38,245 nucleotides of DNA from a virus: the IMG/VR virus record IMGVR_UViG_3300025013_000126, positions 1 through 38,245 of that record. The stretch is one strand, 5' to 3'. A program made the position numbers and the translations under genes. The number at the start of each line of letters is the position of its first letter. Within the stretch, counting starts at the first letter, position 1. Shown one piece after another: positions 1 through 38,245 of the stretch. Below the pieces are notes generated by a model. It searched no databases. It was not told where the DNA came from and saw nothing but the letters and a program-made list of their open reading frames with translations.

Positions 1-858
1 CCCGCTGCCGCTGGTACTTTTTCCAGCAACCGTGGTGATCACATTTTGAATGGCGGCCCCGGCCGGTAAATCTGGCACATCTACAGTGTATAAATCCAAT
101 TGATCGAGCGACCCCTGTAAAAACGTTTCTTCACCGGATTCACGAACCTGCCGGTAATTTGCGCCAAGATCGATCCCACCCCGTGATAATTGGGTCGTTG
201 TCCCAGCTCCAACTACTCGTACCGGCTGCAATCGCGCCAATCCAGGATAGGAATTATTGGTTGTTCCAGATGAGTCATTGATGCAAACATCGTCCCAGTA
301 GGTAATCGTTGTTCCAGTATTATGCAAAGCATGGAATTTTATGCCGTCACAATATTCCTGGCTATCGGTTGTGTCTCCCGTGAAATCAATTACGATTGCA
401 TCATTTACTTTTACTACGAATCTACCGCCTGTATTTAATGGTTTAAACCACACTTGCAAATGCACAAAAGCATTTAATGGATTAAAAACTTCTGATGCCG
501 ACGAGGCAAGTAATGTGCCTCCCCGATAAATTTGTAAAATGTTGTTAGTTCTCCACCTCAAGGTGGCCACAGAAGAAAAGGGAGTGCCCTCAAGACCAAC
601 CCCGAACGTTATCATTATCCAATTGTCGATAGGAACTGTGTTTGTTCTTATTGCAGATCCTAAGAAAATCTCAGTTGGTTCGTGATTCCATGCAAGAGAA
701 ATAGCATAATTATTTGGAGAGGCACCGCGCATTTCCAATGATTTAGTGCCAGTTCGTGCAAACGATTGTTCAGCAATAAGCGTAGCAATTGGCACGTCTT
801 GAGTGAATGCCAACAATTCATCATCATTTTCAAACCCAAAACTAAATAATCTGGTCAT
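1..858 (-). CDS. Tail/adhesin-like structural protein, 3' end cut by the window
   Basis: An open minus-strand frame starts at an ATG (858-856) and runs 286 codons without a stop to the window edge. A GGAG ribosome site lies just upstream. The product opens with MTRLFSFGFENDDELLAF and is rich in beta-strand and Gly/Thr/Ser patterns. Segments such as a Trp-rich LAWNHEP region and WFKPLNTGGRFVVKVND resemble concanavalin/LamG-type sandwich domains found in phage tail appendages. It follows the 901-aa fibre gene by 9 bp in the same direction, so it is probably another distal tail or receptor-binding component. The fold is inferred from pattern only. The C-terminus is unknown. Confidence 0.7.
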   Translation of the reverse strand, partial: MTRLFSFGFENDDELLAFTQDVPIATLIAEQSFARTGTKSLEMRGASPNNYAISLAWNHEPTEIFLGSAIRTNTVPIDNWIMITFGVGLEGTPFSSVATLRWRTNNILQIYRGGTLLASSASEVFNPLNAFVHLQVWFKPLNTGGRFVVKVNDAIVIDFTGDTTDSQEYCDGIKFHALHNTGTTITYWDDVCINDSSGTTNNSYPGLARLQPVRVVGAGTTTQLSRGGIDLGANYRQVRESGEETFLQGSLDQLDLYTVDVPDLPAGAAIQNVITTVAGKSTSGSG

Positions 859-867
859 TTTGATCTC

Positions 868-3573
868 CTATGCACACACAACCGTAAGAGTTAAATCAGA
901 ACCCGCAACTCCACTGCCAATCTGATCAACGTCTGCGGTCAAATAACTGCCATTTGCCCATGTAGCCACATCGATTGTCGTGGTTTCTCCTGTATTCGCA
1001 CCAGCTACAACAGTTGGCCTGTTTGACTGGGTAGTAAATATCGTAACCCCATCCTTATGGACATCAAAAATTGCTGACGCCCCAGTAGGAGCCGAATTCA
1101 AAGTTGCATGAACTTTAGAAATTGTTAAACCTGCCCCAGTAAGATTATATATCCGACTAACTCCTGATCCTACTACCAACGCACCTTCGTGCTTGAAAAG
1201 CGCCATGCGTGTTCCACCACTGCCACCTGGAGGTGAAGCAAAACTTCCGTCCGCCCGCAAAAAATCAGTCGTACCACCTGGATATTTCTGCATCAAGCCA
1301 TGTTTGGTTGTAGAAGCGTTCAAGTCAGTGTTATCATCTGGCGCGCCAAGATCATCTAGTTTGATTCCACCAGGAGTCACTGCCGCAGATAGAGCTTGCC
1401 CGGTCAACGTTAGATTAACTGTAGTTGTGTCTGATACGGTTACTGGATCGTGAACATTAATTCCCGCGCCTGCTAATGATCTGTTTTCCCACTGGGGCTC
1501 ATCTGGAAGAGTGTAAACTTCAACCTCGTTTACCCTACAGTTTGCATCAGCACGGATAAACACGATCTTGTAATAGCGATAACCCACTCGCGGCTCTGAA
1601 GGTACCAGGGTGTAGATTCCTTCGCCCAAGCCGGTCTGGCTTACAATCAGTGTTTCCTCTCCGCCAAAAGAACCCGTATTAGAACCATAGAGGTGGACTT
1701 CAGTAGGATGATCCGCCCACATCCAGTCACCAGCATTGGCTGTGACTACTACTTTGGATATGAAATATTTTTTATCTGGAAAAGCAAACAATTCATAGTG
1801 CGGGCCAGGAGAGTTAGAAAGCCACTGAGCGGTTTTGTCGCCATCCCAAAGGCTGCCGGAATCTCCGGTTCCAGACGTTGTCAGCAGAGATGAGGCATAT
1901 AGTGATTCTGTTCCGCCGACCGCTTCTGTCCAATCGGTAAGCTGGAGAATATCACCTGTCATTTCCCCGCTTTCAACAACGTTTGTCAAATCCTCCACAG
2001 CGTGAGTTTGATGATCACCGGACGCAGCCTGAGTAGCTTCCGTTCCAAGCGTGTGATGAATGCCAAGTGCAATGTCTATATCATTTGCGTGCAATCCCGG
2101 ATTTTCCTCAGCGTCCCATGCGCTCCGATCACCACGCATAGCGCTGACCTGACCGATACATTTTAATGGGTCAAATTGGCAGGCGTACATCAGTGCGCTG
2201 CTGGTATCGACATAGATGTCCATAGCCGTGCCGAAGATTTTACACCAGCGGAAGCGACCAACGCCGCGCGCTGTAGTTGTAGCTATAAGTTTAAACCACC
2301 CCAATTTTAGATTACTGCCAACAAGAGGAAAAACCTCATTGTAGAAACGGATGTATCTGGCACTTACATCAATGGGATTATGCCAAGCACCTTGGCTGAT
2401 ATCGTCTGCCGAGTGCTCCTCACGCCATAATGTATCACGCTCTGGAGGCCAGATGTCCTTCATGTCCACCCACGTAGTTCCATCAAGGCTTCCAACTACC
2501 TGAATCCAGCCTCCCCACTGCCAGTAAACCTCCATATTATGAATATTATAAACTTCGCCAAGATCGTAGGTTATCCAACCTTTGCCACCGCCACCTGACG
2601 CGTGGGTAAGTTCTGCACAATTTCCGGAGCCACCCTGTACCTGCAAAGGTTTTTCTGGCGTGGTTATAGTACCAGTACTTGGCGGTACAAATCCGTAATT
2701 ATATACCGATGGACTTGTTGACAATTGCCATGAATTATAGGTTTGTTCAGTCCCAGCAAGACCCTCGATTTTGACACCGTAGCCGTCAGTCGCCGTAGAC
2801 AAAAACTCGTTATAGTTCCCCTCAACGTTCCCACCGGTGATATGCAGCGCAATGGCTGGCGAACCATCTGTTACGATTATGGTCGTATTATAAATATACG
2901 CAGTGCCCGACGCCGGCCCCTCCACGCCTACAACGGTTCCAGCCCCGCTGCGTGTTACTGTCAAATTTGCCAAGACACTTTCATCAGATAATTGCAACGA
3001 GCCGGTTAGAACGCACTTAGAACGATCAATTCCAACTACTGCCACGCCCACCGGAACGATAATACCTCCCTCGAAAATACCAGGGCATAACATTACCGCA
3101 TCACCAGAGACTGTCCCAGCCAGTGCACCTACTAAGTTATTTTTTTGATACTCAGTAGCTGGGCTTCCATCCGCATGAGCTACCAAAATTGAATCTAATC
3201 CAACACCAATGGTTAAGCCTATCAGGTCAATGCCCGGACCTTCTAATGGGATTAATCCTTCCCCACCGCCACCATTGGTGCCGCCACCAGACATTTCGCT
3301 GATATATACTTCAGCCACTCCGGTCAGAATTAGGGGTAGATTCCCATTAGTGGATTGGAGTACATCACGGGTCAAGATCGGCCCGGATATGTTGTACTTA
3401 CCACGCCCAAGTTCTAGCGCCTGCCCATCGACAATTGCATAAGAGATTGTATCCCCATCCTTTACACCAACTTGGGCGAATGTTAAATGACCACTTACCG
3501 CTTCAGCCAGTGTTATTACTCCACTGCCAGTGGTTAATGTTGTCATTCGGGCAAGATTATAAAGCTTCGCCAT
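868..3573 (-). CDS. Tail fibre / receptor-binding protein with two discoidin-like domains
   Basis: 901 aa. The N-terminus (about 1-95) has the phage tail pattern with TTGSGVITLAEAVSG and DGDTISYAI, then ILTRDVL and STNG, and likely attaches the protein to the tail. Residues about 300-430 (WITYDLGEVYNIHNMEVYW ... RYIRFYNE) and about 610-720 (WLSNSPGPHYELF ... RYYKIVFIRAD) look like F5/8 type C sugar-binding domains. A later stretch KHGLMQKYPGGTTDFLRADG is typical of phage fibre tips. Its start codon overlaps the stop of the gene before it (TAATG). Role inferred: binding surface glycans on the host. The domain calls are by eye. Confidence 0.8.
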   Translation of the reverse strand: MAKLYNLARMTTLTTGSGVITLAEAVSGHLTFAQVGVKDGDTISYAIVDGQALELGRGKYNISGPILTRDVLQSTNGNLPLILTGVAEVYISEMSGGGTNGGGGEGLIPLEGPGIDLIGLTIGVGLDSILVAHADGSPATEYQKNNLVGALAGTVSGDAVMLCPGIFEGGIIVPVGVAVVGIDRSKCVLTGSLQLSDESVLANLTVTRSGAGTVVGVEGPASGTAYIYNTTIIVTDGSPAIALHITGGNVEGNYNEFLSTATDGYGVKIEGLAGTEQTYNSWQLSTSPSVYNYGFVPPSTGTITTPEKPLQVQGGSGNCAELTHASGGGGKGWITYDLGEVYNIHNMEVYWQWGGWIQVVGSLDGTTWVDMKDIWPPERDTLWREEHSADDISQGAWHNPIDVSARYIRFYNEVFPLVGSNLKLGWFKLIATTTARGVGRFRWCKIFGTAMDIYVDTSSALMYACQFDPLKCIGQVSAMRGDRSAWDAEENPGLHANDIDIALGIHHTLGTEATQAASGDHQTHAVEDLTNVVESGEMTGDILQLTDWTEAVGGTESLYASSLLTTSGTGDSGSLWDGDKTAQWLSNSPGPHYELFAFPDKKYFISKVVVTANAGDWMWADHPTEVHLYGSNTGSFGGEETLIVSQTGLGEGIYTLVPSEPRVGYRYYKIVFIRADANCRVNEVEVYTLPDEPQWENRSLAGAGINVHDPVTVSDTTTVNLTLTGQALSAAVTPGGIKLDDLGAPDDNTDLNASTTKHGLMQKYPGGTTDFLRADGSFASPPGGSGGTRMALFKHEGALVVGSGVSRIYNLTGAGLTISKVHATLNSAPTGASAIFDVHKDGVTIFTTQSNRPTVVAGANTGETTTIDVATWANGSYLTADVDQIGSGVAGSDLTLTVVCA

Positions 3574-4397
3574 TAATTGAACCCATATAAACTAAAAATA
3601 CTGCCAGCACGGGGGAAATAACCTCCCATGTCTCCGGTAAGACGGGTGATCGGTTCGGCATTTACACGGTATGAGGTGGCCAAGGACATGCCCGCCGCAT
3701 AAGAACCCATATACATCGCCAGTAGAATGCTGGATTTGTAGAAAGTTGTTCCTGCGTAATCTGGAAAAATAACAAGACCAGAGCCTGGTGGCAAATTTCC
3801 AGCGTTTTGAGCTGGCAATATTCCACAAAACAAACCATCATCACGCGGGTTAGTGATACCAAAATTCCAATAGCTACCCGTGCTCCGAATTTCACTTACG
3901 CTTGTGTTGTAATTAACCCCCACGTCATTGTTTACAAAAAATGAAAGTCCATCCCATCCAGCGCTTGTCCTGGAAGATACACCGGTATAAATCATGATCA
4001 AATGCCGGAAGGTCTGCGGAATACTTGTCCAATCTGGTAGATTTACACCATCACCCACAAATTCAAAAAGTTTCTGAAATAACAATCCAGAAGCCAATTT
4101 TGCCAATGTAATGAAGCCATCTGCCATTTTCAATCGGCCAGCAACATCTGCACTCAGTATTCCATCAACCAGCTTTAATGTGGTAACCTGCGCCTCCGCC
4201 GTTTCCTGGGCGACCCGCACCCCCTCTTCTAGTTTGTTTAGATTGGTGGAATTCAGGGGAGTTCCAGGCGTGATGATGGTCACCGGATCAATGGTAGCAG
4301 AAGCGGCAATAATGCCGCTGGTATCATCGACAATCTCGTACTTGACCGGCGTTGTTTGGGGTACTTCGTTTTCCCAGTTGGTCTTGTTGTAGGGCAT
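3573..4397 (-). CDS. Phage tail/baseplate protein
   Basis: 274 aa. The N-terminus (YNKTNWENEVPQTTPVKYEI, then TPLNSTNLNKLEEG at about 50-63) is the common opening of Gram-positive-type phage baseplate or fibre-associated proteins. The rest is Gly/Ser-rich and beta-patterned, with no recognised enzymatic motif. A GGAG site precedes the ATG. It sits between a 154-aa structural protein and the fibre gene and overlaps the fibre gene by one base. Likely a structural part of the tail tip that connects the baseplate to the fibre; the exact role is unknown. Confidence 0.65.
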   Translation of the reverse strand: MPYNKTNWENEVPQTTPVKYEIVDDTSGIIAASATIDPVTIITPGTPLNSTNLNKLEEGVRVAQETAEAQVTTLKLVDGILSADVAGRLKMADGFITLAKLASGLLFQKLFEFVGDGVNLPDWTSIPQTFRHLIMIYTGVSSRTSAGWDGLSFFVNNDVGVNYNTSVSEIRSTGSYWNFGITNPRDDGLFCGILPAQNAGNLPPGSGLVIFPDYAGTTFYKSSILLAMYMGSYAAGMSLATSYRVNAEPITRLTGDMGGYFPRAGSIFSLYGFN

Positions 4398-4409
4398 ATT
4401 AAAATTCTC

Positions 4410-4874
4410 CTATCCTCTAAATCGATTCTGCCAGAAACGCGGCTGCCCAACCGCTGCCACGCCGCAGTAAACCTTGTAGTTGGCAGTATTGGGCAGCAAG
4501 GTATAGATCAAATTCAGGTTCCGTTCCCAGTCATTTACATCCACATAATTGGGGGCAACGGTTCCGTTCCCTGCCTGGTAATCCTGCTTTAGATCCACCA
4601 ATCCCACCGCCATAGGTAAACTGGCACCCACCCGTACCAGTTCAATATTGACTATCAAAGCATTAATTGAACTTGCCGCAGGATGTAGACTCGTTGTCGG
4701 AGCAGTCAACGTGACAGTAGAAACATTTAGCCCCAATATACTGAGTATTGAAGCTTTCACCTCAGCAGTATTATCGTTAATCCGGGTCCAATCCACCACA
4801 TTGAAAAACCCTTTGGCAGTACGGTTATTAATATCTGTAATGGCTCGATCAAATACTGGATTAACCCAGGGCAT
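4410..4874 (-). CDS. Putative tail-tip structural protein
   Basis: 154 aa. The opening MPWVNPVFDRAITDINNR with VDWTRINDNTAEVK resembles small baseplate or neck-passage proteins of siphoviruses that carry the D(Y/W)xRIxxN pattern. No catalytic motif is visible. Its start lies 14 bp inside the end of the upstream 568-aa tail gene, which indicates translational coupling. The central part is Ala/Thr/Leu-rich, and the C-terminus is Arg/Asn-rich (WQNRFRG). Function inferred only from its place in the tail module. Confidence 0.55.
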   Translation of the reverse strand: MPWVNPVFDRAITDINNRTAKGFFNVVDWTRINDNTAEVKASILSILGLNVSTVTLTAPTTSLHPAASSINALIVNIELVRVGASLPMAVGLVDLKQDYQAGNGTVAPNYVDVNDWERNLNLIYTLLPNTANYKVYCGVAAVGQPRFWQNRFRG

Positions 4875-6567
4875 GATCTACCCCCGTTAATTCAAGTTTA
4901 GAAACAAAGCCCGCGGCAAGGTCAGATTCCATCACTTCAACCACGGCGCGCAGTTGCCGGTTATATAGTGTGTCAATGACAACCGTTTCCCCGGGCACCA
5001 CCATGGGAGCAAACATTTTCAGCTTCTGCATATATCGCTGTTGGTGATAGTCATAAACACGGCCAGCCACTTCTGCGACATTTCCATTATGAACGAGTGT
5101 CGCTTCTTCGATATTAAGCACATTCGGGCGGACGCTAATATTCAGATTGGATGTTTCAATCGTATAAACCGCCTGGGTATCAACATATTTAAGCCCGGTT
5201 AATGCCACTGTTCCAGCAGCCGCGACACTCAGTATTGCATAGTTGACCCCGCTTTCGATAATTGTTGCACCCGAAGCTGATAGTGCATGCATGGGTTCGC
5301 TGAATGTAATTTCATGGGTACCAACCTCATAAATCCCAGATGCAATTACCTGGCTTTCTCCACCCGGCACGTAGTTATGAGCAATCATTTGCACCTTGGT
5401 TACAATGGGCCTCAAAGTGAGGGATTGCTCCATACCTTTTTGTGCTTTGGTAATAGCCGTTCCCGTTGTTTCGTTGGCTGCGATAACTGACCGGTATATC
5501 TGTATAGCTCCAGAGCGGGTGCAATGAATAGATGCACCTACTGCAAAACCAATCTGCTGCAAGGCCTCCCGATAAGTCCCTTGGGGCAACCAGCCTTTTA
5601 CCTTCGTTCCAACCAGGGTATTGTCAAGTTCGTATGGGACAAACACAGCGCCAAGAATTTCCTCGAGTAGTGTTTCCAGGTTGATCCCAGTACCTAGCCA
5701 CATTCCACCCTTATACGTCATTCCATCCAGCACGCCTAAAATATCGGACGCAAAAAACTGATAGGTTGTATCCGTTAAGTTGTTCCAATCATCTAAGTAG
5801 AAATTGCCAATAAAATAACTTACTCCATCAACAACTTCATAAACCAATAAAGGTTGCCGTTCTTTTAGCGCAATATATTTACCTGCGGGGTTCAACATTG
5901 AAAATTGTGCTTCATTTGAATAGATCCCTAAATCCATGGAAGAAATAGGCAATTCCGAAGACATTTGATTAACTTCCTCAATAACACCACATGATTTAAT
6001 AGCAGTACCGGCAAAAGTGATCAATTCTCCATAATCGATCGCTGTTACTCGTAAATATCGATAGGGACGGCTCGTAGAATTGAAAGTAATAATGATTTTC
6101 TTGAAATCGTTCACTGCCTGGTGTGTTGAAAATTCCGTTCCTGTTGGCGCGTAATTATCGGTGCGAATCAACCCGCCACCCGCATTGTAATAAGCAACAG
6201 CCAAACTGTTGCAATAATCGCCGGTATAGGTATTAAATATCAGCGTCAGCCCTTCCGACGTATGGACCTGACCAAAATCAATTGTCAGTAGTGGCGCAGT
6301 CGTAAATAATCCAGTTGTACCGCTCATTGCCAAAGACATCATGCCAACATGCACGGTAGTATAAGTATCTGGAAGAAATTTATATTCTCCATCCAGCAGC
6401 CAGAAATCAGGCTCATAACTGGCATATGGCCGTGACGTGCCCATGCTATTTTCAAGATCAGCCAGTTTTGCAAATGCCTGCAAGGGAGTAGAACTTGAAA
6501 TAGCAGAATCCAGCTTGATTTCAAGTGCATATAATCCAAAACTGACCCGCGCTGATGTTTTTGCCAT
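4861..6567 (-). CDS. Tail-associated (baseplate hub / Tal-like) protein
   Basis: 568 aa, directly after the distal-tail-like gene and before the fibre genes, the usual slot of the tail-associated hub protein. The N-terminal 200 residues are beta-rich. The stretch YLDDWNNLTDTTYQFFASD (about 275-293) and the following IQIYRS region match the general look of siphovirus hub proteins (gp27-like rings). No peptidase or lysozyme motif was found. Start ATG at 6567, one base shared with the previous stop. Expected to cap the tail tube and anchor the fibres; family assignment comes from position and length. Confidence 0.6.
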   Translation of the reverse strand: MAKTSARVSFGLYALEIKLDSAISSSTPLQAFAKLADLENSMGTSRPYASYEPDFWLLDGEYKFLPDTYTTVHVGMMSLAMSGTTGLFTTAPLLTIDFGQVHTSEGLTLIFNTYTGDYCNSLAVAYYNAGGGLIRTDNYAPTGTEFSTHQAVNDFKKIIITFNSTSRPYRYLRVTAIDYGELITFAGTAIKSCGVIEEVNQMSSELPISSMDLGIYSNEAQFSMLNPAGKYIALKERQPLLVYEVVDGVSYFIGNFYLDDWNNLTDTTYQFFASDILGVLDGMTYKGGMWLGTGINLETLLEEILGAVFVPYELDNTLVGTKVKGWLPQGTYREALQQIGFAVGASIHCTRSGAIQIYRSVIAANETTGTAITKAQKGMEQSLTLRPIVTKVQMIAHNYVPGGESQVIASGIYEVGTHEITFSEPMHALSASGATIIESGVNYAILSVAAAGTVALTGLKYVDTQAVYTIETSNLNISVRPNVLNIEEATLVHNGNVAEVAGRVYDYHQQRYMQKLKMFAPMVVPGETVVIDTLYNRQLRAVVEVMESDLAAGFVSKLELTGVDHALG

Positions 6568-6941
6568 TACGTTCGGGCAGGCTCCTTGGCTATGAAATTA
6601 ACCGTCAAATTTTTCCAGAATTTCTGGGCGGCACCCTTGTCCTTGCGCAGCTCATCAGAGATGTTTGCGAAATAAGCCGTAAATGTAAAATCTCCATCTT
6701 CATCCGGCACGATCACAGTATGAAATTCGGTTGGCTCAGTAAGTTTTGCCCACAACGCTGCATACTCAGTATTGGAGGCGGACGATCCTAATTTCAACTG
6801 GTAATTGAAATAAACACCGATGAGCTCACGATGTAAAACTCCATCTTCGGTACGTTCCGCATATTTATCCAGGAAGTCAGCTTTCCGCCCAATACTGAGA
6901 ACTGGTACATTGTAAGTAGTGCCGTCGATGACTAAACTCAC
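6567..6941 (-). CDS. Small tail protein downstream of the tape measure
   Basis: 124 aa. It opens MSLVIDGTTYNVPVLSIGRK and continues with alternating beta strands, as in distal-tail or adaptor-type proteins. It overlaps the tape measure stop by 4 bp (ATGA) and is followed immediately by the hub gene, the position of a distal tail protein, though it is shorter than classical Dit proteins. The codons for Asn-Thr-Glu-Tyr at about residues 58-61 contain one exact copy of the dispersed TACT(C/G)AGTA motif (6763-6771). I do not recognise a named family with certainty. Confidence 0.6.
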   Translation of the reverse strand: MSLVIDGTTYNVPVLSIGRKADFLDKYAERTEDGVLHRELIGVYFNYQLKLGSSASNTEYAALWAKLTEPTEFHTVIVPDEDGDFTFTAYFANISDELRKDKGAAQKFWKNLTVNFIAKEPART

Positions 6942-8899
6942 GCGGTTCTCCCTTTCACGGTGATCATATTTCCACCCATGCGAATATGTTCCCGGGCGAT
7001 ATGCGGTTTTAGCTCTCTGACTAAGGCGCCAAGATTGCCGGCAAACTCAAAAGTAAACGTGCCTTCAAGGTTTCCCATTTCTTCCCGAATGATTTGACGA
7101 ATTAATCCTTCTGGTGCTTCCAGGTTGCGCCCGCTACGTTGATCTCCCAGCATTGCCAAAAATTCCGCATGTGGCGGAATCACAGCGCCGGTTGCTAACC
7201 GTGGAATTTGCGGTGCGGTGACTGTAGGAATGCTCATTCCCCATGATTCGCCGCCAAAGACCGGCACCCATTTCGGAATTGTTACTTTAATTGAGTTTAA
7301 TCCGCCAATAATGGCATTTAACCCAATGGCTATGGCACGAATCATGCCATTGATAAGATCAATAACGGTATTAACAACACCCTTAGCAATTCCTTGAATA
7401 CCCTCGAATATGCTGGTAAATACATCGACAATTCCCTTCCACGCTAATTCCCAATCACCTTTAAATACCCCGGTTACAAATTTAATAATCCCGTTAATTA
7501 CACCTTGGATAGCAGTAATCTGTGCAGAAAAGATGGATAATAAATCTCCCAAAAGCAGAGCAGCGGTTGTAAAAATGTTATTCCATAAAGCGGAAAATAC
7601 ACTCATTATCCTGTCACCTATGCCCGCAAACCAATCTCCAGCATCCTTCCATTTGTTAACAATCCAATCCCAAACTTCTCCTGCTTTTTCTTTTACCCAA
7701 TCCCAATTTTTGATTAGTAGAACAATAATTGCAATTACTGCAGCAATTGCCAGAATAACCAGAATAATTGGATTTGCAGCTAAAAATGCCAGTGCAGCGC
7801 TAAAAAATCCAATTACCGTAGTGACTGTAGTAATAACGTTTATTACCAGAACGATTGCGCCTGAAACAAGCACAGCGGCAGCCCAAAATGCGAGAAAAAA
7901 CAAAACGATATTTTGAAAGGTTGTTTGATGACCATCAATCCAATCACTGATTTTACCCAGTGCTTTTGCTAACCAGGTAAGCACAACAACAATCACTCCG
8001 CCAGTCCATGCGGCAATCGGCTGCAAGAAATTATCCCATAGCCATAACCCAAGCGGTTTCAATGCTTCAATAACACTGTTTAAAACTCCCAGTGCTCCTG
8101 TGAGAATATCAAGGGCAATTGGGGCAATTACAGTTACAATCCAAAGTCCAAACGGAACCAAAATATTTTCATATACCCATTTCAAACCATCCCAGATGTT
8201 TCCGCCAAGTTCCAAAATTGCTGCTTTTAATCGCTCAAATGGTGCCTGTAGCGGAGCAAAAAACGCCAACAGTTTGTTTTTAAATTCCTCGATCTTTGCC
8301 AGCATGTCTGGCGGGACCACCAAACTTGGCAGTGCCGGTTTTGCTGTACCTCCACCGCCTCCCTGCTCCTTCTGCAAGACGTTTAATTGATCAAAAGGTG
8401 CTAGTGCACCCTTAGCCGCTTTTCCTGCCTTACCAGTGCGGTCACCCAGGTCACCGGTCGCACCTGCAGCTGCTTGCGCGCCTGCCTGGACGCCAAATAG
8501 TGCACTAATTATTTGCGAAATAACGGTCAATAAGTTAGTAAGCCATCCAATTACAGTGATGATAAATGGACTAAGGGCTGCCAAAGCCGTTACCACGGTA
8601 TTAGCAATCGCGCTTTTAAAAAGTTGCCAGGCCCCCGCTAGTTCCGTAATTTTTCCGGATAAAGAAGAGGACATCCAATCAAATGATTCCACCAGCTTTT
8701 TAATTGTGCTAAATACAAACGACACCATAAATGCAGCTCCCATTAGAGCCATTACGCTGTGCAGGGAGTGCCCAAGACGTTTTAGGGAACCGCCAAGACT
8801 TTTGTCCATCGAATGAGACATAGTTTTGACGCCTCGATTGAATCCCTTCTCATCAATCCGGGTATCTATACGAATTTGACCATCATAACCAGCAGTCAT
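6938..8899 (-). CDS. Tape measure protein
   Basis: 653 aa. The N-terminal IRIDTRIDEKGFNRGVKTM matches tape measure openings. It is followed by long helical segments and several hydrophobic stretches (about 45-70, 95-130, 335-400), a Gly-rich patch at 178-185 and repeated Trp-rich WDWVKEKAGEVWDWIVNKW (about 399-417). The C-terminus is helical and basic. It sits between the Gp15/chaperone pair and the tail-tip genes. At about 0.15 nm per residue the tail would be near 100 nm, a short siphovirus tail. It sets tail length and may enter the membrane during DNA delivery. Overlaps neighbours by one base (upstream) and four bases (downstream). Confidence 0.9.
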   Translation of the reverse strand: MTAGYDGQIRIDTRIDEKGFNRGVKTMSHSMDKSLGGSLKRLGHSLHSVMALMGAAFMVSFVFSTIKKLVESFDWMSSSLSGKITELAGAWQLFKSAIANTVVTALAALSPFIITVIGWLTNLLTVISQIISALFGVQAGAQAAAGATGDLGDRTGKAGKAAKGALAPFDQLNVLQKEQGGGGGTAKPALPSLVVPPDMLAKIEEFKNKLLAFFAPLQAPFERLKAAILELGGNIWDGLKWVYENILVPFGLWIVTVIAPIALDILTGALGVLNSVIEALKPLGLWLWDNFLQPIAAWTGGVIVVVLTWLAKALGKISDWIDGHQTTFQNIVLFFLAFWAAAVLVSGAIVLVINVITTVTTVIGFFSAALAFLAANPIILVILAIAAVIAIIVLLIKNWDWVKEKAGEVWDWIVNKWKDAGDWFAGIGDRIMSVFSALWNNIFTTAALLLGDLLSIFSAQITAIQGVINGIIKFVTGVFKGDWELAWKGIVDVFTSIFEGIQGIAKGVVNTVIDLINGMIRAIAIGLNAIIGGLNSIKVTIPKWVPVFGGESWGMSIPTVTAPQIPRLATGAVIPPHAEFLAMLGDQRSGRNLEAPEGLIRQIIREEMGNLEGTFTFEFAGNLGALVRELKPHIAREHIRMGGNMITVKGRTA

Positions 8900-9474
8900 T
8901 ATTTATTCTCCCGCACCAATTGCTGCATAAAACTTGCTTCCTGTTCTCGTTCCTCCAACGTACGGTCATCAATTTCAGGTAATTCGAACGCCGTACCCAT
9001 TTCACGTGCCATAGCTCGTTCCTCTTTACTGGCCTTGCCAGTCTTTACCCGCTTACGTAAGCTCACCAACTGACAAAAGGTTGTTTCACTACCCAGGTCC
9101 ATAAACAAAGCCAGAAATTGCCACCAGTGCATATACTCAGTATTGGCGAGAGCTATGTTGTGTGTCTGACTGAAAGCAGAAAAGATAAAATTCGCATCTT
9201 TTGAGAAAGCATATACACGTGGGGATGATTGATCCTCTCCTTGTTCTTCACCCATATTCAGGAAACGTATTCCCTGTTCAAATGCCGCTGTGAGATTCCC
9301 CGGCCGTTCCTGGTACAGATTATCAAGCAGCACGATTTGTTTTTCTACAGCTGCCAACTCTGGATCTTCAAATGCCATGATGATTCGCAAGGCCGTTCGA
9401 AAATCCGTATTGATAGGATATTCTTTGCCTTCGATCTCAATAACATCCGGAAGCTGATCAACAAGAATGTTCAC
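8899..9474 (-). CDS. Bacteriophage Gp15-family protein (tail assembly)
   Basis: 191 aa. The opening (LPDVIEIEGKEYPINTDFRT, then IIMAFEDPEL) is diagnostic of the Gp15 family that precedes the tape measure in A118-like phages and is thought to act with the tail chaperone. A mid-protein YMHWWQFLALFMDL segment is also typical. The start is GTG at 9474-9472, overlapping the stop of the chaperone gene (GTGA), so translation is coupled. One exact TACT(C/G)AGTA copy lies at 9134-9142. Confidence 0.85.
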   Translation of the reverse strand: MNILVDQLPDVIEIEGKEYPINTDFRTALRIIMAFEDPELAAVEKQIVLLDNLYQERPGNLTAAFEQGIRFLNMGEEQGEDQSSPRVYAFSKDANFIFSAFSQTHNIALANTEYMHWWQFLALFMDLGSETTFCQLVSLRKRVKTGKASKEERAMAREMGTAFELPEIDDRTLEEREQEASFMQQLVRENK

Positions 9475-9908
9475 AATTGCTTCATTACCTTGGTTTTCTT
9501 GCTGGCATATTTCGCCAGTTTATCGGAACGGGCAGTTTGCACAAACGGCGCGATTGCAGTCAAGAAATCACTAATGATCTCCATCGAAAGTACATCGCCA
9601 AAAAGCTTCTGACTGGTCCCATTTCCAAACAGGTAGTCAATACGCCCCCGCATGTAGGTGCAAATGTCTTTGACGAAATCAATCGTTTCTTGGATGTTTG
9701 CCGGAACGCCATTGGCATCCACTTCACCATTACGCTTATCGATTGCTTTTGCTTGTTTTGTGAATTCAGCTTCTTTTTGGTTGAATTCGTTATATACCGC
9801 ATAGAATCGATCAACAAAAAGGGTGTCCAACGGATTGAACTCAAGAAAATCCGGTCCATCATTGATTAAAATCCGTTTCACGCCGGTTTTAAATTGCACT
9901 TTATCCAT
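9471..9908 (-). CDS. Tail assembly chaperone-like protein
   Basis: 145 aa, helical and charged, with MDKVQFKTGVKRILIND and a C-terminal basic tail (KLAKYASKKTKVMKQL). It sits between the major tail protein and Gp15/tape measure, the slot of the lambda gpG-type chaperone. In this gene pair the second product starts by a GTGA overlap; I saw no slippery heptamer that would fuse them as in lambda G/GT. A rho-independent terminator separates it from the major tail protein upstream, so its expression is expected to be lower than that of the tail tube protein. Confidence 0.65.
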   Translation of the reverse strand: MDKVQFKTGVKRILINDGPDFLEFNPLDTLFVDRFYAVYNEFNQKEAEFTKQAKAIDKRNGEVDANGVPANIQETIDFVKDICTYMRGRIDYLFGNGTSQKLFGDVLSMEIISDFLTAIAPFVQTARSDKLAKYASKKTKVMKQL

Positions 9909-9923
9909 GATTTATCCTGTTTG

Positions 9924-9954
9924 AAAAAACCCCTGCCCTTTTGTTGAGCAGGGG
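9924..9954 (-). terminator. Rho-independent terminator after the major tail protein
   Basis: On the minus strand a 7-bp stem CCCCTGC / GCAGGGG (arms 9948-9954 and 9930-9936) with an 11-nt loop is followed at once by six T residues (9929-9924). It lies between the end of the extended major tail protein frame (9963) and the chaperone start (9908). It should attenuate read-through and keep tail tube protein in excess over the assembly proteins. Confidence 0.85.
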
Positions 9955-9962
9955 CTTATCGC

Positions 9963-10723
9963 TTATGACTTGGTAACATCAATCTTGTAAATGGCAGTTT
10001 CTACACCCGCCACTACAACTTCCACTGTGACATGATTCACGCCTGCTACCCAAGTGAGCAATCCATCCGGGTCTGTCACTCCTTCGAGCTTGATGGTAAT
10101 AACTGCTGTCGGATCCTCTGCGACCGCTGTAACCTGGTCGCTCACGTTGGTTGTAGCCGCTGTGTAGAATAATTGCGACCCGCTGAAGGTCGGAGTCAGC
10201 GTCAGCGCGCCAATCGTCAGCGTAGAAAGGCGCGCGGCTAAGGGTTTGGTGTAAAGGCCAGAGTGGTCGGGTTGAAGGTGCCCAGAACTGGATCACCCAG
10301 GTAATTGATGGTGTAATTGATCACCGTGGTAGTGCCACCGTCACCGCCGAAATCATCGATCTGAATACCCACCGACTGTTTTTCGGCCGGGTATTCATTC
10401 AATGCTGGAGTTTCATATAACCATACATTGACAATTTCAGTGTGAGCGGCATCTAACACGGCGCGAGTAACGCGCAGGTTATCGACAAAATCGAATACTA
10501 CATTACCAGCGACGGCCTTTGCCGCAACTGGCATGGTTGGCTTATAACTTTCCACTTCAGTCGTACCGCTGTCCTGGTGAATATAAGTTTCATCCACTGT
10601 TTGCGGGTTATAGTTGATCGTTGCGGCAGCTACACCATCCCCGATCAAAGACCAAACCGGGACAGTAATTGTTCCGGTATTAAGAAAACTTTTGACTTGA
10701 CTTCGTTTGACTTTTCCAGCCAT
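9963..10723 (-). CDS. Major tail protein, -1 frameshift product with C-terminal Ig/cadherin-like domain
   Basis: If ribosomes slip back one base on AAACCCT (10247-10241), the frame continues TTA GCC GCG CGC CTT and adds 92 residues, giving 253 aa. The extension (ARLSTLTIGALTLTPTFSG ... AIYKIDVTKS) is a full beta-sandwich of the cadherin-like/Ig type often displayed on phage tail tubes. It has no proper start of its own directly after the TAG. A 7-bp inverted repeat GCGCGCC/GGCGCGC begins 5 nt after the heptamer. Programmed frameshifting of major tail proteins is known in A118-like and other siphoviruses; here it is inferred from sequence. Confidence 0.85.
10205..10247 (-). promoter_or_regulatory. 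Programmed -1 frameshift signal (slippery heptamer plus hairpin)
   Basis: Slippery site A AAC CCT in the zero frame (10247-10241), next codon TAG (10240-10238), a 5-nt spacer, then a perfect 7-bp stem (arms 10235-10229 and 10211-10205) with a 17-nt loop. Heptamer, spacing and hairpin match the classical -1 frameshift layout. The stop immediately after the heptamer sets the short form as default. Confidence 0.85.
10238..10723 (-). CDS. Major tail protein, short form
   Basis: 161 aa. It begins MAGKVKRSQVKSFLN and is beta-rich, with the DETYIHQDSGTTEVESYKPT pattern common to siphovirus tail tube proteins. It lies between the head-tail completion genes and the chaperone, followed by a terminator, as expected for the most abundant tail protein. 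It ends at TAG (10240-10238), preceded directly by the slippery heptamer A AAC CCT. A -1 shift there extends the protein by an Ig-like domain (see next entry). An AGGAG site precedes the ATG. Confidence 0.85.
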   Translation of the reverse strand: MAGKVKRSQVKSFLNTGTITVPVWSLIGDGVAAATINYNPQTVDETYIHQDSGTTEVESYKPTMPVAAKAVAGNVVFDFVDNLRVTRAVLDAAHTEIVNVWLYETPALNEYPAEKQSVGIQIDDFGGDGGTTTVINYTINYLGDPVLGTFNPTTLAFTPNP

Positions 10724-10732
10724 GTTTACTCC

Positions 10733-11155
10733 TTATGGTTGTTGTTCATATGTCAGCCGACACTGGATCTGATAGACACCAGTGCTTGATTCACCTTGCT
10801 CAAAAAGATAGCCCCAACCCATGGCTTCAATGCGTTCAGCCATTTTTCCACTTGCTAGAGTGGGTAACACTCCACTTCCCGTTTGATTTTCCAGCCAATC
10901 CGCAAAGGCTTCATAGAAACCATTGTTTTCTAAGCGCTCCAGATCATCAGCTGTGCTTTCCATGGATTGAAACGCAAACGGAAATTCGCGCTTTGAACCA
11001 CCATTGATATACCGCTCCACGATTTTTTCACCTGGAAGCGGTATAATCGCATACTCAGTATTGGCGGCGCCAAGGTAATCCACCCATAGCGGCGCCCCGG
11101 TTTTTAAGCCGGAATAACTCGCCAGATAGGTACGCACCGCAGCAATGACGCTCAT
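10733..11155 (-). CDS. Minor capsid / tail terminator-like protein (Minor_capsid_3 type)
   Basis: 140 aa. MSVIAAVRTYLASYSGLKTG with PLWVDYLGAANTEYAIIPLPG and RREFPF-like KREFPFAFQSM matches the third minor capsid protein of A118-type phages, thought to act at the tail terminator or head-tail joint. The start overlaps the previous stop by 4 bp (ATGA). Codons for Asn-Thr-Glu-Tyr carry an exact TACT(C/G)AGTA copy (11052-11060). Confidence 0.75.
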   Translation of the reverse strand: MSVIAAVRTYLASYSGLKTGAPLWVDYLGAANTEYAIIPLPGEKIVERYINGGSKREFPFAFQSMESTADDLERLENNGFYEAFADWLENQTGSGVLPTLASGKMAERIEAMGWGYLFEQGESSTGVYQIQCRLTYEQQP

Positions 11156-11550
11156 TTCTCACCTTCACCGGCAATGCGCCGTGCGCCTGTTATAATCGTT
11201 CTACCGCGTATTTCTTTCATGCGCCTAAACCAATACGGTCCCCGCAGCGGTCCAGTTAATGAACCAGGCTTACGAGCGCTATAATATTGGCGTCTTGAGT
11301 AAGGCGCAATCCAGACAACTTCACCACTGCCGATATCAGTTCCCAGTTGACCGGATTTGATCAACATTCCGGTTAGCAACGGTGTAAATGGTTCACACAA
11401 CCGCAGAACTTCACTATCAACAAACTTCTGGGCTGCCGAATACCGTTTCTGCCATTTAGGGCGAAAATTGGTATTAAATTTCAACTCAGCATTACCAGCT
11501 GCATTGATAATGATTTTTCCGCGTGGTGTTTCGATAACTGGACCAGCCAT
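11152..11550 (-). CDS. Minor capsid protein (Minor_capsid_2 type)
   Basis: 132 aa from the ATG at 11550. This start is chosen because the ATG overlaps the preceding TAA (TAATG) and has GGAG 8 nt upstream; an in-frame ATG seven codons earlier is also open. The product is basic, with FRPKWQKRYSAAQKFVDSEV, FTPLLTGML and an aromatic YSRRQYYSARKPG segment, the pattern of the second A118-type minor capsid protein. It probably joins the neck between connector and tail. It overlaps the next gene by 4 bp. Confidence 0.75.
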   Translation of the reverse strand: MAGPVIETPRGKIIINAAGNAELKFNTNFRPKWQKRYSAAQKFVDSEVLRLCEPFTPLLTGMLIKSGQLGTDIGSGEVVWIAPYSRRQYYSARKPGSLTGPLRGPYWFRRMKEIRGRTIITGARRIAGEGEK

Positions 11551-11963
11551 TACGCCGCTCCAATCCGCCAATGTTGCATATGCGTGCTGCCCTGATCCAT
11601 CACATCCACGCTGGTGATCTTCAGCACATCATCATATTTTTTCTCGAGAGCTGCCACCGTGAATGAGCTGCTAATTTCATCCGTTACTAGGTGTTTGACA
11701 ACAACGTCGCCTTCTTGCAGAGTCCACTTACCAGTTTTGCTAGTCAACGCCTGCCAGGCCCTAGGATCAAGATAGTTGGCGCCTCTGCCAAACGGAATGA
11801 TGATCATTGCCTTATCATCATTCAAATTAGCACTTCGAATCCGGTTAACCGCTCTTCGATTTTCCCAGTACACACCCATGATAAGCACGCGCTGGTAAAT
11901 TTCCGTGCGTGTAGCAGGAGCGATGAATTTGTTATAGATCGTGCAATTGCAATTAATTTTCAT
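11550..11963 (-). CDS. Minor capsid protein (Minor_capsid_1 type)
   Basis: 137 aa from the ATG at 11963, which lies inside the end of the upstream connector gene (GATGAAAATTAA). A TTG three codons earlier is less likely. Features: IYQRVLIMGVYWENRRAVNR early and GDVVVKHLVTDEISSSFTV in the middle, as in A118-type first minor capsid or head-tail stopper proteins. It forms a tightly overlapped set with the two following minor capsid genes and the connector. Structural role at the neck inferred from family and order. Confidence 0.75.
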   Translation of the reverse strand: MKINCNCTIYNKFIAPATRTEIYQRVLIMGVYWENRRAVNRIRSANLNDDKAMIIIPFGRGANYLDPRAWQALTSKTGKWTLQEGDVVVKHLVTDEISSSFTVAALEKKYDDVLKITSVDVMDQGSTHMQHWRIGAA

Positions 11964-12348
11964 CTTCAGCAAATCCGGGAAACATCAAACCAGTATTTCC
12001 AAGATACAACTTGGCTACTTTCGCCTGCTTTTCTTCATTCGTCATGGCAGATTGAGACTTGGCCCCATAGGATACTGAGTAACTGCCAACATTCTCACTG
12101 GTAATATTGTCTGTATTACCGTTGGTTTCCTGTGTCTGAATCTCTTCAGCTACAGTACAAGTTGCCAGTTTGATCTTTTCAATAGTGGCCGTGTCTGTAG
12201 TAGCAGTCACAATGGGCGCAGCACGCTCAAAGGTGAGTTGATCAATAACCGCCGATGCGCGCAGTGCCAGTCTGGGAAAGTCAACTTCGGCTATGGCAGT
12301 ACCGAGGAATGTACCGCTGTAATAGGTGTAATCCACGTAAGCTGCCAT
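11953..12348 (-). CDS. Head-tail connector-like protein
   Basis: 131 aa with the small-connector opening MAAYVDYTYYSGTFLGTAI and helical RASAVIDQLTFERAAPI, then IEKIKLATCTVAEEIQ and a C-terminal SENVGSYSVSYGAKS. This VGSYSVSY-type motif is characteristic of gp6-like connectors that dock under the portal. It is followed by the three minor capsid genes, so the neck module is complete. One exact TACT(C/G)AGTA copy (12073-12081) falls in the Tyr-Ser-Val codons of that motif. Confidence 0.75.
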   Translation of the reverse strand: MAAYVDYTYYSGTFLGTAIAEVDFPRLALRASAVIDQLTFERAAPIVTATTDTATIEKIKLATCTVAEEIQTQETNGNTDNITSENVGSYSVSYGAKSQSAMTNEEKQAKVAKLYLGNTGLMFPGFAEDEN

Positions 12349-12368
12349 AGCCTTAGTCCTTATTAAAG

Positions 12369-12869
12369 TTACGCAGAAGCAATACCCTCTACATAGTAGA
12401 GATACCCGGTCAGTTTACCGGTGAGCAATGCCTCAACAGCAACCGTACAAGTGATTTCCTTCGTAGCAGAAGTTTTCACGCTAGTTGATTCCGGCGTGTT
12501 GGCCTTTGGTACAATGGCCTTCCGCCCAATGGTTGAGTACGGCGCACCACTCACAGCGGCAGCAGCAATGATGTCATTTGCCGCCTGCAGGCTGATTGCA
12601 ATGGTGCCGGCGTTCGTTGCATCAGACGTGAATGCAGTATTTACATCCACAAAACCGCCCACCACAATTGCATTTGCTGGCAGAGTGATTCCGGTTCCAT
12701 GGGCGCCAATTGCCCGATTTGCAACAACGGCGGTATCAAACAAGTACCTGGCTACACGCAAAACACCAAGCCCGGCGACGTCACCGCTGATCAACGGCTC
12801 CAAAGTGTCAAAATTATCGTTGACATCTTTGAGCATTCCATTTGCCTGGACGGGTTTAAGTGACATCAT
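12369..12869 (-). CDS. Putative head decoration / capsid-associated protein
   Basis: 166 aa, Ala/Thr/Val-rich and beta-patterned. The segment ITLPANAIVVGGFVDVNTAF at about 60-80 is typical of surface proteins that follow the major capsid gene. It lies two genes downstream of the capsid protein and overlaps the end of the 71-aa gene by 14 bp. The ribosome site is weak, and a second ATG follows the first. Decoration function is inferred from position and composition; another structural role is possible. Confidence 0.5.
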   Translation of the reverse strand: MMSLKPVQANGMLKDVNDNFDTLEPLISGDVAGLGVLRVARYLFDTAVVANRAIGAHGTGITLPANAIVVGGFVDVNTAFTSDATNAGTIAISLQAANDIIAAAAVSGAPYSTIGRKAIVPKANTPESTSVKTSATKEITCTVAVEALLTGKLTGYLYYVEGIASA

Positions 12870-13071
12870 TTACCGTCTTTTCGGCTTTTTCAGCCTCTTT
12901 TGCAGCTTTCGCCTCAGCTTCTTTTGCGGCCTTTGCGGCTTTTGCATCCACCTGTGGAGCCTCAACTTTCACGGGTTCCTGTTTTTGCTCGATATAACCC
13001 AACTTCTTGAACCGGGCAATATCGGCAGGATGCGAAACCTCAAAAGCGGCACCGTTTTTATAGAGCAACAT
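12856..13071 (-). CDS. Small Ala/Lys/Glu-rich protein after the capsid gene
   Basis: 71 aa. The first 27 residues (MLLYKNGAAFEVSHPADIAR, then FKKLGYIE) form a compact motif seen in small proteins encoded next to capsid genes. The C-terminal half is a highly charged helix of repeated KAAKEAEAK-type units. AGGAGG precedes the ATG. It may be a head-associated or assembly factor; no function is established. The low-complexity tail makes database matches unreliable. Confidence 0.6.
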   Translation of the reverse strand: MLLYKNGAAFEVSHPADIARFKKLGYIEQKQEPVKVEAPQVDAKAAKAAKEAEAKAAKEAEKAEKTVNDVT

Positions 13072-13083
13072 GGATCACCTCCT

Positions 13084-13971
13084 TTAGGCCTTATTATGTA
13101 GATAGATGCCGTTGACCTTGTTGTCATACACAAAGGCATCATGGTAAAGCCGGTATTGCCAGAGATGGCCGTCGCTAAGCTGGTTAACCTCCGGTGAGAA
13201 ATACTTGACCTGGTTCAACTTCACAGGCTGCAAAACCGCGGACGGATGCAGGATCATGAAATTGACATCCTTACCCGTTGCCACATTCTTGATGAACCCG
13301 CCCGCATCGGAGGTAGCACCAGCATTGAGCGTGATTGCGGTGTAAAAACGAGTCTGCGGTACCGGGATAATCTCGGTTGCTTCCAGAAATTTGACAGCGC
13401 GATTCAAAGCAGCATCGTTCCCCCAGGAACGAGTCATCGCGCCTTTAAGCAATTCATACAGAGTATGAGTGATAAACAGCTTACGTCCTTCTTCCGGAAC
13501 TTCATCCTCACTCAAACTCAGGCTGGCAGCATCAATAGCAGCCAAAACCTCGGCTGCAGTTGAAAGCGTCGCAGGCGTAGCCGAGTTTCCGGCGCCGGCA
13601 GCATACTTGGCAAAACGATAGGCATCCAATTCAGGAGCCACATGGACACGCATCCATTCACGAATGAGATTGCCAAGCACAAGGCCCAGACTTTCGTCAT
13701 TATCCATGCGGTCCAAAGTGAAAGAACGCCCGCGTTCAGCAGCAAGTTGCATGGTTTCCCAGGCTGCCGTAATATCACCAGCGGGATAGCCTGTAGTACG
13801 GCTGTAATTGCCCAGGCCAACGGTCGAAAGCTTCATAACTTTGACTTCGTTGGCATTCAAGAATTCAGGAGTTTGAGTGAGCGCATCAAGGACAGCAGTT
13901 TTGCTCTCCAGTTTATAAACCATGTCGATGAGCGCAAGAAATTTACTTACCAAAGTAATCGCATTAGCCAT
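13084..13971 (-). CDS. Major capsid protein
   Basis: 295 aa, directly after the GP20-type scaffold and before connectors, as in A118-like phages. Features include a helical N-terminus (MANAITLVSKFLALIDMVYK), GNYSRTTGYPAGDITAAWET and TMQLAAERGRSFTLDRMDND, then a P-domain-like region (DAYRFAKYAAGAGNSATPAT) and VNFMILHPSAVLQPVKLNQ near the C-terminus. These match HK97-fold coat proteins of this group. The scaffold is a separate gene, so no long delta domain is expected. Confidence 0.85.
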   Translation of the reverse strand: MANAITLVSKFLALIDMVYKLESKTAVLDALTQTPEFLNANEVKVMKLSTVGLGNYSRTTGYPAGDITAAWETMQLAAERGRSFTLDRMDNDESLGLVLGNLIREWMRVHVAPELDAYRFAKYAAGAGNSATPATLSTAAEVLAAIDAASLSLSEDEVPEEGRKLFITHTLYELLKGAMTRSWGNDAALNRAVKFLEATEIIPVPQTRFYTAITLNAGATSDAGGFIKNVATGKDVNFMILHPSAVLQPVKLNQVKYFSPEVNQLSDGHLWQYRLYHDAFVYDNKVNGIYLHNKA

Positions 13972-13982
13972 GATATTTTTCC

Positions 13983-14546
13983 TTACTTCGTTTTCGGTTC
14001 TTGGATACCAGCGCCTTTCAGCATGGCAGCTTCAAACGCATCGGTATGTACGGATTGGTTGTTGCTCCCTAGAACAATCGTGGGAGGTTGATCATCACTG
14101 GCAAACAGGTAATCATTTTCCTTTTGGATCTTCTCAAGCTGGTCCTTGAGGCCGATAATCGATCCGTCCGCGTCGTTAAATTTCAATTGCTCAGTATCGA
14201 GCAGGGCGCGTACGGCTTTGGGATTCTTGGCTTTAGCGCCGGTCAGAGCGCCGTCAAGTGCATGATCGAATTTCAACTTTGCAACCTGATCAGCAGCATC
14301 TTTAGCGGCTTGTTCGGCCTTGCTTTTCCATTCGTCAGCGGTTTTCTTTACGCCTTCGATGTCCATGCCCTTGAAGCTCTCGATCTGTTTGTTAGCCTCG
14401 ATAAGCTGGTCCTTGGCAGTCTTGAGCTCAGCTTCGGTTGTGGACTGTTTGGTCTTATGGCTCTCGATATCCGAACCATGCAAGGCCATGATCTTATCAA
14501 CCATATCTTCGGCAATTCCCAGTTTGATCAAATCTTCACGTTTCAT
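13983..14546 (-). CDS. Capsid scaffolding protein (phage minor structural GP20 type)
   Basis: 187 aa from the ATG at 14546, which has AAGGAG about 9 nt upstream; an in-frame start eight codons earlier lacks a good site. MKREDLIKLGIAEDMVDKIM followed by a long charged coiled coil (about 30-110) and a segment FDHALDGALTGAKAKNPKAV then RALLD is the hallmark of GP20 scaffolds. It is the first gene behind the promoter-leader cassette at 14655-14789 and precedes the major capsid gene, so the capsid/tail block begins here. Confidence 0.9.
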   Translation of the reverse strand: MKREDLIKLGIAEDMVDKIMALHGSDIESHKTKQSTTEAELKTAKDQLIEANKQIESFKGMDIEGVKKTADEWKSKAEQAAKDAADQVAKLKFDHALDGALTGAKAKNPKAVRALLDTEQLKFNDADGSIIGLKDQLEKIQKENDYLFASDDQPPTIVLGSNNQSVHTDAFEAAMLKGAGIQEPKTK

Positions 14547-14654
14547 TACCTGTTTCTCCTTAATCCGCATCTACCCGATTTACGAGGTTGGGTTCTCGTG
14601 ATGCCCTGGCCTTTTACGCATCCAGGATTGCAATTTTTTCCCAGGCGGGGAAAT

Positions 14655-14754
14655 AAAAAAAGCCGCCCAGTGTAACAGCAAACAACTTACTTGCTAGTAC
14701 ACCGGGCGGCTAACTTCGGTTTTTCTCCATTGCTGGAGAGCCGTTTATTCAATT
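14655..14754 (-). ncRNA. Leader RNA A: structured 5' RNA ending in an intrinsic terminator
   Basis: Predicted transcript of about 100 nt starting 7-8 nt after the -10 box. Three blocks are identical to cassette B (21808-21892): TTGAATAAACGG (14752-14741), CCGAAGTT (14719-14712) and CCGCCCGG (14709-14702). Between the first two is a hairpin TCTCCA-GCAA-TGGAGA. The 3' part is a terminator: GCCGCCC (14710-14704) pairs with GGGCGGC (14668-14662), followed by seven T. It stands about 110 nt before the scaffold gene, so it acts either as a free small RNA or as a regulated attenuator of the capsid/tail operon. Confidence 0.75.
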
Positions 14755-14760
14755 ACTCTG

Positions 14761-14789
14761 ATTATAACAACGATGCAGTAAAATTGCAA
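14761..14789 (-). promoter_or_regulatory. Promoter for leader A and the capsid/tail block
   Basis: Leftward sigma70-type promoter: TTGCAA (14789-14784), 17-nt spacer, TATAAT (14766-14761). The first conserved leader block begins exactly 8 nt after the -10 box, the same distance as in cassette B. Confidence 0.75.
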
Positions 14790-14798
14790 CGAGATAAG

Positions 14799-14827
14799 TT
14801 GAAAACCGAGTATCTTTGTGCTATACT
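14799..14827 (+). promoter_or_regulatory. Divergent promoter for the plus-strand small RNA
   Basis: TTGAAA (14799-14804), 17-nt spacer, TATACT (14822-14827). It is back-to-back with the leader A promoter; the two -35 boxes are only about 10 bp apart. The expected start (about 14834) coincides with the 5' arm of the RNA's closing stem. Confidence 0.75.
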
Positions 14828-14833
14828 GAATTT

Positions 14834-14912
14834 GCGTCTGAGGTGGAGAATCAGGTACCATTTCCCCGAAAGGGATGGATGCCGGTGAGCCTGACCGGCC
14901 AGACGCTTTTTT
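14834..14912 (+). ncRNA. Plus-strand structured small RNA candidate, about 79 nt
   Basis: Starts at the predicted +1 with GCGTCTG (14834-14840), which pairs perfectly with CAGACGC (14900-14906), followed by six T (14907-14912). Inside are a hairpin closed by CCA/TGG and TCCC/GGGA with a CGAAA loop (14858-14878) and a hairpin GCCGGT/ACCGGC (14881-14899). TCAGG (14851-14855) can pair with CCTGA (14890-14894) in that second hairpin, giving a possible pseudoknot. Ends, promoter and U-tail fit one discrete transcript. I do not recognise it as any known riboswitch or ribozyme class. It overlaps the last codon of the minor capsid gene in antisense. Confidence 0.65.
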
Positions 14913-16455
14913 ATTTCCTTTCATACAATATTTCTCGCTTTGCCCATCGTTTCAAGAAACGTTTTTTTTCCTCAATATGAATTGTTTCTAGCCAAAGTTC
15001 ATTTGGCAAATATTTCACGGGCGCCAATAAAAAATAACGATCATCGAAGTCTTCTACGAATTGAATAGATGATATTTTTTTGCCTTGATAAAGATATTTT
15101 GGATCGTTTAATATTTGAGGAAGCATTTGTTTTGCACGAATGATATCAAATTGGACCTTGTGTTTCTCAATATGCCCTAAAACACCATCAGAAACCATGA
15201 CAGTTTGCGCGCTGGTGCGAGTTTCAAAAATTGATTTTATGGGATTGCCGATAGTCCCTACCTCATGAACTTGTTGCTCGGCAGAAATTATTGTTTCTTT
15301 TGATGGATTTATTTTCGTACTACTTGATGAAAAAATTACCTTCTCTCTGTCATACTGCCTTGATAATCCAGTTTGCTTTGTAAAACCTCTCATTCTCGCT
15401 TGCCACTCACGCACCTTTGATGTCTCAATGATCGTGTCCAGTCCGGCAGCTTCCAATGCCCCCCTTTGCCTTTTCCAATACCTGATTTTTCGTTCAATGG
15501 CTCGCTGCTCCTGGGTAGCCCCATACATACTGAGCTCTTCGCCATTGTATTTCACCGTTTTGCCAGCAAAATCATTCAAATCAGCTTGAGGGTAGGCGTT
15601 TTCGCTGATCCCCTCAAAAAAAGGATAAAACGAATGACGGCAGTTATAACCACATAAACCAATGCCGGTACCATAACCAGTGGTTTCAATAAAATCCGGA
15701 TATTTTCTGCTAGTTCCGGACCGCGAATAAACCTTTCCTTGCCAACTTTCATGATTCATGGGCCCGGTGCCTTTATTGCGAGCTCCAATATGAGCACTCA
15801 CTGCAACCAGGTCAACCCCAAGTTCATCTGCCCGGGCGATTTGCAAATTTCCAACTGTCTGATTTACTCCTGTCAATACTGTCCGTCGCATTGCAACATC
15901 CAGATGATCTTGACGCTGGGAAAAATTGATAGCATTCAATCCCTGGTTGGCAACGCTTTTAATCGCATCTCGGATTGCTTGAGAATAAGACATTGCGCCA
16001 TTGCTCACCTGCATATATGCTAAATCAGCAGCATCAATAAATATCTGTTGCCCACTTATTGCAGTAGTCATGGTCATATTTTGCATAATCCCCCGAGTTT
16101 TTTGCAGTCCAGTAGCCAAAACCTGTATCATGGCTGGAGATAAATTCAATGGCAATGGCTTCAGACCAGCAGCCCTATAAATTGCATCATCAAACTTGAG
16201 CGCTTTCACACCGGCATTCTCAAATAGTGATCGTAATTCGGTTTCAGATTTTCCCGTTAATTTGCTCAACTCCTCGAGTGCATTTTCATAAACTAGGCCC
16301 GATTCAATTAGACGCTGCATTTGCCATGCTGCTGTATCTGTCATAGTTATCTTGGCCAACCGACGTGCAATATCATTGATAATCGAATTCTCGTACTCAG
16401 TATAAAGAGCGAGAATTGGATCCACCAATGAATCAAGTTGATCAGAGGTTAGCAT
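14911..16455 (-). CDS. Minor capsid protein (Phage_min_cap2) with C-terminal PBECR-like nuclease domain
   Basis: 514 aa from the ATG at 16455 (MLTSDQLDSLVDPILALYTE, the usual family opening, GGTGG upstream); an earlier in-frame ATG would overlap the previous gene much more. The body (about 1-350) is the portal-associated minor capsid protein, with NHESWQGKVYSRSG, TTGYGTGIGLCGYNCRHSF and FFEGIS motifs. The last about 110 residues (KSIFETRTSAQTVMVSDGVL ... GHIEKH ... YFLLAPVKYLPNELW) look like a phage Barnase/EndoU/ColicinE5-D/RelE-like nuclease domain, as fused to MuF-type capsid proteins. This nuclease may be delivered with DNA. Domain family by eye; the minor capsid part is firm. Confidence 0.85.
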   Translation of the reverse strand: MLTSDQLDSLVDPILALYTEYENSIINDIARRLAKITMTDTAAWQMQRLIESGLVYENALEELSKLTGKSETELRSLFENAGVKALKFDDAIYRAAGLKPLPLNLSPAMIQVLATGLQKTRGIMQNMTMTTAISGQQIFIDAADLAYMQVSNGAMSYSQAIRDAIKSVANQGLNAINFSQRQDHLDVAMRRTVLTGVNQTVGNLQIARADELGVDLVAVSAHIGARNKGTGPMNHESWQGKVYSRSGTSRKYPDFIETTGYGTGIGLCGYNCRHSFYPFFEGISENAYPQADLNDFAGKTVKYNGEELSMYGATQEQRAIERKIRYWKRQRGALEAAGLDTIIETSKVREWQARMRGFTKQTGLSRQYDREKVIFSSSSTKINPSKETIISAEQQVHEVGTIGNPIKSIFETRTSAQTVMVSDGVLGHIEKHKVQFDIIRAKQMLPQILNDPKYLYQGKKISSIQFVEDFDDRYFLLAPVKYLPNELWLETIHIEEKKRFLKRWAKREILYERK

Positions 16456-16733
16456 TCCACCAATTTTCCATTGGTCAAAAAACCATGCCAACCATCTGAC
16501 CATCCCAGATTCCCATGCACCAAGATGGACGGCGATAAGGTCGGCGCTTCACGGTTTCCATCCCACTTCCAGTGAGGTTTGCCGGGCATGACATTCTCGG
16601 CAACAGGGATAATGGTTGTGCCAGTAAAAGCAGTCTCTCCATAACGAATGGCTATCAATTCATCATTGTTCAGAAAACACCAATCGCCTTTTTGGCCGTT
16701 TTTGTCCAACTCGTTCAAATTTTTGTGCAACAT
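16449..16733 (-). CDS. DUF6527-like small protein
   Basis: 94 aa. A conserved pattern PHWKWDGNREAPTLSPSILV (about 53-72) plus GWHGFLTNGKLVEC at the C-terminus is typical of the small DUF6527 proteins of phages, whose function is unknown. It lies between the portal and minor capsid genes and overlaps the latter by 7 bp. It is an insertion in the otherwise compact portal-minor capsid order and could be a moron or a capsid-linked accessory. Confidence 0.6.
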   Translation of the reverse strand: MLHKNLNELDKNGQKGDWCFLNNDELIAIRYGETAFTGTTIIPVAENVMPGKPHWKWDGNREAPTLSPSILVHGNLGWSDGWHGFLTNGKLVEC

Positions 16734-16795
16734 TTTTATCTACCGTTTAAAACCAGCATCTAAATACAATTCTCCAGACCACGGCAAGCCGGCAT

Positions 16796-16879
16796 CTAAA
16801 TGGCATCGACTGATAGCATTTCAGCTCCTTGTACACGTGCCAGCGCGCAATTGTCGAAGCTTCTTGATAGTTTTTCCAT
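16796..16879 (-). CDS. Possible 27-aa peptide coupled to the portal gene
   Basis: Directly after the portal stop (TGAATGG) an ATG opens 27 codons (MEKLSRSFDNCALARVQGAE, then MLSVDAI) to a TAG. The TGAATG arrangement favours reinitiation. The rest of the gap to 16734 contains two copies of CCRGCATCTAAAT (about 16752 and 16788), each placing a stop in this strand. No homologue is recognised; the peptide could be a remnant or spurious. Confidence 0.3.
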   Translation of the reverse strand: MEKLSRSFDNCALARVQGAEMLSVDAI

Positions 16880-18292
16880 TCAAGTTGTAACCTGCCCAAA
16901 CATATCTTCCGGTTGTTCAGCCACAATCTCAGCAATCTTCTTTTTCGCTGTGGCTTCATCTTCCCCAAAATTGCGCATTCTGAATTCCACCTTGCCCATG
17001 ATTCCCATGGTTACCAGGCGACTATCCTGTGAAAATTGAACATCCTTATCGACAATCACGCTGTCATCGAAATCAAAAGCTGTTGAGTATTTGCCAGCAG
17101 GTGCCAGCTTGTAAATGGTCACATAAACATCCATCGCATACAACAGCTGCTCAAGTGCACTTTGCAACGCCTTCTGGGTATCGGTAATCGTCGCATATGT
17201 ACGTTGCTTCGAAGTTTTTATTTCTGTGGCAGTCTTATCGATCGATTGAGGATCTGAAAGCGTGCCATAGGCCAGGCCACATGCGTATTCAATGCGCTTA
17301 AGAATCGCATCCAGCCCAGCTAAAATATTTGTTTCCCGTAGCGTAGGCGTCCATTCCTTGAAGAGGCCGTCAGGATTATCGCCAATATTCGAAGTACCAT
17401 TCAAGGCCCGATAAAGTCGCTTTTGTGGAAGAACCAAGGTACCGTCTGTCTTTTTCTCGAAGGAAGTTACATCCGCGTACAATGCCCGTTGTCCACTCTC
17501 GAATTCCCACAGCAAATCAGACCATTGCCGGTCGGCCTGTTCAATCTGCTCAACCGCCCGAGAATAGCAACTCACCCCCAGAGGTGAAGTAGGATCAACA
17601 TTGTTTGCCAGCGGATAGTGGAAGTAAGCCAATAATGGCTTATCTATATTTGTAATAGTCACTTCCGGTTGTAAAGCTGCCCAATCATCAATTGAAGTGA
17701 GCACAACTTCAGTGCCTAACGTATCACGTGTAGAACTTTTGAAAGCCCGATTACGAATTAAGCATCCATTCTTTACCATGGCATGATATTCAAGCCTGGT
17801 ATAAAAATCATGACCTATTGTGCGTTGGTCAGCAAAAATACAGGCAGTGATATCACCATTAGCATCAAAGGTTACTGGGTAAAATAAGTCAGCCTGGACA
17901 TAGTCCACCATGATTTGATTACCCTGCACGTAGGGTTTCATCATCAATCCACCCTTAGCTGCTCCCTTCTCAACCTGTTCACGCAATTTCAAAAGCACCC
18001 GCCCAAATTGTTTGGCAAGATAATCTGCTCGTGGACTGCCGGTAATTTCCACTCCCATTTCAATAGTGGCGGACCTCGCAATTTCCCCGGCAATAGCAGC
18101 AGCCAGATTAAGGCTGTGTATATCTTGGTTTAGCCAAGTTGCGCGATTCTCATACATTGCCGACCAGAGTTCTAACGCAGTGGACATTTTTTCGCTGACC
18201 GCTACGTCAACACTAAGCGCCTTTTTTACGTCCGTTTGTCCTAACATTTTCCGAATTACCTCCCGAATCCAAACAAAAATCTGTTGAAACAT
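16880..18292 (-). CDS. Portal protein
   Basis: 470 aa, between the terminase and minor capsid genes. Pattern as in A118/SPP1-type portals: N-terminal amphipathic MFQQIFVWIREVIRK, ELWSAMYENRATWL (about 42-55), GLMMKPYVQGNQIMVDYVQ and ADLFYPV (about 115-140), then GVSCYSRAVEQIEQADRQWS and DTQKALQSALEQLLYAMDVY. It forms the dodecameric DNA gate and terminase dock. It begins one base after the terminase ends, sharing the A of TAATG. Confident on length, context and motifs. Confidence 0.9.
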   Translation of the reverse strand: MFQQIFVWIREVIRKMLGQTDVKKALSVDVAVSEKMSTALELWSAMYENRATWLNQDIHSLNLAAAIAGEIARSATIEMGVEITGSPRADYLAKQFGRVLLKLREQVEKGAAKGGLMMKPYVQGNQIMVDYVQADLFYPVTFDANGDITACIFADQRTIGHDFYTRLEYHAMVKNGCLIRNRAFKSSTRDTLGTEVVLTSIDDWAALQPEVTITNIDKPLLAYFHYPLANNVDPTSPLGVSCYSRAVEQIEQADRQWSDLLWEFESGQRALYADVTSFEKKTDGTLVLPQKRLYRALNGTSNIGDNPDGLFKEWTPTLRETNILAGLDAILKRIEYACGLAYGTLSDPQSIDKTATEIKTSKQRTYATITDTQKALQSALEQLLYAMDVYVTIYKLAPAGKYSTAFDFDDSVIVDKDVQFSQDSRLVTMGIMGKVEFRMRNFGEDEATAKKKIAEIVAEQPEDMFGQVTT

Positions 18293-20076
18293 TACTGACC
18301 TCGCCTTCGCCAGATTAAATTCGTAGCGTACCGTGAACCATCAATAAAATGATTATCCCGGTCCGGATATTCAGAAATGAAATTCCCGTCTCGATCCTGT
18401 TCAAGTTCATAATTTAGGAATTCATTAGCTGCTTCAGGCGCCCGTTCTGGATCAATCACGATTGCCGTCAGGGATTGAAACCACTTCATGGAATAAGCCA
18501 CTGAATCTGGCCCCTTCTCTGCACCACGTGCATTAAGGCCATATTCACGGTAATCTGCAATACTCTTTGGTTCTGCACTGTCAGAAATCAGCAAATCCGC
18601 TGCGGTGACATTTTTATCATGCACTAACATCTGATATGTTTCCCGATTTGATTTTTTGAAGGCTTTAAGCTCATCAAAGATGTATAACGTCAATCTGGCC
18701 GCGTCGTAATGGCATTTCACCCACGCATAAGGATCAGGGAAATAGCCCCAATCATTGCCCATTAAAATATGATCAAACTGAGCGATATCTTCATCGGTAA
18801 TTTTGCGCAATTGTACATTCTCGAAGACTAATCCACCGGTACCATTAGCTACCCCCAGATATTCATGTTCATAGGCCTTTGGATTGACAGCTTTCAGGTG
18901 ATCAGCCTCTTCTAGGAATACCTTGCCCAACCATTCAGAAGGCACCTCCAGATAACAACTTTCATGCTGATACTGAGTATCTTTGGGGATTTTGGCGTAT
19001 TTGTTCGCCCAGTTTGCAGCTGTACGTGGTGGGTTGAAACTCTTGAAAATATAGGCTAAATCACCACCGCGAATAACAGACTGCTCGATTTTGCGAATTG
19101 CTTCTTCCCCGTGGAATTGATCCAACTCTTCAAACCACAGAATTCCAATATAACCAAATGCCGGCTTGATACTTTTGATCTTTCCCGGATCATCTGCTCC
19201 CCGAAAGTAAATCTTTTGCCCAGTAGGAAGATAAGTAATTTCCAGGGGCGAAAGAGTACACTTGAATTCATTCTCTAATCCCAGTTCGCTAATAGACCAA
19301 AGAAATTGCGAATATACACTATCCTTCAGTGTGTTCGCAACCTGCCGAGCAGCAAGAGCATGCATCCCTGGGTTGTTCTTGATCAGATAAAGAATAATCG
19401 AGGACACAAAAGTCGATTTTGTTGAACCGCGCCCACCCCGAAACAAATACTCAGTATGTTGATGATCCCGAATATCCCGGTAGGCCTTGAGAAACTGGGG
19501 GGCAAGTAAATCAGCTGGAAGAGTATATGAAATTAAATTAGAGGAAACACTTTGATTTTCATCGTTGAATAGCCGTAAGTGATTACCTAACATCATCATT
19601 GCTGTTTGGGGATTGTGTAAGCTTAAACCGACGGTACGTGTCTTACCCGCCGATGTCATTACCTTTTTGACTAAATGTCCACGATCTTTTAATGCGGTTT
19701 CATTCAACCGCGCGAAATTTCCGCCTTGATCAACAATAAGAAAATCGGCAATGTTCGCACGTCCCATCTGAGACAGCCGCGCAAGCAGCTCGGCTTCCCC
19801 CATGACTTGTTCGCGCCAACGGGCATCAGCCTGTTCAATAACATACCGGTCCCAGGCCTCCGCGCGTGCTTTCCAACTCCAGTTCTCCATGGCGCGCCGC
19901 CACGTGCCAGGTGCACATTTTGCCCGCCCTTTTCCTATCTGTGCTCGATCCCGATTCAGTGTGCCAAGTAGCGTCCGCCCGGGTCCCATCAATCGATAGT
20001 ATTCAAAACGGGTGTGCCATAAAGTCGGCTCCCCGTCTTGTTTTTCCCAAGGCATCTGTTCTCGTTCATCAACCAT
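18292..20076 (-). CDS. terL: Terminase large subunit with an N-terminal small-terminase-like region
   Basis: 594 aa, about 150 longer than usual. Residues 1-175 hold a helical region with NWSWKARAEAWDRYV and EAELLARLSQMGRANIADFL, which resembles small-terminase/DNA-binding modules. The ATPase follows: Walker A GGRGSTKST (214-222), Walker B ILWFEE (312-317), coupling SFNPP (346-350). The RNase H-type nuclease has MGNDWGYFPDP (Asp442), LISDSAEP (Asp499) and a C-terminal DNHFIDGSRYA (Asp579). No separate small terminase gene was seen nearby, so one polypeptide may do recognition and packaging. Exact dispersed-motif copies lie at 18971 and 19448. Confidence 0.9.
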   Translation of the reverse strand: MVDEREQMPWEKQDGEPTLWHTRFEYYRLMGPGRTLLGTLNRDRAQIGKGRAKCAPGTWRRAMENWSWKARAEAWDRYVIEQADARWREQVMGEAELLARLSQMGRANIADFLIVDQGGNFARLNETALKDRGHLVKKVMTSAGKTRTVGLSLHNPQTAMMMLGNHLRLFNDENQSVSSNLISYTLPADLLAPQFLKAYRDIRDHQHTEYLFRGGRGSTKSTFVSSIILYLIKNNPGMHALAARQVANTLKDSVYSQFLWSISELGLENEFKCTLSPLEITYLPTGQKIYFRGADDPGKIKSIKPAFGYIGILWFEELDQFHGEEAIRKIEQSVIRGGDLAYIFKSFNPPRTAANWANKYAKIPKDTQYQHESCYLEVPSEWLGKVFLEEADHLKAVNPKAYEHEYLGVANGTGGLVFENVQLRKITDEDIAQFDHILMGNDWGYFPDPYAWVKCHYDAARLTLYIFDELKAFKKSNRETYQMLVHDKNVTAADLLISDSAEPKSIADYREYGLNARGAEKGPDSVAYSMKWFQSLTAIVIDPERAPEAANEFLNYELEQDRDGNFISEYPDRDNHFIDGSRYATNLIWRRRGQ

Positions 20077-20090
20077 TAATTTCTACTGTC

Positions 20091-20972
20091 CTACACCATA
20101 TACCGTGTGCTGTTAATCTGCACTGCCGCCCAGCCTTCCCGTCCATCCATTGTATGACCGTGCGCCCACGCTTCTTTTCCGGCAATGGCATCCACAATAA
20201 ACTTTTCACCCTTATATAAATCTCCGATATCGTTGTTTGACAATACCAGGGGAGAGCTACGCAAGTTTATCTTTTCCAGGACAACTGTCATTTCAATACC
20301 AAAGGGCACAGAAATAGGTTGCTGATCAATTTCATCTAGTTCAGGCAAGCTGTACCGGGCAATCATTTCTGTCAATGTGCCGTTGTAATAATCGCCGTCC
20401 AAGTCCAAACTCTCGGCGCCCCACTCGAGCCCCCTCAGTTTGAACGTGTACTGCCAGAAATTCCATGTATTCCATGGCTTAGGCACTTCAACAGAGCCAG
20501 TGATATCGCACAGCCACAGATGGTATTGTTTCCAGTACTCAGCATGTGAGCCGTTCGGGTCCCAGAATGATTTTGCAGTGTAAATGCCCTTTGGTAATGG
20601 GTCAGATAGTTGGCGCAACCGTTCCATAAACGAATAGAGAATATCCATAGCCCGAGTTGGAACCGTCTTCCACCATTCAAAATCACAAACCAGAGGCAAT
20701 AATCCCCATGTGTCCTTCTCGATAAGTGACCAAAACAATTCAGCTTGTTTCCATGGTCCAACATCCCATACTAAAAAATGGAACGGCATTCGATACAGCC
20801 TTCTACGGCAATCTGCCCAGTTCCAAGCATAGTCAGGATCAGCCCAATTTGCCTGACTTACTTTTATTCCAACAAACGACGCACCTCGCCGGCGCGCCTT
20901 AATTGGATCGAACATTTGCGGCGTAGAATTATTGTCCTGCCAAACTGAAATATCAACACCTTGAGCGTTCAT
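20091..20972 (-). CDS. Endolysin: GH25 lysozyme with C-terminal SH3-like domain
   Basis: 293 aa. GH25 fold features: QGVDISVWQ with Asp7 at the N-terminus, GIKVSQ (35-40) and LVCDFEWW with Asp97 and Glu99 as likely catalytic acids, then IYTAKSFW and FWQYT. From about 225 a bacterial SH3-like domain (LEKINLRSSPLVLSNNDIGD, then WAAVQINSTRY) should bind the wall. No signal peptide, so release depends on the holin. It cuts the peptidoglycan glycan backbone. Lies between the membrane genes and the terminase, upstream of packaging rather than after the tail genes. Confidence 0.9.
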   Translation of the reverse strand: MNAQGVDISVWQDNNSTPQMFDPIKARRRGASFVGIKVSQANWADPDYAWNWADCRRRLYRMPFHFLVWDVGPWKQAELFWSLIEKDTWGLLPLVCDFEWWKTVPTRAMDILYSFMERLRQLSDPLPKGIYTAKSFWDPNGSHAEYWKQYHLWLCDITGSVEVPKPWNTWNFWQYTFKLRGLEWGAESLDLDGDYYNGTLTEMIARYSLPELDEIDQQPISVPFGIEMTVVLEKINLRSSPLVLSNNDIGDLYKGEKFIVDAIAGKEAWAHGHTMDGREGWAAVQINSTRYMV

Positions 20973-20999
20973 AATTACTCCTTCAGTTTTTACCGTTTA

Positions 21000-21392
21000 T
21001 TACGGCTCATCATTCCATTCATCAGGCTCCCATGCTGGCTCAATTCGATTAGCCTTGAGTTGGTTGAATAAAATCCTGATCCCTTGCATCAGGTTCTCGA
21101 TCCTGCGCAGCGCCTTTTCCAAACGTTTTTTGAAATTATCGTTTTCGCATTGCAGGTCTTTCATCTTCTGTTCAGTAGCGGTCTGGGAACTCTGCAATCT
21201 TTCAATTAACTTGAAGGCTCCATCCAGAGTGTGCTCTACAACATCTGCGGCCTCGTGTTTGGCTGCTGCCTCCAGATGAACCGCCTCTGCGACGATTTTT
21301 CGCTTGGTTGGCTTGTAAAATAAAACGACTCCGACCAGGCCGGATAAACCACTCAGTGCGCCTATGATGGCAATGACGGTTGTCCAGTCCAT
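21000..21392 (-). CDS. Membrane-anchored coiled-coil protein (lysis module)
   Basis: 130 aa. One N-terminal transmembrane segment (about 5-26, VIAIIGALSGLSGLVGVVLFY) followed by a long charged coiled coil (about 40-110) and an acidic tail WEPDEWNDEP. It sits 2 bp after the holin-like gene and before the endolysin. Such proteins are often annotated as accessory holins or holin regulators; this is inference. It might instead be a spanin-like or receptor-blocking factor. Confidence 0.6.
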   Translation of the reverse strand: MDWTTVIAIIGALSGLSGLVGVVLFYKPTKRKIVAEAVHLEAAAKHEAADVVEHTLDGAFKLIERLQSSQTATEQKMKDLQCENDNFKKRLEKALRRIENLMQGIRILFNQLKANRIEPAWEPDEWNDEP

Positions 21393-21394
21393 AC

Positions 21395-21787
21395 TTAGCC
21401 CTGATAAAAATCAACCGGGTTAGTTGGTGTTTTAATGGGAAACAGATTCCCATATAAACTTTTTATCGTCTCCAATATCCGGGCACTCAATGATGTCACC
21501 ACTGCCAACCAGGAGAGCCAGGTTGCACTATCACCAACTAAATTGCTGTATTCCGGTCCCAATTGATCTACAGAAATCAACCTTACTAAGAATACAAACG
21601 CCAACCAGCCGATAATAAAGGGCATTACCATCACCCGATAAAAATCAGCTAATTTTTTCCAATCGAACACCTTCTCGCGGATTGCCAAAGCAACAGCAAG
21701 AATCACTTGCAACAGAATCAGACCCAACAATGTCAGAAGCTGTTTGATCAACTGCTCAGTAAAAATAGATGACAATATTTCATTCAT
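21395..21787 (-). CDS. Holin-like membrane protein
   Basis: 130 aa with three hydrophobic segments: about 13-36, 51-70 and 86-104, separated by short charged loops (REKVFDWKKLADFY). Short length, multiple membrane spans and position two genes ahead of the GH25 endolysin support a holin. It is the first gene behind the cassette B promoter, leader and terminator; the terminator ends 21 nt upstream of the start and the GAGAGGA ribosome site lies between. Escape from that terminator would therefore gate lysis and packaging genes together. Confidence 0.65.
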   Translation of the reverse strand: MNEILSSIFTEQLIKQLLTLLGLILLQVILAVALAIREKVFDWKKLADFYRVMVMPFIIGWLAFVFLVRLISVDQLGPEYSNLVGDSATWLSWLAVVTSLSARILETIKSLYGNLFPIKTPTNPVDFYQG

Positions 21788-21807
21788 AGTATCCTCTCTT
21801 GGAAAAC

Positions 21808-21892
21808 AAAAAACCCAGCACAGCCTATTACTAGACTATGCCGGGCGGTCAACTTCGGCCATTCCCACCACGGGGAAACCGTTTATTCAACT
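21808..21892 (-). ncRNA. Leader RNA B: homologue of leader A, ending in an intrinsic terminator
   Basis: Same order as leader A: TTGAATAAACGG (21890-21879), a hairpin (TTCCC/GGGAA), CCGAAGTT (21858-21851), CCGCCCGG (21848-21841), then a terminator stem CCCGGCATAG (21845-21836) with CTGTGCTGGG (21823-21814) and six T. Hairpin sequences differ from A while pairing is kept. It overlaps the 3' end of the upstream Cys-rich gene: the conserved block contains that gene's TAA. Confidence 0.75.
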
Positions 21893-22173
21893 GCAATTAT
21901 TCTAGCACGTTTCACCCTCTCAATCAACCGCGCAAGTTGATAGTCCCGACTATCAAAATGAACTATTTTCTGACAGATCCTACACCGCCCATGGAAATAT
22001 TGAGCATCACCAGTTTCCAAACGCAGCCACACGTGATTTTCAACCCATATTAACTGCCCAATGGTCACACCACAGGCACATTGCAATTTCAAATCATCAA
22101 CAACCTTCACTGGAAGTGTTTCTGGAAAATCATTAGTCAATTTGACCTCCGTGGTTCTCTGTGTCATCATCAT
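21883..22173 (-). CDS. Small Cys-rich putative zinc-binding protein
   Basis: About 96 aa; three adjacent ATG codons (22173, 22170, 22167) follow the prim-pol stop (TGATG), so the exact start is uncertain. Two Cys pairs, CACG near residue 32-35 and CRIC near 65-68, fit a zinc ribbon with intervening aromatic HVWLRLE. The tail is basic (LARLIERVKRARI). Last gene of the early block; its end overlaps the cassette B promoter and first conserved block. DNA- or RNA-binding is possible; no family is recognised. Confidence 0.6.
   Translation of the reverse strand: MMMTQRTTEVKLTNDFPETLPVKVVDDLKLQCACGVTIGQLIWVENHVWLRLETGDAQYFHGRCRICQKIVHFDSRDYQLARLIERVKRARIIAVE
21899..21927 (-). promoter_or_regulatory. 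Promoter for leader B and the lysis/packaging block
   Basis: Leftward TTGATT (21927-21922), 17-nt spacer, TAGAAT (21904-21899). It is embedded in the last codons of the gene at 21883-22173. The conserved leader block begins 8 nt after the -10 box, exactly as at cassette A. Confidence 0.65.
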
Positions 22174-23018
22174 CAATTCCTTGCGAAATACAAAATAGCT
22201 TCGCGGTTGCTTATGTGATTCAACCTAGCATATAAATCAATCACATCCATCTCCTTAATGTTGCATTTTCGACAACCACAAAGCCCACGAGTAACGTCAA
22301 TCCAAAAACTGGGATTATGATCCTCGTGAAATGGGCAAAAACTCACATACCAACGTCCATCAAGAGATGAAGATTTAGCATCCGGTAATAAACTGAGTAA
22401 ACTAATTTGTTCTCTAATCTTTTGAACAACATCTGTTTCAAGTGTTATTGCGGAATCTGCTATAGCCCATGGATCTGAATCAATTTTCGAGGGCTCAGTA
22501 TGAAGGGGGGCTGCAAGGGGGATTTTCTCGGGTTCTGGGGTAAATGAACTCGGTAAAATATCTTCAAGTTTGTTGATCCATAAAATATCTGCGTTTTTAT
22601 AAACCTGGTATTGATAACCACTGGGATGAACACTGGGCGGAATTAATACATACCCTCTTTCGGCTTTAATGTCTAAAAGATCTGAATGATAGTTTTTAGC
22701 CAGTTCCTGGGTGATCACATAAACATGAATCCCCCGGCGCGTTTTGACCATATAAGTATTGATTGGAAATAGATCATGCCAGTAATTAAATACATCCATC
22801 ACATCAAAATCGATGACTACTAACCCATTTCCGGTAACAAGTCCTATATTTCTTAACTCGGATGGAAACCATTGAAGTAATTCTTGCTCAGTTGGAAGAC
22901 GATTTTTATATGGTTCCCAGGATTTGATTGCCGGCCGTTTTGAATAATAACCAATCGGAATTACTGAAAATCCCTGTTTTACCCAGAATAAAGCCGTTTT
23001 GAAAAGTGTCATAGCCAT
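22173..23018 (-). CDS. Prim-pol type primase with CHC2-like zinc finger
   Basis: 281 aa. The N-terminal prim-pol domain (about 1-150) shows KRPAIKSWEPYK, LVVIDFD with Asp70 and Asp72, TRRGIHVY with His98, and DIKAERGYVLIPPSVHPSG with Asp116, the archaeo-eukaryotic-type bifunctional primase/polymerase pattern. The C-terminal part has CPFHEDHNPSFWID (Cys228, His231) and CGCRKC (Cys249, Cys252), a DnaG-like zinc finger. It makes primers for replication and is encoded apart from the helicase, with the repeat field between them. Its start overlaps the repeat-field frame by 10 bp. Confidence 0.85.
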   Translation of the reverse strand: MAMTLFKTALFWVKQGFSVIPIGYYSKRPAIKSWEPYKNRLPTEQELLQWFPSELRNIGLVTGNGLVVIDFDVMDVFNYWHDLFPINTYMVKTRRGIHVYVITQELAKNYHSDLLDIKAERGYVLIPPSVHPSGYQYQVYKNADILWINKLEDILPSSFTPEPEKIPLAAPLHTEPSKIDSDPWAIADSAITLETDVVQKIREQISLLSLLPDAKSSSLDGRWYVSFCPFHEDHNPSFWIDVTRGLCGCRKCNIKEMDVIDLYARLNHISNREAILYFARN

Positions 23019-23497
23019 AATTCCGGATTTCGTGCGACCTTTTTTGACGATTCACGGCTAAATTGTGTAATTCGTGCGACCTGTGCGACCTTTCGACCGA
23101 TTTTCTTAAACTGGTTTTTTAAATAAAAGTTAAGTATGTTTAAGCAAAAGGTCGAAAGGTCGCACGAGGTCGCACAGGTCGAAAAATCTATACGCAAGTT
23201 TTTGGGAAAAATTCCGGAAAGTTTGCAAAAAAGGTTGCATAAGTCGCATAGGTCGCACGAATTTTGAGTAAATTGTTTGAAAAAGGTCGCACGGGTCGCA
23301 TGGTCGCATTTATGGAAAAATCTATGCGCATGGTCGCTTTTGAGGCCTTTCACGTCTGAGAAAGTACGTTTTTTTCCTCTTTTTTGAAATGTTAAAGAAT
23401 CTAAAATGACCTGAATTTTTGTAATTTTGGTCGCATAGGTCGCGCGGGTCGCACGATTTTGGTAAGAAGTGTTGAAAAAAGGTCGCACGGAGATCAT
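23009..23497 (-). CDS. Repeat-derived open frame between helicase and primase
   Basis: 162 codons without a stop. It starts with an ATGA overlap on the helicase stop (23497-23494) and ends with a 10-bp overlap into the primase start, as a real operon gene would. The product is Cys/Arg/Thr/Phe-rich with repeat-encoded RATRATYATK and CDLCDLCNLF segments and no recognisable fold. The DNA is filled with GGTCGCA-type repeats (see repeat entry). It may be a translated spacer that keeps ribosomes coupled across the putative origin, a true Cys-rich protein, or an accidental frame. Confidence is limited. Confidence 0.4.
   Translation of the reverse strand: MISVRPFFNTSYQNRATRATYATKITKIQVILDSLTFQKRGKKRTFSDVKGLKSDHAHRFFHKCDHATRATFFKQFTQNSCDLCDLCNLFCKLSGIFPKNLRIDFSTCATSCDLSTFCLNILNFYLKNQFKKIGRKVAQVARITQFSRESSKKVARNPELWL
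23031..23490. repeat. Iteron-like GGTCGCA repeat field, candidate replication origin
   Basis: At least 15 copies of GGTCGC(A/G) or its complement, mostly in tandem groups of two to three spaced 9-10 bp: 23031-23040, 23073-23098 (inverted), 23150-23181, 23233-23259, 23285-23308, 23332-23338, 23429-23455, 23481-23489. A perfect 16-bp inverted repeat (23083-23098 with 23150-23165) flanks a very AT-rich 51-bp spacer. Location between helicase and primase genes, iteron periodicity near one helical turn and the AT-rich core fit an origin bound by a phage initiator. No experimental support. Confidence 0.65.
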
Positions 23498-24630
23498 GGG
23501 ATTTTGCTCCCGACACCATAATAACCTTTTTGATTGTTCTGCTGCCCTCGAACTAACCCAAGTTTTTTACAAGTGGTGGCTAGAGCCATTTGGAAGGCTT
23601 TGGCTGAAGAGAATTTGCCTACTTTATCCTGCAAAATATACATAAGCTCTGCTGTCGATGTCCAAAGAGTGATATCACCTGGTTTTAATCTGAATTGATC
23701 TTTTAGAACAATTTCTATAGGGTCATCGATTTCGTATTTTTGATTGTTGGTTTCCGTTTGTTGTTTTTGTACTTCGGAAAATTCAGTATTTTCACCTGAT
23801 AGATAAGCTGCGTAAATTTCGCCCCAGAGTTGGTTAACGTCCAAAGTAAGATACGTTTGCCAGTCTACGTGTTTCACCTCACAGATCATAAAACGCCGGC
23901 TGCCAGTTGGATCATCCAGGAAGCCACCCTCATTGTTGATAGTGCCAATGAGATTTGCCAAGATAGGTTTTGTTGTATCGAATCTCCCGTATGGACGGCG
24001 AAAGGTTATATTTTGCATAGTAATCAAATTTTTCAACGCTTCACGATCCGAACGCCGGAAAGTCGCGCCCAATTCGCCCACTTCCCAAATCCACTTTGTG
24101 GTCAAGCGAATTTGAGTGTCTTTGCTATCGGCATCGATCCCGCCTTCAGTAAAATAATCTGGCAATCCTGAACAAAGCCATTTTACGAAGAGCGACTTAC
24201 CAATATTTTGCGGCCCATCTAAAATCAACATACGATTTTGTGTGCCGCTGATAGTCTTTGCAATGGTGCCCAACATCCATTTACGTAAATAGACCGTAAT
24301 TAAACGGTCTGGATTGTCAAAACACGCCACTAATTCATCGAAATAGTGTCCTCCATCATAGGGCAGTTTAAATAAATACTCCTTTATAGGATTGTAACGG
24401 TTGTCATATGCCATGGCGCCAATAGCCACCCGTGTATAACGCTCATTGTTCATACCCTTTTCGATCAACTGAAATTCAATTTTTGAGAATTGTTCATCAG
24501 TGAGCGGTTTCCCGTTGAGTTCAATCTGTTCAGAAATTTCATTCAACTTGAATTGATAGCCAAAAGCTTTCACCCAGGCTATATAGTCTGCAATTTGCTG
24601 CGCACGGCTGGTGGCGGTTTTAGGTGGCAT
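23494..24630 (-). CDS. VapE-type superfamily 3-like helicase / primase-associated ATPase
   Basis: 378 aa. The ATPase core has Walker A GPQNIGKS (139-146), a downstream WIWEVGELGATFRRSDREAL segment with acidic Walker B residues, then TFRRPYGRF and TIN with SRRFMICEV, the order seen in virulence-associated E / phage SF3-like helicases. The N-terminal about 110 residues are a helical loading region. It pairs with the separate prim-pol gene downstream to form the replication unit. Start ATG at 24630, 5 bp after the VWA gene ends; the ribosome site is weak. Confidence 0.85.
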   Translation of the reverse strand: MPPKTATSRAQQIADYIAWVKAFGYQFKLNEISEQIELNGKPLTDEQFSKIEFQLIEKGMNNERYTRVAIGAMAYDNRYNPIKEYLFKLPYDGGHYFDELVACFDNPDRLITVYLRKWMLGTIAKTISGTQNRMLILDGPQNIGKSLFVKWLCSGLPDYFTEGGIDADSKDTQIRLTTKWIWEVGELGATFRRSDREALKNLITMQNITFRRPYGRFDTTKPILANLIGTINNEGGFLDDPTGSRRFMICEVKHVDWQTYLTLDVNQLWGEIYAAYLSGENTEFSEVQKQQTETNNQKYEIDDPIEIVLKDQFRLKPGDITLWTSTAELMYILQDKVGKFSSAKAFQMALATTCKKLGLVRGQQNNQKGYYGVGSKIP

Positions 24631-24635
24631 ATTTA

Positions 24636-25199
24636 TTAATATCCACTGCTTAAAAGTTGTGTTACATTTTCTGCCAGTTTTTGTGCCCGGTCAGCAGTGA
24701 GTGTTTGTCCACCAGTGGCAGCAGCTAACTTATTGAGAAAACTTCGACCAGCAGGACGCTCTTCCGGACCAACAAAGATCACGTCAATATGATTCTGAAA
24801 ACCCCTGGCAATGCTGAGCGTCTTTTCAGGATCACTCGGTTCGCCGTCAGAAATCAAAACAAATCTCATACCTGGAAGATCTGCAATCTTCACAAATAAC
24901 AATGCCTTAGCCATGTCCGTTCCGCCACCTTGCATTCTTGGAATCCCACCTGGGCAGAACTCAGTATCAGAGGAGAAACCGATGACAGCGATTTTCCCAG
25001 GAAGATTTTTTTGCAGCTGCATAAGTTCCTGGCAGGCAACTTCATACCGGGATAAACCACCCCTGGAATCGCGGTCTTCCATGGAACCACTGACATCTAC
25101 AATTACAATCACGTCAGCAGAAACAAAAGTTTCAGCAATAGATTTATTGCCCTGTGATGCCAATGCTCCGATAGAACCGGGAATGATCTGAGTATTCAT
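24636..25199 (-). CDS. VWA-domain protein with complete MIDAS
   Basis: 187 aa, a single von Willebrand A domain. All metal-site elements are present: DVSGS (Asp35, Ser37, Ser39), Thr94 in GGGTDMAKAL, and ISDGE (Asp118). No signal peptide or membrane span, so it is cytoplasmic. Start overlaps the previous gene's stop (ATGA) and the pair is followed by the helicase. Cytoplasmic VWA proteins often work with AAA+ ATPases or as scaffolds; no MoxR-type partner lies here. A role in replication or host takeover is possible but unproven. Confidence 0.8.
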   Translation of the reverse strand: MNTQIIPGSIGALASQGNKSIAETFVSADVIVIVDVSGSMEDRDSRGGLSRYEVACQELMQLQKNLPGKIAVIGFSSDTEFCPGGIPRMQGGGTDMAKALLFVKIADLPGMRFVLISDGEPSDPEKTLSIARGFQNHIDVIFVGPEERPAGRSFLNKLAAATGGQTLTADRAQKLAENVTQLLSSGY

Positions 25200-25744
25200 A
25201 GGGTTGTCACCTCTCCTTCAATAAAATCATTGTCACCAGGTGGAAGCAAATTCTTCATTACCGCGCTTTCACTCCAAAGTTGCGAAATGGTCATATCTCC
25301 CTGCCCAGATAGCATAAATGGCATTAGGGGAGCAAATCCAGGGCTCAGTTTTTGCAAAAACCAAAGTCCATCGAAGGAGTCTCGAAGCATAAAGAGCGCC
25401 ATTTTTAAGGATTTTTCACACCGGGATTCATAGGAGCCATACGGATTTCTTCTCACCGGCAGAGCTGCAATATCAATCCGGCCTGGAATCATATGCCCAT
25501 TCGAATCATCAATGCTGTAGGTTACTCTGTATCCCTGGCGTTCCTGCTCTCCAACCTGGAATTTGCCTTTTTGAAAGCCAGTTACCATTCCACCCAATCG
25601 ACTAATCGCCTGGGAAATTTCACTTTTGAGCGTTTCGATCGATTTAGTTGTGGTTTGTCCTTGCCAACCCTGAGCGCTGGTTACATCCTCATAATTAGGG
25701 ACTGATTCTACATTCTTAGGCGGGTCTGGAATAAAGTTTGTCAT
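25196..25744 (-). CDS. Unknown protein coupled to the VWA gene
   Basis: 182 aa. No family recognised. It opens with a Pro-rich segment (FIPDPPKNVESVP), then a helical SIETLKSEISQAISRLGG, a beta-rich RVTYSIDDSNGHMIPGRIDI region and a Trp/Phe-rich FDGLWFLQKLSPGFAPLMPF segment. Overlaps the VWA gene and the 74-aa gene by 4 bp on either side (ATGA both), so the three are translated together and probably act together. Candidate partner or client of the VWA protein. Confidence 0.65.
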   Translation of the reverse strand: MTNFIPDPPKNVESVPNYEDVTSAQGWQGQTTTKSIETLKSEISQAISRLGGMVTGFQKGKFQVGEQERQGYRVTYSIDDSNGHMIPGRIDIAALPVRRNPYGSYESRCEKSLKMALFMLRDSFDGLWFLQKLSPGFAPLMPFMLSGQGDMTISQLWSESAVMKNLLPPGDNDFIEGEVTTL

Positions 25745-25965
25745 TGAGTTCTCCTTCTCATTAACATTCCGATTGCAGCAAGCACTTCCAGCGCATTATC
25801 ATAAGAAAATGCAACATGGGGAGTTTTACTTTTTACTGTGTAAATTAACGCATTGGCCGATTCGTCAATTCGCTCTTGTTCAACAGCAGGCAAAGAGTCT
25901 TTAGCATTGGAAACTGCCTCACGCCGCTCACTTATACTGAGTAAATTTAGATCCAATGGTTTCAT
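25741..25965 (-). CDS. Unknown small protein, first of the VWA trio
   Basis: 74 aa, mostly helical and charged (LSISERREAVSNAKDSLPAV), ending in MLMRRRTQ. GGAG precedes the ATG. It overlaps the next gene by ATGA. An exact TACT(C/G)AGTA copy (25935-25943) lies near its 5' end, in the Leu-Ser-Ile codons. No homology can be claimed. Confidence 0.6.
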   Translation of the reverse strand: MKPLDLNLLSISERREAVSNAKDSLPAVEQERIDESANALIYTVKSKTPHVAFSYDNALEVLAAIGMLMRRRTQ

Positions 25966-25972
25966 AAGTTAT

Positions 25973-27169
25973 TCACTCCAATAAACTTGGCTGCCGTAGG
26001 TTTTTCCAATATGCTATTCTGCGCTTGGCAATTTCAACATATTCAGTATCCAAATCAATGCCTATGAAATTAAATCCTTCTAAAACCGCCGCACATCCTG
26101 TAGAACCAGAGCCCATGAACATATCAAGGACAGTGCCCCCGGGCGGTGTGATTAACCTGCACAGGTAACGCATTAATGTGATTGGTTTTACCGTGGGATG
26201 ATGATTGATTTTCTTTATCGAGCCGTGTAACCTTGACTGAATTGTGTCAAAATCCTCATTACGGTCTCCGCCTTTTTGCTTTGGTTCAATCCCATAAAGT
26301 CCAGCATTGCGTTCGGTCTTACTGGCCTTAGCTACGTAGAAAAATCTGGATGCGCCGCCGAACGACGCCTCGGAATGATGAAAATATTGTTTGCTTCCCC
26401 CATAAATATACCGATCGTCTCCCCACCCCTTATAAATCCCGTGTTTTGCACCAGTTTTTAATTTTCCACTTTGCTCATTAAGTATGTGTGCTGCCTCGTC
26501 ATCAAAAATAACATTGGCAGGCCAGCGCCCTTTTGTGCTCAATTCTTGTTGATAGTCGGGCTGCTTTACTTCACCAAAACCAGACCACGACTCAAGCCTA
26601 TTGATTGGAACAGGCGCTCCTGATTCAATTCGGCATGCGTCGATATTTAATGTGCCAGTCCCCCACACCGCAAGATTATTCGTTACCGTGCCAGTTAAAG
26701 GCTTACGTGCAAGACATATAGGTTCATTGGCTGGTTTTAGGGCAGTTCCCCAACCTTTCCAGTTCCCACTTTGATTATGCGATTTTGGAAATCCTGAACC
26801 ATAAATCCATTGAATTTGATCACGTATTTCAAACCCGGCATCCTCAATGGCTACAGCTATGCGGTGATAAGTGCGAGAACCTCCAAAAGCAAGTAGGTGT
26901 CCACCTGGTTTCAGGACACGGAATACTTCTTGCCATAATTGCATATCATATTCGACACCAGAACCGTCCCATTTTTTCCCCATAAAACCGCGGGATAAAC
27001 GTTGAAAGCTACCATCTTTACCATATTGAGCTTTAGTTGATCCCTTCTTACCAAAGCGCTTTATGATAGATGTTAGACCATAAGGTGGATCAGTCACACA
27101 CGAATCTACTGAGTTAGCGGCTATATTTTTTAGGACTTCGCGGCAATCACCAGTAAGAATATTGATCAT
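25973..27169 (-). CDS. DNA methyltransferase (N6-adenine or N4-cytosine, DPPY type)
   Basis: 398 aa. Catalytic DPPY at 27-30 near the N-terminus and the SAM-binding FMGSGSTG motif near 355-362, followed by FIGIDLDTEYVEIAKRRI; this order fits the beta group (N6_N4_Mtase family). The central part carries a target-recognition insert with many aromatic and basic residues. No restriction endonuclease gene is adjacent, so it is an orphan enzyme, likely protecting phage DNA from host restriction or altering host expression. Starts with an ATGA overlap on the 84-aa gene. Confidence 0.9.
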   Translation of the reverse strand: MINILTGDCREVLKNIAANSVDSCVTDPPYGLTSIIKRFGKKGSTKAQYGKDGSFQRLSRGFMGKKWDGSGVEYDMQLWQEVFRVLKPGGHLLAFGGSRTYHRIAVAIEDAGFEIRDQIQWIYGSGFPKSHNQSGNWKGWGTALKPANEPICLARKPLTGTVTNNLAVWGTGTLNIDACRIESGAPVPINRLESWSGFGEVKQPDYQQELSTKGRWPANVIFDDEAAHILNEQSGKLKTGAKHGIYKGWGDDRYIYGGSKQYFHHSEASFGGASRFFYVAKASKTERNAGLYGIEPKQKGGDRNEDFDTIQSRLHGSIKKINHHPTVKPITLMRYLCRLITPPGGTVLDMFMGSGSTGCAAVLEGFNFIGIDLDTEYVEIAKRRIAYWKNLRQPSLLE

Positions 27170-27420
27170 TCTTTTTCTTCCGCTTTTAGCTGCTTAATGA
27201 AATTAATAATGTCATTCAGACATCCATCACTATAAATTGCCGGGCAGGTGGGAAAATAACACCATTGCCGCCAGGCGAAATACCAATCTACATGCCCGAG
27301 TTCTGTACCGCTTTTGTTGTTGCGGCAAATCCAAGTCTTGGGATTATCTTCGGCTTTGGCAAAATTAATGTATTTATACTGAGTTTTTAACTCGGGTTTG
27401 GGAAGTTGGGAAGCGGTCAT
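27166..27420 (-). CDS. Small Trp/Cys-containing phage protein of unknown role
   Basis: 84 aa. The core pattern TWICRNNKSGTELGHVDWYF followed by AWRQWCYFP and CLNDIINFIKQL recurs in small early phage proteins of unknown function (recognised by pattern only). It overlaps its neighbours by 4 bp on both sides. It lacks membrane segments. It could be a small regulatory or DNA-mimic protein, but nothing in the sequence proves it. Confidence 0.65.
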   Translation of the reverse strand: MTASQLPKPELKTQYKYINFAKAEDNPKTWICRNNKSGTELGHVDWYFAWRQWCYFPTCPAIYSDGCLNDIINFIKQLKAEEKE

Positions 27421-27551
27421 TTAGTCTCTACCTTGCTGCTTTTTGTATATCGGCAACCGCACCGAGTACAAGTGAGGCGGTAATAATGCCCGTGGCGCAT
27501 GTAGGCTGGTTTCCAATGATGGCCTAAAAGCTTACATAATAGATGTTTCAT
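27417..27551 (-). CDS. DUF1660-like zinc-ribbon mini-protein
   Basis: 44 aa from ATG 27551 (GGAG upstream). MKHLLCKLLGHHWKPAYM then CTRCGCRY is the compact pattern of DUF1660-type phage proteins, probably binding one zinc through Cys and His. A longer in-frame start exists but would run through the membrane-peptide gene, so the short form is preferred. Overlaps that gene's stop (ATGA). Function unknown. Confidence 0.65.
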   Translation of the reverse strand: MKHLLCKLLGHHWKPAYMRHGHYYRLTCTRCGCRYTKSSKVETK

Positions 27552-27676
27552 AGCATCTCCACAATCGTTTTGATCACAAAATACATTACCAGCCAGAACA
27601 GCGCTGCAATAGTTAGTGATACCAGGACGCAACCCGCAAAATTTATGTTACTTTTGTGGACTGGTAAGTTATTCAT
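27548..27676 (-). CDS. 42-aa single-span membrane peptide
   Basis: A short gene fitted exactly between two others: its ATG overlaps the coiled-coil gene's stop (ATGA, 27676-27673) and its TGA overlaps the next ATG. AAGGTGG lies 5-11 nt upstream. The product is MNNLPVHKSNINFAGC followed by a hydrophobic helix VLVSLTIAALFWLVMYFVI and a short KTIVEML tail. It should insert in the inner membrane. Possible roles are superinfection exclusion or regulation of a host membrane protein; unproven. Confidence 0.65.
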   Translation of the reverse strand: MNNLPVHKSNINFAGCVLVSLTIAALFWLVMYFVIKTIVEML

Positions 27677-27981
27677 GCAGCCACCTTTGCTTTCCCAAGT
27701 TTCCAATTGTGAAGTTGTAATCTTTCGACTTCGGTTTTCTTAAGGTCACCCTTTTTCAACGCTTTTAATTGGTCTTTCTTCTCATACAGGTCACCTTCCA
27801 AATCTTGAATTTGGCCTTCGAGGTCTTTGATTTCTTCTTCTAAATCTTCGATTTGCTCTTGAATCTTGGGATCATCTTTTACTGGTATAGAAAAACAATC
27901 CCAACAAACTGGATTTGATGGATCACCGTATTCGTCAAGCTGGTGAGAAAGTTCCTTATGGCATTGAGAACAGGCGGTCAT
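27673..27981 (-). CDS. Zinc-finger plus coiled-coil protein
   Basis: 102 aa from ATG 27981, which overlaps the previous stop (ATGA); an earlier in-frame start is less fitting. The N-terminus has two Cys pairs (CSQC and CWDC), a likely zinc site, followed by a highly regular coiled coil with heptad-like EEEIKDLEGQIQDLEGDLYE and a basic tail. It would dimerise or trimerise. No enzyme motif. It could act as an adaptor; function unknown. Confidence 0.65.
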   Translation of the reverse strand: MTACSQCHKELSHQLDEYGDPSNPVCWDCFSIPVKDDPKIQEQIEDLEEEIKDLEGQIQDLEGDLYEKKDQLKALKKGDLKKTEVERLQLHNWKLGKAKVAA

Positions 27982-28481
27982 TCTTCCTCCGGCGGCCTGG
28001 GGAGTGGTTGCCAACCGATGACAACAATATCTTCTGTTGCTTCTAAACCGTCACTTAATGAAAATTTATCCTTATAAAAATTGTACGTGACCTCCCCAAA
28101 CGCTACCCGACCACCAAGCTCATATTTGCACCAAAACGAACAGGCATAAACCTCCCAATTGTTACCCGTAAAACGATAAGAGCAATATTCTCGTGGGAGC
28201 AACCCATCGTTTTCCGGATTCTCGTCTGGATATTTGCGCCACCGCGTCTTCTCTTTCAGCGCGGCTAGTTCTGTGGTAAGGGCGTGAATGTCGTCATTCA
28301 GTGAGCCGATATGCAGCGCACTGGTTCGAACGTCCTCTAATGCGCGTTCCTTCTCTGCGGTCAGGCGAGAGACTTCTGCGAACTGGACATACTCAACGTC
28401 ATCATCGTTGATCTTGTCCTCGCACCACGTCGTTTCACCCTCTGGATCATTTTGCAGGTAGATTGTTATCGGTGCTTTCAT
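27978..28481 (-). CDS. Coiled coil with DUF551-like C-terminal domain
   Basis: 167 aa from ATG 28481 (ATGA overlap with the previous gene). The N-terminus is acidic, then RLTAEKERALEDVRTSALH and ALTTELAALKEK form a coiled coil. The C-terminal half, from WRKYPDENPENDGLLP to VVIGWQPLPRPPEEE, matches the DUF551 pattern (W..P.E.P..dg ... V..W.PLP.PP). Such fusions of a LTAE-type coiled coil with short C-terminal domains are common in temperate phages. Role unknown. Confidence 0.65.
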   Translation of the reverse strand: MKAPITIYLQNDPEGETTWCEDKINDDDVEYVQFAEVSRLTAEKERALEDVRTSALHIGSLNDDIHALTTELAALKEKTRWRKYPDENPENDGLLPREYCSYRFTGNNWEVYACSFWCKYELGGRVAFGEVTYNFYKDKFSLSDGLEATEDIVVIGWQPLPRPPEEE

Positions 28482-28738
28482 TCCTCGCTGCCTTTCAATC
28501 GGTTGGCATATAGTTCTTTCCAACCCTCCAGGATTTTTTGTCCAAACGCACGCGCCGCTTTCTTTGTGGTATGCCGGTAATTTTCACCGTCTGAGACAAT
28601 AATTCCGCGTATTTTGGCAACGTAAAATCTTTTAAGATCCTTTTCAAAAACTTGAGTTATTGTTCCGATAGTTACACGGTCAGCCGAAGCGAACCATTTC
28701 AGTTTTTCATCGTAAGTCATGCTGGATAAAATATTCAT
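28478..28738 (-). CDS. Unknown small basic protein
   Basis: 86 aa. MNILSSMTYDEKLKWFASAD then a beta-rich VTIGTITQVFEKDLKRFYVA with IRGIIVSDGENYRHTTKKAA and helical C-terminus. A compact alpha/beta fold is likely; no family recognised. It overlaps the DUF551-like gene by ATGA and follows the Cys-rich gene after 3 bp. Basic surface patches (KKAARAFGQK) would suit nucleic-acid binding, which is only a guess. Confidence 0.55.
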   Translation of the reverse strand: MNILSSMTYDEKLKWFASADRVTIGTITQVFEKDLKRFYVAKIRGIIVSDGENYRHTTKKAARAFGQKILEGWKELYANRLKGSEE

Positions 28739-28741
28739 CTC

Positions 28742-28948
28742 TCACCCCTTCAGCTCATACACTCTCACATTGCCATTCCAGCACAGGCGCCGGCCACAAT
28801 TCGGGCAGGACATGGCATTGTGTTGGTGAATGTTAATGACAAACTGCCCTGGGTGAAACTCAGCGTGACAAACACACCGAGTAATTGGTAGATGATCACC
28901 GTCTTGTTGGCCGAATCTTACTTTTTGAGTAATATCAATTTTGATCAT
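28742..28948 (-). CDS. Small zinc-binding protein
   Basis: 68 aa from ATG 28948 (ATGA overlap on the previous stop). MIKIDITQKVRFGQQDGDHL then CVCH and later CPNCGRRLC provide four or more Cys ligands, giving a zinc ribbon. Strand-rich middle (EFHPGQFVINIHQHN). Function not recognisable; part of the early mini-gene chain. Confidence 0.6.
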   Translation of the reverse strand: MIKIDITQKVRFGQQDGDHLPITRCVCHAEFHPGQFVINIHQHNAMSCPNCGRRLCWNGNVRVYELKG

Positions 28949-29169
28949 GCAATCCTCAATATTCTTGCCCATGGTTCCAACCGCTGATTGCCATAACTGC
29001 CGATCACTAACCACACCTTGTTATCAGCATCTTGAAAGATCAACCCTGGGGGCCAAATACCCGCGGAGATTCCGGCATGAATTTCAGTTGGTGAGAACCG
29101 ACACCCGAGAAAATCGCGATAATCTTCGCGTGGGACACAGGTTACTGGCTGAAACGAGACGGCGGTCAT
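28945..29169 (-). CDS. Unknown 74-aa early protein
   Basis: From ATG 29169, overlapping the stop of the preceding gene (ATGA). MTAVSFQPVTCVPREDYRDF and IHAGISAGIWPPGLIFQDAD with NKVWLVIGSYGNQRLEPW suggest a small alpha/beta fold. A longer in-frame frame upstream runs inside the previous gene and is rejected. No family recognised. Confidence 0.5.
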   Translation of the reverse strand: MTAVSFQPVTCVPREDYRDFLGCRFSPTEIHAGISAGIWPPGLIFQDADNKVWLVIGSYGNQRLEPWARILRIA

Positions 29170-29699
29170 GGTTGTCTCCGTAAGGCAATGTATTCTGCCA
29201 GCGCGATTTGCCGAGGACAATCAAGTCTATGCCCTCGTTGTTCCCATTTCTCGGCATCTATTTTGAAGTCCTCTTCGTTGTCGTACCATTCGCGCTCAGG
29301 AGCAATCCCTGGCTCTGGTTCCCCACACCAAGCACAATATTTGTTTTCGTCATTTCCAAATTCCCATTCCACGTGTTTTATCAGCTCAGCAAATATGTCG
29401 ATCAAGTTTTCTGCCGCCTCTGCGCGTTTCAGCGCGGCGTCACGCTCGTTCTTCAGCGTATCGACCTCGGCGGTCAGGCGGGCGATGGTGGCGGACTGGG
29501 CGTCAATCGGGCGGCGATTTATCCTTGCAACAAGATCATCAATCGTTGATCCGACAGGAATATCATCTATGGTGTCAATGTCAGGTATGATGCAATGAGT
29601 GTCAGCCGCGTGATAAACACCAGCACCACCGGCTTCATCGTCAATATCCAGATACAATTGCCCGCCACAAAACGAACACGAGTTCAATTCGTATTTCAT
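29166..29699 (-). CDS. Lar-like zinc ribbon plus coiled coil plus second Cys module
   Basis: 177 aa. N-terminus LNSCSFCGGQLYLDID resembles the restriction-alleviation (Lar) zinc motif CPFCGG, though a second pair is less clear. The middle is a coiled coil with RLTAEVDTLKNERDAALKRA. The C-terminus has YCAWCGEPEPG and a later HRLDCPRQ that could complete another zinc site. The coiled-coil codons share near-identical DNA with two other genes in this chain. A Lar-like role against type I restriction is possible but weakly supported. Confidence 0.6.
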   Translation of the reverse strand: MKYELNSCSFCGGQLYLDIDDEAGGAGVYHAADTHCIIPDIDTIDDIPVGSTIDDLVARINRRPIDAQSATIARLTAEVDTLKNERDAALKRAEAAENLIDIFAELIKHVEWEFGNDENKYCAWCGEPEPGIAPEREWYDNEEDFKIDAEKWEQRGHRLDCPRQIALAEYIALRRQP

Positions 29700-29700
29700 G

Positions 29701-29886
29701 TCATCGACCTTTCGGAAACACTACGCTATTTCCTAACCGCTGTGCCTGTAATTTGTGGTCTATGCACAATGGCTGAAATCCACCAGATAATATTGCGCAA
29801 CTTGACGGCTGACCACACACATTACACGGCTTGTTTTTCACGGATTCAATTGCGCGTTGCCTATCACGCCAGTATTGTTTGCTCAT
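29701..29886 (-). CDS. 61-aa Cys/His mini-protein
   Basis: Strong AGGAGG ribosome site ahead of ATG 29886. MSKQYWRDRQRAIESVKNKP then CNVCG and a later C-x-x-H in PLCIDHKLQ form a probable zinc finger of the small HNH-like or treble-clef type, but no catalytic His-Asn-His set can be assigned. One base separates it from the next gene. Function unknown. Confidence 0.6.
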   Translation of the reverse strand: MSKQYWRDRQRAIESVKNKPCNVCGQPSSCAILSGGFQPLCIDHKLQAQRLGNSVVFPKGR

Positions 29887-29903
29887 CTCAATCCTCCTGT
29901 TTG

Positions 29904-30174
29904 TTAGTACACATCGTTCATCAATGCCTGTGTTTCTTCTCGCCTACGCTTCTGCAAATCCGCCTTTTGCAGCGCGGCGTCGCGCTCGGCGGTCAGACGC
30001 TCAACCTCATCAAGCAGCGCGGGGTAACACGTTCGCGGCGGCGCTGGCATACGCGGCATTTTGCATACGCATAGGATGCCCGTTGAATAAGCGTGCTAAC
30101 GTGAATACGCTCATGTCAGCATTCGCCGCTAACTCCCGCAGCTCTGCAATATACTTTTCCGTGAAAATAGTCAT
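29904..30174 (-). CDS. Ead/Ea22-like protein interrupted by a +1 shift at CCCC
   Basis: ATG 30174 with GAGAGGG upstream gives MTIFTEKYIAELRELAANAD and so on to AAANVLP, then the frame ends at TGA a few codons later. If one base of the CCCC run (30024-30021) is skipped, reading continues ALLDEVERLTAERDAALQKA to a TAA at 29906-29904, which is the expected Ead-type ending (IAAANPAALLDEVERL pattern). So this is one 89-aa gene with either a real frameshift, a programmed +1 event at CCC-C, or a homopolymer sequencing error. Role: small early regulatory protein, unknown. Confidence 0.65.
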
Positions 30175-30197
30175 GCCGCCCTCTCTATACTGAGCCT

Positions 30198-31076
30198 CTA
30201 CGCCCAAACTTCTATCGGTTCTTTAGCCCCAGCGGGCCAAGAAACCACTAAAATTTTCCCGTTTCGAGTGATGTCTTCCCAGGCTAAAATTTTCGAAACT
30301 TCCAGCCGCCCAATTTTCTCAATGCCCTCAACCATAAGCATTCCACAACGAAGCGGAGAACGATAACTGACTTGCAAGGATTGAAGAAATGTTCGATCGT
30401 GTTTGTGTTGTCTTAAACGATCTTTTTCATAGGCTTTTTCCAGCGCCAATCCCGCATCATACCGGGCGCGTTTATTTGTATCATTCAGTAATTCATAGGC
30501 TTCCCGGATACGGATAAAAATTTCGGTTGCATTCGGTTCTTTACATACATCCGGATGCCATTGTCGGGTCATTCGGCGAAATGCAGTTTTAATTTCGTCT
30601 TGATCAGCCGCTTTTTTAATTCCTAAAACTTGGTAGAGTGTTTGACTCTCATTTGGCTCAAGTGCCTCTCCGCTGTCAAACCAGCCCCGTAAAGCGGATT
30701 CAGGGAATAGAATGCCCCAATCTTTGCCAACAAGCCCGAAAGCTACGCTGGAGCCGTCATCACGGTTTTTACAAGCTCCGATGTATCTCACTTCCACTAA
30801 ACGCATCACGGGCCTTGCACTGACAGATTGAATTAAGGGGAGATTCACCGTCTCCCCTGCATACAAATCAATCCAGGATACAAGCCGTTGACCATGTTTT
30901 GGATCTACAAACCAAACTTTTCGGTTGCCGTCATAACGCCGCTCAGTATAGGGGAGGCTTTTTACTGCTTCTACCAGATCACGGATGTACGGGCTGGAAA
31001 GTACCAGCATGCCGGCCTCATGTGTAATCACGCATCGATTCGAGGTTTGGTTCTGAAATAATGTCGTCTGTCGCAT
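30198..31076 (-). CDS. J-domain (DnaJ-like) protein with HARP-like N-terminus
   Basis: 292 aa. A J domain spans about 147-208 (LYQVLGIKKAADQDEIKTAF) with the invariant HPD at 174-176 and YELLND-x-x-x-R-x-x-YD. The N-terminal about 75 residues (LVLSSPYIRDLVEAVKSLP, RRYDGNRKVWFVDP) resemble the HARP-type DNA-annealing helper domain. C-terminal strands (LRCGMLMVEGIEKIGRLEVS) follow. It could recruit host DnaK to phage complexes. The start is uncertain: ATG 31076 overlaps the next gene by 59 bp; ATG 31010 has a better ribosome site. Confidence 0.75.
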   Translation of the reverse strand: MRQTTLFQNQTSNRCVITHEAGMLVLSSPYIRDLVEAVKSLPYTERRYDGNRKVWFVDPKHGQRLVSWIDLYAGETVNLPLIQSVSARPVMRLVEVRYIGACKNRDDGSSVAFGLVGKDWGILFPESALRGWFDSGEALEPNESQTLYQVLGIKKAADQDEIKTAFRRMTRQWHPDVCKEPNATEIFIRIREAYELLNDTNKRARYDAGLALEKAYEKDRLRQHKHDRTFLQSLQVSYRSPLRCGMLMVEGIEKIGRLEVSKILAWEDITRNGKILVVSWPAGAKEPIEVWA

Positions 31077-31263
31077 GTGTCGCTTGGGCTGCTTTCTTGT
31101 TGAGCAATCTCACATTTTCGATTGCCAGAGTTTTGACTTGGGCGCGCAAGGATTCAAGTTCGATTGCCTGTTCTTTGACTTTCTTCTCGAGTTGATTTAC
31201 TCTTGCGCGCCATGCTAATGCTTCCTCGCGGAGGTTTTGGCCAGTCGGGATTGGATCAACCAT
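31018..31263 (-). CDS. Coiled-coil small protein
   Basis: 81 aa. [20 protein letters not shown] then a long leucine-patterned helix [20 protein letters not shown] and so on to about residue 58. It overlaps the pentapeptide gene by 8 bp. It is likely to dimerise through the coiled coil and could be a structural adaptor for its neighbours. No family recognised. Confidence 0.55.
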
Positions 31264-31933
31264 TTAATTGCTCTACAATTTCAAGCAATTCAAGTCTGTT
31301 ACAACGTGCTTTGCCGTCTGTGTTGTAGGGGACTACTACACCAGGCAAATCAGTCCATTGAACACGACAACGCCAAATGGATACCAATCCGATGGTTACT
31401 TTCTCACCATAATTTCCTTTTACCCATTTCAGGGTAGCGAAATTTACCCCACATGCACAATCGTTCATCGGTAATGGATTAACAACTTCCTCCAGACATG
31501 TGCCGGCGCTGATTTCCCAATAATCCGGTCTCTCATAACTGTTCTTGCCAATGGCTTTATAGACAATATAGCCCAGGTCATCATGTTCAAAATTTTCAGC
31601 AAGCCATTTGACTGGGTTAAGCAAATTTCGGGCACCACTCAGGTCGGCACCACTCAGGTTGGCACCACTCAGGTTGGCACCACTCAGGTTGGCACCACTC
31701 AGGTTGGCACTTCTCAGGTCGGCATTTCTCAGGTTGGCACCACTCAGGTTGGCACCACTCAGGTTGGCACTTCTCAGGTCGGCACCACTCAGGTCGGTAC
31801 TTCTCAGGTCGGCATTTCTCAGGTTGGCTTTTGAATGCGTTTCGGCGCCGGTGAGTTCTTGCCACCACAATCTATGGTCTTCCAAAATATCGGCCAAATT
31901 TCGGCCATTGATAACAATATTGGTTATGGCTCT
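31256..31933 (-). CDS. Pentapeptide-repeat protein
   Basis: 225 aa from ATG 31933 (AGAGAGGA site); a longer frame start is less likely. Residues about 30-105 are made of A(N/D)L(S/R)(G/N/S) pentapeptides, 16 or so in tandem, forming a right-handed square beta helix. The C-terminal about 110 residues ([20 protein letters not shown], then [10 protein letters not shown] and [18 protein letters not shown]) occur in phage and bacterial pentapeptide proteins and may bind a partner. The repeat helix can mimic DNA, e.g. for gyrase, but this is unproven here. Confidence 0.85.
31634..31833. repeat. Tandem 15-bp repeats coding the pentapeptides
   Basis: About 13 nearly identical 15-bp units of the form CACTCAGGTTGGCAC or TTCTCAGGTCGGCAT (plus-strand view). 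Neighbouring units are often exact copies, so recent expansion or contraction by slippage is likely, and read length may hide the true copy number. Confidence 0.85.
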
Positions 31934-31946
31934 CATGATGTCCTCT

Positions 31947-32702
31947 CTAAATGTATTTGCCCCGACAATTAGCATAAAAATCGCAGTATTTATCGCTACA
32001 TTTCCAGGTGGATGGATTCAGGGGAAAAACTTCTTTTTCGATCCCGTTCCATACCCGCTGAATGAGATCAAATAAGAAGAACAATTCACCCGGTTTGTGA
32101 ACATTTTCCAAAATCTGAACTTTCGGCTCTTTCGTTTTGACAAAAATGATATGCCGAAATTTCCAGTTGATTTCTACGCCTGCCTGATTAAGTGCTGCCA
32201 AGTAAAACAATCCCTGCAAAGAATCCGCGGCTTTATCTTCACTCCAAGATTTCGCACTGGTTTTGAAATCAGCCGGCGTGCCTTCATCGAGAATGACATC
32301 GATATAGCCGATTATCGGAATGGATACTCCTGGAACCCGCAGCTCAACTTTGCGTTCGATTTTTGGACCCGTTTCATCAATACCAGGTTTGATCTTTCTG
32401 ATTTCACCCAACAAAGCAGGATTCGAGAACATACGTACACCGTCATTGAAGATGCCTTCAGGCGTGTCAGTGCCCCAGAAAATCGGCTGTCCTTCAATGG
32501 CTTTATTCCAGGCGCCCCCCCAGATACTGAGTACATCTGATTCGGGATTTACAACTAGAGTTTCAATGGTCGAATGAAATGCCGAACCAAATGCTAGCGC
32601 AGGGTTTGACTGAGTTGGTTCTTTGGCGATATATTTCCTGCGCCAGTTTTCAGGGCAATCCAGATAGGCGGTAATACTGGAGTATGAAAGATGCTCGATC
32701 AT
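31947..32702 (-). CDS. Cas4/RecB-like PD-(D/E)XK nuclease with a four-Cys cluster
   Basis: 251 aa. N-terminal [20 protein letters not shown], with Cys16, and GSAFHSTIE with His43 belong to the RecB-nuclease/Cas4 pattern. The catalytic core is [10 protein letters not shown] (Asp135) and [11 protein letters not shown] (Asp145, Lys147), with a Q-x-x-x-Y motif near 163. Cys235, Cys240 and Cys246 ([14 protein letters not shown]) with Cys16 form a likely iron-sulfur site. It is coupled by ATGA to the RecT-like gene, which suggests an exonuclease/annealase recombination pair. No CRISPR genes are nearby, so a Cas4 adaptation role is unlikely. Confidence 0.85.
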
Positions 32703-33502
32703 TTTGCACCGTTAAGTTTTTCGGCTACCATGGCAACTTCTTCCTGGCTGGCCGGAATCATGCCGTTATTGACTTCCATGATCTTTTCAGGACCATACTG
32801 GTTCACCAGGTCGTTGAGAGTCAATTCCGGCCGTAGTGCTTCAACTGCTGGTTTTTCAACCGCGGGTTTTGCGAAATTGGCATCGATCACGTTCACAAAA
32901 TTGCCGGCGTCATCCACCTCCACGTTGAACTGTTCAGCGGCCCTTAAGTATGTGGTCATGCCGCCTGTGATATCCGGGCAAACTACATCTGCGCAAAAAC
33001 CGATTGCGCGCCACATAGCCATGTTTTCCGGATATTTCTCCCAGTTGCCATATCCACGTTTACCACTGGAAGATGGAGATCCTTCGGTGAGCTGAGCTCG
33101 CGCGGCGTCTTCCAAGGTGAACGTAGCCGTGAAGCTGTTTTTGCCCCGTTTCATGGTGCAGGAATAACCAAAAAACTTCCCGCTTTTTTCGAGACGCGTG
33201 AGTTTATATTCGTCCAGCACGCCCTTGCTGTTGATTAATGCCAGAGCTCCCCGAGGGGAAAGAGTTGGTTTGCCGTCAATCACATTAATGAATTCAAAGC
33301 TGGAGGTAATAGGCAATCCCAACTCATACCCCTTCAGCATAATTGCCGCCGCCTGTTCCTGGCTACTGACACCAAAAAGGCGACTGATGTGCATTACTGG
33401 CGCCATTTCTTTGATCATCGACCAAATTGCCGGTGTCAGGTCGTGCCGTTCTTCACGTACTGTCAGTTCGGTTGATTGTGTTTCTGTTTCGGCCTTTTTC
33501 AT
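32699..33502 (-). CDS. RecT-like single-strand annealing protein
   Basis: 267 aa. The body has VMHISRLFGVSSQEQAAAIM, KGYELGLPITSSFEFINVID, GKPTLSPRGALALINSKGV and YGNWEKYPENMAMWRAIGFC, the RecT/Redbeta-type signature (IMLKGYELGLP and the SPRGALAL core). C-terminal tail (after about 205) is Pro/Glu-rich. It anneals homologous single strands for phage recombination, probably on ends made by the adjacent nuclease. Overlap of 4 bp with the nuclease gene and 1-bp gap to the ERCC4 gene support a single functional unit. Confidence 0.85.
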   Translation of the reverse strand: MKKAETETQSTELTVREERHDLTPAIWSMIKEMAPVMHISRLFGVSSQEQAAAIMLKGYELGLPITSSFEFINVIDGKPTLSPRGALALINSKGVLDEYKLTRLEKSGKFFGYSCTMKRGKNSFTATFTLEDAARAQLTEGSPSSSGKRGYGNWEKYPENMAMWRAIGFCADVVCPDITGGMTTYLRAAEQFNVEVDDAGNFVNVIDANFAKPAVEKPAVEALRPELTLNDLVNQYGPEKIMEVNNGMIPASQEEVAMVAEKLNGAK

Positions 33503-33503
33503 T

Positions 33504-34244
33504 TCATTGCGCTCCTATTGGTAGAATTTGTAAAACTTCATCACCTTTTTCATTGATGAGAATACCAATTTGCTCATTGTCTTTCAGCCCCAACGTATAC
33601 CGCACGTTGTTTTTAATGCCAGGTCCAATACCCGGAATTTGTGATTCTGCATCCGTCAAAGCAACCAACGCCCAGGCTGGAGTTCCACAATAAGCCAGCA
33701 CTTCCCCCACTTTTTCCGGCCCAATTCCAGGTAAGCCGCACAGGAATCCCGCTTGAACTCCCAATACCTTGCCAATTCTAGCGGGTGGCAAAATCATTTT
33801 TTCATTACGAGATCGATCAGCAAGTCTCAATATTGCGGCTTCGAGATCAAAATCATTGGCGCAATAAGTAACAAAAATCCCCATTTCCTGAACACTGAGT
33901 AGCGCGCCTTCAATTGCCGTCCAGCTCCAGCCGGTTTCACGGTCAGTAACAACATGCCCGTTTGCGCCTCTTTGCAGTTCGCCGGTGATCAGCAAGTAAG
34001 GCCAGTACCCCTGTGTGCGTACTTCCTGTAGACCCGCCATTTGAATAAATAGGCGCTCTTCTTTGAGCGTTCCCAGAAAATCATTTGGGGTTTTGCGCTC
34101 AATAACAAGAAGTCGGTTGTCATCGGTCACAATCCAGAGATCACCGGCATCCAAAACGTTGTGGCTGACTGGTACACCACCAAATTGCAGCTTTTTTACC
34201 CAGTCGGGTTCGCGAGTGTCAATAATAATTGCGCTGATTCCCAT
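33504..34244 (-). CDS. ERCC4/XPF-type nuclease with helix-hairpin-helix domains
   Basis: 246 aa. Nuclease motif: IIIDTREPDW (Asp9, Glu12), AGDLW (Asp35), IERKTPNDF (Glu49, Arg50, Lys51); this is the GDnxERKxxxD core of XPF/Mus81. The C-terminal part carries two helix-hairpin-helix motifs: CGLPGIGPEKVGEVL (about 169-183) and IPGIGPGIKNNVRYTLGL (203-220). It should cut branched or flapped DNA, processing replication or recombination intermediates. Strong AAGGAG site. An unexplained 300-bp GC-rich gap lies immediately upstream. Confidence 0.9.
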   Translation of the reverse strand: MGISAIIIDTREPDWVKKLQFGGVPVSHNVLDAGDLWIVTDDNRLLVIERKTPNDFLGTLKEERLFIQMAGLQEVRTQGYWPYLLITGELQRGANGHVVTDRETGWSWTAIEGALLSVQEMGIFVTYCANDFDLEAAILRLADRSRNEKMILPPARIGKVLGVQAGFLCGLPGIGPEKVGEVLAYCGTPAWALVALTDAESQIPGIGPGIKNNVRYTLGLKDNEQIGILINEKGDEVLQILPIGAQ

Positions 34245-34314
34245 GATTTGATTTCTCCTTTCCTTGAGTTTTTCTCCTTCTTAGGGCTGCAACCAATATT
34301 TTGATCACAGCCCA

Positions 34315-34512
34315 TCAGAAAGGAGGTTCAGGGAGTGCACCACGCTCCCCTAGTTGGACGGTGAGAATCGGACTCAACTCTGCGCCGGCTTCTGCTGCTA
34401 CAGCCACATTCCCACACGTGGAGCCGCCCAATGTAAAGGTTCTAACACCCGCTCATATGAGTAAAAAGATATCTGCCGCACCGCCGTCAAGACTGGCCTG
34501 GTATGTAGTCAT
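34315..34512 (-). pseudogene. TGA-interrupted small frame in a GC-rich gap
   Basis: The 309-bp gap 34245-34553 has no intact gene. In it, one frame reads MTTYQASLDGGAADIFLLI, TGA, then 44 more sense codons (GVRTFTLGGSTCGNVAVAAE ... GERGALPEPPF) to a TGA at 34317-34315. The TGA at 34455-34453 lies inside a perfect palindrome CTCATATGAG (34452-34461). Base composition is richer in GC than around it, and several hairpins are possible (e.g. GGGAG/CTCCC 34331-34349). It may be a decayed small gene, a structured RNA, a mobile-element remnant, or a stop-recoded frame. I do not recognise it. Confidence 0.35.
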
Positions 34513-34553
34513 CGAGTCGTTGCCCGAAAGTCGCGAACGGTGCAGCAAAAGTG

Positions 34554-34787
34554 CTAGTGGAAGCCGTAGAGATCGACAATCAAATCATTGACTGTTGCGT
34601 TTGATTCAGCTTCCAGCACAGATGCCTCAAGGTTTTGTGCTGCTTCTTCGTCCCGTGCAATTGCTGTTTTTCTAGCTTCTTCAAGCGAAAGTTGTGAAGA
34701 ATCGGGCACGTAAGCTGCAATCAAACCGTCTTCCATCGGTGATAAAAGCACGATCGGTGGATCTTCGAAATCAATGAATGGGGTCAT
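34554..34787 (-). CDS. Unknown 77-aa early protein
   Basis: MTPFIDFEDPPIVLLSPMED opens an acidic protein with a helical Glu/Ala-rich middle (LSLEEARKTAIARDEEAAQN) and C-terminal DLIVDLYGFH. Its start overlaps the 238-aa gene by ATGA. It is followed by the unexplained GC-rich gap. Acidic composition would allow DNA mimicry or a regulatory role, but no family is recognised. Confidence 0.6.
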   Translation of the reverse strand: MTPFIDFEDPPIVLLSPMEDGLIAAYVPDSSQLSLEEARKTAIARDEEAAQNLEASVLEAESNATVNDLIVDLYGFH

Positions 34788-35500
34788 TTTGGCATTACCT
34801 CCATGATCAAATTCATGATTTCCGGACTGTCCACCGTGAAATGCTTGTTGATCATTGGCATCCCGGCCAAGGCCGTAGCCACCTTAGTTCTGACTGCATT
34901 CAGATCAGTTTCACCACGTGCGGTGTTTTCAACAACAACCTTGGCGAATTTCAAAGCCGTTTCCTTCTCTTTGTCACCTGCTGGTTCATCTGGCGTTTGC
35001 TCGGTATGAGAGGGGGCTGCGCCGGCATAAGCAGCTGAACAGGCGGCAGCATCCGGATAAAGTTCCAAGAATTTGAAAGTCTTGTAAAACTCCCCGGTTT
35101 TGTGGCCGTTTTCGTCTTTCTTTTCGCGTTTGCCATCCACCTGGGCAACCCGCACATAATGCCCATTTAGTGCCCGTAAACCATCCACACCCAGGGCTTT
35201 GATCGATGGCAGAGTGATCTTTGTCCAGTCCAACGAGAAATCCGTATAATTCTGCCGAATGTCGAAGGTGACATTCTGTTCCGGGACCGGGATGATCTGG
35301 ATATCGATCATTACTGCGCGTTTATCCGCTGGGTGTTGTTGAGGATCAAAGGGGATTGGTTTGGCTTTGTTGCCGGGGAAATAACCGAACCAGACATCGG
35401 CTTTCACCTGACCAAAGTATTCGAAATCGCGAGGTTTGGCGTTGTCTGCCACTTCCCAGGCGTCATCAGTTGCTTGTGTTTGATCAATCGTTTGTTCCAT
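34784..35500 (-). CDS. Unknown early protein, possibly nucleic-acid binding
   Basis: 238 aa, good AAAGGA site. The first 150 residues are beta-rich with FEYFGQVKADVWFGYFPGNK and VRVAQVDGKREKKDENGHKT; the latter loop-strand pattern recalls OB-fold single-strand-binding proteins. The rest is a Pro/Glu linker and a helical C-terminus (LMEVMPK end). It precedes the recombination module with RecT and two nucleases, where phages often encode an ssDNA-binding protein. This is an inference from context; no signature was found. Confidence 0.55.
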   Translation of the reverse strand: MEQTIDQTQATDDAWEVADNAKPRDFEYFGQVKADVWFGYFPGNKAKPIPFDPQQHPADKRAVMIDIQIIPVPEQNVTFDIRQNYTDFSLDWTKITLPSIKALGVDGLRALNGHYVRVAQVDGKREKKDENGHKTGEFYKTFKFLELYPDAAACSAAYAGAAPSHTEQTPDEPAGDKEKETALKFAKVVVENTARGETDLNAVRTKVATALAGMPMINKHFTVDSPEIMNLIMEVMPK

Positions 35501-35511
35501 TTTCTATCCTT

Positions 35512-35760
35512 TCACTTGTAGATCATTCTGAGTTCGCTTAGCACTTTGTTCGACTTGTGCACCTGGTCATAAATTCTTGCAACCAGTCTGTAAATTTCTT
35601 CGCGGTTGGTATTTGCGCCGGTAATTGCATCTAAGGCTCTGAGGATATCCGCGTTGTACATGGCAATTTCGTCAAATTTCGCGTTGCAAAAGTAGCCGCC
35701 CGGAATGATTCGCCGCTCGTTCTGAGGTTTTTCCGCATTTTTGCTGCAATTTTCCGGCAT
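35512..35760 (-). CDS. Unknown early protein of about 82 aa
   Basis: Start is uncertain. ATG 35760 gives MPENCSKNAEKPQNERRIIP then FCNAKFDEIAMYNADILRAL and a C-terminal helix DQVHKSNKVLSELRMIYK. The ribosome site is weak; a longer frame from 35850 overlaps the ribbon-helix-helix gene by 44 bp and looks less natural. Helical protein, no family recognised. Confidence 0.45.
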   Translation of the reverse strand: MPENCSKNAEKPQNERRIIPGGYFCNAKFDEIAMYNADILRALDAITGANTNREEIYRLVARIYDQVHKSNKVLSELRMIYK

Positions 35761-35806
35761 ATTGAACACATTCAACGAGGGGTGTGTAAACTTTATGAAA
35801 CACCAA

Positions 35807-36013
35807 TTACGAAGGAGTACCCACAGATGCCTGTTCAATTGCCTGCTCAACCGTCACAGCTCCGCGCTGTGCTTGCCGAATCCGATCCATCTCATCGGCC
35901 ACCAGCCAGTCGATTACATCTGATTTACCTCTATGTGTTAATTGCGTTAGCAGCTCGATGTTCTCAACCGTCTCGATCTTTAAAGCGAAATTGACTTTTT
36001 GAGTTTCAGCCAT
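35807..36013 (-). CDS. Ribbon-helix-helix (CopG/Arc-like) small protein
   Basis: 68 aa with a strong AAGGAGG site 8 nt before the ATG. KVNFALKIETVENIELLTQL plus THRGKSDVIDWLVADEMDRI is a classic strand-helix-helix pattern, so a DNA-binding dimer is likely. The tail (VTVEQAIEQASVG) is helical. As the third gene after the early promoter it may regulate early transcription or partition. No toxin partner was seen next to it. Confidence 0.7.
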   Translation of the reverse strand: MAETQKVNFALKIETVENIELLTQLTHRGKSDVIDWLVADEMDRIRQAQRGAVTVEQAIEQASVGTPS

Positions 36014-36016
36014 AGG

Positions 36017-36229
36017 TCAGTCCTCCTTTCTGCCGCCATTTTGTTTCAACCATGCATCCCGCCTGGCACGTGCATTTGCCAATGTGCGGCTAATGCAGGT
36101 AAATAACTTGCCGTCCGGGGTGCGGAAGTTGTAATAGATCAGCTTCTGATGTATGAGCGGACTATAAAAGCGCTCATATTGTTCGGTTTCTACCACTCGG
36201 GTTGAAACTCTGATTACGTCAGTTTCCAT
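36017..36229 (-). CDS. Unknown 70-aa early protein
   Basis: From ATG 36229 (METDVIRVSTRVVETEQYER), overlapping the first early gene by 11 bp; a GTG four codons earlier is also open. The core YSPLIHQKLIYYNFRTPDGK then CISRTLANARARRDAWLKQN has aromatic and basic surfaces. No family recognised; it ends 3 bp before the ribbon-helix-helix gene. Confidence 0.55.
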   Translation of the reverse strand: METDVIRVSTRVVETEQYERFYSPLIHQKLIYYNFRTPDGKLFTCISRTLANARARRDAWLKQNGGRKED

Positions 36230-36492
36230 GATCTTCTTCACCCTTTTTCAACCATAGGTACATCGTGTTTTCGACAATGCTGGTTCCAATATGCCCGGCT
36301 TCGCCAAATTTCAAAATTGCCATGCTTGAAATCATCGACCTGAGGTTTTTGGCTTCGTTTTTGTCAGCAAACTCATACAGGTCGGCTTTGCCAGGCGTCA
36401 ATTCGTCCAGCATCCTTCGCGCAATTTGCGCTCGGTTATCTCCGCGTTGGTATCGCGCTTCGGGTATGGGTACGGTTCCTAGTTTTTTTCAT
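36219..36492 (-). CDS. First early gene, with an apparent +1 shift in an A7 run
   Basis: ATG 36492 has an excellent AAAGGAG site, but its own frame stops after 18 codons. Skipping one A of the run of seven (36489-36483) gives MKKLGTVPIPEARYQRGDNR, then AQIARRMLDELTPGKADLYE and on to the stop at 36219, a continuous 90-aa protein that looks natural throughout. Without the shift, only an internal ATG at 36413 with no properly spaced ribosome site is available. Either a programmed frameshift, a mutation or a homopolymer sequencing error. The protein is helical, possibly DNA-binding; unknown family. Confidence 0.65.
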
Positions 36493-36537
36493 TTTGCTTT
36501 TGCTCCTTTGCTCATTTGCTCTTTGTCAATACAATTT

Positions 36538-36553
36538 GTTTCCTATAAGAAAC
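36538..36553. promoter_or_regulatory. Candidate repressor operator
   Basis: Inverted repeat GTTTC-CTATAA-GAAAC immediately downstream of the leftward -10 box, covering the predicted start site. Two more GAAAC half-sites occur at 36610-36614 and 36643-36647 near the repressor start. This layout fits binding by the adjacent Xre protein to block early transcription and autoregulate. Confidence 0.65.
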
Positions 36554-36581
36554 ATTATAACAAACTATCAAGAATTGTCAA
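36554..36581 (-). promoter_or_regulatory. Early leftward promoter
   Basis: Consensus TTGACA (36581-36576), 16-nt spacer, TATAAT (36559-36554), reading toward the early genes. The strongest promoter seen in the window. The start site lies in the inverted-repeat operator. A 55-nt leader precedes the first early gene. Confidence 0.85.
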
Positions 36582-36596
36582 GAGAAAGCAACATAA

Positions 36597-37031
36597 ATGA
36601 TGCCCAAAAGAAACAATTTATGTGAGATAGTAGCCCTAATGAGAAACAAACTTGGTATCTGGATACAACAAGAACGTGAAAAGCGAGGACTATCACAGTC
36701 CACTCTTGCCCGATTGGCAGGTTTGAATCGAGCTGTCATAAATAAAATTGAAAATGATCTTGTCCAACCAAGACCGGAAACGTTAATTGCTATCGCAAAA
36801 GGTTTGAATATTCCTCGATTAACCGTTTTCCGGGCAGTTGGTTGGATCGAAGAATCAACATCAAATGTACGATTGGATGAAGCAGATTACATATTGAGTA
36901 TGCTGGAAAATGATGATCTGGAAGAAATAATCCAGATTGCTAAATTAAAATTAGAGAGACAAAAAGCCCAGATCAATAAGCAAACGAGCCGGAACAAGAA
37001 ACCGGCTCGAAGTGCGTTAATAGAGCAATAG
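36597..37031 (+). CDS. Xre-family helix-turn-helix repressor
   Basis: 144 aa (ATG 36597 or 36600, AGAGAAAG upstream; an internal ATG at 36639 would still keep the DNA-binding domain). The HTH region is IWIQQEREKRGLSQSTLARL followed by AGLNRAVINKIENDLVQPRP and ETLIAIAKGLNIP. C-terminal DEADYILSMLENDDLEEIIQ gives a short oligomerisation region; there is no LexA-type peptidase, so induction would not use RecA self-cleavage. Divergent from the early promoter; expected lysogeny repressor. A near copy of the dispersed motif (TATTGAGTA, 36892-36900) lies inside it. Confidence 0.85.
   Translation: MMPKRNNLCEIVALMRNKLGIWIQQEREKRGLSQSTLARLAGLNRAVINKIENDLVQPRPETLIAIAKGLNIPRLTVFRAVGWIEESTSNVRLDEADYILSMLENDDLEEIIQIAKLKLERQKAQINKQTSRNKKPARSALIEQ
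36984..37008. terminator. Hairpin at the 3' end of the repressor gene
   Basis: Perfect 8-bp inverted repeat CGAGCCGG / CCGGCTCG with a 9-nt loop inside the last repressor codons. There is no T run on the plus strand and only a short T-rich stretch on the minus strand, so it may be a weak leftward terminator or simply coding sequence. Confidence 0.3.
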
Positions 37032-37062
37032 AACATTAATTCCACTGAAGAGAGGGGAAAAA

Positions 37063-37506
37063 ATGGCTGATGATGGAAAGCAAACAATAAATCCCATTGC
37101 GGTGGATATAAACCTGCCAAAGAATGAATTCTGTTATGTGTCCGAGAAAGTTGAGCTATATGAGGAACGAACGGTAACTAAGAGCATGTCTTTTCACGGT
37201 CCTACCTTACGAATAAAAATTTTGCCAGGAATTTCTTACCGTGCCGGCAATATCGATTTGGGAAAACGAACGGAGACTGTTTCCACTAAAGTAGATACTG
37301 GTCTTTTATATGTCACAAACAAGAGACTACTTTTTATTGGTTCTGAGAAAAGCAAATCAATCTTTTATAAAAGTGTTCTCAATGTGGATGTAAATTATGA
37401 TGGCCTAACCATCATTAAAGATTCCGGCAAGAATCAACATTTCAAGTTTAGAAAGAATGTTGATCTCACTGGAAATATCGTTCTTCATTTCATATCGGAA
37501 ACATGA
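37063..37506 (+). CDS. Bacterial PH-like domain protein
   Basis: 147 aa with a GAGAGGGG site. The C-terminal part has VDTGLLYVTNKRLLFIGSEK followed by SVLNVDVNYDGLTIIKDSGK, the pattern of bacterial PH-like (bPH) domains. The N-terminal half has NLPKNEFCYVSEKVELYEER, similar to short regions that precede these domains in host proteins. Cytoplasmic, no membrane span. It follows the repressor in the same direction and may be lysogenically expressed, as a moron or superinfection-immunity factor, or belong to the host flank. Function unknown. Confidence 0.6.
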   Translation: MADDGKQTINPIAVDINLPKNEFCYVSEKVELYEERTVTKSMSFHGPTLRIKILPGISYRAGNIDLGKRTETVSTKVDTGLLYVTNKRLLFIGSEKSKSIFYKSVLNVDVNYDGLTIIKDSGKNQHFKFRKNVDLTGNIVLHFISET

Positions 37507-37515
37507 AGGGGAAAA

Positions 37516-37569
37516 ATGAAAAAGTGTCCGTATTGTGCTGAAGAAATTCAAGATGAAGCAATTAACTGA
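37516..37569 (+). pseudogene. Truncated zinc-ribbon gene
   Basis: ATG 37516 (GGGG upstream) opens MKKCPYCAEEIQDEAIN then TGA. The first 16 residues are the standard start of bacterial double-Cys zinc ribbons, in which a second CxxC normally follows. Here the stop comes first; a TGT-CCG-TGT remnant appears 3 bp after it in the same frame. So the gene looks broken. The stop overlaps AACTGAGTA (37564-37572), a near copy of the dispersed motif. Confidence 0.55.
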
Positions 37570-37672
37570 GTATGTCCGTGTAAAAGCTTGTATTCCAACC
37601 GGGTGTCAATAAAATGGGATTATAGTACATTTCAACCAACTAACAAAAATGCAAACTTAGGGAGGAACTGCA

Positions 37673-38245
37673 ATGAAATCAAGAACCCAAATTTCCATCG
37701 TTTTTATAATTTTGGCTCTGGCCGCTTTGGCTTGTGGTACAAGCACTAATGTAACGGTCAATACACCTGGTGTACCCAGCAATAATGATCAACCACAACC
37801 AACCAGTACAACGCAAGTTGGTATGACTCGGAGTAACCCAGCGCCGGCAGGTTCTGAAGTTGTTTTGGATGATATGGCCTTCCAAGTCTTGACCACTATT
37901 CGTCCCGCAGATGATGTTGTAAAAACGGGGAATCAATTCAATACTACACCAGAAGAAGGTCAGGAATATATTTTTGTAGAGGTACAAATTACTTGCAAGA
38001 AAACCGTGGATGAAAAATGCTCATTTAATCCAACTTTTTCAACCAAGCTTTTAGGCTCGAAAGGTATCGAATATGATCCTGACATTTTTGTCTCGGGGGT
38101 AGATAAATTGCTGAATGGAACAGAATTTTATGGCAACGCTGTAATATCCGGTTACATTCCATTCATAATCAGCAAGGATGAAACAGATCTAATCCTAATT
38201 TATGATCCTTTGCTGAGTGATAAATTCTATTTAGCAATTCCATAA
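37673..38245 (+). CDS. Putative lipoprotein with DUF4352-like domain
   Basis: 190 aa, GGGAGG upstream; complete, with TAA at the last base. A signal peptide (MKSRTQISIVFIILALAALA) ends in the lipobox LAAL-AC with Cys21 as lipidation site. Then comes a Thr/Pro/Asn-rich linker and, from about 60, a beta-sandwich: FQVLTTIRPADDVVKTGNQF, GQEYIFVEVQITCKK and GYIPFIISKDETDLILIYDP, as in DUF4352 (telokin-like) proteins. It would sit on the outer face of the membrane. Either host flank or a lysogenic conversion gene; the style is common in Anaerolineae, which supports the host guess. Confidence 0.75.
   Translation: MKSRTQISIVFIILALAALACGTSTNVTVNTPGVPSNNDQPQPTSTTQVGMTRSNPAPAGSEVVLDDMAFQVLTTIRPADDVVKTGNQFNTTPEEGQEYIFVEVQITCKKTVDEKCSFNPTFSTKLLGSKGIEYDPDIFVSGVDKLLNGTEFYGNAVISGYIPFIISKDETDLILIYDPLLSDKFYLAIP

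Follow-up and report, generated by a model that had tools for sequence, protein, structure and literature searches.

A zinc-ribbon gene and a covarying leader RNA suggest a late-gene antitermination switch in a probable Chloroflexota phage

Introduction

What does a short leader that closes in a strong terminator do at the head of a phage late operon, and why does the same phage carry a similar leader before its other late operon? Late-gene control has been worked out in few phages, mostly of Proteobacteria and Firmicutes. The question arises here in a virus record of 38,245 bases (the whole stretch analysed, hereafter the window), whose siphovirus-like late region lies on the minus strand in the order holin-like, spanin-like, endolysin, terminase, portal, minor head, scaffold and major capsid genes. 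Among these, the holin-like small membrane protein gene (21395..21787, -) is named from its position and membrane segments only, and is followed by genes for the endolysin (GH25; 20091..20972, -) and the terminase large subunit (18292..20076, -). The scaffold protein gene (PF06810; 13983..14546, -), with a likely ATG at 14546 after AAGGAG, precedes the major capsid protein gene (13084..13971, -). The host of the phage is likely a member of Chloroflexota, since related capsid proteins occur on contigs from Anaerolineales assemblies (L252, L284) and from assemblies labelled Anaerolinea (L250, L251).

Some further features of the window were recorded. The minor head protein gene (14911-16503, -) has a C-terminal match to the PBECR3 nuclease-like domain, below the Pfam cut-off. 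The replication gene region is dense in repeats, both inverted and direct, that carry GGTCGCA units (23069-23499), possibly an origin or a binding-site array, and a 15-nt repeat array, GGCACCACTCAGGTT, lies at 31631-31847, apparently within a coding region.

Results

Cassette A (14789-14655, -) heads the scaffold/capsid/tail operon, with the minor head gene on one side and the scaffold gene on the other. It is made up of a promoter of sigma-70-like type, about 95 nt of leader and, at the end, a strong intrinsic terminator. The promoter (14761..14789, -) was located by a consensus scan as TTGCAA and TATAAT separated by 17 nt, with an extended -10 (TGTTATAAT), and the -10 recurs in relatives 8-11 nt 5' of the leader motif. 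The leader is predicted to start at about 14754. Its 5' motif TTGAATAAACGG (14741..14752, -), from which (T/C)TGAATA recurs in relatives, lies at this predicted start and runs into CGGCT (14739..14743, -), the 5' strand of a stem termed P1, and by an optional inner hairpin, P2 (CTCC-AGCAAT-GGAG; 14725..14738, -). Next come CCGAAGTT (14712..14719, -), a conserved single-strand or alternative-pairing motif, and AGCCG (14707..14711, -), the 3' strand of P1 with which CGGCT covaries. AGCCG doubles as the 5' base of the terminator, so that the two pairings are mutually exclusive. The terminator hairpin and T run occupy 14655..14711 (-), and the leader as a whole, ending with this hairpin and then the T run, folds at -45 kcal/mol (z -5.8). 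A consensus-like promoter and a leader closing in a strong terminator ahead of the scaffold gene had been proposed in a preliminary description of this DNA, and both were recovered here.

Nowhere in the window, cassettes A and B included, did an Rfam family reach its gathering score, and over A there were only weak matches at chance level. A GP20-b-like RNA (RF03003; 14572..14632, -) was scored at 22.0 bits, below its gathering score of 36.2. It shares with cassette A the intergenic region just 5' of the scaffold (GP20) gene, but lies between the cassette A terminator and that gene as a separate element 3' of the terminator. The GP20-b RNA is above threshold in the relatives L131 and L098, and a GCGTAAAA...ACCTCGTAAAA element recurs 5' of scaffold genes in relatives, including ones from Firmicutes-type phages. 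In addition, an opposite-strand RNA with its own promoter (TTGAAA-17-TATACT) and T run is predicted in the stretch that separates cassette A from the minor head gene (14833-14907, +). It matches the Rfam skipping-rope RNA at 26.7 bits (E 1.5e-4; gathering score 36.7), and sequences similar by eye are found at the same place in L061, L074 and L131, with no Rfam match where these were scanned.

Cassette B (21927-21806, -) lies 7 kb upstream of cassette A, between a zinc-ribbon gene and the lysis/packaging operon, of which the holin-like gene is the first gene 3' of the cassette. It combines a promoter found by the same scan (TTGATT-17 nt-TAGAAT with an extended -10; 21899..21927, -), a leader with TTGAATAAACGG, P1 (CGGTT:GACCG), P2, CCGAAGTT and CCGCCCGG (21841..21890, -), and a terminator hairpin and T run (21806..21846, -). 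As the preliminary description had reported, three sequences are common to A and B, namely TTGAATAAACGG, placed 8 nt from the -10 in each, CCGAAGTT and CCGCCCGG. Exact occurrences of TTGAATAAACGG in the window are confined to the two cassettes, and chained exact matches between A and B amount to 28 nt, a value reached by 0/3000 random pairs of window segments (maximum 21). Between the -35 and the -10, A and B match at 5/21 positions, which is the chance level, indicating that their shared part is transcribed; matches further upstream of the promoter (5/10 and 9/24 positions) are likewise not above chance. Relatives from viral contigs, described next, indicate that A and B are both conserved RNA elements.

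Relatives of the major capsid protein led to similar leaders placed ahead of the scaffold gene, and exact scans with the leader core then yielded L061 (both cassettes), L074, L125, L127 and L129, with L288 added through its zinc-ribbon gene. The core runs in the order CGGYY, an optional hairpin, CCGAAGTT (with one change, CCGAAGTC, in L288), RRCCG and the terminator. P1, the five-pair stem CGGYY:RRCCG, pairs in 8/8 distinct copies (40/40 cells), which are all the distinct copies of this subclass (1a) known. Changes on both sides occur in 2/5 pairs among these eight copies, a result equalled in 1/500 shuffles, and the YY/RR partners change jointly (CU/AG, UU/GA, CC/GG, UC/GA). This covariation supports the earlier suggestion of an RNA selected for structure, for which homologues with hairpins that do not covary had been named as the refuting case; the stem that matters, P1, does covary. 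The inner hairpin, by contrast, had been taken as conserved in form, and this was not borne out: P2 is present only in A, B and L061B, and its lack in five copies (L061A, L074, L125, L127 and L129) indicates that it is not essential.

A covariance model (R1) run over 95 loci recovered only its own seeds and re-fetched copies of seeds. Close capsid relatives (major capsid protein identity up to 85%) gave no leader with a loose sequence pattern, and the leader was found in more distant relatives. A search of viral contigs for the AATAAACGG...CCGAAGTT pattern returned 39 stretches with no promoter or terminator, all of which were read as chance.

Folding of the growing transcript predicts that P1 stands at 0.94-1.0 before the 3' arm of the terminator exists and at about 0 afterwards in A, L061A, L125, L127 and L129, where it would yield to the terminator, in most cases joined by a CGG:CCG hairpin as an alternative fold. 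That hairpin is predicted to outweigh P1 throughout in B and L061B, even before the terminator appears, and the terminators of these B-type copies barely overlap P1. The feature expected of an attenuator, a covarying pairing that excludes the terminator, is therefore present in the A-type leaders, where RRCCG is common to P1 and the terminator, with marginal overlap in the B-type. Since P1 is predicted to be non-dominant in the B-type and the terminator there hardly touches it, simple mutual exclusion does not explain B.

The gene for a small zinc-ribbon protein (96 aa; 21883..22173, -), a candidate late regulator, lies directly before cassette B, whose promoter is inside its 3' end. In the 12 contigs first found, window included, a zinc-ribbon gene is directly 5' of a cassette that leads into lysis genes or terminase; homologues in this position were seen in L061, L127 (L287), L129 (L289), L288, L068, L059, L113, L071, L131 and L057, and, with weaker protein similarity, in L132. 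By an automatic rule, a terminator follows 10/12 zinc-ribbon genes versus 32/229 control gene ends. L287, L288 and L289 share with the window only the zinc-ribbon gene out of 14 genes tested, and carry the same leader. A later scan added five zinc-ribbon homologues, with a full cassette directly after two of them (L292, L295); L297 has a cassette elsewhere and none adjoining the gene, L299 has a promoter and TTGAATA without a terminator, and L298 has no cassette. Among 396 genomes of the class that includes an Anaerolineales bacterium with a related capsid gene, one match was obtained (L290), with no cassette after it. The protein clade tracks the leader subclass: the zinc-ribbon tree groups all 1a members (support 0.978) and places the 1c members together, L290 among them. 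The all-family alignment was too diverse for scanning.

The zinc-ribbon protein itself has no recognisable relative with known function. Searches of Pfam, PHROGs and NCBIfam gave nothing beyond generic zinc ribbons, INPHARED phages gave no match to the protein or to the DNA, and a structure model (pLDDT 80) gave no significant fold match.

Further relatives have the (T/C)TGAATA motif 8 or 11 nt after a -10 hexamer, combined with different stems. The two L132 sites carry P1-like stems related by compensatory change (GCUUG:CAAGC at A, GCGUU:AACGC at B), both sites of L131 have AACT..ATAGGG...GUCCC, and both sites of L057, L059, L071, L113 and L292 have (A/G)CGGUAU...CCGCC, with a slightly shorter loop at one L071 site. 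In L295 the stem is compensated, GUGG:CCAC replacing GCGG:CCGC. The leader subclass thus varies from phage to phage and is the same at both cassettes of one phage. Among eight phages, the two leaders of one phage are more alike than leaders across phages (2/40320 permutations as good, p ~5e-5), and several further phages have two cassettes of one subclass. L075, in which no zinc-ribbon homologue was found, is an exception with different leader types at its two sites, and L068 is ambiguous. The likeness of the two leaders of one phage could also come from recent duplication.

A different conserved leader was observed 5' of the scaffold gene in L055, L064, L075, L076, L085, L139, L284 and L093, with the consensus ACAGCGUCACGCC..GGGGCGCAACnAAUAAGUGGGAC...GCCACGC and a terminator. 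RNAalifold gives compensatory changes in 7/18 of its pairs, its AAGUGGG is able to pair with the 5' arm of the terminator, and the three members scanned (L055, L139, L093) have no Rfam match at gathering score.

Discussion

The cassette is conserved and heads both late operons, P1 covaries, the leaders of one phage match each other, and the zinc-ribbon gene is linked to them; all of these were computed directly. We give an even chance to the reading that A and B form a late-gene antitermination switch, which would resemble the Q-pR'-tR' system in its working but use unrelated parts and probably read RNA. In such a switch, a strong sigma-70-type promoter would fire and the short leader would fold, and by default polymerase would halt at the built-in terminator, releasing a transcript of about 95 nt. 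In the early part of the leader, CGGYY would pair with RRCCG, showing the conserved CCGAAGUU in the loop of P1, whereas in the terminated state CGG would re-pair with the CCG of CCGAAGUU, and RRCCG would be taken into the terminator or left beside it. A trans-acting phage factor would recognise the nascent leader, or polymerase as the leader emerges, and bring about read-through at both sites, which would switch on two operons together: the lysis/packaging operon behind B and the scaffold/capsid/tail operon behind A. At the B-type leaders of the window and L061, the effect of the bound factor or of a polymerase modification would have to exceed competition for RRCCG, because the alternative hairpin is predicted to prevail there at every stage.

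We infer read-through itself, the zinc-ribbon protein as its most probable factor, and RNA as what that protein reads. Three points single this protein out as the leading candidate: where its gene lies, how it co-varies with the leader, and the way the two move jointly between contigs that are otherwise different. Its position and co-variation make it a good candidate antiterminator. Of the three readings offered in the preliminary description, an attenuator read by a phage antiterminator is the best, given the one-subclass pair of cassettes in each phage, their place at the heads of both late operons and the zinc-ribbon gene beside B; the antiterminator itself is putative.

In phage lambda, the late switch is laid out as Q, pR', tR' and S. 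The window is similar in that a putative regulator gene, a promoter and a short leader with a terminator precede lysis and packaging genes as one late switch, and the position of the gene next to the B promoter fits a Q-type regulator, a role it may have. Q action needs a Q binding element in the DNA between the -35 and the -10 (PMC6606751), whereas A and B have no shared DNA site in this interval. Furthermore, the zinc-ribbon protein is unrelated to Q, matching no Pfam antitermination family up to E 1, the conserved part here is RNA, and the capsid operon has a second cassette of its own ahead of it. For the -10-like sequence of a sigma-dependent, Q-type pause in the initial transcribed region, inspection by eye picked out AATACT (L061A) and AATATT (L075B) as similar and AATAAA (A) as dissimilar. 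The lambda N/nut system also uses a promoter-proximal RNA site in more than one operon, with a specificity that varies between phages. The cassettes resemble it in this repeated placement within a phage, but differ in having no boxA/boxB-like order by eye, a terminator within the cassette, late rather than early operons and another protein.

A put-like element, in which the leader RNA would modify polymerase in cis to resist adjacent and later terminators without a phage protein, had also been proposed. Like putL and putR of HK022, structured promoter-proximal RNA occurs twice in one phage, at two operons, and the leaders of one phage have sequence in common. The put RNA, about 70 nt in all, is built of two long stem-loops that meet in a V and make contact with the beta' zinc-binding domain, and it acts without a phage protein (PMC9378689). 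Two long stem-loops were not found here: class 1a has one element of 3-5 bp plus the terminator, and five copies have no further hairpin. Moreover, a protein gene is linked to the leader, and an autonomous element would need no subclass-matching with a protein, which makes a put-like mode decidedly unlikely. By the features tested, the proposed switch would work like late antitermination but falls outside the Q and put families.

The zinc-ribbon gene adjoins a late promoter, and late promoters of P2-like phages are activated by small zinc-binding proteins. Its product might thus be a DNA-binding activator like P2 Ogr, with the leader and terminator serving as an insulator against upstream read-through or as a small RNA. 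This reading is unlikely: the hexamers of both promoters are close to consensus as they stand, each with an extended -10, and what A and B share above chance is transcribed rather than located in or upstream of the promoter. The terminated leader, about 95 nt long, might instead be the end product: a phage small RNA with an open 5' end, (T/C)TGAATA, that would base-pair with targets. A conserved unpaired 5' end beside the predicted start and a strong terminator are consistent with this, but the cassettes stand directly before late operons rather than in isolation, and complementary sites are in only weak excess at two mismatches, leaving such a product very unlikely. The leader structure competes with the terminator, as in a metabolite riboswitch, and a riboswitch-like sensor was among the initial proposals. 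However, such a sensor is disfavoured since the element differs between phages and yet matches within one; with no metabolic gene downstream and no Rfam family scoring at its gathering threshold in the window, it is extremely improbable.

To return to the antitermination switch, the co-variation, across many uncultured phages, of an unannotated protein family with an RNA switch that Rfam does not list suggests a small two-part module. More tentatively, and at somewhat less than an even chance, these elements may represent a new antitermination system, probably of Chloroflexota phages, in which small zinc-ribbon proteins would read a nascent-RNA switch at every late operon and protein and RNA specificity would be exchanged jointly between otherwise unrelated phages. 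If the protein does read the RNA, the module would add one more independent way of achieving antitermination; it might serve as an orthogonal genetic switch, and a recurrent unknown phage gene would gain a function.
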